A DNA stretch of 64,000 nt, taken from Sanguibacter inulinus. Its GTDB lineage: Bacteria > Actinomycetota > Actinomycetes > Actinomycetales > Cellulomonadaceae. The stretch is taken from the NCBI RefSeq assembly GCF_013415325.1, contig NZ_JACBYE010000008.1, forward strand, positions 1 through 64,000. Direction: 5' to 3'. Shown in pieces: positions 1 to 64,000 of the stretch (its first letter is position 1; each line of letters begins with the position of its first letter). The position numbers and the translations under genes were made by a program. The notes beneath the pieces were generated by a model that was given only the letters and a program-made list of their open reading frames with translations, was not told where the DNA came from and ran no database searches.

Positions 1-522
1 CGACGGGATGAGCCGGATGCTCTCGACGCGGCTGGCGGTCGACCCGACGGCGGACTGCCCGACGATGGTCGTCAGCTCGCCGTCCCTGACGACGTCGGCC
101 TCGATCGACAGCGGGACCGACGCCATCGGGAGCACCCTTCCGCGGGCACCGAGCAGCCGTCCGACCCAGTCGAGCCCTTCGACGGGGTCGTCGAGGAGCT
201 CCCACAGCGCGACGATGAGCAGGTTGCCCACAGCGTGCTGGTCGAGGTCACCCGTGGAGGTGAACCTGTGCTGGAGCAGGTCGCGCCACGTCCGACCCCA
301 CTCGGAGTCGTCGCAGAGCGCGGCCAGCGCCATGCGCAGGTCCCCTGGAGGCAGCACACCGAGCTCTTCACGCAGCCGACCCGACGAACCGCCGTCGTCC
401 GCTACGGTGACGATCGCGGTCAGCCTGTCCGACATCAGACGCAGCGCGGAGAGGCTCGCGGAGAGACCGTGCCCCCCTCCGAGCGCGACGACAGCGGGGG
501 CGTCGCCAGACCCCACGGTCAT
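1..522 (-). CDS. yvcK: YvcK/CofD-like gluconeogenesis factor (C-terminus beyond window)
   Basis: The first 174 codons of a YvcK-family protein are visible and the gene runs off the left edge. The glycine-rich nucleotide-binding start GGGHG is at residues 15-19. The family signature DDGGSSGRL is at residues 42-50 and is followed by a GVLPPGDLRMAL stretch. In firmicutes YvcK binds UDP-GlcNAc and is needed for growth on gluconeogenic carbon sources and for correct cell-wall synthesis; the actinobacterial role is less clear. The ATG at 522 overlaps the rapZ stop by 4 nt (ATGA), so translation is coupled. Conserved synteny predicts whiA next, outside the window. Confidence 0.93.
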   Translation of the reverse strand, partial: MTVGSGDAPAVVALGGGHGLSASLSALRLMSDRLTAIVTVADDGGSSGRLREELGVLPPGDLRMALAALCDDSEWGRTWRDLLQHRFTSTGDLDQHAVGNLLIVALWELLDDPVEGLDWVGRLLGARGRVLPMASVPLSIEADVVRDGELTTIVGQSAVGSTASRVESIRLIPS

Positions 523-1463
523 TCCTTCCCGAGGTCGCGGGCGGTGACGGCGACACGGTGGCCGCGGTCACGCAGCCGCTGCGCGATCTCTTCGCTCACG
601 GCGACCGAGCGGTGCTTGCCGCCCGTGCAGCCGATCGCGATCGTCACGTACCGCTTCTCCTCGTTGAGGTACCCCGACAGCACGGGCTCGAGAGCGTCGA
701 CGTAGCGGTCGATGAACTCGACGGCACCGGGGCGTGCGAGCACGAAGTCGCGGACAGGCGCGTCGCGGCCTGTGAGGTGGCGCAGCTCGGTGATCCAGTA
801 CGGGTTGGACAGGAAGCGCATGTCGACGACGTGGTCGGCGTCGAGCGGGATGCCGTACTTGAATCCGAAGGACACCACGTTGATGCGCAGAGTCTCGGGG
901 CTCTGGCCGGTCTCGGCGACGCTGCGGCGGACCTCGCGGGCGAGGTCGTGGACATTGAGCTCTGAGGTGTCGATGAGCACGTCGGCGCGGTCACGCATGG
1001 CCGAGAGCAGCTGACGCTCGACGGCGATCCCGTCGAGGATGCGACCCTCGCCCTGGAGCGGGTGCGGCCGGCGGACCTGCTCGAAGCGACGGACGAGCAC
1101 CTCGTCAGAGGAGTCGACGAAGAGGATCCTGTACGGGATGCCACGCTTGCGGAACCGTGCGAGCACCTCGGTCAGGTCGTTGAAGAACTCACGGCCACGG
1201 ACGTCGACGACAGCACCCACGCGGGTGATCGACGAACCCGCGCGCGTCATCATGTCGACGAGCGGGACGAGCATCCGGGGCGGGAGGTTGTCGACCACGT
1301 ACCAGTCGAGGTCTTCGAGCACCATGGCAGCCCTCGACCGGCCGGCGCCCGACATGCCCGTGATGATGAGCACCTCGCTCGCCTCTGGCTCAGGAGGGTG
1401 CGTGACGGCCTCGACCTGCGGGATCCCTACGGGGACGGTCTTCGGAGCGACGTCGTCAGTCAT
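519..1463 (-). CDS. rapZ: RapZ-family P-loop nucleotide-binding protein
   Basis: At 314 aa it has normal RapZ/YvcJ length. The Walker A motif GMSGAGRS is at residues 36-43, and the family C-terminal signature GCTGGKHRS is at about 278-286. In E. coli RapZ adapts RNase E to the sRNA GlmZ, which controls glucosamine-6-phosphate synthase. Actinobacteria lack that sRNA, so the partner here is unknown and the protein is better called a nucleotide-binding regulator. It sits between uvrC (43 bp upstream) and yvcK (4-bp overlap), the standard actinobacterial order. A -10-like CATGCT ends 6 nt before the ATG, so a leaderless transcript is possible besides read-through from uvrC. Confidence 0.95.
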   Translation of the reverse strand: MTDDVAPKTVPVGIPQVEAVTHPPEPEASEVLIITGMSGAGRSRAAMVLEDLDWYVVDNLPPRMLVPLVDMMTRAGSSITRVGAVVDVRGREFFNDLTEVLARFRKRGIPYRILFVDSSDEVLVRRFEQVRRPHPLQGEGRILDGIAVERQLLSAMRDRADVLIDTSELNVHDLAREVRRSVAETGQSPETLRINVVSFGFKYGIPLDADHVVDMRFLSNPYWITELRHLTGRDAPVRDFVLARPGAVEFIDRYVDALEPVLSGYLNEEKRYVTIAIGCTGGKHRSVAVSEEIAQRLRDRGHRVAVTARDLGKE

Positions 1464-1505
1464 GCCTCAAGCATGCCAGTGTTCCGTCGCCGACTCACCC
1501 GCAGG

Positions 1506-3662
1506 TCAGGCCCGCGCGTCGGAGGTCTCGACCGGCGCGGGGCTGGGCGCCTCCGGGCTCGGCGCCGGAGAGCTCGCTGCCGCGGACGCTCCACCCTCGG
1601 GAGCGTCCGCCGCTGCCGGCCGCCCGAGCTCCGGCTGCTCGGGTGACGGGACCGCCGCCGACTCCACGGTGGTCGTGGCCGAGCCGTCCTCTGCCGGTGA
1701 CCCCGCAGGGTGCAGTGCCGCGACCACGGCCTCGGCCGTGCGCTGGCCCATGCCCTGGACCGTGGCGATCTCCTCGGCCGACGCCGCGCGCAGGCGCTTG
1801 AGCGAGCCGAAGTGCCGGAGCAGCGCGCCCTTGCGGGCCGGGCCCAGGCCGGGCACCGAGTCGAGCTCGGAGACCGTCATGCCCTTCCCGCGCTTCTTGC
1901 GGTGCGCGGTGATCGCGAAGCGGTGCGCCTCGTCACGGACACGCTGCAGCAGGTACAGGCCTTCGGAGGACCTCTGGAGGATCACGGGGTACTCCTCCCC
2001 CGGCACCCACACCTCTTCGAGACGCTTGGCGAGACCGCACAGGGCGACGTCGTCGATCCCGAGGTCGGCGAGAGCCTTGGCCGCAGCGGCGACCTGGGGC
2101 GGACCACCGTCGACGACCACCAGGTTCGGCGGATAGGCGAAGCGCTTGCGGTCGGTCGCGGGGGTCTCGGCGTCGACCTCGCCGCCGAAGGTCTCGATCT
2201 CGAGATCGGCCGAGTCCGAGCGCTCCGCGAGGTAGCGGCGGAAGCGGCGGGTGATGACCTCGTACATCGCGGCGGTGTCGTCGCGAGCGCCCTCGCCGTC
2301 GGGCCCCTTGACACCGAAGGTCCTGTACTCGCTCTTGCGGGCGAGCCCGTCTTCGAAGACGACCATCGACGCGGCCTGGTGGGTACCCATGGTCGTCGAG
2401 ATGTCGTAGCACTCGATGCGCAGCGGCGCGCTGTCGAGGTCGAGCGCCTCCTGGATCTCGCGGAGCGCGAGGCTCCGGTTGGTGAGGTCGCCCGCACGAC
2501 GGGTGCGGTGCAGGGCGAGCGCGTGCTCGGCGTTCTTGAGGACCGTCGCGGCGAGCTCACGCTTGTCACCGCGCTGCGGGACGCGGATGTCTACGCGCGC
2601 ACCCCGCAGGCCGGAGAGCCAGGTGGTCATCTCGTCGAGGTGCGCCGGGAGGACGGGGACGAGGACCTCGCGCGGGACCAGCCCGCTGTCGCGGGCGGCC
2701 TTCACGTCGCCGCCGGCTGCCTCGTCGGCGGTGCCGTAGACCTGCTGGAGCAGGTGCTCGACGAGGTCCGCGTCGGTGAGGTCTTCGACCTTCTCGACGA
2801 CCCAGCCGCGCTGACCGCGGATGCGGCCACCCCGGACGTGGAACACCTGGACGGCAGCCTCGAGCTCGTCACCGGTGAGCGCGAAGATGTCGGCGTCGGT
2901 CCCGTCCTGCAGGACGACGGCGTTCTTCTCCATCGCACGCTCGAGAGCGCCGATGTCGTCGCGCAGCCGGGCAGCACGCTCGTAGTCGAGGTTCTGGGCG
3001 GCCATGGCCATCTCGTCGCGCAGGCGACGCATGAACTTCGCGGTGTCGCCGGCCATGAAGGCGCAGAAGTCTTCGGCCAGGGCGCGGTGGGCGTCCTTGG
3101 AGATGCGCTCGACGCACGGCGCTGCGCACTTGTCGATGTACCCGAGCAGGCACGGGCGACCCGACTGCTGGGCGCGCTTGTAGACGCCCGCCGAGCAGGT
3201 ACGGATCGGGAAGACCCGCAGCAGGAGGTCGAGGGTCTCGCGGATCGCCCAGGCATGGGCGAAGGGACCGAAGTACCGGGTGCCGGCACGCTTGGAGCCA
3301 CGCATCACCTGGGCGCGCGGGACCGACTCCCCCATCGTCACGGCCAGGTACGGGTACGACTTGTCGTCGCGGTACTTGACGTTGAAGCGCGGGTCGAACT
3401 CCTTGATCCACGAGTACTCGAGGGCGAGGGCCTCGACCTCGGTCCCGACGACGGTCCACTCGACCGAGCACGCCGTCGTGACCATCGTCTGGGTGCGCGG
3501 GTGCAGCGCGGAGAGATCCTGGAAATAGCTGGAGAGCCGCGCGCGGAGGTTCTTGGCCTTGCCGACGTAGATCACGCGTCCGTGCTCGTCGCGGAAGCGG
3601 TAGACCCCTGGCGTCGTCGGGATCTCGCCCGGCGCGGGTCGGTATGTTGCTGGATCGGCCAT
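1506..3662 (-). CDS. uvrC: UvrABC nucleotide excision repair endonuclease subunit C
   Basis: UvrC makes the two incisions around a lesion after UvrB loading. The 718-aa protein has the GIY-YIG domain first (GVYRF at 19-23, YVGKAKNLR at 32-40). Four cysteines at 156, 171, 179 and 183 match the spacing of the UvrC iron-sulfur ligands. A UVR motif that contacts UvrB lies at about 215-245. The RNase H-like endonuclease half follows, then tandem helix-hairpin-helix motifs at about 575-635. The last 70 or so residues are an Ala/Pro/Ser/Glu-rich tail, probably disordered and not part of the conserved enzyme. The ATG at 3662 is favoured because a -10 box TAGGCT ends exactly 6 nt upstream and no Shine-Dalgarno is present. 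Confidence 0.97.
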
Positions 3663-3674
3663 AGGACGAGCCTA
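3663..3674 (-). promoter_or_regulatory. uvrC -10 box, leaderless start
   Basis: On the minus strand TAGGCT (3674-3669) is followed by 6 nt and then the uvrC ATG. This places the transcription start on or next to the start codon. The divergent osmC-like gene has an equivalent box 100 bp away. Confidence 0.6.
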
Positions 3675-3766
3675 GTCGGGGCGGCTGACACGGACCGCGC
3701 CGGAGAGGGCGGCGTGGGTCACGCCCTCCTCCGACGTGACCGGTGTCACATCTAGTGAACTCCGGA

Positions 3767-3778
3767 TACGGTGGGCCG
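3767..3778 (+). promoter_or_regulatory. -10 box of OsmC-family gene, leaderless start
   Basis: TACGGT (3767-3772) is followed by 6 nt and the ATG at 3779. No ribosome binding site precedes this ATG, so the mRNA is probably leaderless. This decides the start in favour of 3779 over an in-frame GTG-type extension reaching 3743. Confidence 0.6.
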
Positions 3779-4252
3779 ATGGGAGCCTTCCACGCGTACA
3801 CCGCCACGATCACCTGGACCGGAGCCGGCGAGACCGGGACCTCCAGCTACACCGCCTACTCGCGCGACCACGTGGTCGCCGTCGAGGGGAAGCCGGACAT
3901 CCTGGCGAGCTCTGACCCGGCGTTCCGCGGCGACAGCGCCCGCCACAACCCCGAAGAGCTGTTCGTCGCCTCGCTCTCCGAGTGCCACATGCTGTGGTTC
4001 CTGCACGTCGCGGCGCAGTCGGACGTGATCGTCACGGCGTACACCGACTCCCCCGTCGGGACGATGCGCGTCGAGGCTGCTGGTGCCGGGCAGTTCACCG
4101 AGATCGAGCTGCGCCCGAAGGTGACCGTGTCCTCCGAGGCGTCCGACGACCTCCTGGCCGAGCTGCACGAGAAGGCTCATGCGCACTGCTTCATCTCCCG
4201 CTCGGTCAACTTCCCCGTGCACGTGCGGCCGGTGGTCCACGCGGCCGGCTGA
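3779..4252 (+). CDS. OsmC/Ohr-family peroxiredoxin-like protein
   Basis: This 157-aa protein reduces, or is predicted to reduce, organic hydroperoxides using two cysteines. One cysteine is in an SECHM context at about residues 67-71 and the second in an AHCFISRSVNFPV context near residue 140, the usual OsmC-fold layout. The sequence groups with the short YhfA/SACOL1771-like OsmC proteins rather than classical Ohr, as far as can be judged by eye. It stands alone, divergent from uvrC and convergent with the glycosyltransferase gene. The substrate cannot be read from sequence. Confidence 0.85.
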   Translation: MGAFHAYTATITWTGAGETGTSSYTAYSRDHVVAVEGKPDILASSDPAFRGDSARHNPEELFVASLSECHMLWFLHVAAQSDVIVTAYTDSPVGTMRVEAAGAGQFTEIELRPKVTVSSEASDDLLAELHEKAHAHCFISRSVNFPVHVRPVVHAAG

Positions 4253-4268
4253 GCAGAGCGCCACAGGC

Positions 4269-5042
4269 TCAGGCCGAGGCCTCGTCGACCAGGTCTTCCC
4301 GCAGGTAGCGCGCGTACCCACCGGGAGTGCGCCCCTGCTGGCGACCGGAGGTCAGCACCCAGGCCTCGTCGCTCGCGACCACCCTGGCTCCCGTGGCCCG
4401 CGCCCGGGCGACGAGCGCGACGTCTTCGTGCTCGTCGACAGGCGGATAGCCACCGGCAGCCACGTACACGTCTGCGCGCATCCCGAGGTTCGCGCCATGC
4501 ACGTGACCGTTCGCCCGGCCCGTCACATGGGTCGCCTGCCACGCCGCACGCTGTCGGTGCGTGAGGTCGGCAGGGTCGGGACGGACCGTGCCGACGACGA
4601 CGTCAGCCCCGTGGTCCGCCAGACCGGTCTGCGACGACACCCAGTGCGCGGGGACGAGCGAGTCGGCGTCGGTCGACGCGATCCAGATCTCCTGGTCGGG
4701 CAGCGGGCCGCAGGTCTCCCGGAGGGCGTCGAGGCCTGCCTCGACGCCTGTGGCCCGGGCCGCGCCGACCCGTCGCTCGGCCACCTCGATCACACGGAAC
4801 GGCGACAGTCGAGCGATGCTCGCGGAGGCGTCCGTGCAGCCGTCGAGGACGAGCACGACCTCGACCGGCACCCCTCCCACCCGCGCCTGCTCGTGGTGGA
4901 CGGCGTGGCGGAGCCCGGCGATGCACCTGCCGAGCAGCGCCTCTTCGTCGTGCACGGGGACGACCACGCAGACGGCGCGGATCTGCGTCCCGGGCTCGTG
5001 GCCCTCGACGGAGCGTGCGCCGTAGGCCGCGGCGCCCGTCAC
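4269..5042 (-). CDS. Family 2 glycosyltransferase
   Basis: The 257-aa protein has a GT-A fold. It opens with a nucleotide-sugar binding strand and the PVHDEEALL motif at about residues 29-37, followed by VVLVLDGCTD. The metal-binding STDADS (DxD-type) motif lies near 145 and an acceptor-side PPVDEHEDVAL segment near 205. No transmembrane segment is seen, so the protein is cytosolic or peripheral. It is the last gene of a three-gene minus-strand unit; its start overlaps the deacetylase/methyltransferase stop by 4 nt. The sugar and acceptor are unknown. With a deacetylase, a methyltransferase and an acyl-CoA dehydrogenase alongside, a small decorated glycoconjugate is likely. Confidence 0.88.
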   Translation of the reverse strand: MTGAAAYGARSVEGHEPGTQIRAVCVVVPVHDEEALLGRCIAGLRHAVHHEQARVGGVPVEVVLVLDGCTDASASIARLSPFRVIEVAERRVGAARATGVEAGLDALRETCGPLPDQEIWIASTDADSLVPAHWVSSQTGLADHGADVVVGTVRPDPADLTHRQRAAWQATHVTGRANGHVHGANLGMRADVYVAAGGYPPVDEHEDVALVARARATGARVVASDEAWVLTSGRQQGRTPGGYARYLREDLVDEASA

Positions 5043-6496
5043 AGCAGGCCCGTCTCTCGTGCGACGGAACGTGCCGGCGGGCGCACCAGGACGTCCAGCA
5101 GGAAGTCATCCTCCTCGTGCCGGAGGAGCCGGGCCAGGTCGGTCCGCTCAGCAGCCGCCGCGTGGACCTCGTCGCCGCTGAGCGGGTACTCCTCGACCTC
5201 GTGGCGCCAGTGGCAGAGCACCAGCACACCGTCCGGCGTGAGCGAGGCGACCGCGCGGTCGAGCATCGCCACGAGGTCCTCCGGGCCGTAGTAGTAGCCG
5301 ACCTCGGAGAGCACGATCAGGTCGAAGTCCCCAGCGGGCCATTCGTGCGGTGTCGTCAGCTGCTCGAAGCGTGCACCGTCCCCCAGGCGTCGACGCGCGA
5401 CCTCGAGCGGGGCGGCGGCGATGTCGACCCCGAGGATCGTGCCGCACCGGTGGCTGAGCGCCTCGGTCAGCACACCCGTCGAGCAGCCGATCTCCAGCCC
5501 GGCGCGGAAGGTCTGGCGCGGGAGGCTCGCGAGAGTGATCGCGCGCTTGCGCTCTTCGTACCAGCGCGACTCGAAACCCCAGGGGTCTGAGCGGCCCTCG
5601 TAGAAGCTGTCGAAGAACTCCTCACCGAGGCTGCCGGTCATGGTGAGCCGCTCCGACGCATCGTCGGGCTGGGCGGTGTCCGCCTCCGTCCTCTCCTCGA
5701 CGACAAAGACCTCGTAGGGCCTGTCGAAGTGACGGAGCATCTCCGGGCCGAGCAGCGCCTCGTCGCCTGGCTGGTCCGACAGCGGGGAGACCTGGCTCCG
5801 GTGCTCCGCGAGAGAACGACGCCGACAGTCCAGCTCGTCGACGGTCAGGTCGAGCCGACGCATCGACGACCATGGATGCGCGGGGTCGTCCGGGGAACCC
5901 CAGTGCCAGAACCACACGGGGTACTCGACCAGGCGCAGCTCACGCTCATCAGCCGCACCCTGCACGACCTCCCGCGCGACCTCGCCGACGATGCGGTGGT
6001 CTCGGTGGCCGTCGCCGGCCCACGGCGCGACGACCAGCGTCGTTCCGTCGCGGCCGTGCGGACCGTCAGCCGTGACCACAGACTCGACCGATGCCCTGAG
6101 CTCGGCCCGGTGCTCGCGCAGTCCGCCGTCAGGCAACCCGAGGAGGTGGACCGCCGCCTGAGGGGCGACGTGCTGGACAGCCGAGAGCAGCTCCTGCCGG
6201 CGGGCACGGACGAGAGCATCGACGCTCGTCGTCGGGGAGTCGGGGTGGGAGGCCTCGCCGTCCGAGGCGATGACGTAGGAGACGCGCGCGCCCGCCCGGG
6301 CGAGACGGGCGACGAGCCCGGCAGCCCCGAGCGTCTCGTCGTCCGGGTGGGCCGCCAGCACGACGACGCGCAGCGCGGACCGGGCGGCGAGGGACTCGAG
6401 CCCGGACACGTCGAGAGGCTCGAGCGTGCCGAGCCGTCCTGACCGCTCCCAGTCGGCCTCGAGCGTCCCGACGTCGCGGTGGTCGAAGCTCACCAT
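5039..6496 (-). CDS. Fused PIG-L deacetylase and SAM-dependent methyltransferase
   Basis: This is a 485-aa two-domain enzyme. Residues 40-270 are a PIG-L/LmbE-type zinc-dependent N-deacetylase: AHPDDE is at 49-54 and a downstream GHRDHR histidine motif at about 170. From about residue 295 it becomes a class I methyltransferase of NodS-like type, with an FYEGRSDPWGFESRWYEERK entry segment, an EIGCSTGVLT SAM loop and an acidic GVDIAA strand. It probably removes an acetyl group from an amino sugar and then methylates the product or a partner. It overlaps the glycosyltransferase by 4 nt and the acyl-CoA dehydrogenase by 7 nt, so the three are one translation-coupled operon. The substrate is unknown. 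Confidence 0.85.
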   Translation of the reverse strand: MVSFDHRDVGTLEADWERSGRLGTLEPLDVSGLESLAARSALRVVVLAAHPDDETLGAAGLVARLARAGARVSYVIASDGEASHPDSPTTSVDALVRARRQELLSAVQHVAPQAAVHLLGLPDGGLREHRAELRASVESVVTADGPHGRDGTTLVVAPWAGDGHRDHRIVGEVAREVVQGAADERELRLVEYPVWFWHWGSPDDPAHPWSSMRRLDLTVDELDCRRRSLAEHRSQVSPLSDQPGDEALLGPEMLRHFDRPYEVFVVEERTEADTAQPDDASERLTMTGSLGEEFFDSFYEGRSDPWGFESRWYEERKRAITLASLPRQTFRAGLEIGCSTGVLTEALSHRCGTILGVDIAAAPLEVARRRLGDGARFEQLTTPHEWPAGDFDLIVLSEVGYYYGPEDLVAMLDRAVASLTPDGVLVLCHWRHEVEEYPLSGDEVHAAAAERTDLARLLRHEEDDFLLDVLVRPPARSVARETGLL

Positions 6497-7635
6497 GGTC
6501 GGACCCCGCCCGCGAGCAGGGCCTTGCCGAGGGATGCGTCGTCGCGCTCGGCGTGGTGCTGACGGACGTAGACGGCGAGGTCGGCCACCCTGCGGGCGTG
6601 CCGCTCGTCGGCGGTCAGCGGACCTGGGCCTCGGGTGTGCGCGGACCGAGTGAGGACCTCCTCGACGGTGCGGGCGACTGTCCCGCGAGTGCGGCGAGCG
6701 AGGACGGAAGGAGTCTGAGCACCAGCCGAGCCTGGCGAGATGCCGAGGAGCGAGTCGCCGTGGCCACCTGCTGCTCTGTCGGACGCTGACAGCGGCGCAT
6801 CGACGACGGTCGCTGCGTCGAGGAGCGCGGCTCGCGACGCTCGCAGGCTCGTGTCGACAGCCCCGAGCTGTGCGAGCGCGATCTGGTCGGGTTCGCGCTC
6901 ACCGAGAGCGTCGAAGAGGTCGCGGGCCACACCGACAGCCCCGCCCCACCAGGCTGCCGCGACGCCGATGCCTCCCCAGGCGAAGCCGGGACGCGTGAGG
7001 TACCACTCGTCGTCGCCGACCGGGATCGCCCGGACGGAGCGGAAGGTCACCGGGGCAGAGACGACCTGACGCAGGCCGCGGGAGACCCACGGCCCGGTCT
7101 CGGGAGTCACGCCGTCGTCTCGCAGGGACACGGCGAAGAGCCGCCTACCGGTGGGGGTCCAGGCGGTCACCAGGGCGTGGCTCAGGTCGGCGGCGAGCGA
7201 GCACCACGGCTTCACCCCGTCGAGCTGCCAGCCGCCGCCGACCGGGCGCGCCTCGAGACGCATTCCCGGTCCTTCGGCGGCGAACACGCCCCAGCTGCTC
7301 GGGGCGTCTCCCAGCTCGGCGAGGTCCGTGCCCTCGGGTGCCTGGTCGAGGATCGAGAGCGCGTCGAGGTGCGGCTCGAGGACGCGGGCCACACCGACGT
7401 CGAGCGCCGCCGTCGAAGCGAGGGTCTCCCAGAGCTCGAGGGTGCGTCCGAGCCCGGGCCCCGGGACGAGGTCACCGATCCGGACAGCCCAGTCGACGGA
7501 GGCCGGCACGTCGGTCCCCAGGTCTGGGACCTCGGCGAGCAGGGCGTCGATCGCGGTCGACCGGCGGGTCGGCCGGCCGCTCGTCAGGTCTGCACGGTGC
7601 ACGCCACCCTCGAGCGTGGTCGTCGATCGCTGCAC
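6490..7635 (-). CDS. Acyl-CoA dehydrogenase-like flavoprotein
   Basis: About 381 aa from the GTG at 7635, chosen because GGAG lies about 11 nt upstream; the open frame extends further but the extra part is Arg-rich and unlike a protein start. The protein shows acyl-CoA dehydrogenase middle-domain features (LEARPVGGGWQLDGVKPWCSLA, here cut to its key parts LEARP and GVKPWCS). It also has a helical C-terminal domain with a GGIGVAAAWWGGAVGVA segment. The catalytic glutamate of beta-oxidation enzymes is not obvious, so it may be a specialised oxidase rather than a fatty-acid enzyme. First gene of the operon with the deacetylase/methyltransferase and GT2. Confidence 0.75.
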   Translation of the reverse strand: MQRSTTTLEGGVHRADLTSGRPTRRSTAIDALLAEVPDLGTDVPASVDWAVRIGDLVPGPGLGRTLELWETLASTAALDVGVARVLEPHLDALSILDQAPEGTDLAELGDAPSSWGVFAAEGPGMRLEARPVGGGWQLDGVKPWCSLAADLSHALVTAWTPTGRRLFAVSLRDDGVTPETGPWVSRGLRQVVSAPVTFRSVRAIPVGDDEWYLTRPGFAWGGIGVAAAWWGGAVGVARDLFDALGEREPDQIALAQLGAVDTSLRASRAALLDAATVVDAPLSASDRAAGGHGDSLLGISPGSAGAQTPSVLARRTRGTVARTVEEVLTRSAHTRGPGPLTADERHARRVADLAVYVRQHHAERDDASLGKALLAGGVRPW

Positions 7636-7795
7636 GCCTACCTCGTCTCTCCTCCGCCAGCCACGCTGGGTCACGCCAGCCCGGTGCCGCGCAGTCAGTG
7701 GATGGTAGGCACACGGACGAGAGCACGCACGGCGAACGCTGTGGACCGTACCCGGAACGCCTCGAGATCGTCTCTGGACCATCGACCCTGCAGGA

Positions 7796-8329
7796 CTACC
7801 TCTGGTCGTGCTCTGCCGACTGTGCCCGTCGCAGCATGACGACAGGTCCGACGAGCCACAGGGCGAGGACGACGAGCAGCACCACAGCCCCGGTCAGGAG
7901 GGCAGCAGGCCGGGTGAAGATCACGTCGACGAGGAAGAACGTCACGCCGGTGAGGACCAGACCGAGGACCACCAGCCCGGTGCGGGCGCACGCGTCCGCC
8001 TCTCGGACGAGCAGGAGCCGCAGATGGCGACGGAACAGGACCCTGTGAGCCGCGACAGGCGCCACGAGCAGGACCGTCGCGAGCACGGACAGCAGCAGCA
8101 GCGTGACGTAGGTGCCCCGCTGGAGGCTGTCGAGCTCCGCGAAGGCCTGCTGGAACGGCAGCGTGACGAGGAAGCCCGTGAGGATCTGGCTGCCGGTCTG
8201 CGTGACCCTGAGCTCTTGCAAGAGCTCCGCCCAGTTGCGGTCGGCCCGCTCGGAGACGCTCTCGTCACGGTCGTCGACGGGGTTGTGGGTGCCGCTCGTC
8301 GGGCGGCGGCTCGAAGGCGTGTCGCTCAT
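7796..8329 (-). CDS. DUF6328 membrane protein
   Basis: A 177-aa protein starting at the ATG at 8329. A soluble N-terminus of about 40 residues is followed by the family segment RNWAELLQELRVTQTGSQIL. Four hydrophobic helices are predicted: around the LTGFLVTLPFQQAF stretch, TLLLLSVLATVLLV, VVLGLVLTGVTFFLV and VVLLVVLALWLVGP. This layout fits the uncharacterised DUF6328 family common in actinobacteria. The molecular function is unknown. It lies alone between the acyl-CoA dehydrogenase operon and uvrA, separated from uvrA by a terminator. Confidence 0.8.
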   Translation of the reverse strand: MSDTPSSRRPTSGTHNPVDDRDESVSERADRNWAELLQELRVTQTGSQILTGFLVTLPFQQAFAELDSLQRGTYVTLLLLSVLATVLLVAPVAAHRVLFRRHLRLLLVREADACARTGLVVLGLVLTGVTFFLVDVIFTRPAALLTGAVVLLVVLALWLVGPVVMLRRAQSAEHDQR

Positions 8330-8384
8330 CTTCCCGAGTGTGGCACCGGGCCTCGGTGGGGACCACCGCACGAGGGGCAGCAGC

Positions 8385-8420
8385 ACGAGAGGCGGCACCC
8401 CTGCGGGTACCGCCTCTCGT
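8385..8420 (-). terminator. Hairpin downstream of uvrA
   Basis: Two 16-nt arms (8385-8400 and 8405-8420) pair with one mismatch around a CTGC tetraloop, 60 bp after the uvrA stop. There is no clear T-run, as often in high-GC actinobacteria. Confidence 0.65.
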
Positions 8421-8480
8421 CACAGCCCTACCGACTGTCGTCGGAGGCGGCACGTGCTCAGACGCGCATGGCGCAGCACG

Positions 8481-11429
8481 TCACTCCTTGAGCTTGGCCT
8501 TCGCCCGGCTCGCGGGCTTCTTGGCTGGCTTCTTCGTGACGGCAGCTGCTGCGGTCTTCTTCGGCAGCGGCGCGACACCCGCGGGCTCGTGGTTCTGGAG
8601 CACCTCGGCGAGGAACCTGCCTGTGTGACTGGCCTCGACCGACGCGACCAGCTCGGGTGTTCCCTCGGCGACCACGAGGCCACCACCGGACCCGCCCTCG
8701 GGACCCATGTCGATGACCCAGTCGGCATTCTTGATGACGTCCAGGTTGTGCTCGATCACGAGGACCGAGTTCCCCTTGTCCACGAGGGACTGGAGCACCG
8801 CGAGCAGCTTGCGGATGTCTTCGAAGTGCAGACCCGTGGTCGGCTCGTCGAGCACGTAGATCGTCCGGCCCGTCGAGCGCTTCTGCAGCTCGCTCGCGAG
8901 CTTGACGCGCTGCGCCTCACCACCCGAGAGCGTCGGGGCGGACTGCCCGAGACGCACGTAGCCCAGACCCACGTCGACGAGCGTCTTGAGGTGACGTGAG
9001 ATCGCCGGCACCGCGGCGAAGAACTCGTTGGCCTCTTCGATCGGCATGTCGAGCACGTCGGCGACGGTCTTGCCCTTGAAGTGCACCTCGAGGGTCTCGC
9101 GGTTGTACCGCGCCCCGTGGCACACCTCGCAGGGGACGTAGACGTCCGGGAGGAAGTTCATCTCGATCTTGAGCGTGCCGTCTCCGGAGCACGCCTCGCA
9201 GCGGCCGCCCTTGACGTTGAAGGAGAAGCGTCCGGGCGTGTAGCCGCGGACCTTCGCCTCGCTCGTGTCGGCGAAGAGGCGTCGGACGTGGTCCCACACA
9301 CCCGTGTAGGTGGCGGGGTTCGAGCGCGGTGTGCGACCGATCGGCCCCTGGTCGACGTGGACCACCTTGTCGAGGTGCTCGAGCCCGGTGACCCGCTTGT
9401 GGCGGCCGGCGACCTGGCGGGCGCCGTTGAGCTCGTTGGCGAGCACCGTGTAGAGGATCGAGTTGACCAGCGTCGACTTGCCCGAGCCCGACACACCCGT
9501 GACGGCCGTGAGCACCCCGAGCGGGAAGCTCACGTCGATCCCGGTGAGGTTGTGCTCGCGCGCACCGACCACGGTCAGCTGGCGCTTGGGGTCGACGGGA
9601 CGGCGCAGCGTCGGCATCGGGATGGACCGACGGCCGGCGAGGTACGCGCCGGTGACGGACTCGGGAGCCTCGAGCAGACCTGCGTAGTCGCCGGAGTGCA
9701 CCACACGTCCGCCGTGCTCACCAGCACCCGGGCCGATGTCGACGACCCAGTCCGCGGTGCGGATCGTGTCTTCGTCGTGCTCGACGACGATCAGCGTGTT
9801 GCCGAGGTCGCGCAGGCGGGTCAGCGTGTCGATGAGGCGGCGGTTGTCTCGCTGGTGCAGACCGATGCTCGGCTCGTCGAGGACGTAGAGCACGCCGACG
9901 AGGCCTGATCCGATCTGGGTCGCGAGGCGGATGCGCTGAGCCTCTCCACCGGACAGGGTGCCAGCGGGACGCATGAGCGAGAGGTAGTCGAGCCCGACGT
10001 CGAGCAGGAACCCGAGACGGTCCTGGATCTCCTTGAGCACCTGCGTCGCGATCGCACGCTCGCGCACACCGAGCTGCAGGTTGTCGAGGAAGTCGCGGGC
10101 CTCGCGCAGCGGGAGGGCGCAGACCTCGGCGATCGACTTGCCGTCGACGCGCACCGCGAGCACCTCGGGCTTGAGGCGCGTGCCGTCGCAGACTGGGCAC
10201 GGGACCTCGCGCATGTAGGCCTCGTACTTCTCCTTCGACCACTCGGAGTCGGTCTCGGAGTGACGGCGCTCGAGGAAGGAGATGACCCCCTCGAAGCCCG
10301 TCGAGTACTGGCGCTCACGGCCCCAGCGGTTGCGGTACTTGACCTGCACCTCGTGGTTCTGGCCGTGCAGCACAGCGTTGCGGGCGCGCTCGGGCAGCGC
10401 TCGCCAGGGGACGTCCATCGAGAAGCCGAGGTCTTTGGCGAGAGCGCCGAGGACCCGCTGGTAGTACTCGGAGGAGGTCTGCGACCACGGGGCGACGGCG
10501 CCGTCGGCGAGCGACCTGTCTTCGTCGGGGATGACGAGCTCAGGGTCGATCTCGAGGCGCATGCCGATGCCCGTGCACTCGGGGCACGCACCGTAGGGCG
10601 CGTTGAAGGAGAAGGTCCGCGGCTCGATCTCGTCGAGGGTGAGCACGTGGTCGTTCGGGCACGCGCGGTGCTCGGAGAACCGACGCTCCCGGTCCGGGTC
10701 GCCCTCCTCCGCGTCGACCATCTCGACGACCAGGAGACCACCCGCGAGGCCGAGGGCGGTCTCGACAGAGTCGGTCAGACGACGCTGGACGCCCTCGCGC
10801 GAGACGAGACGGTCGACGACCACCTCGATGGTGTGCTTGAGCTTCTTCTCGAGAGTCGGGGGCTCGGTGAGCTGGACGACCTCGCCGTCGACCCGGGCAC
10901 GGGCGAAGCCCTTCGACTGCAGCTCCTTGAACAGGTCCGCGTACTCACCCTTGCGCCCGCGGACGACAGGTGCGAGCACCTGGTACCGCGTGCCCTCGGG
11001 GAGCTCGAGCAGCCTGTCGACGATCTGCTGCGGGGTCTGGGCGGTGACACGCTCGCCGCACACCGGGCAGTACTGCGTGCCGGCGCGCGCGAAGAGCAGA
11101 CGGAGGTAGTCGTAGACCTCGGTGATGGTGCCGACGGTCGACCGAGGGTTCCGGTTGGTCGACTTCTGGTCGATCGACACCGCGGGCGAGAGGCCCTCGA
11201 TGAAGTCGACGTCGGGTTTGTCCATCTGGCCGAGGAACTGGCGCGCGTACGCGGACAGCGACTCGACGTACCGTCTCTGCCCTTCGGCGAAGATGGTGTC
11301 GAAGGCCAACGAGGACTTCCCAGAGCCTGACAGACCGGTGAAGACGATCAGGGCGTCACGGGGAAGATCCAGGTCGACGTTGCGGAGGTTGTGCTCACGG
11401 GCACCTTGGACGACGAGGCGATCACTCAC
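8481..11429 (-). CDS. uvrA: UvrABC excision repair ATPase subunit A
   Basis: UvrA dimers scan DNA for distortions and load UvrB. The 982-aa protein has two ABC ATPase halves: Walker A GLSGSGKS at 32-39 and a second GVSGSGKST near 650, with the signatures [12 protein letters not shown] and [12 protein letters not shown]. The C-terminal zinc module has two CxxC pairs (CEACSGDG and [11 protein letters not shown]). In the first module one side reads ACPNDH rather than CxxC, as in other actinobacterial UvrA. The last 40 or so residues form a Lys/Ala tail ([14 protein letters not shown]), a probable nucleic-acid-binding extension. The start is GTG at 11429, set by TACGAT ending 6 nt upstream. A LexA-like box lies just above. 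Confidence 0.97.
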
Positions 11430-11474
11430 CCCGACATCGTACGGTCGACCACCGACACGCGCACACCTGTTCGA
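11430..11474 (-). promoter_or_regulatory. uvrA leaderless promoter with LexA-like box
   Basis: On the minus strand the -10 TACGAT (11441-11436) sits 6 nt before the GTG. Upstream, at 11474-11459, TCGAAC-AGGT-GTGCGC matches 10 of 12 positions of the actinobacterial SOS box TCGAAC-n4-GTTCGA. It lies just above the expected -35 region. uvrA is an SOS gene in mycobacteria, which supports the call; binding itself is inferred. Confidence 0.55.
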
Positions 11475-11659
11475 AGAACTGTGACCGGGTCGCGCGTCTC
11501 ACGTGCCGTCGCCAAGCCCGGCTGCACCCGCCCTCACGGCTCCGAGCCCCGCCACGTGACGGTAGCCTCCTGAGCCCTCGACGAGGCCCCAGATGCCTCC
11601 CGCACCGCTCCGACCTCCCCCGACGTGCTCGACGACCGCCGAGAGACCACAATCGGGAG

Positions 11660-13615
11660 ATGCCTGACAGCCCTGCGCTCGATACCACCCCCTGCTCGAC
11701 ACCGATCGCGGACTACGCGGTCCTGGGCGACGGGCGGTCCTGCGCCCTCGTCAGCCGGACGGGGTCGGTCGACTGGCTGTGCCTGCCCGACTTCGACTCC
11801 CCGGCGTGCTTCGCCGCGCTGCTGGGCACCCCCGAGAACGGACGGTGGCTGCTGACGGTCCGCGACCCCGTGTCGGTGACGCGGCGGTACCTGGGCGACT
11901 CCTTCGTCCTGGAGACCACCTACACGACAGCGACAGGCACAGCACGCGTCGTCGACGCCATGCCACCCGGCGACGGACGGGCGGACCTGGTCCGCGAGCT
12001 CGAGGTGCTCGACGGCCACGTGACGATCGAGCACGAATGGGTGGTGCGTTTCGGCTACGGGGCCTACGAACCCTGGGTGAGCCGGGTCGACGACGACCAC
12101 CGGACCGGGCGGCACGCGATCCGCGCCGTCGCCGGCCCGGACTCGCTGCTGCTGCGCGGCACCCGGCTCCCGCGGGCCGAAGACCACCGTCACCGAGACG
12201 TCTTCGAGGCGAGCGAGGGCGAACGTTTCACCTTCTCCTCGACCTGGACACCGTCCTGGGGTGCGACTCCCCCACCCCTGTCCGTCGCGCACGTGATCGC
12301 CACGGCGACCGACAGCTGGCACGACTGGGCCCGCCAGACGCCCTACTCCGGCCCCTACCGCGAACCCCTCGTCAGGTCCTTGCTCGTCCTGCGGCTCCTG
12401 ACGAGCAGCACGACCGGCGGGATCGTCGCGGCGGCGACCACCTCCCTGCCTGAAGACTTCGGCGGAGAGCGCAACTGGGACTACAGATACTGCTGGTTGC
12501 GCGACGCCGCCATGACCCTCGAGGCGCTCGTCGAGTCCGGCTACCACGACGAGATCGTCGGATGGCGCGACTGGTTGCTGCGCGCGGTCGCCGGTGACCC
12601 TGAAGACCTGCAGATCATGTACGGCGTCGACGGGCGCCGCGACCTCCCCGAGCGCGAGCTCGACCACCTGCCCGGGTACGCGGGCTCCAGGCCCGTGCGG
12701 GTGGGGAACGCGGCCGTGGACCAGGTGCAGAACGACGTGCTCGGCGAGGTCATGTGCGCCCTCGACATGGCGCGGGACGCAGGGCTCACGGAGACGGCTG
12801 ACAGCTGGTCGCTGCAGAGGCACCTGGTCGACGCGCTCGTCGAGCACTGGGACCGCCCGGACCGCGGGATCTGGGAGGTCCGAGGACCCGAGCGGGACTT
12901 CGTGCACTCGCGGGTGATGAGCTGGGCGGCGATCGACCGGGCCGTCAGGGGTGTCGAGGTGCACGGTCTCGACGGTCCCGTCGAGCACTGGAAGGCTGCC
13001 CGTGACGAGATCCACGCCCAGGTGATGGAGCACGGCTTCGACTCGGGGCTCGGTGCCTTCGTCCAGTACTACGGAGCCGAGCACACGGACGCGTCTCTGC
13101 TGCAGATGGCCCAGGTGGGGTTCATCGAGCCGACCGACGAGAGGTTCGTCGGGACGGTCCGGGAGATCCAGCGGACCCTCGCCACCAAGGACGGCTTCGT
13201 CAGGCGCTACGAGACCGAGCAGACAGGTGACGGGCTGGAGGGCGACGAGGCACCGTTCCTCGTGTGCTCCTTCTGGCTCGTCGACGCCCTCGCCCGCACC
13301 GGCGAGACCGACGAGGCGCAGCAGCTGCTCGACACCCTCGTGGGCTCGGCCAACGACCTCGGGCTCATGGCTGAGCAGTACGACGACGAACGCGCACGGA
13401 TGGCCGGGAACTTCCCGCAGGCCTTCTCCCACCTCGGGCTCGTGCGCGCAGTCCACAGCCTCGACCGAGCCACGAGCGACCGTGGCGGTCTGCACTCCGC
13501 GGGGCACCACGCCCCCGGCACGACGAGCACCGGGACGACCAGCACAGGCACGACGACCACCGGCAAGGCGGAGGCGCCGAGCGGCGCCCCGAGGACGAGG
13601 GAGGACGCACCATGA
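11660..13615 (+). CDS. Glycoside hydrolase family 15 (glucoamylase/trehalase type)
   Basis: A 651-aa cytosolic enzyme; no signal peptide. It begins with the small GH15 beta-domain (IADYAVLGDGRSCALVS, GSVDWLCLPDFDSPACFAAL). The (alpha/alpha)6 barrel then shows GERNWDYRYCWLRDAAMTLEAL at about 272-293, a VGNAAVDQVQNDVLGE segment, and GIWEVRG with the likely catalytic acid near 405. GNFPQAFSHLGL follows near 590. This bacterial group includes trehalases and alpha-glucosidases, so the substrate is uncertain. The C-terminus has a degenerate 15-bp repeat encoding GTTST-like pentads, probably a flexible tail. The gene overlaps the next hydrolase gene by 4 nt. CACAAT ends 6 nt before the ATG. Confidence 0.9.
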   Translation: MPDSPALDTTPCSTPIADYAVLGDGRSCALVSRTGSVDWLCLPDFDSPACFAALLGTPENGRWLLTVRDPVSVTRRYLGDSFVLETTYTTATGTARVVDAMPPGDGRADLVRELEVLDGHVTIEHEWVVRFGYGAYEPWVSRVDDDHRTGRHAIRAVAGPDSLLLRGTRLPRAEDHRHRDVFEASEGERFTFSSTWTPSWGATPPPLSVAHVIATATDSWHDWARQTPYSGPYREPLVRSLLVLRLLTSSTTGGIVAAATTSLPEDFGGERNWDYRYCWLRDAAMTLEALVESGYHDEIVGWRDWLLRAVAGDPEDLQIMYGVDGRRDLPERELDHLPGYAGSRPVRVGNAAVDQVQNDVLGEVMCALDMARDAGLTETADSWSLQRHLVDALVEHWDRPDRGIWEVRGPERDFVHSRVMSWAAIDRAVRGVEVHGLDGPVEHWKAARDEIHAQVMEHGFDSGLGAFVQYYGAEHTDASLLQMAQVGFIEPTDERFVGTVREIQRTLATKDGFVRRYETEQTGDGLEGDEAPFLVCSFWLVDALARTGETDEAQQLLDTLVGSANDLGLMAEQYDDERARMAGNFPQAFSHLGLVRAVHSLDRATSDRGGLHSAGHHAPGTTSTGTTSTGTTTTGKAEAPSGAPRTREDAP

Positions 13616-14307
13616 CCGACGACCAGAGCACCGCACCGGCCTCACCGACCCGGCTGACCCGGCTCGACCACGTCGACCTCAGGTCGGTCGCGGTCGGTCC
13701 CATGGACAACAACGCGTACCTGCTGACCTGCCGGACCACCGGCGCACAGGTGCTCGTCGACGCCGCTGCCGACTCGGACCGGCTGCTCGCGCTCGTGCGC
13801 GAGGGATCGGGGTCTGCGCGCCTCGACCTCATCGTCACCACGCACAGCCACCACGACCACGTCGGGGCGCTCGAAGACATGGTCGGGGTCACCGGTGCGA
13901 CCACGGCAGCCGGTGCCGAGGACGCCGAGGCCATCAGCGTGCCCACGCGGCAGCGCCTGCACGCGGGCGAGCACCTCGTCGCCGGGACGATCGACCTCGA
14001 GGTCGTCCCGCTCCGCGGCCACACCCCCGGCTCGGTCGCCCTCGTGCTCGTCGAGCCGGACGAGGCGTCTGAGCCCGACGCCGTCGCCGGTCGCACCCAC
14101 ATCTTCTCCGGTGACTCTCTGTTCCCCGGCGGGGTCGGCAACACCAACCACGACCCGGAGCGGTTCGCGCAGCTCCTCGGTGACGTCGAGGAGAAGATCT
14201 TCGGCCGGTTCCGGGACGACACCGTGGTCCACCCCGGACACGGAGCCCCGACCACCCTCGGCGCTGAGCGTCCGCACCTCGACGAATGGCGGTCTCGCGG
14301 CTGGTGA
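13612..14307 (+). CDS. Metallo-beta-lactamase-fold hydrolase (glyoxalase II-like)
   Basis: 231 aa with the canonical zinc motif THSHHDHVG at about 80-88. Further ligands are a histidine in PLRGHTPGSVAL, the bridging aspartate in FSGDSLFPGGVGNTNHD, and a final histidine in VVHPGHGAPT. These match glyoxalase II/persulfide-dioxygenase-like hydrolases that open thioesters or similar bonds. It is translationally coupled to the GH15 gene (ATGA overlap). The combination does not point to a known pathway. The YciI gene follows after 10 bp. Confidence 0.88.
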   Translation: MTDDQSTAPASPTRLTRLDHVDLRSVAVGPMDNNAYLLTCRTTGAQVLVDAAADSDRLLALVREGSGSARLDLIVTTHSHHDHVGALEDMVGVTGATTAAGAEDAEAISVPTRQRLHAGEHLVAGTIDLEVVPLRGHTPGSVALVLVEPDEASEPDAVAGRTHIFSGDSLFPGGVGNTNHDPERFAQLLGDVEEKIFGRFRDDTVVHPGHGAPTTLGAERPHLDEWRSRGW

Positions 14308-14317
14308 AGGTGCTTGA

Positions 14318-14614
14318 ATGGCGGGCATGACCACCTACGCCGTGACCTACGTCTACACCGACGACTCTGCTGCCCGCGACACGCACCGCCCGGCTCACCG
14401 GGCCTTCCTCGGCGGTCTGTACGCCGCGGGGATCTTGCTCGCGTCGGGCCCGGTCTCCGACGACGACATGCAGGGTGCGCTGCTCATCCTCAAGGGCGAC
14501 TCGGCCGAGGCCGTCAGCTCGATCCTCGATGCTGACCCCTTCCACCAGCAGCAGCTCGTCGCGGCTCGTGCGGTCACCGAGTGGACAGTGGTCTACGGGC
14601 CCTGGGCGGACTGA
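14318..14614 (+). CDS. YciI-family protein
   Basis: A 98-aa single-domain protein with the ferredoxin-like YciI fold: an AVTYVYTD first strand, RPAHRAFLGGLYAAGILLASGP with the conserved His and the gap before the second strand, and DPFHQQQLV near residue 75. YciI proteins are small enzymes or stress proteins of mostly unknown activity. ATG 14318 has GAAGG 7 nt upstream; ATG 14327 is a possible alternative. It ends the GH15 - hydrolase - YciI run and faces uvrB across a shared terminator. Confidence 0.85.
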   Translation: MAGMTTYAVTYVYTDDSAARDTHRPAHRAFLGGLYAAGILLASGPVSDDDMQGALLILKGDSAEAVSSILDADPFHQQQLVAARAVTEWTVVYGPWAD

Positions 14615-14725
14615 CCTTCCCTCGGCCTCTCGGCCCACAAGTCCGACGCAGCGTCGATGGCGCTCGAACGTGGCCTGGCGCTCCTCGGCCCCCGGTTCTC
14701 CCGGCGGGCACTCCCCCGCAGACGC

Positions 14726-14767
14726 ACGACGACGCGGCCACCCCGTCGGGGGTGGCCGCGTCGTCGT
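14726..14767. terminator. Perfect bidirectional hairpin between yciI-like gene and uvrB
   Basis: A perfect 19-bp stem (14726-14744 with 14749-14767) and a GTCG loop lie between two convergent genes. It is GC-rich without a U-tract, and can serve both strands. Confidence 0.85.
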
Positions 14768-14810
14768 CTGTCGTGGGCGTGCCCGCCCACCTCTGTCACG
14801 CGCCGAGAGG

Positions 14811-16907
14811 TCAGGCCGTGGCGGCCTGCATCTGCCGGAGCTCCTTCTTCAGGCCCGAGACCTCGTCGCGGAGGCGGGCCGCGAGCTCGAACTGCAGCTC
14901 GGCCGCAGCAGCGTGCATCTGCTCGTCGAGCTCCTGGATGAGGCCGACAAGATCACCGGCAGCGGCGACAGCGAGCCTGTTGCCGGACGCGCCCTCCTTC
15001 GGACCACCCGGGACAGGCGCCGAACCCTTGGCGGGCTTGCGGTAGCCGCCCTCGAGCAGCTCGCGGGTGTCGATGTCCTCGCGGGCGAGCATGTCCGTGA
15101 CGTCGCTGATCTTCTTGCGCAGCGGAGTCGGGTCGATCCCGTGCTCCAGGTTGTACGCGACCTGCTTCTCGCGGCGGCGGTCCGTCTCCTCGAGAGCCAT
15201 GGCCATCGACGGCGTGACGGTGTCCGCGTACATGTGCACCTGGCCCGAGACGTTACGAGCCGCACGACCGATCGTCTGGATGAGCGAGGTCGCGGACCGC
15301 AGGAAGCCCTCTTTGTCGGCGTCGAGGATCGCCACGAGCGACACCTCGGGCAGGTCGAGGCCCTCACGGAGCAGGTTGATGCCGACCAGGACGTCGTACT
15401 CCCCCATCCGGAGCTCACGCAGCAGCTCGACGCGTCGCAGCGTGTCGACCTCGGAGTGCAGGTACCTGACCCGCACGCCCTTGTCGAGGAAGTAGTCGGT
15501 GAGGTCTTCGGCCATCTTCTTCGTCAGCGTGGTGACCAGGACGCGCTCGTCCTTCTCCGCGCGCACGCGGATCTCCTCGAGCAGGTCGTCGATCTGCCCC
15601 TTGGTCGGCTTGACGATCACCTGGGGGTCGATGAGTCCCGTCGGACGGATGATCTGCTCGACAAAACCGTCGGCCATCGACAGCTCGTACTTTCCGGGCG
15701 TCGCCGAGAGGTAGACGGTCTGCCCGATGCGGTCGACGAACTCTTCCCAGCGCAGCGGGCGGTTGTCCATCGCGCTCGGCAACCGGAAACCGTGGTCGAC
15801 GAGGTTTCGCTTGCGCGACATGTCACCCTCGTACATCGCACCGATCTGCGGGACCGTCACGTGCGACTCGTCGATGACGAGCAAGAAGTCTTCGGGGAAG
15901 TAGTCGAGCAGCGTGTGCGGGGCCGTACCCGGACCACGACCGTCGATGTGCCGCGAGTAGTTCTCGATGCCTGAGCAGCTGCCGATCTCGCGCATCATCT
16001 CGATGTCGTAGGTGGTGCGCATCCGCAGGCGCTGCGCCTCGAGGAGCTTGTTCTGGGCCTCCATCGTCGCGAGACGCTCTTCGAGCTCGGTCTCGATCGA
16101 CGCGATGGCCTTCTCCATGCGCTCCGGACCGGCGACGTAGTGCGTGGCCGGGAAGAGGTGGATGGAGGTCTCGTTGCGCACGACGTCACCCGTCAGCGGG
16201 TGCAGCGTCTGGATCGCCTCGATCTCGTCGCCGAAGAACTCGATGCGGATCGCGAGCTCCTCGTACACCGGGATGATCTCGACGGTGTCGCCGCGCACGC
16301 GGAAGGTGCCACGGGTGAAGGCCATGTCGTTGCGGGTGTACTGCATGGTGACGAACTTGCGCAGCAGGGTGTCGCGGTCGACCTGGTCGCCGACGTCGAG
16401 CCGGACCATGCGGTCCACGTACTCCTGCGGGGTACCCAGACCGTAGATGCACGACACAGACGCGACGACGATGACGTCGCGCCGCGTCAGCAGGTTGCTC
16501 GTCGCCGAGTGGCGCAGGCGCTCGACCTCGTCGTTGATCGAGCTGTCCTTCTCGATGAAGGTGTCCGTCTGCGCGATGTACGCCTCGGGCTGGTAGTAGT
16601 CGTAGTACGACACGAAGTACTCGACGGCGTTGTTGGGCAAGAGCTCCCGGAACTCTGTCGCGAGCTGCGCGGCGAGTGTCTTGTTCGGCGCCATGACGAG
16701 CGTCGGACGCTGCAGCTTCTCGATGAGCCAGGCCGTCGTCGCGGACTTTCCGGTACCCGTGGCACCGAGGAGCACCACGTCCTTCTCGCCGCCCTGGATA
16801 CGCTCTGCGAGCTCAGCGATCGCCGTCGGCTGGTCCCCCGACGGGGTGTACTCGGAGATCACCTCGAAGGGTGCCACTGTCCGCTGGAGATCTGTCACAG
16901 GTCGCAT
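14811..16907 (-). CDS. uvrB: UvrABC excision repair helicase-like subunit B
   Basis: 698 aa from the ATG at 16907. UvrB verifies damage and recruits UvrC. Walker A GATGTGKS is at 48-55, the damage-probing beta-hairpin residues [10 protein letters not shown] are at 101-110, and helicase motifs follow ([27 protein letters not shown]). A UVR domain at the C-terminus matches that of UvrC. A longer open frame to 16967 exists, but the -10 TACGGT ends 6 nt before 16907 and the conserved sequence starts there. The gene follows coaE (78 bp between them) on the same strand but has its own promoter. Confidence 0.97.
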
Positions 16908-16922
16908 GGAACAACCGTACGA
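16907..16922 (-). promoter_or_regulatory. uvrB promoter overlapped by LexA-like box
   Basis: The -10 TACGGT (16919-16914) is followed by 6 nt and the ATG. The same bases read on the plus strand as tgGAACaaccGTACga, matching 10 of 12 positions of TCGAAC-n4-GTTCGA. A repressor here would cover the -10 and the start site. Confidence 0.55.
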
Positions 16923-16985
16923 CCAGCCACCGACAACGCCCACCGGGATGAGCGTGCCGGTGGCCACAGCGCCCGAGCAGCAGCG

Positions 16986-17609
16986 TCAGGGGACGGGCAC
17001 CTCTGCCTCGACCTCGTCCTGCAGCCGTCGCCACAGGGCGTCGACGGCAGCGCGCAGCTGCGACACGTCACCGGCCCCGGGAAGCACCACGTCGGCAGCT
17101 GCGAGGCGCGCCTCGTCCGTCGCCTGCGACGCGACCCGGCGACGGGCCTCGGGCAGGTCCAGACCGCGCTTCTCGACGAGCCTGCGGATCCTCAGGTCGG
17201 CCGGGGCGTCGACCACGACCACCACGTGGAAGGTCTCCTGCTGCCCTGTCTCGACGAGCAGGGGAATGTCGTGGACCACCACGGCGTTGGCATCTGCGGT
17301 GGCCACGGCAGCCTCGCGCTCTGCGGACATCCGCGCCACCTCCGGGTGGATGATCGAGCTCAGCAGGTCCAGCCGCGCACGGTCGCCGAAGACGATGTGA
17401 CCGAGCGCCGGCCTGTCGAGCGAGCCGTCCTCGATCAGCACCTCCGGACCGAAGGCCTCGACCACCCGGTCGAGCCCGACAGTCCCTGGCTCGACGACCT
17501 CGCGGGCGAGCACGTCGTGGTCGATCACGACTGCGCCGAGCTCCGCGAAGCGCGTCGAGGCGACCGACTTGCCGGCGGCGATCCCGCCGGTCAGACCTAT
17601 CCTGATCAT
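16986..17609 (-). CDS. coaE: Dephospho-CoA kinase
   Basis: 207 aa; the enzyme phosphorylates the 3'-hydroxyl of dephospho-CoA, the last step of coenzyme A synthesis. The P-loop GGIAAGKS is at 8-15, the catalytic/substrate motif VIDHDVLAREV at about 28-38, and the lid region is around RIRRLVEKRGL. A very long open frame continues upstream through the divergent ABC gene, but family similarity begins at the ATG at 17609. The gene lies between rpsA/polA-type genes and uvrB, the usual actinobacterial neighbourhood. It is divergent from the ABC exporter gene, with 174 bp between. Confidence 0.93.
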   Translation of the reverse strand: MIRIGLTGGIAAGKSVASTRFAELGAVVIDHDVLAREVVEPGTVGLDRVVEAFGPEVLIEDGSLDRPALGHIVFGDRARLDLLSSIIHPEVARMSAEREAAVATADANAVVVHDIPLLVETGQQETFHVVVVVDAPADLRIRRLVEKRGLDLPEARRRVASQATDEARLAAADVVLPGAGDVSQLRAAVDALWRRLQDEVEAEVPVP

Positions 17610-17783
17610 CTCGTCCCTCTCGTCGCACGGCCGGCGAGGACGGCGCCCTGGGCGCCGTACCGTCCGGTGCCCGGTGCACGGGCGTCGGCCCAACGTATCG
17701 CGTCCGCCGTGCGCACGGCGCGCCGAGCCGCGACAGGTCGCGGCGAGCAGCACGACCACACAGCACGTCGAAGGGAGCACATC

Positions 17784-19694
17784 GTGTCGATGCACGCAGG
17801 AGGTGGAGGGGGCGGCGGACAGTTCCGCTCGTTCCGCCAGGAACGCGGTATCACCCAGCACCGCCTCGCCGACGGCACGGTCCGACGTGTGCTGGCCTTC
17901 GCCCGCCCGTACAAGCGGCAGCTCTCGGTGTTCCTCGTGCTCATCGCGATCGACGCCCTCATAGGTGCTGCCACGCCTCTGGTCTTCAAGGCGATCATCG
18001 ACGACGGCATCACCCCGGGCCGGCGAGACGTCGTGCTGTGGCTCGCAGGACTCGTCGCCGTTCTGGCTCTCGCCTCGGGTGCGCTGACGATGGCGCAGCG
18101 CTGGTTGTCCTCGCGGATCGGCGAAGGACTCATCCTCGACCTGCGGATCGCGGTCTTCGACCACGTCCAGCAGATGCCCCTCGCCTTCTTCTCCCGCACC
18201 CGGACCGGTGCCCTCGTCCAGCGCCTCAACGGTGACGTGCTGGGTGCCCAGCAGGCCTTCACCTCGACGCTGTCGAACGTCTTCTCGAACACCCTGACCG
18301 TCGTCTTCGTGCTCGCCGCGATGTTCTCGATGTCCTGGCAGCTCACAGCCCTGTCCCTCGTGCTGCTGCCCGCCTTCATCCTGCCGGCACGGTGGATCGG
18401 GCCACGCCTCGCTCGTCTGACGCGGGAGTCCTACGAGATCAACGCCGACACGTCGCAGACGATGAACGAACGCTTCAACGTCGCGGGGGCGCACCTCGCC
18501 AAGACCTACGGTCGCCCCGCCGACGAGTCGCGCAGGTTCGCCCACGACGCCGGGCGCGCCCGAGACATCGGCGTCAAGCTCGCCATGTACTCGACCTACT
18601 TCCGCGTGGGCCTGACGACGGTCGCCGCCCTCGCGGTCGCGGTCGTCTACGGCGTCGGTGGGCTCAGCGCGATCAGCGGCGGGCTGACCGTCGGGGTCGT
18701 CGTCGCGCTCACCGCCTACCTCGGCCGGCTCTACGGCCCGCTCACCGCCCTGTCCAACGTCCAGGTCGACGTGATGACAGCGCTCGTCAGCTTCGAGCGC
18801 GTGCTCGAGGTCCTCGACCTCCAGCCGAGCGTGACCGACGCGCAGGACGCGACAGACCTGCGTCTCGCGGTCGCCGAGCACGGAGCCAGCATCGAGCTGC
18901 GCGACGTGACCTTCCGGTACCCGACGGCCGCCGAGGTGTCGCTCGCGTCGCTCGAGTCCGTCGCGACCCTCGTCAACGACCCGCAGTCCACGACGCTGAG
19001 CCACGTGAGCATCCGGGTCGAGCCCGGCGAGATGGTCGCGCTCGTGGGCCCGTCGGGTGCTGGCAAGACCACGTTGTCTCAGCTGGTCACCCGCATGTAC
19101 GACCCGACCGAGGGCACGATCGAGGTGGCTGGCCAGGACCTGCGCGGCGTGACGCTCGAGTCCTTGCGTGCGACTGTCGGCACGGTCCCCCAGGACTCGC
19201 ACATGTTCCACGACACGATCGCCGGCAACCTGCGGTACGCCCGGCCGGACGCGAGCGACGAGGAGATCGAGGAGTCGCTGCGGGCCGCGCACATCTGGGA
19301 CCTCGTGGAGTCCCTGCCCTCGGGTGTCGACACCGTGGTGGGTGACCGCGGGTACAGGCTGTCGGGCGGTGAGCGGCAGCGCCTCGCGATCGCGCGGCTG
19401 CTGCTCAAGGCACCGGACGTCGTCGTCCTCGACGAGGCGACAGCCCACCTCGACTCGGAGTCCGAGGCAGCCGTCCAGCGTGCGCTGAGCGCAGCCCTGG
19501 TCGGCAGGACCTCGGTGGTCATCGCGCACAGGTTGTCGACCATCCGTGAGGCGGACAGGATCGTCGTCCTCGACGAGGGGCGCGTGGTTGCCCAGGGCAC
19601 GCACACCGAGCTGCTCGAGGCCGGCGGTCTCTACGCCGACCTGTACCACACCCAGTTCGCGGAGGCCGTGAGCGGTCTGACGGACCCAGCCTGA
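17784..19694 (+). CDS. ABC exporter half-transporter (membrane plus ATPase domains)
   Basis: 636 aa. A short Gly-rich start is followed by six membrane helices (about 45-330). The ATPase has Walker A GPSGAGKTT near 415, the signature LSGGERQRLAIA near 530, Walker B VVVLDEAT and the switch AHRLST. It is a lipid A/multidrug-exporter type (MsbA-like) half-transporter that would act as a homodimer. A linker insertion with LASLESVATLVNDPQ stands just before Walker A. The GTG at 17784 is chosen because AAGGGAG lies 6 nt upstream; ATG 17790 is an alternative. The substrate is unknown and no partner gene is adjacent. Confidence 0.9.
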   Translation: MSMHAGGGGGGGQFRSFRQERGITQHRLADGTVRRVLAFARPYKRQLSVFLVLIAIDALIGAATPLVFKAIIDDGITPGRRDVVLWLAGLVAVLALASGALTMAQRWLSSRIGEGLILDLRIAVFDHVQQMPLAFFSRTRTGALVQRLNGDVLGAQQAFTSTLSNVFSNTLTVVFVLAAMFSMSWQLTALSLVLLPAFILPARWIGPRLARLTRESYEINADTSQTMNERFNVAGAHLAKTYGRPADESRRFAHDAGRARDIGVKLAMYSTYFRVGLTTVAALAVAVVYGVGGLSAISGGLTVGVVVALTAYLGRLYGPLTALSNVQVDVMTALVSFERVLEVLDLQPSVTDAQDATDLRLAVAEHGASIELRDVTFRYPTAAEVSLASLESVATLVNDPQSTTLSHVSIRVEPGEMVALVGPSGAGKTTLSQLVTRMYDPTEGTIEVAGQDLRGVTLESLRATVGTVPQDSHMFHDTIAGNLRYARPDASDEEIEESLRAAHIWDLVESLPSGVDTVVGDRGYRLSGGERQRLAIARLLLKAPDVVVLDEATAHLDSESEAAVQRALSAALVGRTSVVIAHRLSTIREADRIVVLDEGRVVAQGTHTELLEAGGLYADLYHTQFAEAVSGLTDPA

Positions 19695-19701
19695 CAGAGG
19701 C

Positions 19702-19717
19702 CCCGGCTCGAGCCGGG
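19702..19717 (+). terminator. Short palindromic hairpin after ABC exporter gene
   Basis: The 16-bp perfect palindrome CCCGGCTCGAGCCGGG lies 8 bp after the stop codon and could fold with a TCGA loop. It is a weak terminator call. Confidence 0.4.
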
Positions 19718-19783
19718 CGGGGTCCCTGTCTCTCCGGACCGGGGCCCGACCCGGGTCTCCGTTCTCACGTCCCCGGCCCCGAA

Positions 19784-20117
19784 CCCAGGTCGCTCGCCCT
19801 CCGACGAGGTCGTGCGCTGTGCCCAAGTCGTCCGCCCCACGACGAGGTCGTGCGCTGTGCCCAAGTCGTCCGCCCCACGACGAGGTCGTGCGCTGTGCCC
19901 AAGTCGTCCGCCCCACGACGAGGTCGTAGGCTCCGCGCCGAGGTCGTAGGCCCTGCACCCAGATCGTGCGCACCCAGGTCGTCCGGACGATGACGAAGTC
20001 GTTCCCCAACGACGAGGTCGCACGGACACGCCAGAATCACGGCTCGATGCCGGTATTTCGGCGCGTCCGTGCGACCTCGTCGACACGGGTACGACCTCGC
20101 GGACCCAGGTACGACCT
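19784..20117. repeat. Cluster of AGGTCGT-core repeats, including three perfect 38-bp tandem copies
   Basis: The spacer between the ABC exporter and rpsA holds about a dozen copies of a core close to CGA(C/G)GAGGTCGT. Three identical 38-bp units run from 19803 to 19916, with the start of a fourth at 19917. Further degenerate copies follow at about 19937, 19970, 19990 and 20010. From about 20070 the core appears in the opposite orientation (20071, 20090 and 20110). The arrays give long fake reading frames rich in DLV/RTT. No spacer-like unique sequence separates the copies, so it is not a CRISPR. Function unknown; see the inverted repeat entry. Confidence 0.85.
20010..20082. repeat. Large inverted repeat at the orientation switch of the repeat cluster
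   Basis: Arms 20010-20032 and 20060-20082 are complementary at 22 of 23 positions around a 27-nt loop that is less GC-rich. The arms contain the CGACGAGGTCG core. It could be a stem-loop in RNA, a REP-like element or a protein binding site. Confidence 0.8.
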
Positions 20118-20204
20118 CGTCGGCACGGGGGGACGACGACGACGAGGACCGCGAGCGGACGAGCAGGCAGCATCGGAGATCAGGAGTGGCTCCGGGTACA
20201 GCGA

Positions 20205-20232
20205 AGGCCGGCCACCCGAAGGTGACCGGCCT
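20205..20232 (-). terminator. rpsA terminator hairpin with TTCG loop
   Basis: The 12-bp stem (20205-20216 with 20221-20232, one mismatch) closes a TTCG tetraloop when read on the minus strand, about 47 bp after the rpsA stop. Stable UUCG loops are typical of intrinsic terminators. Confidence 0.75.
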
Positions 20233-20278
20233 CTGCTGTCAGTGCTGAGCCGTCTCAGGGCCGAGGCCCCGGGTCAGT

Positions 20279-21769
20279 TCAGTTACCGGTGAGCTTCTCG
20301 CGGAGTGCGGCGAGAGCCTCGTCCGAGGCGAGCGTGCCGCCACCGGAGGTGGGCTCGGCAGCCGGAGCCGACGAGTACGTGCTGGCCGAGGAAGAGCTCG
20401 AGCCAGAGTCGGTGTCGCCCGACTCAGCGGCCTCGAGGTCAGCCTTGACGGCCTCGGCGACCTGCTTGCGGTGCGACTCCCAGCGCTCGTGCGCCTTGGC
20501 GTACTGGCCTTCCCAGACCTCGCGCTGCGCCTCGAAGCCCTCGAGCCACTCGTTCGTCTCGGGGTCGAAGCCCTCCGGGTACTTGTAGTTCCCGGCCTCG
20601 TCGTACTCGGCAGCCATGCCGTACAGAGCGGGGTCGAAGTCGTCCGACTCCGGGTCCACGCCCTCGTTGGCCTGCTTCAGCGACAGCGAGATGCGGCGAC
20701 GCTCGAGATCGATGTCGATGACCTTGACGAAGACGTCGTCGCCGACGTTGACGACCTGCTCGGGCAGCTCGACGTGGCGGACAGCCAGCTCCGAGATGTG
20801 CACGAGGCCCTCGATGCCGTCCTCGACGCGCACGAACGCGCCGAAGGGGACGAGCTTGGTGACCTTACCCGGCACGACCTGACCGATGGCGTGCGTACGG
20901 GCGAAGGTCTGCCACGGGTCTTCCTGCGTCGCCTTGAGCGACAGGGAGACACGCTCGCGGTCGAAGTCGACGTCGAGGACCTCGACGGTGACTTCCTGAC
21001 CGACCTCGACGACCTCGCCCGGGTGGTCGATGTGCTTCCAGGACAGCTCGGAGACGTGGACGAGACCGTCGACCCCGCCGAGGTCCACGAAGGCACCGAA
21101 GTTGACGATCGAGGAGACGACACCGGGGCGGACCTGGCCCTTCTGCAGCGTCTGCAGGAAGGTGGAACGAACCTCGGACTGCGTCTGCTCGAGCCAGGCA
21201 CGGCGCGACAGGACCACGTTGTTGCGGTTCTTGTCGAGCTCGATGATCTTGGCCTCGATCTCCTTGCCGACGTACGGCTGGAGGTCGCGGACGCGACGCA
21301 TCTCGACGAGCGAGGCGGGGAGGAAGCCACGAAGACCGATGTCGAGGATGAGGCCACCCTTGACGACCTCGATGACGGTGCCGGTGACGACGCCGTCCTC
21401 TTCCTTGATCTTCTCGATCGTGCCCCAGGCGCGCTCGTACTGTGCGCGCTTCTTGGACAGGATCAGACGGCCTTCCTTGTCCTCCTTCTGGAGGACGAGC
21501 GCCTCGACGACGTCGCCCACCTGGACGACCTCTCCGGGGTCCACGTCGTGCTTGATGGACAGCTCGCGGGAGGGGATGACGCCTTCGGTCTTGTAACCGA
21601 TGTCGAGGAGGACCTCGTCACGGTCGACCTTGACGATGGTGCCTTCGACAATGTCACCGTCGTTGAAGTACTTGATGGTGGCGTCGATGGCTGCAAGGAA
21701 GTCTTCTGCAGTGCCGATGTCGTTGATGGCGACCTGCGGGGCGGACTTCGCGGGGGTAGAGATGGTCAT
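20279..21769 (-). CDS. rpsA: 30S ribosomal protein S1
   Basis: 496 aa with four S1 RNA-binding domains, recognisable from repeats of the type GDIVEGTIVKVDRDEVLLDIG, KGQVRPGVVSSIVNFGAFVDLGG and GQVVPGKVTKLVPFGAFV (key parts only). Domains three and four carry the usual VHISEL and VHVSELSW motifs. The C-terminus is an acidic Ser/Ala-rich tail as in other actinobacteria. S1 helps mRNA docking on the ribosome. The start at 21769 (MTISTP) matches the family; the open frame continues another 58 codons with an in-frame ATG, so a longer form cannot be excluded. The leader is long (about 240 nt). Confidence 0.95.
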   Translation of the reverse strand: MTISTPAKSAPQVAINDIGTAEDFLAAIDATIKYFNDGDIVEGTIVKVDRDEVLLDIGYKTEGVIPSRELSIKHDVDPGEVVQVGDVVEALVLQKEDKEGRLILSKKRAQYERAWGTIEKIKEEDGVVTGTVIEVVKGGLILDIGLRGFLPASLVEMRRVRDLQPYVGKEIEAKIIELDKNRNNVVLSRRAWLEQTQSEVRSTFLQTLQKGQVRPGVVSSIVNFGAFVDLGGVDGLVHVSELSWKHIDHPGEVVEVGQEVTVEVLDVDFDRERVSLSLKATQEDPWQTFARTHAIGQVVPGKVTKLVPFGAFVRVEDGIEGLVHISELAVRHVELPEQVVNVGDDVFVKVIDIDLERRRISLSLKQANEGVDPESDDFDPALYGMAAEYDEAGNYKYPEGFDPETNEWLEGFEAQREVWEGQYAKAHERWESHRKQVAEAVKADLEAAESGDTDSGSSSSSASTYSSAPAAEPTSGGGTLASDEALAALREKLTGN

Positions 21770-22019
21770 TGAGTCAGGTGCTCCGATGCGGACAGGAAGT
21801 AGTTCGGATAGGGATGCTGCTTGTTCGTGCGCGAGGGCACGGGACATGGTGCTCAGTACTACGTGATGGTGCTGAGTGGTGCTGGTGCCACAGGCTGGTG
21901 GTGCGTGTCGTGCGCAGCGCCTGCGTGCCGACCCCTTCGCCACGGGGACGGACGAGAGCCTCTGAGAGCTTCTTGACCGTTCCGGGACGAGCGGGCGCGA
22001 CCGTACTGCACCGCCATAT

Positions 22020-22049
22020 ACCTTACCGGCGCGGCGGTGGGTGGGTCAA
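22020..22049 (-). promoter_or_regulatory. Strong sigma-A-type promoter of rpsA
   Basis: On the minus strand TTGACC (22049-22044) and TAAGGT (22025-22020) are 18 bp apart. The expected start near 22013 gives a leader of about 240 nt before the rpsA ATG. The -35 lies immediately below the pfkA terminator. Confidence 0.7.
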
Positions 22050-22055
22050 CGTGGG

Positions 22056-22108
22056 CGCGCGGGCGACGACGGGCCCCTGATCAGGGCAGACCCGTCGTCG
22101 CCCGCGCG
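22056..22108 (-). terminator. pfkA terminator: 18-bp perfect stem
   Basis: Arms 22056-22073 and 22091-22108 are fully complementary. The 17-nt loop itself contains a small CCCTGATCAGGG palindrome. It starts 15 bp after the pfkA stop and isolates the rpsA promoter from pfkA transcription. Confidence 0.85.
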
Positions 22109-22122
22109 GGCGTGCTGGTCTC

Positions 22123-23148
22123 TCAGGCGAGGACCCGGGCGACCCGCAGCAGGTCTTCGGGGACGTGCTTGACCTTGCCGGCGATCTCCTCGAGCGGCAC
22201 GAGGACGACCTCTTCGTTGCGCAGCGCCGTCATGACGTTCGTCTCGCCGCGGCTCACGGCGTCGACTGCCGCGACGCCGAAACGGCTGCCGAGGATCCGG
22301 TCGGTCGGTGTCGGGGTGCCACCACGCTGCACGTGACCGAGGATCGTCAGTCGTGTGTCGAAGCCTGTCCGGGTCGCGATCTCGTTCGCGACGCGCTCAC
22401 CGATGGCGCCGGCGACGATCTCGCCGAACTTGCCCAGCTGTGCCTCGTACTGCATCGAGCTACCCTCCTTGGGCAGCGCACCCTCGGCGACCACGACGAT
22501 CGAGAAGTTCGCGTGGGAGCGGTGACGGTGCTTGAGGAACTTGACGATGCGGTCCATGTCGAAGGGCTCTTCGGGGGCGAGCACGAGCTCGGCGCCTCCG
22601 GCGATCCCGGCGTTCACGGCGATCCAGCCGGCGTGGCGTCCCATGACCTCGACCACCATGACGCGGTTGTGGCTCTCCGCGGTCGTGTGGATGCGGTCGA
22701 TCGCCTCGGTCGCGATGTTGACGGCGGTGTGGAAGCCGATCGACAGGTCGGTCCCGGCGACGTCGTTGTCGATCGTCTTCGGGATGGCGACGATCTTGAT
22801 GCCCTGCTCGGCGACCTTGTTGGCCGCGTGGAGCGTCCCGTCCCCGCCGATGCAGATGAGCGCCTCGATGCGCTCGGCCTCGAGCGTCGCCATCACGCCG
22901 TCGAGACCGCCGTCTGCCGAGTGCGGGTGGTACCGCGCGGTGCCCAGCAGCGTCCCGCCCTGGGGAAGGACGTTGCGGATGTCCTCACGGGACATGGTCC
23001 GGACGTCGCCGTCGACGACACCCTTCCACCCGTTGCGGAAGCCGATGATGGTGTGCCCGTACTCCCCCAGCCCCTGCTTGACGACCGCACGGATCGCAGC
23101 GTTGAGCCCTGGGCAGTCGCCACCGCCGGTGAGCAGACCGATTCTCAT
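22123..23148 (-). CDS. pfkA: 6-phosphofructokinase (ATP-type by active-site residues)
   Basis: 341 aa. It phosphorylates fructose-6-phosphate, the committed step of glycolysis. The phosphate donor motif GGDGT is at 101-105 (Gly at the site where PPi-dependent enzymes have Asp), and PKTIDND is at 123-129. This Gly/Lys combination is the one found in the ATP-dependent actinobacterial group-III enzymes. A MGRHAGWIA substrate motif follows. The Shine-Dalgarno GAGGGAG is 6 nt before the ATG. A perfect 16-bp palindrome at 23192-23207 in the leader region is a candidate operator. Confidence 0.93.
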   Translation of the reverse strand: MRIGLLTGGGDCPGLNAAIRAVVKQGLGEYGHTIIGFRNGWKGVVDGDVRTMSREDIRNVLPQGGTLLGTARYHPHSADGGLDGVMATLEAERIEALICIGGDGTLHAANKVAEQGIKIVAIPKTIDNDVAGTDLSIGFHTAVNIATEAIDRIHTTAESHNRVMVVEVMGRHAGWIAVNAGIAGGAELVLAPEEPFDMDRIVKFLKHRHRSHANFSIVVVAEGALPKEGSSMQYEAQLGKFGEIVAGAIGERVANEIATRTGFDTRLTILGHVQRGGTPTPTDRILGSRFGVAAVDAVSRGETNVMTALRNEEVVLVPLEEIAGKVKHVPEDLLRVARVLA

Positions 23149-23191
23149 TCAAACTCCCTCAAGAAGTGTCAGGTGAGCAGCGTCGTCGCGT

Positions 23192-23223
23192 GGTCCAGAA
23201 CTGGACCCTCGACCTCAACCCTA
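23192..23223 (-). promoter_or_regulatory. pfkA upstream palindrome with -10-like box
   Basis: GGTCCAG-AA-CTGGACC (23192-23207) is a perfect inverted repeat 44 bp above the pfkA ATG. A -10-like TAGGGT occupies 23223-23218 on the minus strand, so the palindrome would fall right at the start of the transcript. The remaining 240 bp up to the methyltransferase gene show nothing else clear. Confidence 0.45.
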
Positions 23224-23462
23224 CAGAGCCGCTCCGCTGGTCCGAGCCGCCATTGGTCCCATCCGGAGGGACGGGTGTCGCTCCGCCGACCACACCCCCG
23301 CAGCGGACAGGCCGCGCGCGAGGAGCGCACCGCCCGGCAGGCCGGCCGCGGGCCCAGCAGCGTGTCGCGTGGCGGGTTGACCAGCATCTTCGTCGGCAGA
23401 CCGGCGCGCTCGCCCACCGAGAGGTCGGCCAGCCGAGCGACCCGATGCCTCAGACTGGTCCC

Positions 23463-24281
23463 GTGACGAACGACAGAGCGCTGCGCGCCGGCTACCAGGA
23501 CGTGCCCGACGAGTCGGCCGGGCCTGCGAGCCGCGGCTGGTGGGACGAGAACGCGACGGAGTACCTCGACGAGCACGGTGCCTTCCTCGGCGCCGACGAC
23601 TTCTGCTGGTGCCCGGAAGGACTCCGAGAGAAAGACGCGCACCTGCTCGGGCCTCTCGAGTCGCTGCGCGGTGCCCAGGTGCTCGAGATCGGCTCTGGTG
23701 CGGCACAGTGCGGCAGGTGGCTCACCCGCCAGGGAGCGCTGGTCGTCTCGACCGACGTCTCGCACGGGATGCTGCGTGAGAGCCTGCGGATCGACGCCGC
23801 GCAGGGGACGCACGTCCCCGCGCTCCAGGTCGACGCCCGGGTCCTGCCCTTCGCCGACGCGAGCTTCGACGTGGTCTTCAGCGCCTACGGTGCGATCCCC
23901 TTCGTCCCCGACGCCCAGGCTGTGCACGCCGAGGTCGCGCGCGTGCTGCGGCCCGGCGGACGGTGGGTCTTCTCCGTGACGCACCCTGTCCGCTGGGCCT
24001 TCCCCGACGACCCGACCGAGCGCGGGCTCACGGCCCAGCGGTCCTACTTCGACCGCAGGCCGTACGCCGAGCGGGACGAGAGCGGGACCGTCACCTACGC
24101 CGAGTACCACCGGACGCTCGGTGACCACGTCCGTGAGATCACGGCCGCGGGGCTCCAGCTCGTCGACGTGGTCGAGCCGGAGTGGCCCGAGGGGCACGAC
24201 CAGACCTGGGGAGGATGGAGCCCGACCCGCGGACGCCTCCTCCCCGGGACGGCGATCTTCAGCGCACGCACGCCAGGCTGA
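23463..24281 (+). CDS. Class I SAM-dependent methyltransferase
   Basis: 272 aa from the GTG at 23463. The SAM loop is VLEIGSGAAQCGRW at about 68-81, the acidic strand end VVSTDVS follows, then FDVVFSAYGAIPF and the motif VLRPGGRWVFSVTHP. It resembles the small Methyltransf_11 proteins of actinobacteria that sit near polA and are thought to act on small molecules or quinones; the substrate is unknown. The start is favoured by CAGACT ending 6 nt before the GTG; the frame extends upstream without family similarity. Its end is 46 bp from the end of convergent polA. Confidence 0.85.
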   Translation: MTNDRALRAGYQDVPDESAGPASRGWWDENATEYLDEHGAFLGADDFCWCPEGLREKDAHLLGPLESLRGAQVLEIGSGAAQCGRWLTRQGALVVSTDVSHGMLRESLRIDAAQGTHVPALQVDARVLPFADASFDVVFSAYGAIPFVPDAQAVHAEVARVLRPGGRWVFSVTHPVRWAFPDDPTERGLTAQRSYFDRRPYAERDESGTVTYAEYHRTLGDHVREITAAGLQLVDVVEPEWPEGHDQTWGGWSPTRGRLLPGTAIFSARTPG

Positions 24282-24327
24282 GCGTCCACGTCGGCCCGGG
24301 GTGCGATCCTGCCCGCACCAGCTGTCG

Positions 24328-27015
24328 TCAGTGTCCGGCGTCGTGCCAGCTGGACCCCGTGCCGACCGACACGTCGAGGGGGACGCGCAGGTCGGCCGCC
24401 GATCCCATCTGCTCGCGGACGAGGGCGGTGAGCTCCTCGAGCTCGCCGTGGCCGACCTCGAGGATGAGCTCGTCGTGGACCTGCAGCAGCAGGCGGGACT
24501 TGAGCCCGCGGACCGCGATCTCCTTCTCGACCCCGAGCATCGCGACCTTGATGATGTCGGCTGCGCTGCCCTGGATCGGCGCGTTGAGGGCCATGCGCTC
24601 GGCCATCTCCCGGCGCTGACGGTTGTCGCTCGTGAGGTCAGGCAGGTAGCGGCGGCGCCCCATGATCGTGGCCGTGTACCCGTTGGCACGCGCCTCGTCG
24701 ACAACTCCGGCGAGGTACGTCCGCACACCGCCGAAGCGGGTGAAGTAGTCCTCCATGAGCTTGGACGCCTCTTTGACGTCGATGTTCAGCTGGTTGGACA
24801 GACCGAAGGAGGAGAGCCCGTAGGCGAGGCCGTAGGACATCGCCTTGATCTTCGAGCGCATGGCCGGAGTCACTGCTGAGGTCTCGACCTGGAAGACGCG
24901 CGAGCCCACGTAGTTGTGCAGGTCTTCGCCGGTCCGGAAGGCCTCGATGAGGCCCTCGTCGCCCGAGAGGTGCGCCATGATGCGCATCTCGATCTGCGAG
25001 TAGTCGGCCGTCAGCAGGGTCTCGTACCCGTCACCGACCACGAAGGCGCGACGGATGCGGCGCCCAGCCTCGGTGCGGATCGGGATGTTCTGCAGGTTCG
25101 GCTCGGTCGAGCTGAGTCGACCCGTCGCGGCGATGGTCTGCTGGAAGGTCGTGTGGATGCGGCCGTCGTCCGCGACAGACTTGAGCAGTCCTTCGACGGT
25201 CTGGCGCAGCCGGGTCGAGTCCCGGTGCTCGAGCAAGAACTTGAGGAAGGGGTGCTCGGTCTTGACGAAGAGGTCGGCCAGCGCCGCCGCGTCGGTCGTG
25301 TACCCCGTCTTGATCTTCTTGGTCTTGGGCATCTCGAGCTGCTCGAAGAGCACCTCCTGGAGCTGCTTGGGCGACCCGAGGTTCACCTCGCGCCCGATCA
25401 CCTCGTAAGCCGCTCCGGCAGCCCCGGCCACAAGCTCACCGAAGTGCTGCTCGAGCTCGCGGAGGTAGTCGACATCCATCGCGATCCCGTGACGCTCCAT
25501 GTGCACGAGCACAGCCGAGAGCGGCAGCTCGAGGTCGGTCAGCAGGGACTCGGCGCTGCGGTCACCGAGCTCGCCGCGCAGGACCTCGGCGAGATCGGTC
25601 AACGCAGCAGCACGGACGGCGAGACGCCCGCCCTCGCTGTCTTCGCCGACGGCGAGGTCGAGCGCACCCTGGTCGCCGTTCGACGTGTCGAGCGGGGTGA
25701 GCTCGCGGTGCAGGTGCCGCTCGGCGAGGTCGCCGAGGTCATAGCTGCGCTGGTCCGGGAAGCAGAGGTAGGCGGCGAGCTCGGTGTCGAAGACGACCCC
25801 CTCGAGGGAGTAGCCGCGGGAGGCGAGCTCGTGCCAGACGGACTTGCCGCCGTGCACGACCTTGGGCCGGGTCGGGTCGGAGAGCCAGTCGCCGAGTGCA
25901 CGGTCGTCGTCGTCCGAGAGGTCGGTGAGGTCGAGGGCGACAGCCGAGGCGGGTCCGTCGGCGACTGCCAGCGCCCAGGCGTCTCCGCCTGCGGGGACGG
26001 GTCGTCCGGCCACGTCGAGCCCGAGCGGACGCTGGTCGTGCTCGGCGAACCAGGCCTCGAGCAGACCCGGAGCAAGGTCTTCGAGGGTGACGTCGACCGA
26101 CGGGCCGACGTTCTCGTCGTCGTCTGCCGCGGGGTGCATCGCGAAGAGACGCTCGCGGAGCGTCCGGAACTGGAGCGCGTCGAAGACCGTGCTCATGGCC
26201 TCGCGGTCCCACGGCTGGACCTTGAGGTCGTCCGGGCCGAAGGGCAGCTCGACGTCGGTCAGCAGGTGGTTGAGCTGGCGGTTGAGACGCACGACGTCGA
26301 GGTGCTCGCGCAGCGACTCCCCTGCCTTGCCCTTGATCTCGTCGGAGCGGTCGAGGATCTGCTCGAGACTCCCGAACTGGTTGATCCACTTCGCGGCCGT
26401 CTTCGGGCCGACGCCCGGGACGCCCGGGAGGTTGTCGCTCGTCTCACCGACGAGGGCCGCGAGCTCGGGGTACTGGTGGGGCTCGACGCCGTACTTGGTG
26501 CGGACGGCCTCCGGGGTCATCCGGGCGAGCTCGGACACACCCTTGACCGGGTACAGCACGGTGACGTTCTCGTTGACGAACTGGAGGGAGTCGCGGTCGC
26601 CCGAGCAGACGAGCACCTCCATGCCGAGAGCGTCGGCCTGCGAGGAGAGGGTCGCGAGGATGTCGTCGGCCTCGAAGTTGTCCTTCTCGAGGTGCGGCAC
26701 GTGCATCGCCTCGAGGACCTCTTTGATGAGGGGCACCTGCCCCTTGAAGGGCTCGGGCGTCGCGTCGCGGGTGCCCTTGTAGCTGGGCAGCGCCTCGGTG
26801 CGGAAGGTGGTCGAGCCAGCGTCGAAGGCGACGGCCACGTGCGTGGGTTCTTCGACGCGCAGCAGCGTCGCGAGCATCGAGATGAACCCGTGGACGGCAT
26901 TCGTGTGCTGGCCAGAGGTGGTGGAGAACTTGTCCACCGGCAGGGCGAAGAATGCCCTGTAGGCCATCGAGTGGCCATCGATCAGCAGGAGTCTGGGTCG
27001 CGAAGTGTCGGTCAC
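24328..27015 (-). CDS. polA: DNA polymerase I
   Basis: 895 aa. It fills gaps after excision repair and processes Okazaki fragments. The N-terminal 5'-nuclease has LLLIDGHSMAYRAFF at about 8-22 and the helix-hairpin-helix PGVPGVGPKTAAKW. The middle 3'-5' exonuclease domain lacks the DxE metal motif (it reads LGLDVAGRP), so proofreading is presumably absent, as in other actinobacterial PolA. The polymerase domain has LTADYSQIEMRIMAHLS, the O-helix region KAMSYGLAYGLS and QVHDELILEV. The start is ambiguous: GTG 27015 has TAGGTT 7 nt upstream; ATG 27036 is alternative but overlaps the divergent thioesterase start. Confidence 0.96.
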   Translation of the reverse strand: MTDTSRPRLLLIDGHSMAYRAFFALPVDKFSTTSGQHTNAVHGFISMLATLLRVEEPTHVAVAFDAGSTTFRTEALPSYKGTRDATPEPFKGQVPLIKEVLEAMHVPHLEKDNFEADDILATLSSQADALGMEVLVCSGDRDSLQFVNENVTVLYPVKGVSELARMTPEAVRTKYGVEPHQYPELAALVGETSDNLPGVPGVGPKTAAKWINQFGSLEQILDRSDEIKGKAGESLREHLDVVRLNRQLNHLLTDVELPFGPDDLKVQPWDREAMSTVFDALQFRTLRERLFAMHPAADDDENVGPSVDVTLEDLAPGLLEAWFAEHDQRPLGLDVAGRPVPAGGDAWALAVADGPASAVALDLTDLSDDDDRALGDWLSDPTRPKVVHGGKSVWHELASRGYSLEGVVFDTELAAYLCFPDQRSYDLGDLAERHLHRELTPLDTSNGDQGALDLAVGEDSEGGRLAVRAAALTDLAEVLRGELGDRSAESLLTDLELPLSAVLVHMERHGIAMDVDYLRELEQHFGELVAGAAGAAYEVIGREVNLGSPKQLQEVLFEQLEMPKTKKIKTGYTTDAAALADLFVKTEHPFLKFLLEHRDSTRLRQTVEGLLKSVADDGRIHTTFQQTIAATGRLSSTEPNLQNIPIRTEAGRRIRRAFVVGDGYETLLTADYSQIEMRIMAHLSGDEGLIEAFRTGEDLHNYVGSRVFQVETSAVTPAMRSKIKAMSYGLAYGLSSFGLSNQLNIDVKEASKLMEDYFTRFGGVRTYLAGVVDEARANGYTATIMGRRRYLPDLTSDNRQRREMAERMALNAPIQGSAADIIKVAMLGVEKEIAVRGLKSRLLLQVHDELILEVGHGELEELTALVREQMGSAADLRVPLDVSVGTGSSWHDAGH

Positions 27016-27035
27016 ACCTGCAAACCTATCTCCCA
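27013..27035. promoter_or_regulatory. Overlapping divergent starts of polA and thioesterase
   Basis: The two start codons (polA GTG 27015, thioesterase ATG 27035) are only 19 bp apart. The polA -10 TAGGTT is at 27028-27023. The thioesterase -10 would have to overlap it (ACCTAT at 27024-27029). Both mRNAs would be leaderless or nearly so. Confidence 0.5.
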
Positions 27036-27472
27036 TGACCGACAACGACACCACGCAGGGCGACGCCACGAGCGCCTCCCCCGGCATCGCCGACCTCGTC
27101 CGCGGCACGCTCATCGAGAGGATGGGGATCGAGCTGCTGGAGATCGGTGCTCAGCGCACCGTGGGCACCATGCCCGTCGAGGGCAACACCCAGCCCTCAG
27201 GTCTGCTGCACGGGGGTGCGAGCGTCGTCCTCGCCGAGACCCTCGGGTCGCTAGCGGCCCAGGCGCACGCGGGCGAGGGGCGCACGGTGGTGGGGATCGA
27301 GGTGGGTGCGACGCACCACTCGGCGGCACGGTCCGGGATCGTCACGGGGGTCGCGACGCCGCTCCACCTGGGGCGGACGACAGCGAGCTACGAGATCGTC
27401 GTGACCGACGACCGGGGCAGGCGGACCTGCACGGCGCGGCTAACCTGCCTGGTGCTCGTGCCGACGGTCTGA
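27035..27472 (+). CDS. PaaI-type hotdog-fold thioesterase
   Basis: 145 aa. The hotdog core includes GMPVEGNTQPSGLLHGGASVVLAET (the key parts are the conserved HGGA and the catalytic-site Asn/Glu region). It continues with GIEVGATHHSAARSGIVTGVATPLHLGR and a final strand of TCTARLTCLV. PaaI/YdiI-type enzymes hydrolyse aryl- or hydroxyaryl-CoA thioesters, and DHNA-CoA hydrolysis for menaquinone is one known role. Divergent from polA, and its 3' end overlaps the convergent GNAT gene by 33 bp. Confidence 0.88.
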   Translation: MTDNDTTQGDATSASPGIADLVRGTLIERMGIELLEIGAQRTVGTMPVEGNTQPSGLLHGGASVVLAETLGSLAAQAHAGEGRTVVGIEVGATHHSAARSGIVTGVATPLHLGRTTASYEIVVTDDRGRRTCTARLTCLVLVPTV

Positions 27473-28153
27473 GGACTCGACGAGGTCGTCCGCTGCGGCG
27501 GCCTCGTCGGTCGCCGACAGCTCTTCCGGGGCCTTGTCGAGCGACAGGCTCGCCTGGAAGCTGCGCAGGTCGAGCGGACCGCTGTTCGTCTCGATGCGCG
27601 CGCGGCGACGCCGGGCGATGAGGTCTTCGATGCTGCGGACCTGGTGGCGGCGGCCGGCGCTCTCGGCGGCGAGCTTGCGCTGCAGCACGGCCGTGGTGAC
27701 GACACGGTGCGATGCTGCGGGCGCGAAGCCGAGCCTGGCGAGGAAGCGCTGCACACCTCGGGAACCAGGGAGCGGCACGGAGTAGACGTCGAGAGCACCG
27801 ACCGACGCGGCGAGGTCGCCCGCCGCGGTGAGCAGCGCGTGCCCCACCCCGCGACGGCGGAAGTCCTGCGACACGTAGAGCGCCTCGATGTACACCGATG
27901 TGACGTCGCTGAACAGGCTCGGCTCGATGATGCGCACGAGCATGAACCCGACGGGCTGCCCCTCGATCACGGCGACCTTGATACGACCACCCGGCAGACC
28001 CGTGAGGGTCGCGAGCTGCCGGGTCAGGCGCTCTTCGTCGTTGACGCAGAGCTGGACACCCGTGCCTGCCTCGTGCCGTGCGGAGACGCTCAGCCTCGCC
28101 AGGACCGGAAGGTCCGACGCGACGGCGGGCCGGACATCGACCAGTGCACGCAT
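27440..28153 (-). CDS. GNAT-family N-acetyltransferase
   Basis: 237 aa. The GNAT fold covers about residues 5-150: VRPAVASDLPVLARL first strand and helix, VYIEALYVSQDFRRRGVGHALL with the acetyl-CoA pyrophosphate loop RRRGVG, then FLARLGFAPA. The C-terminal 75 residues are Arg-rich and then acidic (IARRRRARIETNSGPLDL) and not part of the fold. ATG 28153 is chosen; a TTG two codons earlier is possible. The substrate is unknown. Located between polA/thioesterase and pdtaR. Confidence 0.82.
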   Translation of the reverse strand: MRALVDVRPAVASDLPVLARLSVSARHEAGTGVQLCVNDEERLTRQLATLTGLPGGRIKVAVIEGQPVGFMLVRIIEPSLFSDVTSVYIEALYVSQDFRRRGVGHALLTAAGDLAASVGALDVYSVPLPGSRGVQRFLARLGFAPAASHRVVTTAVLQRKLAAESAGRRHQVRSIEDLIARRRRARIETNSGPLDLRSFQASLSLDKAPEELSATDEAAAADDLVESSDRRHEHQAG

Positions 28154-28243
28154 GGGCAAGGCTCCTCGAGAGGGGGTGGACGCTTCGACCTAGCGTGCCC
28201 CTGCTGACCCGTGCGGGTCAACAGCGGGCAGTGTGAGATCAGA

Positions 28244-28924
28244 TCAGTTGTCGCCGACCTGGTCGATGACGGCGTCGGCGACCTCACGCATGGTGAGGCG
28301 ACGGTCCATCGACGTCTTCTGGATCCAGCGGAAGGACTCAGGCTCGCTCAGGCCCATCTTCGACATGAGCAGACCCTTGGCGCGGTCGACGCGCTTGCGG
28401 GTCTCGAAGCGCTCGGCGAGGTCGGCGACCTCAGCCTCGAGGGCGCTGATCTGCGAGTAGCGCGAGATCGCGATCTCGACAGCCGGCAGCAGGTCCGCGG
28501 GGCTGAAGGGCTTGACGACATAGGCCATCGCGCCGGCGTCGCGGGCACGCTCGACCAGCTCGGTCTGCGAGAACGCCGTGAGCAGGACGACGGGCGCGAC
28601 GTGCGCCTTGCCGATGCGCTCGGCTGCCGAGATGCCGTCGAGCTCAGGCATCTTGACGTCCATCACGACGACGTCGGGCTTGAGCTCGAGGGCCAGCCTG
28701 ACGGCGGTCTCACCGTCGCCAGCCTCGCCGACGACGTCGAAGCCAGCCTCGCGGAGCGTCTCGACGACGTCCATGCGGATGAGGGCCTCGTCCTCGGCGA
28801 CGACGGCACGGCGCACCTTGCGCGCCGGGGGTGCTGCGGGCTCTTCCTCGGGGGTCTCGACCGGCTCCAGGAGAGGCGGGAGGTCCAGAGGCAGCATGCT
28901 CTTCTTCTCTTCGTTGTCCGTCAC
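28244..28924 (-). CDS. pdtaR: ANTAR-domain response regulator, PdtaR type
   Basis: 226 aa. A 37-residue Pro/Glu-rich extension precedes the receiver domain (AEDEALIRMD, phospho-acceptor aspartate in VVVMDVKMPELDG, TAF and VVKPF switch residues). The ANTAR RNA-binding domain follows (ETRKRVDRAKGLLMSKMGL, then EPESFRWIQ). In mycobacteria PdtaR is phosphorylated by PdtaS and binds hairpin pairs in mRNA leaders to prevent termination. The kinase is not in this window. The GTG start has TAGGAT exactly 6 nt upstream, so the mRNA is probably leaderless. Position near polA matches the mycobacterial order. Confidence 0.93.
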   Translation of the reverse strand: MTDNEEKKSMLPLDLPPLLEPVETPEEEPAAPPARKVRRAVVAEDEALIRMDVVETLREAGFDVVGEAGDGETAVRLALELKPDVVVMDVKMPELDGISAAERIGKAHVAPVVLLTAFSQTELVERARDAGAMAYVVKPFSPADLLPAVEIAISRYSQISALEAEVADLAERFETRKRVDRAKGLLMSKMGLSEPESFRWIQKTSMDRRLTMREVADAVIDQVGDN

Positions 28925-28936
28925 GGGTTCATCCTA
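28925..28936 (-). promoter_or_regulatory. pdtaR -10 box, leaderless start
   Basis: TAGGAT (28936-28931) plus a 6-nt spacer abuts the GTG start. No Shine-Dalgarno is present. Confidence 0.6.
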
Positions 28937-29161
28937 GTCGGTCGGGACCTGGGCGGTGAGCATCTGCGCACGTCGTCTGTGCCACACCTACCGTCCGGTC
29001 GGGTTCGGGCCCTGCACCGCTCCCCCGCAGCCCTCCGGGCTGCGCACTCCTCGCGAGGTGCGCGGGAGGACGGGCGCACCCGGCACCAGGTGCCCACCAC
29101 CGGATGCCCGCACCGACCCTCGTCTGTGGTTTCATAGTCGGGCACTGCCAGCAAGCACCAG

Positions 29162-29238
29162 GCCCCGGTAGCCCAACCGGCAGAGGCGTTCGGCTCAAAC
29201 CCGATCCAGTGTGGGTTCGAATCCCACCCGGGGCACCA
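29162..29238 (+). tRNA. tRNA with anticodon CAA (Leu) and a short variable loop
   Basis: A full cloverleaf with encoded CCA. The acceptor stem GCCCCGG pairs with CCGGGGC, the discriminator is A (29235) and CCA is at 29236-29238. The T-arm is GTGGG-TTCGAAT-CCCAC. The anticodon loop is CTCAAAC, with CAA at 29196-29198. The variable region is only 5 nt (29206-29210), although leucine tRNAs are normally class II with a long arm. Pairs 27-43 (T.T) and 13-22 (C.A) are mismatched. A T5 run follows the gene. By anticodon it should read UUG as leucine; the class I shape is the odd point. Confidence 0.9.
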
Positions 29239-29348
29239 TTTTTCGCAGGTGAGAGGCGGTCTCGTCGCCTCGACAGACCGACTGACATCAGCGAGCTCGA
29301 CGACAGTCCGCTGACTGTGGTCGTCATCGCCCCCGAGCCGCCAGCGCT

Positions 29349-29383
29349 CTTCTGAGAATCTTCTGAGATCTGCTCGGCACGAT
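29349..29383 (+). promoter_or_regulatory. 11-bp-phased direct repeat and promoter of the ferric-reductase operon
   Basis: CTTCTGAGA is repeated at 29349 and 29360, exactly one helical turn (11 bp) apart, where the -35 should be. The -10-like CACGAT (29378-29383) ends 6 nt before the ATG at 29390. Tandem repeats with 11-bp phase at the -35 are the typical binding pattern of OmpR/PhoB-type regulators, and one is encoded at the end of this gene cluster. Confidence 0.6.
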
Positions 29384-29389
29384 GACGTC

Positions 29390-30787
29390 ATGAGCATCCT
29401 CACCGAACGCAGCGCAGGGCAGGTCTCCTCGGACGTCGCGCCATCGGTGCGCCGCCGGACCCGACGCCAGTCACCGCACCGCGGTCACCTCGCCGTCCGC
29501 GGGGTGACCGTCGCGGGTGTCCTCGCGGTCCTCGTCTTCTGGTGGGTGGGCACCCCACCCGCCGTCGGCGCGACGCCCGGCGGTGCGCTCACGAGCACCG
29601 GAGAGCTCGCCGGGCTGGTCGCCGCCTACCTCGTCTGCCTCCAGCTGCTCCTCGTCGGGCGCGTCCCGTGGTTCGAGCGGGCCGTCGGCATGGATCGGCT
29701 CGTCGCCTGGCACCGCTCGCTCGGCACGACCGTCCTGCTGCTCGTGCTCACGCACGTCGCGCTCATGGTCGTCGGCGGCGCGATGCTCGACCAGCAGGCG
29801 CTGTGGCCCGAGGTCCTCTCGCTCCTGGCGACCCAGCCGGAGATGCTCAGCGCCCTCGTCGGGACCGCGATCTTCCTCGTGGTCGGCATGTCGAGCGCGC
29901 GGCTGGCCCGGCAGCGGCTGAGCTACGAGGTGTGGTTCGTGCTGCACCTGTCGGTCTACGTCGGCATCTACCTCACCTTCGGTCACCAGGTCGCGGCGGG
30001 CACGCACTTCGTCGGGTCGCCGGTCGCCCGAGCCGTGTGGACCGCGATGTACGTCGCGACGGCGGCGGCGCTCGTCACCTGGCGTGTCGTCCTGCCGCTG
30101 CTCGCGCACCGCAGCATGATGCTCACCGTCGACCAGGTCGTCCCCGAAGGGTCAGGCATGGTGAGCGTCTGGCTCCGTGGCCGGCACGTCGACAGGCTCG
30201 CAGCGCGGGGCGGGCAGTTCGTCCTGGTCCGGTTCCTCGCCCGCGGGCACCTGTGGACCGCGCACCCCTACTCCCTCTCGATGGTCCCCACCGACGAGCA
30301 CCTGCGGATCACCGTCGCCGCGCTCGGCGACCACTCGACGAGCACCGCCGCGATGCGCCCCGGGACGCGGGTGGTCGTCGAAGGGCCCTTCGGGCTCTTC
30401 ACCGCTGACCAAGCCCTCTCCGACCGGACCCTGCTCGTCGCTGGAGGCGCGGGCATCGGGCCGGTCCGGGCGCTCGCGGAAGACCTCGTCCTCCGAGGGC
30501 ACGACGTGGTCGTGCTGCACAGGTCGCACACACCCGAGGGGCTCGCCCTGAGCCGAGAGCTCGGCGGTGCGCAGGGTCTGCGGTACGTGCCACTCCCGGG
30601 GCGGCGGCGCGAGCTCGGCCACGACCCGCTCTCCCCCGCGGTCCTGCAGCAGATCGTGCCGGACATCGCTCACCGCGACGTGTTCGTCTGCGGCCCCGAG
30701 GGTCTCGTCTCGACCGTCGTGCGCTCGGCCCGAGCGCTCGGCGTGCCCCGTGCCTCCATCCACCACGAAGAACTGAGCCTGTCATGA
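29390..30787 (+). CDS. Ferric-reductase-like membrane flavoprotein oxidoreductase
   Basis: 465 aa. Six membrane helices (about 36-250) form a ferric-reductase-like heme domain with histidines in VAWHRSLGTTVL, LTHVALM and WFVLHLSVYVGIYL placed to ligate heme. The cytosolic half is a flavodoxin-reductase module: FAD-binding HPYSLSMVP near 295, NAD(P)H-binding VAGGAGIGPVRALAEDL, and FVCGPEGLV near the end. It would pass electrons from NAD(P)H across the membrane. The next two genes encode an FMN-binding exported domain and an FMN transferase, which suggests the electron acceptor is a covalent flavin outside the membrane. Confidence 0.9.
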   Translation: MSILTERSAGQVSSDVAPSVRRRTRRQSPHRGHLAVRGVTVAGVLAVLVFWWVGTPPAVGATPGGALTSTGELAGLVAAYLVCLQLLLVGRVPWFERAVGMDRLVAWHRSLGTTVLLLVLTHVALMVVGGAMLDQQALWPEVLSLLATQPEMLSALVGTAIFLVVGMSSARLARQRLSYEVWFVLHLSVYVGIYLTFGHQVAAGTHFVGSPVARAVWTAMYVATAAALVTWRVVLPLLAHRSMMLTVDQVVPEGSGMVSVWLRGRHVDRLAARGGQFVLVRFLARGHLWTAHPYSLSMVPTDEHLRITVAALGDHSTSTAAMRPGTRVVVEGPFGLFTADQALSDRTLLVAGGAGIGPVRALAEDLVLRGHDVVVLHRSHTPEGLALSRELGGAQGLRYVPLPGRRRELGHDPLSPAVLQQIVPDIAHRDVFVCGPEGLVSTVVRSARALGVPRASIHHEELSLS

Positions 30788-31347
30788 CTGCTGCGCGCTG
30801 GCGCGGGACCCTCATCTACACAGGCACCCTGGCCACCATCGGCACGCTGGCCGTCACCCGCTTCGGGCCTGTGCTCGGCGCAGACCAGGGGGCGCCCGTG
30901 ACAGCCGCCACGGTGACCTCGACCTCGCAGGGGGCGACCACCACGCAGGGCGGCTCGACCACCGGGAGCAGCTCCGGCACGACGTCCGGTTCTGCCTCTG
31001 CGGCTCCGAGCACGACGGCGACCCCGAGCCCCTCCGACACGACCACGCCTGCGGCGGGGTCGACCACGTCGAGCACGGTGACCGTGGCCGGCGGAGTCTC
31101 CCAGACCAGGTACGGGCCGGTCCAGGTCTCTGTCACCTTCTCCGGGACGACGATCGTCGACGTCCAGACGCTCCAGTCCCCGAGCGCAGAGCGTGAGAGC
31201 CAGCAGATCGCCCAGCGATCCACGCCGGTGCTCGCCCAGGAGGTGCTCGCGGCGCAATCGGCCAGGATCGACACGGTCTCAGGCGCCACGTACACCTCCG
31301 AGGGGTACAGGCAGTCCGTGCAGTCCGCGATCGACCAGGTGGGCTGA
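30784..31347 (+). CDS. Membrane-anchored FMN-binding domain protein
   Basis: 187 aa. An N-terminal hydrophobic segment (about 9-31) serves as signal/anchor. A 65-residue Ser/Thr/Gly/Ala linker follows, and then an FMN-binding domain from about residue 105. The flavinylation motif DTVSGATYTS lies near 163-172; its threonine receives FMN through a phosphoester bond. Overlaps the reductase gene by 4 nt and is followed 3 bp later by apbE, which encodes the enzyme for this modification. It probably shuttles electrons at the outer face of the membrane. The long low-complexity linker suggests it crosses part of the cell wall. Confidence 0.9.
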   Translation: MTAARWRGTLIYTGTLATIGTLAVTRFGPVLGADQGAPVTAATVTSTSQGATTTQGGSTTGSSSGTTSGSASAAPSTTATPSPSDTTTPAAGSTTSSTVTVAGGVSQTRYGPVQVSVTFSGTTIVDVQTLQSPSAERESQQIAQRSTPVLAQEVLAAQSARIDTVSGATYTSEGYRQSVQSAIDQVG

Positions 31348-31350
31348 GTC

Positions 31351-32100
31351 GTGCACCGGACCGAGGTGGTCATGGGGATCCCGATGTCGGTCGACGTCCG
31401 TGACCTCACCGACGAACGGTCCGCCGCCGAGGCTGTCGACGCCGCCTTCGCCGTCCTGCGGTCCGCCGACGAGCGCTTCAGCCCCTACCGCGAGGACAGC
31501 GAGCTGCGGCGGTACGAGCGGGGCGAGACAGCCCCCTCGGCTGACCTGCAGGAGATCCTCCAGGTCGCCCGTGACGCGTCTGCGGCGAGCAGCGGCGCCT
31601 TCAGCATCCAGGCACCTGACGGCTCGCTGGACACCAACGGTGTGGTCAAGGGCTGGGCGGCCGAGCGGGCGGCGGGCGTGCTGCGCGAGCACGGGTCGCG
31701 GCGCTTCTGCCTCAACGCCGGCGGAGACGTCGTGACCGCAGGGGAACCCGAGCCCGGACGGGCCTGGCGCGCCGGCGTCCGTGACCCCTTCGAGCCGACG
31801 AGGATGATGGCGGTCGTCGAGCTGCGGGACGGGGCCGTCGCGACCTCGGGCACCTACGAGCGTGGGGCGCACGTCTGGGACGGTCGGACGGGCGAGACGG
31901 GCGCAGCGCTCCTGTCGGCGACAGTCGTCGCCGACGACCTCACGACGGCTGACGTGCTCGCCACCTGTGTCCTCGTGCTCGGCGTCGAGGGCGTCGCCTG
32001 GGCCTTCGCGCACGGTGCGCGCGAGGCCTTCGGGGTGCTGCCGGACGGGCGGGTGGTCACCCGTGCGGGCGTGGCGGGCGTCCCGGTGCCGCTCGGGTGA
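31351..32100 (+). CDS. apbE: FAD:protein FMN transferase
   Basis: 249 aa, shorter than the usual 300-350 and without a signal peptide. It attaches FMN to threonine in target proteins. Visible features are VVMGIPMSVDVRD, RFSPYREDSELRRYE, LDTNGVVKGWAAERAAGVL, LNAGGDVVTAG and the metal-binding region TADVLATCVLVLGVEG near the C-terminus. The GTG start is 3 bp after the FMN-binding gene. Lack of an export signal suggests cytosolic action, or start mis-assignment; no better upstream start fits because the preceding gene ends there. Confidence 0.9.
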   Translation: MHRTEVVMGIPMSVDVRDLTDERSAAEAVDAAFAVLRSADERFSPYREDSELRRYERGETAPSADLQEILQVARDASAASSGAFSIQAPDGSLDTNGVVKGWAAERAAGVLREHGSRRFCLNAGGDVVTAGEPEPGRAWRAGVRDPFEPTRMMAVVELRDGAVATSGTYERGAHVWDGRTGETGAALLSATVVADDLTTADVLATCVLVLGVEGVAWAFAHGAREAFGVLPDGRVVTRAGVAGVPVPLG

Positions 32101-32185
32101 CGGTCGCGCCCGATACCTGCGGCACCCGGGTGACGCCCGCGTGGGGAGCCTCCGCCGGGACCGAGGCAGTCTCGCGGTGCGTCGG

Positions 32186-33430
32186 CTACCTGTCCCGCGG
32201 AGCCCGGACGGGGACCCTCAGCGTGATCACGGTCCCGTGCGACCCGTCGGCCCGGGGTCCCGCCTCGACCGACCCACCGTGCTGGGCGGCGACCTCGGCG
32301 ACGAGGGCGAGGCCCAGCCCGTAGTGCGTCCGCCCGTCCTGCGCGGGCGCAGGACGGTGCGAGGCGAAGCGGCCGAAGAGGTCGGTCTGCGCGTCCGGGA
32401 CACCCGGGCCGTCGTCCTCGACCCGGAGGACGAGCATGCCGCCGGTCCGCTCGACGTCGACCCGGACCCCGGCGGCTGCGTGGTCCAGGGCGTTGTCGAC
32501 CAGGGCCGTCGTCGCGCGGCGCACCGACACGGCGGAGACCTCGGCCACGGCTGACGTCACCCCGGTCCGCGCGAGGTCGACCCCGCGGTCGGCCGCGGTC
32601 GCGCGGGCCGCGGCGACCACGGCGTCAGCCACCTCGGCGACATCCACTGGAGAGCGGTCGACCGAGCGGGCGTCGGCCGCGACGAGCATGTCCTCGAGGA
32701 TCGAGGTGAGGGCGCGGGTGTCCTCGAGCAGACCGTCGACGTCGGAGAGCACCGGCGACCCGCTCGGCACAGCGTCCTCGGCGTGCACGTGGCGGCGCAG
32801 CAGCTGGGCCCGCGTCGACAGCAGCGTGAGCGGGGTGCGCAGCTCGTGGCTCGCGTCGGCGACGAACCTGCGCTGGAGAGCGAGAGCCTCGACGGTCGGG
32901 CGGACGGCACGCCGGCCGAGCCAGGCCCCACCGAGCCCGGCGAGCAGCACACCGGTCCCGCCAGCGACCACGAGCGCTGCCACGAGGCGCTGCAGCTCCT
33001 CCTGCGCCTCGTGCGGGTCGAGCACCACCTGGACGGCGCCACCCCGGGAGGGAGCGGTGACCACGCTGTAGGTGCCTCCGGCGGCCTCGACCCGTGAGCG
33101 GACCTCGGTCCCGGACCGGGTGACCTCGGCCATGACGTCGAGGTCTGGGAGACCCTCGGGCATCCCGTCCGACACCTCGAGCCCGCGCTGCCCGTCGATC
33201 GCGACCCAGGTGCCCGCAGGGGCGTCGCGCACGTCGTCGACCGAGCGGGTGGCGGCCTCGAGACGGTTCTCGCCCGACTCCCGCTGCCCCTGGACGACCA
33301 CGAGCACGACGACAGCACCGACCACCGCGAGGCAGACGAGCACGAGCAGCGCGGTCTGCAGCCCGAGCGCACGGGAGGTGCGACGCAGCCGGGACTGCTC
33401 CGCCGCGGTGAGCGAGGTCGGCCGCCTCAC
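32186..33430 (-). CDS. Sensor histidine kinase of the flavin-redox locus
   Basis: 414 aa. Membrane helices are at about 24-47 and 152-174, with a 100-residue extracytoplasmic domain between. The H-box is FVADASHELRTPLTLL, with the phosphorylated histidine near 197. The N box is VDNALDHA; G boxes are DDGPGVPD and YGLGLALVAEVAAQHGGS. The start overlaps the response regulator stop by 4 nt. It converges on apbE with 85 bp between, and the regulator it serves probably controls the reductase operon. The signal could be redox state or iron; sequence alone does not tell. Confidence 0.92.
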   Translation of the reverse strand: MRRPTSLTAAEQSRLRRTSRALGLQTALLVLVCLAVVGAVVVLVVVQGQRESGENRLEAATRSVDDVRDAPAGTWVAIDGQRGLEVSDGMPEGLPDLDVMAEVTRSGTEVRSRVEAAGGTYSVVTAPSRGGAVQVVLDPHEAQEELQRLVAALVVAGGTGVLLAGLGGAWLGRRAVRPTVEALALQRRFVADASHELRTPLTLLSTRAQLLRRHVHAEDAVPSGSPVLSDVDGLLEDTRALTSILEDMLVAADARSVDRSPVDVAEVADAVVAAARATAADRGVDLARTGVTSAVAEVSAVSVRRATTALVDNALDHAAAGVRVDVERTGGMLVLRVEDDGPGVPDAQTDLFGRFASHRPAPAQDGRTHYGLGLALVAEVAAQHGGSVEAGPRADGSHGTVITLRVPVRAPRDR

Positions 33431-34104
33431 GACGTACCCATCCGGTACCCGAGACCACGGACCGTCGTCACGACGTCGCGGCCCAGCTTGCGGCGCAGGT
33501 AGTACACGTAGGTGTCGACGGCGCCCTCGTCCTCGGCATGGTCGAAGACGCTCCGGAGCACGTCGGCCCGGGAGAACACCTGGTGGGGGTGACCGGCGAG
33601 CAAGGCCAGGAGAGCGGACTCGCGCTCGGAGAGGTCGACCGTCGTCCCGTCACCGCGCGTGACGCGCCGGGCGCTCGTGTCCAGGCGGTGCGCGCCGAAG
33701 CGCAGGGTGGTCGAGCCGGCCGCGGCGCCCGAGGCGCGGCGGCGCAGGGCGCGCAGCCGGGCGGCGAGCTCGTCGAGGTCGAAGGGCTTGGCCATGTAGT
33801 CCTCAGCCCCGGCGTCGAGCCCGGCGACCCTGTCGGCCGGGTTCCCGAGCGCAGAGAGCACGAGGGCAGGAGTGCCCACGCCGTGGTCGCGGAGCCGGCC
33901 GAGCAGGTCGAGGCCCTCGATGGCGGGCAGGCCGCGGTCGAGGACGAGGACGTCGTAGGAGCGGGTGAGACCGAGGTGCAGCCCTCGCTGACCGTCCCTG
34001 GCGGTCTCGACGACGTAGCCCTCGTCGGCGAGCACCTCCTCGAGCATGGTCACGAGCTGCCTGTCGTCCTCGACGAGCAGCAGGCGGACGTCCTGGGCGG
34101 TCAC
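33427..34104 (-). CDS. OmpR/PhoB-family response regulator
   Basis: 225 aa. The receiver domain has the acidic pair LLLVEDDRQL, phospho-acceptor Asp near residue 53 in DVLVLDRGLP, and MAKPF. The winged-helix output domain carries LSERESALLALLAGHPHQVFSR and a VYYLRRKLG recognition region. First gene of the regulator-kinase operon; GGAG lies 7 nt before the GTG start. Regulators of this type bind tandem direct repeats, and such a repeat stands upstream of the ferric-reductase gene at 29349-29370. Confidence 0.92.
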   Translation of the reverse strand: MTAQDVRLLLVEDDRQLVTMLEEVLADEGYVVETARDGQRGLHLGLTRSYDVLVLDRGLPAIEGLDLLGRLRDHGVGTPALVLSALGNPADRVAGLDAGAEDYMAKPFDLDELAARLRALRRRASGAAAGSTTLRFGAHRLDTSARRVTRGDGTTVDLSERESALLALLAGHPHQVFSRADVLRSVFDHAEDEGAVDTYVYYLRRKLGRDVVTTVRGLGYRMGTS

Positions 34105-34171
34105 GGGTGGGCTCCAGGGCCGTCGAGGACCGGGGTACGACGAGGCCAGCCGTCAGCCGACCACGGACAGG

Positions 34172-34906
34172 TCACACGATCCCGCTCGTGCCGAGCAGGG
34201 TACCGATCGTGTACGTCGCGACGAGCGCGAGCGCCCCGCCGACCACCACTCGCAGCGTGGGGCGCAACGTCGCGCTGCCGCCGATCCGTGCGCTGGTGTA
34301 CCCGGTGAGGGCGAGCGCGACCAGCACGACCGCGGCAGTCACGGCGACCCGCAGGTGCGCCGGCGCCAACAGCATCGCGAGCAGCGGGAGGATCGCGCCG
34401 AGGGTGAAGGCGAGCGCCGAGGCCCCGGCGGCTGCCCACGGGCTGACGACGCTGTCCTCGGTGATCCCCAGCTCGACCTCGAGGTGCGCGGCGAGGGCGT
34501 CGTGGGCCGTGAGCTCTTCGGCGACCTGCCGTGCGGTTCCCGGCGTGAGGCCCCGGGCCTCGTAGAGCCCGGTGAGCTCGTCCAGCTCGGCGGCGGGCTG
34601 CTCGGACAGCTCGGCGCGCTCCTTCGCGATGAGAGCACGTTGGCTGTCGCTCTGGCTGCTCACCGACACGTACTCGCCGAGCGCCATCGAGATCGCACCT
34701 CCGACAAGACCAGCCACGCCTGCGGTGAGCAGCGGCGCAGAGTCCGTGGTGACGCCGGCGACCCCCACGACGAGCGAGGCGACGGACACGATGCCGTCGT
34801 TGGCACCGAGCACGCCGGCGCGCAGCCAGTTGAGCCGTCCGGAGAGGTCGCCGGCGTGCGGCTCGTCGGGGTGGGCGCCCGAAGAAGGGCGCGGTGTCGA
34901 GGCCAT
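34172..34906 (-). CDS. VIT/CCC1-family iron or manganese transporter
   Basis: 244 aa from the ATG at 34906. Family signatures are LRAGVLGANDGIVSVASLVVGVAG (helix 1, key part GANDGIVS) and AISMALGEYVSVSSQSD (helix 2). The soluble metal-binding Glu-rich helical insert follows (AKERAELSEQPAAELDELTGL and a second helix), then three C-terminal helices. VIT proteins move Fe(II) or Mn(II) out of the cytosol. Placement next to a ferric-reductase-like operon supports iron handling, as an inference. Upstream lies the mgtA remnant. Confidence 0.88.
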   Translation of the reverse strand: MASTPRPSSGAHPDEPHAGDLSGRLNWLRAGVLGANDGIVSVASLVVGVAGVTTDSAPLLTAGVAGLVGGAISMALGEYVSVSSQSDSQRALIAKERAELSEQPAAELDELTGLYEARGLTPGTARQVAEELTAHDALAAHLEVELGITEDSVVSPWAAAGASALAFTLGAILPLLAMLLAPAHLRVAVTAAVVLVALALTGYTSARIGGSATLRPTLRVVVGGALALVATYTIGTLLGTSGIV

Positions 34907-34913
34907 GGGGCTA

Positions 34914-35505
34914 TCAAACACCCCCGCTGGTGGTCTGGGCCGCTCGGACCAGGTGATGCCGACGTCCCTCTCCCCCTGGTGTCATGCTCGAGGCTGCCTC
35001 GTGGCCGGACGGGGTGCGACTCGTGAAGCGGCTGGCGCGTCGTGCGACCCGGTGGTGGTGGCCCCGGATGCGGGGCTGACGAGGCGAGAGCGCGGCACGG
35101 TGTGCGTCCCGTGCGAAGAACCGCACCTTGGCACCCTCGACGACCACGAGGTACACGACGACCAGCGCGACGAGGACGAGGAAGAACGGCGCCGGGAGCG
35201 GCTGGAACCCCAGCACGCCCGAGAGCGGCGAGTACGGCAGCCACACACCGACCCCGACGACGGCGAGCGAGGCCGCGGTCAGGGCTGGCGACGGTCGACT
35301 CCGGTAGAAGGGAGTCCGGCGGGTGCGGATGACGAAGATGATGAGCGTCTGCGTCGCGATGGACTCGATGAACCACCCGGACTGGAACTCGCTCTGTCCT
35401 GCGTGGAGCACCACGATCATCAGGGTGAACGTCACGGCGTCGAAGAACGAGCTGATCGTGCCGAACAGCAGCATGAAGCGCCGGATGAGTCGATCCAAGA
35501 AGAGG
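34914..35505 (-). pseudogene. Truncated mgtA-like P-type Mg2+ ATPase (C-terminal piece only)
   Basis: The minus-strand frame from about 35505 down encodes the last membrane part of an MgtA-type ATPase: LIRRFMLLFGTISSFFDAVT, FQSGWFIESIATQTLIIFVI, RTPFYRSRPS and a final helix ending VVEGAKVRFF. About 190 of roughly 890 residues remain. Everything N-terminal, including the ATP-binding and phosphorylation domains, is missing. The break coincides with the break of the DUF2254 gene on the other strand. The stop at 34914 is just below the VIT start region. It cannot be a working pump. Confidence 0.8.
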
Positions 35506-36113
35506 ACCTTCTTGCCGTCGCTCACAAGCACGATGTGCTGCTCGTGCTCGAACCCCACCCCGGCGACTACGTCCTCGAAGGCACCGCGCTCTTCCTCGTC
35601 CACCCCCACCAGCGCGTCGACACCGCACTGAGCGCAGCGCTGCGCGCCACGGTGCGAGTCTCTGATGCCCGCCCCCCCTACCAAGACATCAGCTTCGCCG
35701 TGCAGCAGCTCACAGAGATGGCAGTGCGAGCAGTCTCCCCCGGTACCAACGACCCCTACACCGCGATCAACGCCCTCGACGACCTCACCGCGGGCCTGAC
35801 CCGGCTGGTCAGCCGAGACCTTCCCTCCCCCGACCGCGCCGACCACACCGGCACCCGGCGCGTGCACGCACCCCGCACAGACCCCTGCGACCTCATCACC
35901 GAGGTCCTCGACGCCATGCGCTGGTACGCCCCAGCCAACCCCGGTGTCATGCATGCCACCCTCGGCCTCCTCGACCACCTCGCCCCAGCAGCCACCTCTC
36001 CGAAGGTCCGCGCTCATCTGATCGCGCACCTGGACCTGCTCCAGGAAGCGTTCATCAGCCACCCTCGTGGACTTGGCGGCGATCTACCTAGGCGTGGGTA
36101 TGGGTTGTTCTGA
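35495..36113 (+). pseudogene. Truncated DUF2254 membrane protein (C-terminal half only)
   Basis: The plus-strand frame from about 35495 encodes the C-terminal soluble half of a DUF2254 protein: IQEEDLLAVAHKHDVLL, HPGDYVLEGTALFLVHP, YQDISFAVQQLTEMAVRAVS and GTNDPYTAINALDDL. The N-terminal membrane half is missing and the frame upstream of 35495 is antisense to the mgtA piece. The 3' end runs into the AraC gene end (36084). No start codon or RBS of its own is evident. Confidence 0.78.
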
Positions 36114-37025
36114 CCTGGAGACTTTTCGATACCGGCCGGGCGGTAGGGAGCGTTCGCGGTGGAAAGCGCGACTGAAGGCGTAGACGGAGGTGTAGCCGAC
36201 GTCCGTGGCGATCGCGTCGAGGGTGTCGTCGGTATCGCGGAGCCGGTGTGAGGCGAGTGTCATGCGCCAGCGGGTGAGGTACTCGCCGGGCGTGGTGCCC
36301 GCGAACGTCGCGAAGCGTCGCGTGAGAGTCTGTTTCGAGGTCGCGACCTCGCGTGCGAGGGCTTCGGTCGTCCATGCTCGCCCGGGTGATTCGTGGATCC
36401 GAGTGACGGCCTGCAAGAGGAGCGGGTCGCGGAGGACGCCCCACCAGGAGGCATCGGTCGGAGGCGTGGTGGAGAGCCAGGTGCGCAAGATCTCGACGAG
36501 CAGCACGTCGACGAGCCGGTCAAGGACCAGGTGGGTCGCTAGACCGGGTCGGGCCAGCTCCCTCCCCAGAAGTCGGACGATGTCGTTCAGGTTCGCGTCG
36601 AGCTCGTGAGCGCGGAAGTGGATCACCGACGGCAGGAGAGCGAAGACGGGAGTGGATCCAGCAGGGTCGTGTGAGTAGGAAGCCCCGAGGATCTGGGTCT
36701 GCACGTCGCCTTCGCCGAGCCTGAGGACGTCACCGAGGCGTCGTGCCTCATCGGCGGCTGCGACGTCGCAGGAATGGATGGTGACGCCGGGAGCGCTCGA
36801 GAGCGCGTGGGCCGCGCCGGTGGCGAGAATGACGATGTCACCGGTCATGAGAACCATCGAAGCATCGCCGTCGACGGTGAGATGAGCCATGCCTGCCGTG
36901 ACCGCGTAGACGACCGCATCCCGGTCGCGGACCCACTCGACGCCCCAGTCCCCGGCGGCGGCTATACGGGCTCCCGCACTGCCCCGGACTCCGGGGACGT
37001 CGAGCACCTCAGAGAGGACATCCAT
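36084..37025 (-). CDS. AraC-family transcriptional regulator with cupin sensor domain
   Basis: 313 aa. The N-terminal 165 residues are a cupin_6-type sensor (TGDIVILATGAAHAL). The C-terminal 100 residues hold two helix-turn-helix units, with WTTEALAREVATSKQTLTRRFATFAGTTP (key part LAREVATSKQTLTRRF) and AIATDVGYTSVYAFSRAF. It is divergent from the monooxygenase gene it probably controls. The ATG has TAGGCT exactly 6 nt upstream, so the mRNA looks leaderless. The 3' end overlaps the DUF2254 remnant by 30 bp. Confidence 0.9.
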   Translation of the reverse strand: MDVLSEVLDVPGVRGSAGARIAAAGDWGVEWVRDRDAVVYAVTAGMAHLTVDGDASMVLMTGDIVILATGAAHALSSAPGVTIHSCDVAAADEARRLGDVLRLGEGDVQTQILGASYSHDPAGSTPVFALLPSVIHFRAHELDANLNDIVRLLGRELARPGLATHLVLDRLVDVLLVEILRTWLSTTPPTDASWWGVLRDPLLLQAVTRIHESPGRAWTTEALAREVATSKQTLTRRFATFAGTTPGEYLTRWRMTLASHRLRDTDDTLDAIATDVGYTSVYAFSRAFHRERSLPPGRYRKVSRSEQPIPTPR

Positions 37026-37185
37026 GATGAGAGCCTACGCCGATCTCCCAGGACTCCTCATCTGTTGGTCACTACGGATATCTCTTTGGCTCCTCCGGGC
37101 ATTGGGAGGACCACTCATAGGTCCTAGCGTTATCGGTATCCGGGGCGCACGCACCGTGACGAGCACACATGGAAAGAGAAATGAC
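37026..37185. promoter_or_regulatory. Divergent control region araC-like / monooxygenase
   Basis: It holds the araC-like -10 TAGGCT (37037-37032 on the minus strand) and an inverted repeat AGGACC-n7-GGTCCT at 37107-37125 that could be a regulator site. GGAAAGAG 8 nt before the monooxygenase ATG is a fair ribosome binding site. It is clearly less GC-rich than the surroundings (TTGGTCACTACGGATATCTC region). Confidence 0.45.
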
Positions 37186-37542
37186 ATGAGCACCACCGAA
37201 GACACTGTCCCCGACGGCCTGATGCCCGCCGACGTCCTGGCCTCGACCACGCCGGTGGCGGTGTACGGCTTCGCCCGAGCCAAGGCCGGCCAGGAGCAGG
37301 CGCTCGAGGACGCGATCCGGGAGATCATCCCGACTGTTCGCGCCGAAGAGGGCTATGAGCAGTACTGGGTGCACACCACCAAGGAGCAGCCCGGGGCGTT
37401 CGCCTTCTACGAGCGCTGGTCATCGGGCGCCGACATCGCGCGCCACGTCCAGCAGCCTCACATGCAGGACTATTTCGGCAAGCTCGCCGACCTCGTCGAG
37501 GGCGACCTCGAAGCCGACTGGCTCTGGCCTCTCAGCGACTGA
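37186..37542 (+). CDS. Antibiotic biosynthesis monooxygenase (ABM) domain protein
   Basis: 118 aa. The ABM fold starts near residue 25 with PVAVYGFARAKAGQEQALEDAIREI, followed by EEGYEQYWVHTTKEQPGAFAFYERW (key part FAFYERW) and HVQQPHMQDYFGKL. Such small dimers, like YgiN, act as cofactor-free quinol or polyketide monooxygenases, or only bind such compounds. Divergent from an AraC-type regulator, which suggests induction by an aromatic or quinone-like compound. Confidence 0.85.
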   Translation: MSTTEDTVPDGLMPADVLASTTPVAVYGFARAKAGQEQALEDAIREIIPTVRAEEGYEQYWVHTTKEQPGAFAFYERWSSGADIARHVQQPHMQDYFGKLADLVEGDLEADWLWPLSD

Positions 37543-37766
37543 CCCTCCGGGTCCGCGACCACTCGTCGCCGGCGCGAGCCCATGAGCAGACGAGGGCTCG
37601 CGCCCGCCGCCCGAGAGCGGGCGATCACCGACGGCTCGCCGAGGGGGTCCGGGCTGCAGACGGCCTCGTCGTCGACACCGACCACGGCACCCCGGCCGCG
37701 GCGCACGACCAAGAGCACCCGGTCGGTCCCCGGATCGCGGTAGTGGGCGATCTTCGCGTCGAGCAC
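37470..37766 (-). CDS. Hypothetical protein, possible gene remnant
   Basis: A 98-aa frame from the GTG at 37766. The first 60 or so residues (LDAKIAHYRDPGTDRVLLVV and on) have actinobacteria-like GC3-rich codons and look coding, but the last 24 codons lie antisense to the monooxygenase gene. I recognise no family. It may be a decayed or truncated gene. The gap 37767-37894 holds nothing else obvious. Confidence 0.3.
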   Translation of the reverse strand: MLDAKIAHYRDPGTDRVLLVVRRGRGAVVGVDDEAVCSPDPLGEPSVIARSRAAGASPRLLMGSRRRRVVADPEGQSLRGQSQSASRSPSTRSASLPK

Positions 37767-37894
37767 GCCGAGCGCTAGGGTCCTGGGCGGACCAGGGATA
37801 TCCCGTTGACCGGGCTCGAGACAGACGGCAGTGTGCTGCCGTGCTCTGACTCACCCAGAAGCCATCCAGCCAAGGCCACGACCCAGGAGGCGCA

Positions 37895-38950
37895 GTGCCC
37901 AGTCTCGATCGCGGTCAAGTCCTCTACGCATGGCGTGGAGCGTTCACCGACCCAGAGCTCAGCAGCCTGCACGCCGAGGGCTTCGGCCATCAGGTCGAGG
38001 AGGTGGGCTGGAACCACCAGCTCGACAGCCACAGCCTGGGCTGGGTCACCGCTCGTGACGATCGAGGGCTCGTCGGCTTCGTCGCCATCGCCTGGGACGG
38101 ACGTGCCCACGCCTTCGTCGAGGACACTCTTGTCGCAGTGGGTGCCCGTCGGCAGGGCGTGGGTGTCCACCTGATCGAGGTCGCGCGTGAGCACGCCGCC
38201 CGCGCAGGCTGCGAGTGGCTCCACGTCGACTTCGAAGAGCACCTGAGGAGCTTCTACCTCGACGCCTGCGGCTTCCTCCCGACCGACGCCGGCCTCATGA
38301 GGCTCTCGAGAGGCGCGGCCCAGGTCGGTTCGACCTCGTCCACCCCTCTGAGCCCTTCGGGCCCAGGACCCCGCACCGGCCACCCCTCCCCCGGGCACGA
38401 CCGTCCCTGGGACGAGCAGACCGGGCAGGATGGCCAGATGGAACAGCTCCGTTCGCTCATCGCTCGTCGGACCGTCCGCTCGTTCCTGGACGAGGACGTC
38501 CCGGTGAGCGTGGTCACGCAGCTGGTGGACCAGGCGAGGTGGACAGGTTCGGCGCGCAACCGGCAGCCGTGGCGGTTCGTGGCGGTCTACGACCAGGCCA
38601 CCAGGGCTGGGCTGGCGGGGCTCGGCGCGTACGCCGCGCACCTCGCCACGGCGCCTGTCGTCGTGGTCCTGCTGAGCCCGCGCGAACGCCACCTCGACAC
38701 CGAGTTCGACGCCGGGAGGATCGCCCAGTCCCTGACCCTCGCCGCCGCGTCCGCAGGGCTCGGAAGCTGCGTCACCAGCCTCTACCCCGAGGAGAACGCC
38801 GACACCGCAGCGACCCTCGTTGGCGCTGAGCCTGGCTGGAGCGCCCGACATGCCGTCGCCCTCGGTCACCCGGCCCCGTCGTCACCTGTCGGGCGTCTCG
38901 CCATACCGACCGGGCGCCGATCCACCGACGAGCTGCTCAGCATCCGCTGA
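37895..38950 (+). CDS. Fusion of GNAT acetyltransferase and nitroreductase-family domain
   Basis: 351 aa in one uninterrupted frame. Residues 1-140 are a GNAT domain (VEDTLVAVGARRQGVGVHLIEVA with acetyl-CoA loop RRQGVG; FYLDACGFLPTDAGLM). A 40-residue Ser/Pro/Gly linker follows. From M182 (38438) it is a nitroreductase-like FMN enzyme: LIARRTVRSFLDEDVP, ARWTGSARNRQPWRF and ASAGLGSCVTSLYPEE. AGGAGG 4 nt before the GTG gives a good start for the whole frame. CAGGAT ending 6 nt before M182 could give a separate, leaderless nitroreductase mRNA. Two originally separate genes that lost a stop codon is an equally good reading. Confidence 0.75.
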   Translation: MPSLDRGQVLYAWRGAFTDPELSSLHAEGFGHQVEEVGWNHQLDSHSLGWVTARDDRGLVGFVAIAWDGRAHAFVEDTLVAVGARRQGVGVHLIEVAREHAARAGCEWLHVDFEEHLRSFYLDACGFLPTDAGLMRLSRGAAQVGSTSSTPLSPSGPGPRTGHPSPGHDRPWDEQTGQDGQMEQLRSLIARRTVRSFLDEDVPVSVVTQLVDQARWTGSARNRQPWRFVAVYDQATRAGLAGLGAYAAHLATAPVVVVLLSPRERHLDTEFDAGRIAQSLTLAAASAGLGSCVTSLYPEENADTAATLVGAEPGWSARHAVALGHPAPSSPVGRLAIPTGRRSTDELLSIR

Positions 38951-39172
38951 CCCAGGCGAGGCGGGTCCCCTGAGCACGCGCGTCTCCGCCCGGAAGAGAG
39001 CCGCCGCTAGCCCCGGTCAAACCTCTTGGACAGCCGCCTTCCGCGGGTTCACGGAGATCACCGGCTGGAAGCAGTCCGCCGGAACCGGGTTTTCCTCGAC
39101 GGGCACGCCGTCCACAGCGACCCGCCCGCGAGCCCCGCTCCGCCACGCTCGCAGCACACCATCCACCGGAAC

Positions 39173-39197
39173 TACTATCTGCACATGAGTGAAGATA
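39173..39197 (+). promoter_or_regulatory. arsR-like promoter with possible metal-regulator operator
   Basis: The -10 TACTAT (39173-39178) is followed by 6 nt and the ATG. An imperfect inverted repeat TATCT-n12-AGATA (39176-39197) straddles the start codon, a place where autorepression by an ArsR-type protein would work. The upstream gap (38951-39172) shows nothing else. Confidence 0.5.
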
Positions 39198-39580
39198 AGA
39201 AGGTCTGCAGTCTTGGTGTGGACAGCCAGTACGTGGAGATGGCAGCCGAGGTCTTCCGTCTGCTCTCTGACGCCACCCGCATCCGCATCGTGATCGCGCT
39301 GCGTGGCGGTGAGCTGTCCGTCAACCAGCTCGCGGAGGTGGTCGAGAAGACCCCGACGATCGTCTCTCAGCACCTGGCGAAGATGCGGTGGGCTCGGATG
39401 GTCGCTGTCCGCAAGGACGGCACCCGCGCCTTCTACAGCCTGACCGACGAGCACGCACGACACCTGGTCGGTGAGGCTGTGTTCCAGGCCGAGCACGCCC
39501 TCGACGAGACTCCGGCGCACCACGAGACCGCGATGCCGCTGGCTCCGGCGCACCACGAGCACCTTCCTGAGGAGCGCTGA
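39185..39580 (+). CDS. ArsR/SmtB-family metal-responsive repressor (NmtR-like)
   Basis: 131 aa. The winged helix has VFRLLSDATRIRIVIALRGG and LAEVVEKTPTIVSQHLAKM (recognition helix). The C-terminal helix carries D-x-H then a later H (LTDEHARHLVGEAVFQAEHA), as in alpha-5-site sensors of Zn/Ni/Co. The third ligand position is Gln rather than His. The tail has two HH pairs (APAHHEHLPEER end). It lies 5 bp before an MFS gene, so it most likely controls a metal exporter. The ATG is decided by TACTAT 6 nt upstream. Confidence 0.9.
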   Translation: MSEDKKVCSLGVDSQYVEMAAEVFRLLSDATRIRIVIALRGGELSVNQLAEVVEKTPTIVSQHLAKMRWARMVAVRKDGTRAFYSLTDEHARHLVGEAVFQAEHALDETPAHHETAMPLAPAHHEHLPEER

Positions 39581-39585
39581 CGACG

Positions 39586-40815
39586 ATGCTCGACGTGCTG
39601 CGCGACAGCGCCTACCGCAAGCTCTTCAGCGCCCAGGTGATCGCCCTGGTGGGCACCGGGCTCCTCACGGTCGCCCTCGGGCTCCTCGCCTTCGACCTCG
39701 CCGGCAGCGATGCCGGCCTCGTCCTGGGCACCGCGCTGACGATCAAGATGCTCGCCTATGTCGGCGTGGCACCTGTCGTCTCGGCGATCACCGGGCGCAT
39801 CGCGCGCAAGAAGGTCCTGATCGGCGCTGACGTGGCCCGAGCCGCGGTGGCCCTCTCGCTGCCCTTCGTGGGCGAGATCTGGCAGATCTACGTACTGATC
39901 TTCGTCCTCCAGGCCGCCTCGGCCACCTTCACCCCCACGTTCCAGGCGGTGATCCCCGAGGTGCTCCCCGACGAGGGTCAGTACACCCGTGCACTGTCGC
40001 TCTCCCGTCTGGCCTACGACCTCGAGGCACTGGTCAGCCCTGCCCTGGCCGCAGCGCTGCTGACTGTGATGAGCTACCACAACCTCTTCGTGGGGACCTT
40101 CGTCGGGTTCGTCGGCTCGGCGCTGCTCGTCCTGGCCACGAGCTTCCCATCCCGGGCACCGGCCACGGCCGCGCCGTTCCTGGACAGGCTCACCCGGGGA
40201 GCACGCATCTTCTGGCGCGTCCGCGAGCTGCGCAGCCTGCTCTTCCTCAACCTGGTCGTGGCCACCTCGACGGCGATGGTCATCGTCAACACCGTCGTGC
40301 TCGTCCAGGGCCGCCTGGAGCGCCCGCAGACCGACGTCGCGATCCTGCTCGCCGCCTACGGCGGCGGATCGATGCTCGTGGCACTGTGCCTGCCGAAGGT
40401 CCTCGACAGGTCCCCCGACCACACCGTCATGCTCACCGGCGCCGCGATCCTGCCCGTCGGCCTGGTCGCGGTCGCCGTCATCACGGCCATGGACGCGGGC
40501 ACCCCCCAGTGGATCGCCCTGATCGGGGCCTGGGCCGTCCTGGGTGCAGCCACCGCGCTGGTCTCGACTCCGTCCTCACGGCTCCTGCGCCGCGCGTCGG
40601 ACGAGGCGGACCGACCCGCGGTCTTCGCCGCGCAGTTCTCGCTGTCCCACGCCTGCTTCATCCTCACCTACCCCACCGCCGGGGTGCTCGGGGCCCTCGT
40701 CGGCCTGCCGTGGACCGCCGTGGTCCTCGCCGCCCTGGGGGCTGGAGCACTGGCCGTCGCGCGCACCGCGTGGCCTGCACCTCGCCCGGTCCCGGCGCTG
40801 ACACCTGCGGGCTGA
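39586..40815 (+). CDS. MFS efflux transporter, probable metal exporter
   Basis: 409 aa with about 12 membrane helices and the MFS loop 2-3 region GRIARKKVLIGADVARA. It is similar in length and layout to the actinobacterial exporters encoded with NmtR-type repressors. The gene is 5 bp after arsR and shares its promoter. Candidate substrates are Ni, Co or Zn ions by context only; the protein has no His-rich loop of its own, so a drug exporter remains possible. Confidence 0.85.
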   Translation: MLDVLRDSAYRKLFSAQVIALVGTGLLTVALGLLAFDLAGSDAGLVLGTALTIKMLAYVGVAPVVSAITGRIARKKVLIGADVARAAVALSLPFVGEIWQIYVLIFVLQAASATFTPTFQAVIPEVLPDEGQYTRALSLSRLAYDLEALVSPALAAALLTVMSYHNLFVGTFVGFVGSALLVLATSFPSRAPATAAPFLDRLTRGARIFWRVRELRSLLFLNLVVATSTAMVIVNTVVLVQGRLERPQTDVAILLAAYGGGSMLVALCLPKVLDRSPDHTVMLTGAAILPVGLVAVAVITAMDAGTPQWIALIGAWAVLGAATALVSTPSSRLLRRASDEADRPAVFAAQFSLSHACFILTYPTAGVLGALVGLPWTAVVLAALGAGALAVARTAWPAPRPVPALTPAG

Positions 40816-40925
40816 CCTCCCCGCACAGGCCTCCCGGCAGCCCAGCGCGGTCTGCCAGAGGGCAGTCCTGAAAGCCGCGCCGATCTGCTCCCGCGGACCG
40901 TGGCCGTGCGCACGCCCGTGCGCAG

Positions 40926-40937
40926 TACATTGACGCC
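40926..40937 (+). promoter_or_regulatory. -10 box of the SpoIIE-like phosphatase gene
   Basis: TACATT (40926-40931) ends 6 nt before the ATG at 40938. No Shine-Dalgarno is visible, so a leaderless mRNA is likely. Confidence 0.6.
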
Positions 40938-42689
40938 ATGGACACAGCGTGGTTCGGTCCGACTGCTCGCAGCAGCTCGATGGGTTCGGCCACGCTCGAG
41001 CTCGCGTGGGAGTCCACGCCTCTGGGGGCGATGTCCACGTGGGGCGAGTCCCTGCGCCAGACCGCGCGGATGTGCTTCAGCACGAAGTTTCCGGTGATGA
41101 TCGCCTGGGGCCCCGACCTCACGATGATCTTCAACGACGCCTACCGCGACATGCTCGGCACCCACAAGCGCCTGGCGGCCCTCGGCGCACCGCTCGCGAC
41201 GGTGTGGGAGGAGGTCTGGGACGGCCTGGGCGCGACCGTCGAGCAGGTCATGACGAGCCGTCTCCCCACCTGGGCCGCAGACGAACAGCTGATGGTCAAC
41301 CGGTCCGGCTTCGTCGAGGAGACCTTCTTCACCTGCTCCTACAGCCCCCTGCTCGACGACTGGGGTGAGGTCGCGGGGATCTTGGGCATCGCGACCGAGA
41401 CCACCACCCAGGTCGTCACCCAGCGGCGACTCGCCCTGGTCGACTCCCTCTACGCCGAGCTCCAGCGCACCCCGAGCGACCCCGCCACGATCGCCCAGAC
41501 CGCCATCGACCTGCTGACCGCGAGCCCCGACCTCGCGCGGTGCTCGATCGTCCTGCGCACCCCGGCCGCACCGGGGACCGTCGTCACCGGAGACCCTGCG
41601 CTGGCCCGAGAGACAGGCGCAGACGTGCTCGACCCGGTCCTGAGCTCACGGGTTGTGACGGTCGCGGGCTCCGTGATCGTGGCCCCGCTGTCCTCGACCG
41701 ACCACGGCGACGCCGACGGTGCACTGATCCTGGACGTCGCCCCCACACGCCCCTTCGACGCGGCCCTGCGCGGCTTCGCGCTGCTGATCGCCGCGGCCCT
41801 GTCCGGGGCGCTGCGCGCCGCGACGCTCCAGCGCATCGAGGTCGACTTCCTCGACGCCAGGGCACAGGTCCTCGAGCTCGAGCACGCCAAGGCCCGGGAG
41901 ACCTCGATCGCCCTGCAGCACTCCCTGTTCACGGCTCCCCCCGAGCCCGACCACCTGCACCTGGTGGTCCGGTACCAACCGGCAGCGCGCGACCTCGAGA
42001 TCGGCGGAGACTGGTACGACGCGTTCCTCACCAAGGACGGTGCCACGACACTCGTGATCGGTGACGTCACCGGCCACGACTACCACGCCGCGGCCGCGAT
42101 GGGGCAGCTGCGCGGGCTGATCCGGGCGATCGCCTACGACAGCGGCCATCCCCCGGCGACGGTCCTCGAACGCACCGACGAAGCCATCGCGGGTCTCAAC
42201 CTCGGTTCCTCGGCGACGGCCACCGCGATCATGGCTCGACTCGAGCAAGACCCCGTGGGTCGCCTCGACGGGGTGCGCACGGTCCGCTGGACCAACGCCG
42301 GGCACCCCCACCCGCTGCTGCTCCGCGCGGACGGGACCATCGAGATCCTCGACCGTCGCAACGACCCGCTCCTGGGGGTCCTGGCAGGCACGCCCCGCAC
42401 CGAGCACAGCGTCAACATGCACCCCAAGGACACGCTCTTCCTCTACACGGACGGCCTCACCGAGCGCCGCGGGGTGCCCTGGACCACGAGCACCGCGGCG
42501 CTGGTCGACGCACTGCGGGGTGGCCACACCAAGACCCTCGACGAGCTCGCCGACCACGTCCTGGCGACGCTCGCCCCCTCGGAGGCGGCCGACGACGTCG
42601 CGCTGGTCCTGGTGCGTCCCTACCCGGAGAACCGGCCGCGCCCGCCCGAGGCCGGACCTGGGTCGGACGTGCCCGGACCGATCGTCTGA
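40938..42689 (+). CDS. PAS-GAF-SpoIIE phosphatase (PP2C-type)
   Basis: 583 aa. An N-terminal PAS-like domain (about 20-160; FPVMIAWGPDLTMIFNDAYRDMLG) is followed by a GAF-like region (about 175-300). A short coiled linker precedes the SpoIIE phosphatase domain, with metal-binding aspartates in EIGGDWYDAF, VIGDVTGHDYHAAAAMGQLRGL, WTNAGHPHPLLL, LFLYTDGLTERR and ADDVALVL. These phosphatases dephosphorylate anti-sigma factor antagonists in partner-switching pathways. The convergent gene encodes an RsbW-type ATPase, a plausible partner. No STAS-domain antagonist is seen in the window. Confidence 0.93.
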   Translation: MDTAWFGPTARSSSMGSATLELAWESTPLGAMSTWGESLRQTARMCFSTKFPVMIAWGPDLTMIFNDAYRDMLGTHKRLAALGAPLATVWEEVWDGLGATVEQVMTSRLPTWAADEQLMVNRSGFVEETFFTCSYSPLLDDWGEVAGILGIATETTTQVVTQRRLALVDSLYAELQRTPSDPATIAQTAIDLLTASPDLARCSIVLRTPAAPGTVVTGDPALARETGADVLDPVLSSRVVTVAGSVIVAPLSSTDHGDADGALILDVAPTRPFDAALRGFALLIAAALSGALRAATLQRIEVDFLDARAQVLELEHAKARETSIALQHSLFTAPPEPDHLHLVVRYQPAARDLEIGGDWYDAFLTKDGATTLVIGDVTGHDYHAAAAMGQLRGLIRAIAYDSGHPPATVLERTDEAIAGLNLGSSATATAIMARLEQDPVGRLDGVRTVRWTNAGHPHPLLLRADGTIEILDRRNDPLLGVLAGTPRTEHSVNMHPKDTLFLYTDGLTERRGVPWTTSTAALVDALRGGHTKTLDELADHVLATLAPSEAADDVALVLVRPYPENRPRPPEAGPGSDVPGPIV

Positions 42690-42732
42690 CCCGGGTCGAC
42701 CGGTCAGGTCACTGTCTGTCCCGAGAGGTCCC

Positions 42733-43167
42733 TCATTGCGGGGCGTCGACGGGGGCCGTGTGGACAGTCCAAACGCACTTGGACGTCTCGGTGCGGAACC
42801 AGCCCATCTCCCGGGCGACGCCGAGGGCCAGGACGAGCCCGAAGCCACCATCCCCGCTGTCCCGGTCGACGGCCACCTGCGGGGGTGCCCCAGGAGCACG
42901 GTCGACGACCTCGAGCAGACAGGTCGGTCCGTCGGTGCTCAGGTGGACCGTGGCCGACCCGCCGCCGTGGCGCAACGCATTGGTCGCCAGCTCGCTCGCG
43001 ATGAGCACGAGCCCGTCGACGGACTGCTCTGGGGCAGACCAGTGGTCGCCGGTGAGGATCTTCGAGACGTCCGCGCGCAGACCCGCGAGGTCTCTGGTCG
43101 AGGCGAGGTGCCACGTGCGCACAGCGCGATGCCCTCGAGGAGGGTGGGCGTACTGGATCGGTGGCAC
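42733..43167 (-). CDS. RsbW/HATPase_c-type anti-sigma-like ATP-binding protein
   Basis: 144 aa from the GTG at 43167 (GGAG 6 nt upstream). It is a single GHKL ATPase fold: N box ASELATNALRHGGGSATVHL, G1 VVDRAPG and G2 GDGGFGLVLALGVAREMGW. It lacks a histidine phospho-acceptor domain, as in RsbW/SpoIIAB and many Streptomyces regulators. It converges with the SpoIIE phosphatase gene (43 bp between stops). The gap 43168-43421 above it has no clear gene. Confidence 0.85.
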   Translation of the reverse strand: MPPIQYAHPPRGHRAVRTWHLASTRDLAGLRADVSKILTGDHWSAPEQSVDGLVLIASELATNALRHGGGSATVHLSTDGPTCLLEVVDRAPGAPPQVAVDRDSGDGGFGLVLALGVAREMGWFRTETSKCVWTVHTAPVDAPQ

Positions 43168-43421
43168 GGGTGCTCCGGGGGCTGAGATCGTGCAGGTCCT
43201 CCCACAGGGGTCGGCGGTGGGCCGATGAGGATGAGCGAGACCGGACTGCCCTGGGCCGGTGCGCACAGCAGGTGCTCGAGGAGGTCGGTGAGCCTGCGAG
43301 CCTGGGCGAGAGTTCTCGCCCGCGGCGCCCACGGAACCCACGGCGCCCGCGCGCCGCCACGCACTCCGCGACCCTACGTCCGATGTGTCCGGCACGCCCG
43401 AGCAGCCCTGCGCCTCGGCGC

Positions 43422-43958
43422 TCAACGCCAGCGAAACTCGTCGATGGTCGATCTGGCGCGTGGTCGCCGAGTCGCCGCTCCGAGCAGCGCGAGGCCCAGT
43501 GCGGCACCGAGGACGTTGAAGAGCAGGTCGTTCACGTCTGCCACGTGGCCGCCGCCCAGGAGGCGCGCGGTGACGTACTGCACCACCTCGATGAGCAGGC
43601 TGAAGCCCGCACCGAGACCGAGCACGCTCCACCACCGCGCTCGGGGCAGGAAGAGCGGGACGAGGATCCCCAGCGGCACGAAGACCACGATGTTGATCAC
43701 CGCGTCGCGCACCTCGTAGCCGGCCAGCGGCACCAGGTTCAGGTACGTGTCCCAGGGCTGGTCGGCCGAGGGCTTGTCGAGGAAGATCGGGAAGACCGTG
43801 TTCGCGAGGACCCCTGCGACGTACACGCCGACAGCGAGTGCGACAGCAGCCCGGCGACCTGTGAGGAGCTCACGTCTGCGAAGAGACCAGAGCAGGACCA
43901 TGACGACCACCGCAGCAACGGGGACGACGACCGGGACTACCGGTACCTGACGGAACAC
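43422..43958 (-). CDS. VanZ-like membrane protein
   Basis: 178 aa from the GTG at 43958 (GGGGAGA 7 nt upstream). Four to five helices; family features are NLVPLAGYEVRDAVINIVVFVPLGILVPLF (key parts NLVPL and VPLGILVPL), FSLLIEVVQYVT and the conserved ADVNDLLFNVLGAALG. VanZ-like proteins are associated with lipoglycopeptide tolerance or phospholipid-linked envelope functions; the activity is poorly defined. The longer frame to 44144 is Arg/Ser-rich and not conserved-looking. Confidence 0.85.
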   Translation of the reverse strand: MFRQVPVVPVVVPVAAVVVMVLLWSLRRRELLTGRRAAVALAVGVYVAGVLANTVFPIFLDKPSADQPWDTYLNLVPLAGYEVRDAVINIVVFVPLGILVPLFLPRARWWSVLGLGAGFSLLIEVVQYVTARLLGGGHVADVNDLLFNVLGAALGLALLGAATRRPRARSTIDEFRWR

Positions 43959-44238
43959 GTGAGATTCTCCCCGCGGCAGATGTCGAGACGACAGCGTCGA
44001 CCTGCGAACGCAGAGCACGTCGGTGCGGCCTGCGCACGACGACCTGCTCAGTGCCTCAGGGCTGTCCGTCCGACACCGTAGGCCGGAGCGACCAGGGAAG
44101 AGATCCACCGGAGGCATGATCCTCGGACGGCCCGCTGCGCCCACGGGTGGACGACGGGGGTCGTCCCGTCACATCGCCTGAACGCAGGCCGCTCCGCCGA
44201 GCGCCTGTGCCGCGCCCCTCGGTTGCTCCCTTGGACCG

Positions 44239-44613
44239 TCAGCGGACGTAGACCTGACGACCCTGCACGCGGACGAGCCTCCCGTGGTGGTCCCGCTCGA
44301 CCACTGCAGCGATCTGGGCCCTCGCCCGCTTGGCCCGGAGACCGATGACGAGCGCGACGAGCATGGTCGCGATGAGCAGCGCGAAGGCCACGAGGATCCC
44401 GGCCAGGACGGCGAGCCCGCTCGAGACCGTCGAGCCGAAGATCGCGGCGAGCAGCCCGAGGACGACACCGCAGGTCGAGCACGTCAGCAGCATCGTCGAG
44501 GCGAGCTGCGCCCGAGCGGCTGACGCGACCACCGCGGGCATCGAGGCGTTGAGAGCCTCGGTGACCTCTCGGCTGAGGATCGGGTCGACGTCGTCCCGGT
44601 TGCTGCTGCGCAC
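44239..44613 (-). CDS. Small membrane protein of unknown function
   Basis: 124 aa. A 35-residue soluble start is followed by a hydrophobic pair of helices at about 40-95 (LLTCSTCGVVLGLLAAIFGS and GLAVLAGILVAFALLIATMLVALVIGL in part). A basic cytosolic tail ends VQGRQVYVR. AAGGAG is 8 nt before the GTG start. I do not recognise the family. The 280-bp space between it and the VanZ-like gene shows no feature. Confidence 0.6.
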   Translation of the reverse strand: MRSSNRDDVDPILSREVTEALNASMPAVVASAARAQLASTMLLTCSTCGVVLGLLAAIFGSTVSSGLAVLAGILVAFALLIATMLVALVIGLRAKRARAQIAAVVERDHHGRLVRVQGRQVYVR

Positions 44614-44708
44614 GGCCGCTCTCCTTCAGATGGATCGTGAGGTGTGTCCTGCGCGCACCAATCTATGCCGGGGACGCCAGACGACGGGTCAGACAGGCCG
44701 ACGTTCGT

Positions 44709-44745
44709 CGGACGTGGGACGTCGGACGTCGGACTTCGGACGTCG
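44709..44745. repeat. GGACGTC-like heptamer tandem repeat
   Basis: Five near-identical 7-bp units (GGACGTG, GGACGTC twice, GGACTTC, GGACGTC), one preceded by an extra G, lie in the gap between the LysR gene end and the small membrane protein start. No function is evident. Confidence 0.7.
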
Positions 44746-44792
44746 CTCCTCCCGAAGCGCACGAACCCGAGGCCCTCGCGCTGCGCGACGGC

Positions 44793-45665
44793 TCACACCG
44801 CGTCGACGAACCGCCGGAGCACGGGCCTCGTGTCGTCGGCGCGCGACGCCCAGGCGAGGGTGCTCGGTTCGTGCTCGCCGTCGAGCTCGAGGGCGACCAC
44901 CCCGCTCGGAGCCGTGAGCATCGCGCTGACGGGCGCGACGGTCACCCCGACCCCTGCCGCGACCAGGTGCAGGAGCGTCGTCCAGTTGGACGCCTCTTGC
45001 ACGACCTCGGGGATCGCACCGCCAGCCACGACGGGGGCGAGGTTGCGCGCTGTCGCGAGAGCGCCGGCCCCGGGCGGGAAGAACACGAAGGGATCCCCTG
45101 CGATCTCCTCTCCACGGATGCTCGACCGCCCGGCGAGGCGGTGCGTCGACGCCACCGCGGCGACGAAGCGCTCCGTGTGGAAAGGGGTCAGCTCGACGCC
45201 GTCGACGGCGTCGGGGTCACGGACGATCGCGAGGTCGAGGTCGCCGCGCAGGAGCCGTGCGAGGAGGTGCGCCGTCCAGCCCTCGGTGAGGTGGACCTGG
45301 ACGAGCGGGTGCTCGTCGCGGAACTGCTGGACCCGACGCACGGGACCGAGCGGCAACGCCGAGCTGACGAAGCCGACGTCGAGCCGTCCCTGCTCTCCCC
45401 TGGCGACCCGCACCACCTCGTCGGCGTCCTTCTCGCCCTGCGCCAGGAGAGCTCGCGCGCGATCGCGCAGCACCTGGCCGGCCGCAGTCAGCGCCACGCT
45501 GCGTGAGGACCTGACGAACAGCTCGACCCCCAGGTCTCGCTCGAGCCGCTTGATCTGCTGCGACAGCGCAGGTTGCGCGATGTGGAGCGACTCGGCGGCG
45601 CGGCCGAAGTGCAGCAGGTCGGCGACCGCGAGGAACGGACGGAGGGCGCGCGGCTCGAGATCCAT
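44793..45665 (-). CDS. LysR-family transcriptional regulator
   Basis: 290 aa. The N-terminal winged helix is typical (LRPFLAVADLLHFGRAAESL, then IAQPALSQQIKRLERDLGVEL). The effector-binding domain follows with LDVGFVSSALPLGPV and LDLAIVRDPD. Divergent from a GNAT gene with 69 bp between starts, the usual layout for a LysR target. The ATG is marked by TAAACT 6 nt upstream, so the mRNA is probably leaderless. Confidence 0.92.
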   Translation of the reverse strand: MDLEPRALRPFLAVADLLHFGRAAESLHIAQPALSQQIKRLERDLGVELFVRSSRSVALTAAGQVLRDRARALLAQGEKDADEVVRVARGEQGRLDVGFVSSALPLGPVRRVQQFRDEHPLVQVHLTEGWTAHLLARLLRGDLDLAIVRDPDAVDGVELTPFHTERFVAAVASTHRLAGRSSIRGEEIAGDPFVFFPPGAGALATARNLAPVVAGGAIPEVVQEASNWTTLLHLVAAGVGVTVAPVSAMLTAPSGVVALELDGEHEPSTLAWASRADDTRPVLRRFVDAV

Positions 45666-45734
45666 GCACAGAGTTTATCGATATGCCGATTCTCATCTTG
45701 GACGTGCACCCATCGGAGGTCGGAGACTGACGTC
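45666..45734. promoter_or_regulatory. Divergent LysR/GNAT promoter region
   Basis: The lysR -10 TAAACT is at 45677-45672 (minus strand). GAGACT (45723-45728) ends 6 nt before the GNAT ATG. An AT-rich TTTATCGATATGCCGAT stretch (45674-45690) next to the lysR start is a likely regulator site. Confidence 0.45.
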
Positions 45735-46346
45735 ATGACTTCGACGACCTCCACGCCGCAGCCCGCACCGGCTCCAGCTCCAGCTCCAGCTCCAGCTCCA
45801 GCTCCAGCTCCAGACTCAGCACGGGCGCCGGCACCGGCTCCCGTGTCCATCGCCCCGATGGCCGGCGCAGCCGACGCGCGCGCCTTCCACGACCTCAACG
45901 CCGGATGGATCACCCAGCACTTCGCCCTCGAGGAGACCGACCTCGCTGTGATGCTCGACCCGCAGGCCGCGGTCGTCGACGCCGGAGGTGCTGTCCTGAT
46001 CGCCCGCGACGGCGAGGCGCGTATCGGGTGCGTCGCGCTGCTCCCGCACGGTCCCGGCGTCGCCGAGCTGGCGAAGATGACCGTCGCGCAGGACCGCCGC
46101 GGGACGGGTCTGGGCCGGGCGCTCATCACGGCAGCCATCGAGACGGCGCGCTCGATGGGCTTCAGCCGACTCGTCCTGGAGAGCAACACGGCTCTCGTCG
46201 CGGCGGTGCGGCTCTACGAGTCTGTCGGCTTCGAGCACGTCCCTGCGGACCGGCGCGAACCGTCCCCCTACGAGCGGGCCGACGTGTTCATGGACCTGGA
46301 CCTCGCCCACGAGGCCGTCAGGACGACGGCCGCCCCCGACGCATGA
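45735..46346 (+). CDS. GNAT acetyltransferase with Pro-Ala repeat leader
   Basis: 203 aa. The first 40 residues are a Pro-Ala repeat encoded by seven perfect GCTCCA hexamers; the GNAT fold begins near residue 38. Family features: GCVALLPHGPGVAELAKMTV, DRRGTGLGRALITAAIETA with acetyl-CoA loop RRGTGLG, and LVLESNTALVAAVRLYESVG. It is divergent from LysR, its probable regulator. The 3' end overlaps the HxlR gene by 29 bp on the other strand. Hexamer slippage would change only the linker length and keep the frame. Confidence 0.85.
   Translation: MTSTTSTPQPAPAPAPAPAPAPAPAPDSARAPAPAPVSIAPMAGAADARAFHDLNAGWITQHFALEETDLAVMLDPQAAVVDAGGAVLIARDGEARIGCVALLPHGPGVAELAKMTVAQDRRGTGLGRALITAAIETARSMGFSRLVLESNTALVAAVRLYESVGFEHVPADRREPSPYERADVFMDLDLAHEAVRTTAAPDA
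45771..45812 (+). repeat. Hexanucleotide microsatellite (GCTCCA x7)
   Basis: Seven perfect copies sit inside the GNAT coding region and encode alternating Ala and Pro. The period is a multiple of three, so length changes are in frame. Confidence 0.9.
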
Positions 46347-46758
46347 CGTTGTCCGGGTGCTGCGCGTCGTAGGCCGACCGCGCGTCGGCGATGACCTCGC
46401 GGTGGGCGAGCGACCAGTCGGCCAGCGCCTTGACCAGGTGGGTGAGGCTCGCCCCGGTCTCCGTCAGCCTGTAGTCGACCTGCGCGGGCACGGTCGCGTA
46501 CACCGTCCGGGTCACGAGGCCGTCGCGCTCCAGCCTGCGCACGGTCAGGGTGAGCATCCGCTGGGAGATGCCGTCGATGGCGCGCTGGAGCTCGCCGAAG
46601 CGCCGCGGGCCGTTGGCGAGCTCGACGATCACGAAGACCGACCACGTGTCGCCCACGCGGTCGAGGAGGTCACGGATCCCGCAGTCGGGGTGCTCAGGCT
46701 GCCCGCAGGGATCGAGCTCGGCGGGTCCAGCAGTCACACCTGTGTGCGTGAGTGACAT
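46318..46758 (-). CDS. HxlR-family transcriptional regulator
   Basis: 146 aa from the ATG at 46758 (AAGGAGG 7 nt upstream). The HxlR winged helix is clear: CGIRDLLDRVGDTWSVFVIVELANGPRRFGEL (key part GDTWSVFVI), GISQRMLTLTVRRLERDGLV and TVPAQVDYRLTETGASL. Cys17 and Cys26 in the N-terminal segment could make it redox- or electrophile-sensing like QorR/YodB. It is divergent from an NmrA-like reductase gene that it probably controls (85 bp between). Confidence 0.9.
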   Translation of the reverse strand: MSLTHTGVTAGPAELDPCGQPEHPDCGIRDLLDRVGDTWSVFVIVELANGPRRFGELQRAIDGISQRMLTLTVRRLERDGLVTRTVYATVPAQVDYRLTETGASLTHLVKALADWSLAHREVIADARSAYDAQHPDNVMRRGRPSS

Positions 46759-46843
46759 CGAAGTGCCTCCTTGTGGGCGGGTCGCGGCCGGTCGAGGATC
46801 ACCGTATCCGCTGGGCACGACCACGACAGGAGACTCGACCACG

Positions 46844-47680
46844 ATGATCATGGTGACCGGAGCGACCGGACAGCTCGCCTCTCTCACGCTCCACGAGCTG
46901 AGCAGCCGCGGGGTGCCGGCTCTCGGAGGCACGAGGAGGCCCACCGACGGGCAGCGCCTCGTGAACTTCGACGACCCGGCGAGCCTCGACCTCACCGGCG
47001 TCTCGACGCTGGTGCTCGTCTCGGCCGGCTATGCCGAAGACGACCAGGTGATCGCCCGGCACGCAGCCCTCCTCGGCGCTGCGGCCCGCGACGGTGTGAC
47101 CCATGTGGTCTACACAAGCCTGACCGGCGCGGGTGACCACCTCGGCTTCGCGCTCGCCCACCGGGCCACCGAGGAGCTGGTGAGGGGCAGCGGTCTCGGC
47201 TGGACGATCCTGCGCAACGGCCTCTACGCGGAGCTCTTCGGGGGGCTGCTGAGCTGGGGCCCGGACGGCCTGGAGTCGCCCTTCGGCGACGGCGCGCTGT
47301 CGGCTGTGGTACGAGCCGACCTCGCAGCGGTCGCAGCCCTCGTCGCCGCTCAGCCCTCCGCCCACGCAGGTGCGACCTACGAGCTCGTCGGTGATCCGAT
47401 CACTGCCGGTGACGTCGCGGAGCGGCTCGAGGTCCCTCACCAGAGCATCGGCCTCGGTGAGTACCGTGCACGGCTCCTCGCGGACGGCTCGCTGCTGCCG
47501 TTCCAGCCGCCGATGCTCCTGTCGATCGCCTCGAGCGTGCGCCACGGGTTCTTGAGCACTTCTAGCGACGACCTCACCGGGCTGCTGGACCGACCGCCGG
47601 CGGATGCGCTGGCTGTGGCAGTCGGGGCGGCGTCGGCTGGTCGTCCTGTCGAAGCTCCTCGAGGGCCACTCGGAGCGTAG
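46844..47680 (+). CDS. NmrA-like NAD(P)H-binding protein, QorB type
   Basis: 278 aa. A Rossmann start MIMVTGATGQLASLTLHEL is at residues 1-19. It is followed by STLVLVSAGYAEDDQVIARHAAL, VTHVVYTSLTGAGDHLGFAL and the LVRGSGLGWTILRNGLYAELF segment typical of QorB-like quinone oxidoreductases. It probably reduces quinones or senses the NADPH state. Divergent from an HxlR regulator, as in the qorR/qorB arrangement of other actinobacteria. ATG 46844 with AGGAG about 10 nt upstream; the second ATG two codons later also works. Confidence 0.85.
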   Translation: MIMVTGATGQLASLTLHELSSRGVPALGGTRRPTDGQRLVNFDDPASLDLTGVSTLVLVSAGYAEDDQVIARHAALLGAAARDGVTHVVYTSLTGAGDHLGFALAHRATEELVRGSGLGWTILRNGLYAELFGGLLSWGPDGLESPFGDGALSAVVRADLAAVAALVAAQPSAHAGATYELVGDPITAGDVAERLEVPHQSIGLGEYRARLLADGSLLPFQPPMLLSIASSVRHGFLSTSSDDLTGLLDRPPADALAVAVGAASAGRPVEAPRGPLGA

Positions 47681-47739
47681 GACACCGGGGCCGCGAGGGT
47701 CGACTCCACCCTCGACCGGCGCACGAGCGCACGCGGCAG

Positions 47740-47826
47740 GGCAGCGAGGACAGACTCGGCGACGACCTCTAGGTTGATCGCCGTGGTCTTGCCCGCTCCG
47801 AAGGGACCGTCGAGCCAGACGACCAC
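47740..47826 (-). pseudogene. Start fragment of a P-loop kinase/AAA-like gene
   Basis: The minus-strand frame from 47826 reads VVWLDGPFGAGKTTA, the typical first strand and Walker A of TmrB/zeta-like or chloramphenicol-kinase-like P-loop proteins. An LAALPRALV stretch follows, then the frame becomes antisense to the NmrA-like gene. No downstream kinase motifs exist. Only about 30 codons remain, so this is a truncated relic. Confidence 0.55.
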
Positions 47827-47859
47827 GGAGGGACGCTAGCCCACAGGGCTTGGTCGGCG

Positions 47860-49002
47860 TCAGCGCACCGCCACCCCTCGACGTCCACCACGGGCGGGCA
47901 CCCGGTGACGGCCGACTGCTCCGGCGCGGGTGAGGGCCGCAGGCCTGACGGCGAACCACAGGCCCCACGTCAGTGCGCCGGACCACACCAGCCCCCACCA
48001 CGGGAACCCTGCGCCAGCGGCTCCCGCGACGATCACCGCTGCGGGTAGGTCTGCCTCGTCCACGCGGTGCGCCTGCACCAGCAACCTGTGGGTGTTGACA
48101 CCGATCGGCGTGCAGGTGACCAGGGTCAGCAGGTCAGCCCCAGGGACAGGTTGGAGCAGGTCGGTCTCGGTGGGCAGCACGGTGTCGATCCGGTCCACCT
48201 GGTAGGTGAGGGTCTCCCCCACCACCTCGACTGTCACCACGTCACCGGCGACCAGGTCGTGCAGGTCTGTGAAGAGCCGCGACTGCGGGATCCCGCTGTG
48301 ACCGGTCAAGACGCTGTTGGTGCCGGCACCTCCGACGGGCAGGGCTGATCCTTGAAGGTGCCCGACACCACGTTCGAGCGTCTCGTCGCTCGTGCCGTGG
48401 AAGACGGGGAGCGACGCACCGATGGTCGGGATGCGGAGCCGCGCCATCGTGTCGGAGGTCCCGAGCCGCAGCTGGTCGAGATAGTCGAGACCCGGGCCGT
48501 CCGACGCGCTGGCGGAGTCTGCCGGGCCAGTCGCCGTCTGCTCAGGCACTGCCGGGTCAGTCGCTGCCGGGTCGCCAGAAGCATCGGTCGTCTCGGTCAC
48601 CTCGGGTCCTCCTGACTCCTGCTCGGACTCGGCGGCCGGGGCTGCGGCCGCGGCTGTCGCTGCGGCCAACCCGTACGGGTCTTCGATGCGGTCGGTCGCG
48701 AGCGACCGGTTGTACTCGTGAGCCCGGTCGAGGATCTCCGACCGTTCGCCCGCAGGCAGCGAGTCGACAGTCTCGGTGTACCCGGACACCTCCGCCGCGT
48801 GGGCGCGGTCCGAGAACCAGTTCCCTGCCGAGGGATAGAGGAGGACCGATGCGCCGGCGACAGCGAGGAGCGCGACGAGCGACCGACGGACGACCGTCCC
48901 TCGGGGCGCGCGCGTCCGCGAGCGCTGGACGTTCCCCGCGCTGCGTCGGGGTGCCCGACGGGGCGCTCGATGGCTTGCTGCACGTGGTGGTCGCGGGGCC
49001 AC
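47860..49002 (-). CDS. Class C (pilus-assembling) sortase
   Basis: 380 aa from the GTG at 49002 (start uncertain; the frame continues upstream). An Arg-rich cytosolic start precedes a membrane helix (about 40-58) ending in the class C signature LLYPSAGNWFSDRAH. DPY in RIEDPYGL is the lid motif that plugs the active site. A 60-residue Ala/Pro/Glu/Ser insertion separates the lid from the catalytic core (MARLRIPTIGASLPVFHG). His235 (TGHSG), Cys297 (TLVTCTPIG) and Arg306 form the catalytic triad. A second membrane helix is at the C-terminus. It links the pilins encoded upstream; two hairpins separate it from them. Confidence 0.92.
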   Translation of the reverse strand: MAPRPPRAASHRAPRRAPRRSAGNVQRSRTRAPRGTVVRRSLVALLAVAGASVLLYPSAGNWFSDRAHAAEVSGYTETVDSLPAGERSEILDRAHEYNRSLATDRIEDPYGLAAATAAAAAPAAESEQESGGPEVTETTDASGDPAATDPAVPEQTATGPADSASASDGPGLDYLDQLRLGTSDTMARLRIPTIGASLPVFHGTSDETLERGVGHLQGSALPVGGAGTNSVLTGHSGIPQSRLFTDLHDLVAGDVVTVEVVGETLTYQVDRIDTVLPTETDLLQPVPGADLLTLVTCTPIGVNTHRLLVQAHRVDEADLPAAVIVAGAAGAGFPWWGLVWSGALTWGLWFAVRPAALTRAGAVGRHRVPARGGRRGVAVR

Positions 49003-49028
49003 GTCAGACCGTCCGTCCTGTCGTAGGT

Positions 49029-49063
49029 GAGAGGGTGCGGGGCTCGTGCCCGCGCACCCTCTC
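49029..49063 (-). terminator. Second hairpin between pilin and sortase genes
   Basis: A stem of about 15 bp with one bulged base (49029-49043 with 49048-49063) and a TCGT loop lies 27 bp before the sortase start. It could attenuate transcription or block the ribosome entry region. Confidence 0.55.
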
Positions 49064-49170
49064 CGTGAACACTGCACGTCGCGCGCCGCTCGTCTGGTGG
49101 CGACTGCTGTCGCCTCCCGTCCGGAGGTGGCGTCGTGCGCCTGCTGGCAGGAGGCGACTCCTGCGAGCTG

Positions 49171-49206
49171 CCGTCCGTAGGTGCCGTGAAGGGCACCTAC
49201 GGACGG
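49171..49206 (-). terminator. Perfect 15-bp hairpin after the major pilin gene
   Basis: Arms 49171-49185 and 49192-49206 are fully complementary around GTGAAG, 17 bp after the pilin stop. A partial terminator here would keep sortase expression well below pilin expression. Confidence 0.8.
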
Positions 49207-49222
49207 CCGACGGCGACCTCGA

Positions 49223-50650
49223 TCAGCGGTCCGCGCGCGACGAACGACGCGAGCGGATGCTGAGCGCGGCAGCGCCGACGAGCAGCAGGACGCCTGCCGC
49301 GATGATGGTCGTGACGCCCTGAGCACCTGTCATGGGGAGCTCGAAGCCGCCGTTCGCCTCGGTGTTCTCGATCGTGAGGTCGACGGTGGTGTCGTCGCTC
49401 GTCACCGTGAAGGCGATCGGCTCGGCCAGCAGCTCGTACCCGGACGGGGCGACGACCTCGACGAGGTAGTACTGGACCCAGTCCGCCGGGTCGTCGATCA
49501 CGACGTTGTCGACGATGTTCGAGTAGCCGAGCCCCGAGATCGTGAGCAGGCCGTCCTGAGCACTGGTCCACGTGCTGACGCCCCCGAGGGCGACCGGCTG
49601 GGTGCGGGTCCGAGCGTTCTCGAGAGACGTGAAGACCTGGAACTGAGCGCCGGAGAGAACCTGGCCCTCGGAGTTCACCTTCTGCGCGGTCATCGCGCCG
49701 AACTTCGTGACTGCCGGCGGGGTGACGACGGGGTTGCCCTCGTCGATGCTGGGCTGGTTCGGGAAGATCGAGGCGATGTTCTCGATCTCGCCGGCCTCGA
49801 GGACTGTCGTCTCGATGATCACCTGGACCTGTGCGCCCTCGTTGGCGGCGAGGACGTCGAGCCCTGCTGCTGTGAAGTCGACAGTCACGGTGTTCGTCGC
49901 GACGTCGAGCGCGGAGGTGTAGTGCACACCCTCGGTCAGCGTCGTGCCGTTGGTGAGCGTCGCCGTGGTCGACACGTGCTCGAGCCGAGAGTCGAGAGGA
50001 TCGACGACCCTGTAGGCATCGGTCCGTCCGCCGACAGGGATGTCGCCGGTGATGGTCCACGTCACGACGTCGCCGACCTTCGTGCCAGCGTCGGTGACGG
50101 TCTTGCCCGCCGTGGTGATGACGTTCTTCGGGTAGACGTGCACGTCGTACAGCCACTCACCCGAGGTCACCGGGTCGGTGAGCGGGAGCGTGACGAGGAA
50201 CGGCGCAGCGGCCCGTGCACCGGCCGGGGTGAGTGTCTCCTCGACGTAGTACAGACCGAGTGGAAGGTCGGAGAAGGTCAGCTGACCGTCGGCAGCGGTC
50301 ACGCCGCTGAGACCGGGGAGGCCGGCGACAGCGGAGGCAGCCGTGTCGACCGTCAGCTCGGCGGCCGAGGACCAGCCGGCGTTCGTCGTCAGGTCGATCC
50401 CGGGTACCTGGGTGGCCGTGAAGCCGACTCCTCCGAGCGCTGTGAGCCCGGTGAGGGCAGACGGGTCGATCTCGGTCCCGTCCGAGGGCAGGCCGGTCGG
50501 GGTCTCGGGGTGCTGGAACTTGTGGATCGACAGCGACGCGACGGATTCCGGGTCGATGGTGGTCGCCGCGACGGCGGGGGAACCGCCGACGCCGACGGCA
50601 GCCAGTGCGAGTGCTGCGACGAGCGCAGATCCGCGGAAGGTGAGTGCCAT
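49223..50650 (-). CDS. LPXTG-anchored major pilin (SpaH/EbpB type, isopeptide-forming)
   Basis: 475 aa. Signal peptide at 1-29 (cleavage after AVA). The pilin motif YPKN at 173-176 supplies the lysine that the sortase joins to the next subunit. Two or more Ig/CnaB-type domains follow, with E-box-like segments YYVEETLTPAG near 134 and YYLVEVVAPSGYELL near 385 that form internal isopeptide bonds. The sorting signal LPMTG is at 438-442, then a hydrophobic helix and an Arg-rich tail. It is the shaft subunit of a covalent pilus. AGGAG lies 10 nt before the ATG. A 105-bp gap separates it from the adhesin gene. Confidence 0.94.
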   Translation of the reverse strand: MALTFRGSALVAALALAAVGVGGSPAVAATTIDPESVASLSIHKFQHPETPTGLPSDGTEIDPSALTGLTALGGVGFTATQVPGIDLTTNAGWSSAAELTVDTAASAVAGLPGLSGVTAADGQLTFSDLPLGLYYVEETLTPAGARAAAPFLVTLPLTDPVTSGEWLYDVHVYPKNVITTAGKTVTDAGTKVGDVVTWTITGDIPVGGRTDAYRVVDPLDSRLEHVSTTATLTNGTTLTEGVHYTSALDVATNTVTVDFTAAGLDVLAANEGAQVQVIIETTVLEAGEIENIASIFPNQPSIDEGNPVVTPPAVTKFGAMTAQKVNSEGQVLSGAQFQVFTSLENARTRTQPVALGGVSTWTSAQDGLLTISGLGYSNIVDNVVIDDPADWVQYYLVEVVAPSGYELLAEPIAFTVTSDDTTVDLTIENTEANGGFELPMTGAQGVTTIIAAGVLLLVGAAALSIRSRRSSRADR

Positions 50651-50755
50651 GTGTGATGTGCTCCTGATGAGTTCTCGTGGACCACGAGGGTCCGGTGTGA
50701 TGCTGGTGCCCGGTCGTGAGACCTGGCGGGGTCTGTCGTCTCTGCGTCTCGGTCG

Positions 50756-53065
50756 TCAGCGCCTCCGCTTCCGGAGGGTGGTGAGGGACAGGGGGTGGCT
50801 TCGGGGCCCGAGGACGGCTGTCGCTGCGACAGCACCTGCGAGCAGGAGGAGCCCGACCGTGACGAGGCGACCTGCGCCCGCCGACCCGGTCTCGGGCATG
50901 TGGAAGGTGGGGACGTCGGTGACCGTAAGCTGTCCGCCCGAGGCCGCGACCTGAGGGGCGGAGGCCGGGTCGGGCAGCGTGACGGTGCCGTCTGCCGCCA
51001 CGTCGAACCTCACGGCGGTCGCGAGGAGCTCGTGCCCTGGCGGGGCGACCGTCTCTCGGAGCCAGTAGGTGCCCGGTGCGATACCCGGGATCTCGAAGGC
51101 CCCAGGGGCGTCGGCGACCGGTGACACGGGCAGAGAGTCGACGACCTCGCCGAGCGTCCCCTCCACGTCGGCAACCACCTCGAAGGCTGCGCCGTCAAGA
51201 GCGACGAGCTCATCGTTGACCTCACCCTGCTTGAGCAGCTCGAGACGCGCTGTCGTCGTCGTCGAGGTGGAGCAGGCAGGGTCGAGCGACGAGGAGCCCG
51301 CAGCGCAGGTGGACGGCGGGGTCGAGCCCGTGGCGGTGACGGTGTTGGCGAGCACGGTGCTCCACGCGTCGTCGTGGACGACGACGGAATAGCTGAGCGT
51401 CGCCGTGCTCCCTGCGCTGAGTGACGTCGGGCCGACCACCACGACGGGGTCCTGCGCTGTCGGGTCCGCCAGCTGCTCTCCAGGCTCGGACCCGACCGTG
51501 TACCGGACCGAGCCAGGGACGAGGTCAGCGTGGGCGAGCACGTCGGTGAGGTCGTCGGTCAGCACGACGTCTGCGACATCACCCGTCGTGCTCGTGGCCG
51601 TGACCGTGTAGGTGAGGGTGTCACCGGGTGATGGGTAGGTGGTGTCCCCCGAGCTCGTCACAGCCTTGGCGACCGACCAGTCTGCAGCGCTGACGGTGGT
51701 GAGGGTCTGGGCTGTGTTGTTGGTCAGGTCGAGGTCGGAGTCCACGCCGGACACCGAGGCCGTCGTGACGATCTCGGCGCCGGGCGTCACCGGCGCCGTG
51801 CCCCGCAGGGTGATCGGGCCGAAGCTCTCCCCGTCGCCGAGGACCTCACCGACAGCCGAGGGATCCCCACCGGAGAGGTTAGCGAGCGTCGCCATCGCGG
51901 CGTCCTGGCTGACGGTCCAGCCCGGCGGGGCGACCGCGCACGAGAGGTCTCGGCCGTCGAGGACGCATCCCTCGGGAGCGTCGACGAGGACGACCTCAGC
52001 GACCTCCTCGGGGACCACGTCGGCGACGATGAGACCGTGCGACGCGGACGGTCCGACGTTGGTGGCCTCGAGCGTCCACTCGAAGGTCTCTCCAGGGGAG
52101 ACCGTCGCCGGAGCAGCTGTCGAGACCGCCAGGTCCACGACGTCGGCACTGGTGGTCAGGCTGAAGCGGGGCTGGGCGAGCGTGTTGGACGAGTGATTCC
52201 CTGAGGCGTCGAGCGCCGTGATCTTCACGACGTGGTCGAGCCTGAGCGTCACGCTCGAGACGAGCCCGGTCACCTGGACGCCCGCGTAGCCGGCCGGGCT
52301 GTCGAGGACGGCGCGGCAATTTGCAGGGTCGGACTCGAAGTCGTAGACCACGGTGCCACCATCGAAGGCCTTCACGGAGTCGGCCGTGCTGACAAGCTCT
52401 AGCCGCTGTCCGTCGGGGGCCGTGCCGTCGATCCCCGCGATCGCGACGTCTTGCCAGGTGAGGTAGCACTGAGGCCTGAGGTTGTCGGCATTCGGGACCG
52501 GCCCGAAGAGCCCCGTGGCGACCCAGAGGATGGGGTCAACAGTCGGACGCTCGAAGGTCACGGTCGCTTCACGCTGTCCGCACGTCTTCTGATAGCCGAC
52601 CGTCGGTCGCGGACGTGACGGAATCTCCTGGAGGCAGCTCGCAGTCTCGGGGTTGAGGTCGGTCGGAGCGTCGGGGAGAGCCGAGACAACCGGGGTCAAC
52701 GGGGCACGGACGAACTGCTGAGACCGTCCAGCCGTGAGCCGGTCCGACTCGGGGCCCACGAGATGGACCGATCCGACGCCTCCAGGGAGCTCGGCGGACG
52801 CGGAGTTGCTGTCGGCTGCCGGGGCCCAGCCGGACACGACAGCCTGCCCGAGCTCACCAGGACTGAGAGCCCTGGATGCCCACCCGGGGTCCCGCGCGAG
52901 GTCGAGACGCTGAGCTGCGACCTCTCCGCCGGCAGCCTGCACGCTGCCCGCCGTGAGCAGAGATGCAAGCACCACCAGGGATGCCGCGGTCGCTGCGTGG
53001 CGTCTGCCTCGGGTGGGGCGTAGGGCGCCGCCGCTGGACGCGCGGGCTCTGCGTGGTGCTCTCAC
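50756..53065 (-). CDS. Large LPXTG-type surface adhesin / pilus tip protein (MPETG)
   Basis: 769 aa from the GTG at 53065; the start is uncertain because the frame continues and the RBS is weak. A signal peptide ends near residue 45 (LTAGSVQAAG). The body has a Cys-containing N-terminal region, then DUF11-type repeats (ATVSPGETFEWTLEATNVGP; YPSPGDTLTYTVTATSTTGD; SAGSTATLSYSVVV). It ends in a CnaB/SpaA-like domain with ARLELLKQG and TYWLRETVAPPGHELL. The sorting signal is the variant MPETG at 723-727, followed by a helix and RKRRR. It is probably the tip adhesin assembled on the pilin encoded next. Confidence 0.88.
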   Translation of the reverse strand: MRAPRRARASSGGALRPTRGRRHAATAASLVVLASLLTAGSVQAAGGEVAAQRLDLARDPGWASRALSPGELGQAVVSGWAPAADSNSASAELPGGVGSVHLVGPESDRLTAGRSQQFVRAPLTPVVSALPDAPTDLNPETASCLQEIPSRPRPTVGYQKTCGQREATVTFERPTVDPILWVATGLFGPVPNADNLRPQCYLTWQDVAIAGIDGTAPDGQRLELVSTADSVKAFDGGTVVYDFESDPANCRAVLDSPAGYAGVQVTGLVSSVTLRLDHVVKITALDASGNHSSNTLAQPRFSLTTSADVVDLAVSTAAPATVSPGETFEWTLEATNVGPSASHGLIVADVVPEEVAEVVLVDAPEGCVLDGRDLSCAVAPPGWTVSQDAAMATLANLSGGDPSAVGEVLGDGESFGPITLRGTAPVTPGAEIVTTASVSGVDSDLDLTNNTAQTLTTVSAADWSVAKAVTSSGDTTYPSPGDTLTYTVTATSTTGDVADVVLTDDLTDVLAHADLVPGSVRYTVGSEPGEQLADPTAQDPVVVVGPTSLSAGSTATLSYSVVVHDDAWSTVLANTVTATGSTPPSTCAAGSSSLDPACSTSTTTTARLELLKQGEVNDELVALDGAAFEVVADVEGTLGEVVDSLPVSPVADAPGAFEIPGIAPGTYWLRETVAPPGHELLATAVRFDVAADGTVTLPDPASAPQVAASGGQLTVTDVPTFHMPETGSAGAGRLVTVGLLLLAGAVAATAVLGPRSHPLSLTTLRKRRR

Positions 53066-53168
53066 TGGATCGGTCCGTCCTTCGGTGCGGTGATGTTCTC
53101 TCGGTGACAAGACGTTCTGGACCGCCGTCGGCATGACGGGAGAATCAGCACCGATCCCTGGTTGACCG

Positions 53169-53184
53169 TGTGATGCGCACCACA
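53169..53184 (-). promoter_or_regulatory. CRP/GlxR-like palindrome upstream of the pilus genes
   Basis: On the minus strand TGTGG-TGCGCA-TCACA matches 9 of 10 fixed positions of the CRP-family consensus TGTGA-n6-TCACA, about 105 bp above the adhesin start and 83 bp below the sigma-factor stop. Confidence 0.45.
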
Positions 53185-53266
53185 ATCGCGCCCTGGGTGG
53201 CGCCGGGGGCGCAAACCAGAGCCCACCGCACGTCACCACACCCCGGCACGCAGCCCGGGCTGGCCG

Positions 53267-55051
53267 TCAGACGGAGACGGAGATGCTCCGCACGGCCCCG
53301 ACGCGGCCCTGCACCAGGTCGACGTAGCGCAGCTCGACGTTGTGGGTCCCAGAGGGGACAGCGGACAGGGGGACACGCGTCGTGCAGCTCCCGAGTACCA
53401 CAGACGCCGCGCGGTCGGTCCCGACCACCGACGCCTCGACCGCCTGCCCGCAGGTCCCCGTCACGAGGACGACGACGTCGTGCACACCGGTCTGGCTCTC
53501 GACGACCTCGACACCTGTCACCAGCGGCGCGACGACCGTGTACCTGCCGACGTCGACCAGGTGCCGGTCACCCTCGTAGCGGACGGCGACCGCGTGCTCG
53601 ACGTCCGCTGCGAGGGAGGCGTCGAGCTCGATCGACCATGCCCCGTCGGTGACCTGGGCCGAGCCGACGGGCGACCCGTCGGCCAGCACGGCCTCGACCG
53701 TCGACCCGGACGTCCCGGTCCCGCTGATCACGGGCACCCATTCCTGCAGGCCTGAGGCGGGCGCGCCAGTCACGTCGAGGGGCACGTCTGCATCGAGAGA
53801 CGACGTCGCTGCGTCGCGCGGCGGCGGTGGCACACCCACCTCGGACGTCGTGGTGGTGCCGGGCGGTGCGGAAGGCGCGGAGGTCGTGCCCGGTGCAGGC
53901 GAGTCGGCGGCGGGCGCCCCGGTTTCGCTCTCGGTACCAGGATCGTCCGAGGCCGAGGGCGCCGTCAGGATCTGAGCCGGGTCGGCGGATCCCGTCACTG
54001 GTCCAGCCGAAGCCGAGGACGGGCTGCGGTCGAGGAGGACGACCCCGGCGCCGACTGCGACGGCTGTCATCACCACCACGGCCACGGCGGCCGCGACCCG
54101 CCGGCTCACTGCCAGTGACGTCATCCTCCACGGGGCGCCGGACGAAGCCTCGCCGAGAGCCGCGCGACCGGGCACGTCGCTGACAGGCCGATGGTCGACG
54201 ACAGCACCGCCGACAGACCCCACGTCGCCAGGCAGCGCGACCGGGACCCCCGCGAGCAGATGCTCGGCCGCCGCTCCCCCGGTGAAGAAGACCGGCAGGA
54301 GGACCGCGGGGAGCCGCCGAGCGACGGCGGCGATCTCGGTCGCGGTGCGAGCGCAGTCCTGGCACGTGGCGGTGTGGGCGTCGATGCGGTCCTGATGGCG
54401 CGGGGTCGCGTGGCCCCGCTCAGAGAGCGGGAGGTGCTCGACGACCCAGCGGCACTCCGGGCCCCGCTCGCTGCCCCCGACGTGCGCTGCGAGCCACGAC
54501 CTGCGCAGCCCTTCCCGCGCGCGTCGGACGAGGGCAGCCCCGGCGTTCGGAGCTATCCCGAGCCTGTCAGCAGCATCCTGGACAGGCATGTCCTCGACCT
54601 CTGTCATCCAGAGGATCGCCCGCCACCTCTCGGGCAAGGACTGGAAGGCCTTCACCAGGACCACCCTGTCTGCACTCTGCTCGTCGTGGCCGGGGACCGA
54701 GACGTCGAGCCTGTCGGCGAGCTCGGTCAGGCCACCGACAGGTTCGGCGCGACGGCGACGCGAGATGCTGACCGCGACGTTGCGCACGGTCCGAGCCAGG
54801 TAGGGGCGGAATCCGCGCGTGGGACCGCCACCGTCGCAGACCGCTGTGAACACGGCCTGGAATGCCTCTTGGACGATGTCCTCGGGGTCGGCGATCGTCG
54901 AGTAGCGGCCCGCGACCGCGAGCGCGACGCGCACGTGCCTGCGCCAGAGCTCGCCGTACGCGTCCCTCTCGCCGGCACGGACGCTGACCAGGAGGTCTTC
55001 GTCGGTGGTGGCTGAGCTGACGAACCCGCCCAGGTGCGCGTCGGTCGTCAC
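53267..55051 (-). CDS. ECF sigma factor fused to zinc-finger anti-sigma, membrane helix and Ig-like ectodomain
   Basis: 594 aa. Residues 20-100 are sigma region 2 (YGELWRRHVRVALAVAGRY, ADPEDIVQEAFQAVF). Residues 130-190 are region 4 (LPERWRAILWMTEVEDMPVQ, ADRLGIAPNAGAALVRRARE). Then comes an anti-sigma zinc motif with Cys200, His226, Cys230 and Cys233 (the H-x3-C-x2-C pattern). A membrane helix (about 318-341), a 90-residue Ser/Pro/Thr linker and an Ig-like ectodomain (from about 435; VPVISGTGTSGSTVEAVLADG) follow. The sigma factor is thus tethered to the membrane and must be freed by proteolysis to act. GTGA overlap couples it to the upstream exported-protein gene; the pilus genes follow 201 bp downstream. 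Confidence 0.9.
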   Translation of the reverse strand: MTTDAHLGGFVSSATTDEDLLVSVRAGERDAYGELWRRHVRVALAVAGRYSTIADPEDIVQEAFQAVFTAVCDGGGPTRGFRPYLARTVRNVAVSISRRRRAEPVGGLTELADRLDVSVPGHDEQSADRVVLVKAFQSLPERWRAILWMTEVEDMPVQDAADRLGIAPNAGAALVRRAREGLRRSWLAAHVGGSERGPECRWVVEHLPLSERGHATPRHQDRIDAHTATCQDCARTATEIAAVARRLPAVLLPVFFTGGAAAEHLLAGVPVALPGDVGSVGGAVVDHRPVSDVPGRAALGEASSGAPWRMTSLAVSRRVAAAVAVVVMTAVAVGAGVVLLDRSPSSASAGPVTGSADPAQILTAPSASDDPGTESETGAPAADSPAPGTTSAPSAPPGTTTTSEVGVPPPPRDAATSSLDADVPLDVTGAPASGLQEWVPVISGTGTSGSTVEAVLADGSPVGSAQVTDGAWSIELDASLAADVEHAVAVRYEGDRHLVDVGRYTVVAPLVTGVEVVESQTGVHDVVVLVTGTCGQAVEASVVGTDRAASVVLGSCTTRVPLSAVPSGTHNVELRYVDLVQGRVGAVRSISVSV

Positions 55052-56376
55052 TGGTGCCCACCGCGCTGGCTCGCCGAGGTGAGGTGCCGCTCTGCGACGT
55101 CGTCAGCCACGGGGTCCTGGGCTCGGAAGAGGTCGACCGTCGTGCAGGAGGTCTCGGAGGTGGTTCCGGTGAGGTCTGTCGCTGTGGCCTCGACGAGGTG
55201 CCCGTGGACGAAGTCCATGGCTGGCGGCTGGACGACCCATCCCCCGTCCTGCTCGACTGTCGTCCGGGAGGTCGAGCCGTCGGGGAACGTGACGGCGATG
55301 GTGTCCCCGGGGACCCCGTGCCCCGTGAACCGGTTCCCGTCGGTCGGGTCGATCTCGGGCGCGCTCGGCTGTCGCGGACCGATGGTGGGTGCACCCTCCG
55401 ACGGGATCTCGGCAGGTTCCTCAGAGGGCACGAAGGTCCCGTCGCTCTGCGGACCGATCGGGGTGCTGTGTCGCGCGACGACCTCGAAGGTGGGGGTGGC
55501 CGAGGCCTGGTCTGAGACGGCGATCTCCGTGATCTCGCCGTGCGCGTGGGAACCGAAGGCGAGCTGTCCGTCGCCTGTCGACCACGCGACCCCGAACACC
55601 GTGCCGGTCCCCGGTCCGACAGTCCCCTCCGGCAACGTCCATGCTGTGGCAGAACCGTCGACGGGGTCGACCCGGACGATCGTCTGCCCGTGGACACCCC
55701 AGAGGTACCCGCCGGACGGAGCGAGGTCGCCGAGCCGAGCACCATCGGGCAGGTCCAGCGGAGTCATGGTCTCCGCGAAGGTCCCGTCTGCGGCGATGTC
55801 GACGGCGAGCAGGACATCTCGTCCGCCCGCGTCTGGCACGTCTGCGACCACGGCCAGGTAGGTGTCGGAGTACACGCCCTCGCCGAAGGTCCCGCCGGTG
55901 ACGGTGCCGTGCTGGCCGGCCAGGCTCGCGAGCGCACCGAGGCGCGTGATCGCCCCTGCTGCGTCGAGCACGACGAGATGGACGTCGGCCTGACCGTGGG
56001 AGATCTCGACGGCGTAGAGCCTGCCGTCGCTCGCCTTGGAGGCGAGCCCATGGTGAGCCGCACCTCCAGGGGTGCCGGCACCGACAGGTGAGAAAGAGAG
56101 CGACGAGCCGGTCCGTGTCCCAGCAGAGAGCCGGGTCGACAGACTCGTCCCTGAGGACATGTAGACCACTCCGGGCCGAGGAGCCACGAGAACTTTCGCG
56201 ACCCCTGCCGCTGGACCGCCGGCTGCGAAGACCAGACCGCCGGCGACGACGACCGCGAGAGCACAGCGAGCCCGGCTGCCGACTCCTCCCGACGCTGCAC
56301 GGTGGGACTCCTCGGGAGGTGCCGACCGGCGGCGAGCAGTGGTCATCAGGCGTGCGGTCGTTCCATCCATGGTCAC
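55048..56376 (-). CDS. Exported DUF6923/beta-propeller-like protein with Ig-like C-terminus
   Basis: 442 aa from the GTG at 56376 (GAGGAG 5 nt upstream; ATG 56370 possible). An N-terminal signal segment at about 30-52 is followed by strand-rich repeats like a propeller (RLYAVEISHGQADVHLVVLD, YLAVVADVPDAGGRDVLLAV, GYLWGVHGQTIVRVDPVDG). The final 75 residues are an Ig-like domain (FTGHGVPGDTIAVTFPDGST) like the ectodomain of the sigma fusion protein. There is no LPXTG motif or C-terminal helix, so it is secreted. Its stop overlaps the sigma gene start by 4 nt; a role in its signalling is an inference. Confidence 0.72.
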   Translation of the reverse strand: MTMDGTTARLMTTARRRSAPPEESHRAASGGVGSRARCALAVVVAGGLVFAAGGPAAGVAKVLVAPRPGVVYMSSGTSLSTRLSAGTRTGSSLSFSPVGAGTPGGAAHHGLASKASDGRLYAVEISHGQADVHLVVLDAAGAITRLGALASLAGQHGTVTGGTFGEGVYSDTYLAVVADVPDAGGRDVLLAVDIAADGTFAETMTPLDLPDGARLGDLAPSGGYLWGVHGQTIVRVDPVDGSATAWTLPEGTVGPGTGTVFGVAWSTGDGQLAFGSHAHGEITEIAVSDQASATPTFEVVARHSTPIGPQSDGTFVPSEEPAEIPSEGAPTIGPRQPSAPEIDPTDGNRFTGHGVPGDTIAVTFPDGSTSRTTVEQDGGWVVQPPAMDFVHGHLVEATATDLTGTTSETSCTTVDLFRAQDPVADDVAERHLTSASQRGGHQ

Positions 56377-56794
56377 GCGTCTCCTCGACGGGTCGTGGGC
56401 GCGCCCTCGACACGGGCTTGACGACTCGTGAGGTGCTGGGCGGCTGGGGGCCCGCACCTGCGACCTGTGCTGCGTACTGGTGCGGGGGGCATGCCACACG
56501 GAACCAGAAGCTCAGCGCTCCTCTGAGTGCCGAGCCGTCGCCGCGCCGGTGGTGGGTGGACCTCTGAGTGACGACACCATGCAGTTAGGTGGTTCGCCTC
56601 GTCGTGGACACCGCGTCGCCCCAGGACGCCCTGCCTGACGCCGCGACTCTGGTGTCAGGCGTGACCAGGTTGACCGCTCACCACACCCAGGGGAGGCACT
56701 CCCTGCCGAGCTCAGGGTCGCTCAGCGCACGCCGTCCCGGCTGTGACACCTGGAGACGAGACGGCTGCGGGCGACACGACCGACCGGAACACGG
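56377..56794. other. 418-bp gap with one hairpin
   Basis: The only clear structure is a 10-bp stem with one G.T pair at 56633-56660 (loop GCGACTCT), 135 bp after the flavoprotein stop, which may end that transcript. No gene with coding character was found on either strand. Confidence 0.5.
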
Positions 56795-57997
56795 TCAGGA
56801 CACCTTTCCCTGGAGCAGGCGACGGAAGTACACCTGCGGCTCGACGTACCTGTCGAAGGCCCAGGTGAGCAGACGCGGCCTGACGAGGTCCACGACAGGC
56901 ACGCTCGGCTCCGGGCGACCGTCCCTGTCGAACTCGGCGAGCAGCAGGCTGCGCCTCGACGTGGTCACCGGGGCGATCGAGTACCCGTCGTAGGTGCGCA
57001 TCGGCGCCCCTGTCCGCCGGGCCGCGATGTTGCGGGCGACGACAGGCACCTGCTTGCGCAGCGCCCCGCCCGACGGCAGCGCGTCGAGGTCCGCGACGTC
57101 ACCCAGACCCCACACGCGAGGGTGCTCCGGGTGCTGCAGCGTGGACGGGTCGACCCTGAGGAAGCCGCCGTCCCCCTCGGAGGCGAGGCCGCTGCCCGCG
57201 ACCCACGCGGGCGCGCGGTGCGGCGGGGCGAGATAGAGCGCGTCGTACGTCAGCTCCGACGACGCGGACCCCGCACCGGCCACGTCGACGGCCAGCCGAC
57301 GGGACGCCGCATCGACCGAGGTCACCGTGGCGCCGAAGGTCACCGAGACCCCCTGCTCGGCCGCCTCGGCCCGCAGACGTTGGTCGGCCCTGTCGAGGTC
57401 GACCAGTCGGTCACCCTCGACCAGCAGCTCGACATCGATCGCATCCCGCACACCCGTGCGCCGCCAGTGGTCGAGGGCGAGGAACATCGGCTTGAGACCG
57501 ACCGGGGCGCACGGCACGTGCCGGTTCGAGATGACGAAGACCGCACGTCCCGACGTGAGCGTCGAGAGCATCGTCCAGGTGTCGACAGCCGAGCCGGGCA
57601 GATAGCTCGTCGCCGCGTGCGGGGTCTGGACGGCCGCCTCGGACCCCGGGATCGCGTCCCAGTCGACCTGCGACCCTGGGCACACGGCAAGGTCCCCGTA
57701 CTCGATCTCGTCACCACCGGCGAGGTGCACCGTCGAGGTGGCGGGGTCGACCGACACCACCTCGTCGACGTACCAGCGCACCCCCGACGGCGTGACGCGG
57801 TCCTGCGGGCGGCGCAGCTGGTCGAGCGTCGCCTGACCACCGGCGACGTAGGAGAGCATCGGGCGGTAGTGGTGCACCCGCGCAGGCTCGACCACCACGA
57901 CGTCCTTCGCACCGTCCCTGCGGAGACGGCCCGCGAGCGACAGCCCAGCGTTGCCACCTCCCACGATGACCACGTCATGGTGTCGACGACTGCTCAT
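56795..57997 (-). CDS. FAD-dependent oxidoreductase, sulfide:quinone reductase-like
   Basis: 400 aa. The N-terminal Rossmann motif is VVIVGGGNAGLSLAGRLRRD at about 8-27. HHYRPMLSYVAGGQ near 42 matches the SQR/NDH-2-like group, and GGALRKQVPVVARNIAARRTG near 340 and VWGLGDVADLDALP complete FAD binding. Cysteines at CPGS and the VPCAPVGLKPMF segment match the position of the redox cysteines of sulfide:quinone oxidoreductases. A C-terminal amphipathic region (YFRRLLQGKVS) may touch the membrane. It probably oxidises sulfide or a related compound to quinone. Upstream of it, on the same strand, lies dinB (121 bp). Confidence 0.85.
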   Translation of the reverse strand: MSSRRHHDVVIVGGGNAGLSLAGRLRRDGAKDVVVVEPARVHHYRPMLSYVAGGQATLDQLRRPQDRVTPSGVRWYVDEVVSVDPATSTVHLAGGDEIEYGDLAVCPGSQVDWDAIPGSEAAVQTPHAATSYLPGSAVDTWTMLSTLTSGRAVFVISNRHVPCAPVGLKPMFLALDHWRRTGVRDAIDVELLVEGDRLVDLDRADQRLRAEAAEQGVSVTFGATVTSVDAASRRLAVDVAGAGSASSELTYDALYLAPPHRAPAWVAGSGLASEGDGGFLRVDPSTLQHPEHPRVWGLGDVADLDALPSGGALRKQVPVVARNIAARRTGAPMRTYDGYSIAPVTTSRRSLLLAEFDRDGRPEPSVPVVDLVRPRLLTWAFDRYVEPQVYFRRLLQGKVS

Positions 57998-58118
57998 AGG
58001 GCACGCTCCGTGGGGCTCGGGGAAGAAGACCCTTCGCACGCTACGCGTGCTTGCGCCACGGCGCGGGTCGAGAGCAGGGCTGCGAGCGCCGCCGGCGATC
58101 GACGACGCACCGGTGGAC

Positions 58119-59693
58119 CTACTCCCCCTGTAGCTCCGCCGTCTCTGCTGGCTCCCCTGCCTCTGCCGGCTCCGCCGCGGCGCCGAGCTCGAGACCGTCG
58201 GGGCCCAGCGGGTCGACGAGCACGAGCTCTTCGACCTCCGGGTCCACCCAGCGCTGGTATCCAGGCCCCGTCGCGGCGGTCTCGAAGCGCACCGCGACCC
58301 GCCCGTCGTCACGGAGGTGGACCACCCAGCCCCGGCCGTCCCTCGAGGTCTGCACGTCCAGGCCCGGGGCGAGGGCCGCGGCGGTCGCCCGGACCGGCCC
58401 GGAGCGGGCGTCGACACTGTCCTGGTCACCGTCGCCGCCCTGGGGACCGTGGCCGTCCGCGCCCGCGTCGTCGGCAGCGAGCTGCCCGGACTGGTCGCTC
58501 CCGGCGCGTCTGCCGCCGAAGGGCCCGTCGCCCTCGGGCCCAGCCTCGTCGACCCCGACGTCCATCCCGAGCGGGAGCATCAGCTGGGAGTGCTCGGACA
58601 GACCGTGGAAGGACACCCCGAGCAACCGGACGGGCTCGACCACCTCGGCGAGGGCGAGGGCCCGTTGGGCAGCCTGCCGCAGCGCTGTGACGTCGGAGGT
58701 GGGTCGGCTCAGCGTCACCGAGCGGGTGATCGTCGTGAACGACGCGACCCGCACCTTGACCACCACGGTCCGGGCGGCGACAGCGTGCCGCTCCAGGCGC
58801 CGCAGGGCCGAGTCGGTCACGGCGTCCAGCGCGGTGGCGATCGCCGTCCTTCCGTGCAGGTCGTCGTCGAAGGTGTGCTCGGCCCCCGCGGACTTGCGCT
58901 CCCGGACCGTCGTCACCGGCCTGTCGTCCCAGCCACGAGCCACCCTGTAGAGGTTGGCACCAGCTGCTTCCCCCGCCGTCATGACGAGGGTGTCCAGGGG
59001 CTGGGCCCGGAGGTCTTCGACGGTCCGCACGCCCAGCTGGTCGAGCCTGGCGGCCGACACCGGCCCGACACCCCACAGGGCGCGGACCGGGAGGGCGAGC
59101 AAGAACTCGTCTTCGTCGGCAGGGTCCACGACCCGCACGCCGCCCGGCTTGGCCGCCTCGGAGGCCAGCTTGGCGACGAGCTTGGAGCGACCGAGCCCCA
59201 GGGAGACCGACAGCCCGGTCCGTGCGTGCGCCCGGGCGCGGAGCTCGTGGGCCAGAGTCTCGAGGTCCGCGCTCGAGCCAGGCAGGTGGTCGAGCTCGGC
59301 GAAGGCCTCGTCGATGCTGATGGCCTCGACCTGGTCCGTGACCTCACGCAGGACGGCCATGATCTGCGCCGAGTAGGCAGAGTAGGCGAGGAATCGCGGC
59401 ACGACGACGGTGGCCGTCGGGCACAGCCGACGTGCCTGCTCCATCGGCATGGCCGACCGCGCACCGAAGGCACGCGCCTCGTAGGACGCCGTCGCCACCA
59501 CGCCGCGCGGTCCCACGCCGCCGACCAGGACGGGTCGTCCGCGCAACGACGGCCTCTGGTGCTGCTCGACGCTCGCGAAGAACGCGTCGGCGTCGAGGTG
59601 CGCGACCGTCGGACGGCGACGCATCTGCGGAGCACGCATCGCGTTGAGCGCGGCCTGCGCTGCGGGGATGCCGCGAGAACGGTCGAGGGGCAC
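58119..59693 (-). CDS. dinB: DNA polymerase IV (Y-family, DinB)
   Basis: 524 aa from the GTG at 59693 (AAGGAGG 10 nt upstream). The palm motif AHLDADAFFASVEQH near 31 and SIDEAFAELDHLP near 125 give the catalytic carboxylates. The helix-hairpin-helix thumb LPVRALWGVGPVSAARLDQLG and the little finger follow to about residue 375. The remaining 150 residues are an acidic Gly/Asp linker and then a small domain with LDVQTSRDGRGWVVHL and GRVAVRFET, as in other actinobacterial DinB. It performs translesion synthesis. No LexA box was found in the 130 bp upstream. A beta-clamp motif is plausible at LMLPL. Confidence 0.93.
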   Translation of the reverse strand: MPLDRSRGIPAAQAALNAMRAPQMRRRPTVAHLDADAFFASVEQHQRPSLRGRPVLVGGVGPRGVVATASYEARAFGARSAMPMEQARRLCPTATVVVPRFLAYSAYSAQIMAVLREVTDQVEAISIDEAFAELDHLPGSSADLETLAHELRARAHARTGLSVSLGLGRSKLVAKLASEAAKPGGVRVVDPADEDEFLLALPVRALWGVGPVSAARLDQLGVRTVEDLRAQPLDTLVMTAGEAAGANLYRVARGWDDRPVTTVRERKSAGAEHTFDDDLHGRTAIATALDAVTDSALRRLERHAVAARTVVVKVRVASFTTITRSVTLSRPTSDVTALRQAAQRALALAEVVEPVRLLGVSFHGLSEHSQLMLPLGMDVGVDEAGPEGDGPFGGRRAGSDQSGQLAADDAGADGHGPQGGDGDQDSVDARSGPVRATAAALAPGLDVQTSRDGRGWVVHLRDDGRVAVRFETAATGPGYQRWVDPEVEELVLVDPLGPDGLELGAAAEPAEAGEPAETAELQGE

Positions 59694-59826
59694 GACTGGA
59701 CACCCTCCTTCGCTGGGACTGGGCCGGGCTGGGACCACGCCGGACCGAGACAGTGCCGAGCGCGAGCCGGGCGGGTGCCGGCCGGTCCCGGACAGAGCCC
59801 GGGCGCGGCTGGCCGGGCAGGAGATC

Positions 59827-60045
59827 TTACGTTTCGGGACTGACAGGCTCCCAGCGGAGCAGGTCCCCGGGCTGGCAGTCGAGGGCCTCGCACAGCGCCT
59901 CGAGCGTGCTGAACCGCACGGCCTTCGCGCGACCGTTCTTGAGCACTGCCAGGTTGGCCGGCGTGATGCCGACGAGGTCCGCGAGCGCTCCCACCGTGAT
60001 CTTGCGCCGCGCCATCATCACGTCGATGTCGACGACCACCGGCAT
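59827..60045 (-). CDS. Small XRE/YozG-family DNA-binding protein
   Basis: 72 aa, one helix-turn-helix domain: VMMARRKITVGALADLVGIT, ANLAVLKNGRAKAVRFSTLE and EALDCQPGDLLRWEP are the family marks. Its ATG overlaps the DUF2975 stop by one base (TGATG), so the two are coupled. This DUF2975/YozG pair is widespread in Gram-positives. It probably represses its own operon through the CTATCGA sites at 60554-60593. Confidence 0.92.
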   Translation of the reverse strand: MPVVVDIDVMMARRKITVGALADLVGITPANLAVLKNGRAKAVRFSTLEALCEALDCQPGDLLRWEPVSPET

Positions 60046-60542
60046 CAGACCACCTGCTCGAGCTCGGCCTCGAGGTCCTTCGCCTGCGCGTCGCGGGCGA
60101 CAGCCTGGGCGAGGAGCATCCGCAGGACGAGGACGACGAGCGCGGCGAGCACGACGAGGAGCCCGGCACCTCCGACGAGCAGGACGACCCCTGGGGCGAC
60201 AGCCTCGCCGGGGGCGAGGACGACTCCGAGGGCGAAGACCAGCAGGGCGGCTGCGGTCACGGCACCGAGGACGATGTCGACGTAGCGGAAGGACGCGTGG
60301 GAGAACACCGTGCCTGCGCGCACCATCGACAGGAGCCGCCAGACGCACACGAGGACCACCTGGACCGTGAGGATCCCGAGCACGACGATCCCCAGGACCG
60401 GCACGCGCAGGTGCTCGGCCTCGGGCGAGAGGTCGTCGAGGTCGGCTGCGAGCAGCGGGACCATCACACCGAGGACGGCGAGAGACCCGGCGAAGGCTAC
60501 GGCGAGCACAGCGCGCAGGGCGGGGACGACGATCGTGCTCAT
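60045..60542 (-). CDS. DUF2975 membrane protein
   Basis: 165 aa, four membrane helices (about 8-32, 47-70, 86-108 and 117-145) and a short acidic cytosolic end (AQAKDLEAELEQVV). VFSHASFRYVDIVLG between helices 2 and 3 is the family mark. The function is unknown; DUF2975 proteins always travel with small XRE regulators. AGGAGAG is 6 nt before the ATG. Confidence 0.9.
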   Translation of the reverse strand: MSTIVVPALRAVLAVAFAGSLAVLGVMVPLLAADLDDLSPEAEHLRVPVLGIVVLGILTVQVVLVCVWRLLSMVRAGTVFSHASFRYVDIVLGAVTAAALLVFALGVVLAPGEAVAPGVVLLVGGAGLLVVLAALVVLVLRMLLAQAVARDAQAKDLEAELEQVV

Positions 60543-60553
60543 GGCAGCTCTCC

Positions 60554-60593
60554 TCTATCGATCAACGGTCACAACCTATCGACTTTCGATAGG
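60554..60593 (-). promoter_or_regulatory. CTATCGA operator cluster of the DUF2975-XRE operon
   Basis: A perfect inverted repeat CCTATCGA-CTT-TCGATAGG (60575-60593) and another CTATCGAT copy (60555-60562) lie 12-51 bp above the DUF2975 ATG. The first contains a -10-like TAGGTT on the minus strand. Repressor binding here would block the promoter. Confidence 0.65.
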
Positions 60594-60696
60594 GCGCACA
60601 AGGCTGCCAGATGGAGACCAGGTGAAGTTCTCCGACACCGGGCCAACGCCAGGAACGTGCGGCGCGCCGTCGCGCTCACTCCGTGGACATATGTTC

Positions 60697-60745
60697 AGTG
60701 ACCCAAGTCACAAATGTGACCTGCAGATTTTGTAATCTCTTGACG
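60697..60745 (+). promoter_or_regulatory. Regulatory island of the branched-chain amino acid transporter
   Basis: An AT-richer patch within the 440-bp gap 60543-60984. AGTGA-CCCAAG-TCACA (60697-60712) resembles a CRP/GlxR site. With the next bases it forms GTGAC-CCAA-GTCAC-AAAT-GTGAC, three alternating half-sites at 9-bp spacing (60698-60720). AGATT-TTGT-AATCT (60725-60738) is a second palindrome, and TTGACG (60740-60745) is a possible -35. Confidence 0.5.
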
Positions 60746-60984
60746 ATCTGCGCACCTCTGGCAGAACAGTCATGCGTGCAGAAGCGTGGCTTTTCCGTAA
60801 CACTGACGCAACACCGATCGCAGTCGGCCGTAACACCAGGCCACCAAGGTGTGGGTACCGCAGGACCAGGACGAGTGCACCGTCGCACTCCTCCCCCGCG
60901 GCTCCACCACCCACCACCGACCGATCCACCCCACAGCTCCACTCATCATCCGGGTCCAGGGGGCCCACAGCCGGAGGTCACGAG

Positions 60985-62226
60985 ATGCGTTCACATGCTC
61001 GCCGTACAACACCAGGCCTGGCGATCGCCCTCGCCGTAGCCGTCGCCCTCACCGCATGCGGGCAGAAGTCCACCGACGACGAGACAGGAGCCGCGTCAGG
61101 TTCCAGCGAGTCAGCCTCTGCCGACCTGGCCATCGTGCCGATGGTCCAGATCGACCCCGACGGAGTCGAGGTCGAGTCCGCGGCAGGCGGCGACGCCGTC
61201 GACCCCGCGGGTGACGGGAGCGCCACCTGCGCCGCCACCACCACCATCGCGATGGCCGGTGCGTTGACCGGTCCGAACGCCGCACTCGGGCAGAACATCC
61301 TCAACGGCGCACAGCTCGCGCTCGACAAGCACAACGAGGCCAACGCCGACTGCCAGGTCGTGCTCAAGTCCTTCGACACCGAGGGCGACCCGCAGAAGGC
61401 CACCCAGGTCGCGCCGCAGATCGTCGGAGACGCGAACGTCCTCGGCCTCCTCGGCCCCGCGTTCTCGGGCGAGACCAAGGCGACCGGCGACATCTTCAAC
61501 CAGGCGGGCCTGCTCTCGCTCTCTGCCTCGGCCACCAACCCTGACCTCACCACCCTCGGGTGGAAGACCTTCTACCGCGGCCTCGCCAACGACGCCGTCC
61601 AGGGCCCGGCCGTCGCCAAGTACATGGTCGACACCCTCGGCTACGCCAAGGTCTGCGTCGTGGCCGACAACTCCGACTACGGCATCGGTCTCGCCGAGCA
61701 GATCACCGCGGGCCTCGGCGACGCCGCAGACTCCTCGTGCTCCGCCTCGGTCAAGACCGGTGACAAGGACTTCGCCGCCGCTGTCCAGATCATCAGCGGT
61801 GCCGAGGCCGACGCGGTCTTCTACGCCGGCTACTACGCCGAGGCAGCACCCTTCGTCCAGCAGCTGCGTGACGCCGGGGTCGACACCACCTTCGTCTCGG
61901 CCGACGGCACCAACGACCCGCAGTTCGTCGAGCAGGCAGGCTCGGCATCCGACGGCGCCGTGCTCTCCTGCCCGTGCGGCCCGGCACCCGACGCCTTCGC
62001 GACCGAGTACGAGACCGCCTTCGAGGCAGCCCCCGGTGTCTACTCCGTCGAGGGCTACGACCTCATGACGATCATGCTCGCCGGTATCGACTCGGGCATC
62101 ACCGACCGAGCAGGCCTGCTCGACTTCGTCGCCAGCTACGACGGTGCCGGCCTCGCCCGGAACTACTCGTGGACCGACACCGGCGAGCTCACCTCCGCAC
62201 TCATCTGGATCTACGACGTCGAGTAG
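60985..62226 (+). CDS. Branched-chain amino acid-type ABC transporter substrate-binding lipoprotein
   Basis: 413 aa from the ATG at 60985 (GGAGGT 7 nt upstream). The lipobox LTACG puts the lipid-modified cysteine at residue 25. An acidic Ser/Ala linker follows, then the type I periplasmic-binding fold ([71 protein letters not shown]). First gene of a Liv/Urt-type operon; the permease genes follow. Ligand by family: leucine/isoleucine/valine, or another amino acid or amide. Confidence 0.93.
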
Positions 62227-62343
62227 CACCCGCCGCCCCGCCGGCAGCTGACCTCGCGCTCCCGGCCCGCCACCACGGCGGACCGGGAGCGCGGGCTGCT
62301 TGCGGGGCGCACCACGACGGACGTCCAGCACAGGAAAGAGAGA

Positions 62344-63390
62344 GTGCAGCACATGACAGGTGGTCTTCTCCACACCATGGTCGTGGCGGAACCCCTCATC
62401 GGGTTCGACGTCGCGGCCCTCGGGCGGAACTTCTGGGCGCTGACCGTCGACGGGCTGACCTACGGGTCCGTGTACGCCCTCGTCGCCGTCGGCTACACCC
62501 TCGTGTACGGCGTCCTGCGCCTCATCAACTTCGCGCACTCCGAGGTGTTCATGCTCGGGATGTTCGGGCAGTACGCGGCCCTCATGCTGCTCGGCTTCGG
62601 CCCGAGCGGCGACGCGTACGACATGGGGATCGTCATGACGGTCCTCTACCTCGGAGCCGCCATGATCGGCGGCATGGCCATCTCCGGCGGCGTGGCCGTC
62701 GGCCTGGAGCGGGTCGCCTACAGGCCGCTGCGCAAGCGCGGTGCCCCGTCGCTCGTCTTCCTCATCACCGCGATCGGTGCGTCCTTCGTGCTGCAGGAGT
62801 TCGTGCACTTCGTGCTCCCCCGCCTCACCGGCGGCACGCTCGGCGGCGTCAACGCCCAGCAGCCCATCCGGCTCGTCGAGCCCGAGGTGCAGTTCCAGAT
62901 CGGCTCCGCCAACGTCACCAACGTGACCCTCATCATCGTGGTCTCCGCGCTGCTGCTGGCCCTCGCGACCGACCAGTTCATCAACCGCACCAAGTTCGGC
63001 CGCGGCATCCGTGCCGTCGCGCAGGACCCCGTGACGGCCACCCTCATGGGGGTCTCACGAGAGCGCATCATCATGCTCACCTTCCTCATCGGCGGCATCC
63101 TCGCCGGCGCCGCCGCGCTGCTCTACACGCTCCGCGTCCCCAACGGCATCGTCTACTCGGGCGGGTTCATCCTGGGCATCAAGGCCTTCTGCGCCGCGGT
63201 CCTCGGGGGGATCGGCAACCTGCGCGGAGCTCTCCTCGGCGGGCTGCTGCTCGGGGTCATGGAGAACTACGGACAGGTCGTCTTCGGCACGGAGTGGCGC
63301 GACGTCGTCGCCTTCGTCCTGCTGATCCTCGTCCTCATGGTCAGGCCCACGGGCATCCTCGGCGAGTCTCTCGGGAGGGCACGCGCATGA
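62344..63390 (+). CDS. livH: Branched-chain amino acid ABC transporter permease, LivH type
   Basis: 348 aa, about eight membrane helices. The LivH signature is [32 protein letters not shown] near 38-69 (key part [16 protein letters not shown]). The ATPase-contact EAA-like loop [20 protein letters not shown] lies near 220. A central loop of about 45 residues after YRPLRKRG is typical of the LivH subgroup. The GTG 62344 start is preceded by AGGAAAGAG; ATG 62353 is alternative. Located 117 bp after the binding-protein gene and overlapping livM by 4 nt. Confidence 0.93.
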
Positions 63391-64000
63391 CGACCCCGAA
63401 CGCACCCACACCCGCGTCGCCGGGCGACGGAGAGCACGGGACCCCGTCCTCCGGCTCCTCGCCTGCCCCGCTCGCGAAGGGCACCTCGCCGACTGGCAGC
63501 TCGTCGACATCACCCCCGTCCACCGACCCTGCGCACAGCACGACGACAGGCCTGCGACCCCACTCCGGTGTGGGCGACGCCGTCCGTCTCTGGTGGGACG
63601 CCCAGGCCAGGCCCACCCAGTGGGCCCTCGGGCTACCCCTGCTGATCTTCATCGCTCTCCTTCCGATCTTGCAGATCCCGGTCCTGACGACAGTCGGCAC
63701 CAACTTCGGCGGCGTCATGGCCCAGTTCGGCATGTACGCGCTCATCGCGATCGGCCTCAACGTGGTCGTCGGCCAGGCGGGGCTGCTCGACCTCGGCTAC
63801 ATCGGCTTCTACGCGATCGGCGCGTACACCGTTGCCCTGCTCACCAGCCCGTCGAGCCCCTGGAACCAGACCGGCGACGGCGGGTGGCTCTCCCAGGACT
63901 GGGCGTGGCTCGCCGCGCTGCCGATCGCCGTCGCGATCACCGCGCTCTCGGGACTGCTCATCGGCTCCCCCACGCTGCGTCTGCGCGGTGACTACCTCGC
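63387..64000 (+). CDS. livM: Branched-chain amino acid ABC transporter permease, LivM type (C-terminus beyond window)
   Basis: The first 204 codons are visible. A 65-residue Ser/Pro/Thr-rich cytosolic start is followed by membrane helices and the LivM segment [37 protein letters not shown] (key part [17 protein letters not shown]). The frame is open at the right edge near LRLRGDYLA. It should pair with LivH to form the membrane channel. The ATPase genes (livG, livF) are expected downstream, outside the window. Confidence 0.92.

Follow-up and report, generated by a model that had tools for sequence, protein, structure and literature searches.

A one-piece, membrane-anchored ECF sigma/anti-sigma factor at a sortase-pilus locus of Sanguibacter inulinus, and the surface-protein genes beside its relatives

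According to PMC5826349 and the available part of PMC8999054, fused sigma/anti-sigma factors with a membrane helix have already been described for the actinobacterial groups ECF48, ECF52 and ECF53, and the latter source places these groups under the mechanism 'activated by proteolysis'. Such fused groups are numerous in Actinobacteria, and one characterised member was found, namely SCO4117 of Streptomyces coelicolor (ECF52), in which an ECF sigma factor, a zf-HC2 domain (pfam13490), a membrane helix and a Pro-rich extracytoplasmic region are joined in one chain, as in the protein described here, and for which proteolytic release was proposed (PMC5826349). Unlike our protein, SCO4117 ends in a carbohydrate-binding module; it controls development and secondary metabolism, and no link to sortase pili is described for it (PMC5826349). 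The actinobacterial ECF48 and ECF53 proteins similarly possess a C-terminal zinc-finger anti-sigma domain, one or two membrane helices and long extensions, and the available part of the source mentions no link to sortase pili (PMC8999054). The same part presents IutY of Pseudomonas putida (ECF243), also a one-chain sigma/anti-sigma protein, as the experimentally characterised case of the mechanism that is freed by regulated intramembrane proteolysis, although it serves Gram-negative iron-starvation cell-surface signalling (PMC8999054). In SigI/RsgI of Clostridium thermocellum, an outer domain senses the surroundings and cleavage frees the sigma factor for extracellular machinery, much as in the model proposed below, but the sigma and anti-sigma are separate proteins, the sensing is of carbohydrate, and the targets are cellulosome genes rather than pili (PMC12203970).

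The window, i.e., the whole stretch of 64,000 nucleotides of Sanguibacter inulinus DNA that was analysed, contains the following relevant features.

47860..49326 (-): class C sortase gene, by profile match; the true start is probably inside the frame
49223..50650 (-): SpaH/EbpB major pilin gene, LPMTG, by profile match
50756..53095 (-): SpaA/DUF11/DUF7927 pilus adhesin gene with an MPETG-type sorting signal, by profile matches
53111..53138, approximate (-): CGTCAT-N19-GTC before the adhesin gene, like the class element described below but with the wrong spacing, and possibly there by chance
53267..55051 (-): fused ECF sigma/zinc anti-sigma/membrane helix/Pro-Ser-Thr linker/two Ig-like domains; 594 aa, GTG start
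53270..53776 (-): the two Ig-like domains, aa 426-594, from the AlphaFold2 model and a C-terminal signature conserved in relatives
54032..54088 (-): single membrane helix, aa 322-340, by hydropathy
54350..54454 (-): zf-HC2 or ZAS-type zinc domain, aa 200-234 (C200, H226, C230, C233), by Pfam and residue conservation
54512..54949 (-): sigma regions 2 (aa 35-101) and 4 (aa 132-180), by Pfam and a confident AlphaFold2 fold
55048..56376 (-): secreted protein gene with an N-terminal export signal, a DUF6923 propeller-like repeat and a Big_6 Ig domain, by Pfam; GTGA overlap with the sigma gene

The original prediction of one 594-aa frame carrying ECF sigma regions 2 and 4, an anti-sigma-type zinc motif and one membrane helix was confirmed by Pfam and hydropathy. 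Sigma70_r2 (aa 35-101, 28.2 bits) and Sigma70_r4_2 (aa 132-180, 32.9 bits) both scored above their curated cut-offs, with no region 3 present, and the zinc-finger anti-sigma domain (zf-HC2, aa 200-234, 25.3 bits against a curated cut-off of 22.2) lies C-terminal to region 4. The single helix (aa ~322-340) is followed by a long outer extension, in which a Pro/Ser/Thr-rich linker precedes the Ig-like domains; of the latter, Pfam detected a Big_6 match at aa 441-483 that was below cut-off (18.6 bits). In an AlphaFold2 model built with 36 sequences, the helices of the sigma and zinc domains had a pLDDT of 80-97, the linker was disordered, and beta sandwiches were seen at aa 426-506 and 510-594 with a pLDDT of about 90 or more. 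Thus, the Ig-like fold that had been proposed for the ectodomain was borne out, but with two domains instead of one. The Foldseek matches of the model were sigma/anti-sigma structures and Ig/FnIII-like pairs, the latter including a biofilm-associated protein. The membrane region and the relative placement of the domains were of low confidence (pTM 0.40), and the model therefore cannot show how the zinc domain docks. A split of the frame near residues 195-235 by a frameshift or assembly artefact could be ruled out, since the third-position GC is high over the full length of the frame, and C200, H226, C230 and C233 show little or no variation among relatives that are fused over the same junction. 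The protein has the common features of the ECF48/52/53 type, to which it was matched by architecture; the fusion with its membrane helix was correctly recognised, although it is less unusual than first implied.

The gene neighbourhood also agreed with what had been predicted. The sigma gene overlaps the upstream secreted-protein gene by GTGA at 55048-55051, and the secreted product has a DUF6923 repeat (108.7 bits) followed by a Big_6 domain (28.7 bits, above cut-off). Downstream of the sigma gene and on the same strand, the adhesin, pilin and sortase genes were confirmed by profile matches (SpaH/EbpB pilin, 354.9 bits against a cut-off of 95; class C sortase, 233.7 bits against 160), such that a sortase-assembled pilus locus adjoins the sigma gene, with a class C sortase as well as an adhesin and a major pilin.

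We lean, with slightly better than even confidence, towards the reading that this protein is a single-chain transmembrane switch of the ECF48/52/53 type that transcribes surface-adhesin genes, here those of the SpaA-SpaH-SrtC pilus. In this model, the cytoplasmic zinc domain would keep the sigma domain membrane-bound and inactive until the Ig-Ig ectodomain sensed a change outside the cell, upon which regulated proteolysis would free an active sigma fragment to transcribe genes for the surface adhesins of the cell. The targets at this locus would be the SpaA-SpaH-SrtC genes, perhaps joined by the sigma factor's own gene and that for the secreted DUF6923 protein. A gene of the M50 family (site-2 protease type) is present in the genome of the organism. 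The observations on which the model is built are the architecture, the conservation of the fused class, the repeated occurrence of its members next to genes for sortase-anchored proteins, and a promoter-like element that is common to sigma genes and adjacent surface-protein genes in relatives. The signal could also be of another kind, in that, as has been proposed for ECF52/53, the ectodomain may sense the cell wall or a carbohydrate; ricin-type lectin ectodomains indeed occur in some fused relatives on Streptomyces plasmids (L115, L116), and ECF52 SCO4117 has its carbohydrate-binding module (PMC5826349), but Pfam found no carbohydrate-binding family in the window protein, and we regard this alternative as rather improbable.

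A related fused frame was present in 39 of 59 relatives, and these frames were of two kinds, short (about 500-850 aa) and long (about 900-1800 aa). The long kind is mostly located near upp/tadA-like genes, and a fewest-change count on the tree gave it three changes for 30 rows. Many members of the short kind have the Ig-Ig ectodomain in common, and ectodomains of the Ig type are the norm in this sub-group. This bears directly on the secreted protein, to which the original prediction had assigned a special role as partner. If it were a dedicated signal, it would bind the Ig ectodomain and trigger or block its cleavage; the translational GTGA overlap and the Big_6-type fold found in both proteins are in keeping with such a role. 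However, no relative of the secreted DUF6923 protein adjoins any other fused sigma gene in the loci compared, its nearest relatives being stretches of 700-1500-aa frames, and, since such ectodomains are the norm in the sub-group, the Ig fold common to both proteins says little for a partnership. The idea of a conserved partner was thus rejected and a signalling role appears quite improbable; the protein is best regarded as one more product of the surface system.

Linkage of fused sigma genes to pilus or adhesin genes was found at several other loci. On the Arthrobacter alpinus plasmid NZ_CP013746, the SpaA-SpaH-SrtC genes lie divergently from one fused sigma gene, and another SpaA protein is encoded next to a second fused sigma gene; a pilus or SpaA-adhesin neighbour was also seen on a plasmid of Paenarthrobacter sp. 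OM7 and in Arthrobacter sp. MI7-26 (L145). In a relative from the same family (G014, locus L081, which was added by hand as its membrane helix was below the threshold of the script), a SpaA/DUF7927 adhesin gene lies directly upstream of a fused Ig-Ig sigma gene. Neighbours with sortase-type motifs were encountered in L064 and L065 (LAHTG/LARTG), L132 (an SdrD-like protein with LAHTG), L066 (a 2503-aa protein with LPRTG), L115 (LAATG), and contig C21 of the window organism's own genome (L023), where the adhesin has nine DUF7507 repeats and LPTTG. The surface proteins at L064:7539-9113 and L065:10542-12146 belong to no convincing Pfam family and, by eye, may hold a thioester-type adhesin domain. 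When counted with a strict motif, an LPXTG-type neighbour was found within three genes in 9 of 54 short-class loci, compared to 11 of 1419 other genes of the same loci (0.8% per gene); the difference between the short class and the long class (1/30) was not significant (Fisher p 0.09). Judged by the well-supported branches of the tree, the pilus-linked members must be placed in two or more separate positions. Conversely, most short-class members have no surface-gene neighbour, none of 34 other SpaH-type pilus regions, sampled among 149 genomes of the order, had a fused sigma gene, and the sigma/pilus pair was absent from all five genomes of the same genus. From the linkage in separate lineages, the many unlinked members and the 34 pilus regions taken together, the coupling is recurrent, but it concerns a minority on both sides.

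Promoter sequences were then considered. The word CGTCAT occurs upstream of 26 of the 55 short-class sigma genes, where 5.9 were expected and 200 shuffles gave a maximum of 13; no such enrichment exists upstream of the long-class sigma genes. Anchoring on CGTCAT exposed a GTC 17 bases downstream, and the full element, CGTCAT-N17-GTC, is found upstream of 15 of the 55 genes at exactly this gap, as against 0-3 at other gaps, although these 15 regions are not fully independent, since the sigma genes are related, even though they span two families. In its reversed form, the element precedes none of the 55 genes, compared to 12 forwards in the same windows. It had not emerged from a blind gapped-word search of 18 upstream regions, which did not exceed shuffles, and became visible only with the larger set of sigma genes. 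By its sequence, the element resembles an ECF -35/-10 pair and suggests autoregulation. It also precedes four adjacent surface-protein genes, namely those of L064 and L065 (an orthologous pair), L132, and L063 (a divergent DUF11-like gene). Overall, it was found before 13 of 196 genes located up to two places from a short-class sigma gene, as opposed to 13 of 1652 other genes (p 4e-7), with the proviso that some of the called neighbours may not be real genes. Since each genome holds about 27-42 occurrences of the element, some of them due to chance, it defines no regulon by itself.

The exact element was absent before the sigma operon and the adhesin gene of the window. The CGTCAT-N19-GTC before the adhesin gene carries little weight, because 7% of genes have CGTCAT alone within 200 bases upstream. 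Nor was a motif common to the two upstream regions detected beyond chance in a two-block search against shuffles, and a sigma-70 promoter scan found nothing. A 9-mer shared by the regions in front of the adhesin and secreted-protein genes (before 53095 and 56376), CGGTCAACC, was rejected as a promoter, as its 8-mer is near chance level in the window (4 found, 1.6 expected) and the two-block search did not exceed shuffles. The predicted coupling of the sigma factor to pilus and surface genes is supported by the recurrent linkage and shared promoter element of the relatives, but not by the exact element at its own promoters, and since the partner protein is not conserved either, control of the pilus by the window sigma factor is probable by analogy.

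These same results must be weighed in favour of a different explanation, in which the protein is an ordinary fused ECF factor whose regulon serves the envelope or cell wall in general and lies elsewhere in the genome, and its pilus neighbourhood is an accident of gene order. Most members of the class adjoin unrelated genes, and the missing promoter element, the 34 pilus regions lacking a fused sigma gene and the five same-genus genomes lacking the pair all agree with it. Nonetheless, accidental placement does not sit well with a linkage that recurs in separate lineages, or with a class promoter element in front of adjacent surface-protein genes in several relatives, and we consider this explanation a real but lesser possibility. 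While the architecture is already known, the association with surface genes and the predicted promoter of the sub-group look new; no report of a fused ECF factor linked to sortase pili was found in the open-access literature, a scope that probably excludes the main ECF classification papers. The predicted element and its adjacent surface-gene targets make the regulon of the class directly testable and, if true, the regulon would connect the expression of pili and adhesins with a transmembrane transcription switch made of a single protein.

There is also a bolder reading, which we regard as a long shot: the one-piece membrane sigma factors of this sub-group may constitute local, self-reading adhesion circuits, each controlling its adjoining adhesin or pilus through a CGTCAT-N17-GTC-type promoter, while the outer domain reads the state of that product. 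The extreme case would be the paralogous fused sigma factor of contig C21 (L023:8640-10559, + strand), the ectodomain of which consists of a DUF7507 repeat of the kind present nine times in the adhesin encoded directly upstream, and the C-terminal end of which, with LSTTG, a hydrophobic stretch and RRAR, is a lookalike of a sortase signal; such a protein could have one anchor in the membrane and another in the wall, and serve to sense tension. The idea that ectodomains as a rule duplicate a domain from the protein encoded next to them was rejected, as by sequence only this paralog fits (94 bits).

A few minor observations were made on the wider class. Small sigma-plus-zinc genes without a membrane helix adjoin several of the fused sigma genes (L022:9690-10577, L114:10326-10946, L084:11050-11535 and L023:2827-3699), and that of L022 has the CGTCAT-N17-GTC element. 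A gene for a PrsW-family intramembrane protease (L116:12361-13845) lies near a ricin-lectin fused sigma gene on a Streptomyces plasmid. In the sigma tree, L127, from a contig titled Planococcus sp. APC 4015, is nested within Microbacterium; this contig probably carries a wrong label or contamination. Lastly, the long-class loci L069-L100 encode very long fused sigma proteins of about 1200-1800 aa, with about one such gene per genome across the family, and have conserved upstream words of their own, namely TGGTAC, TACCAG and CCAGTC.
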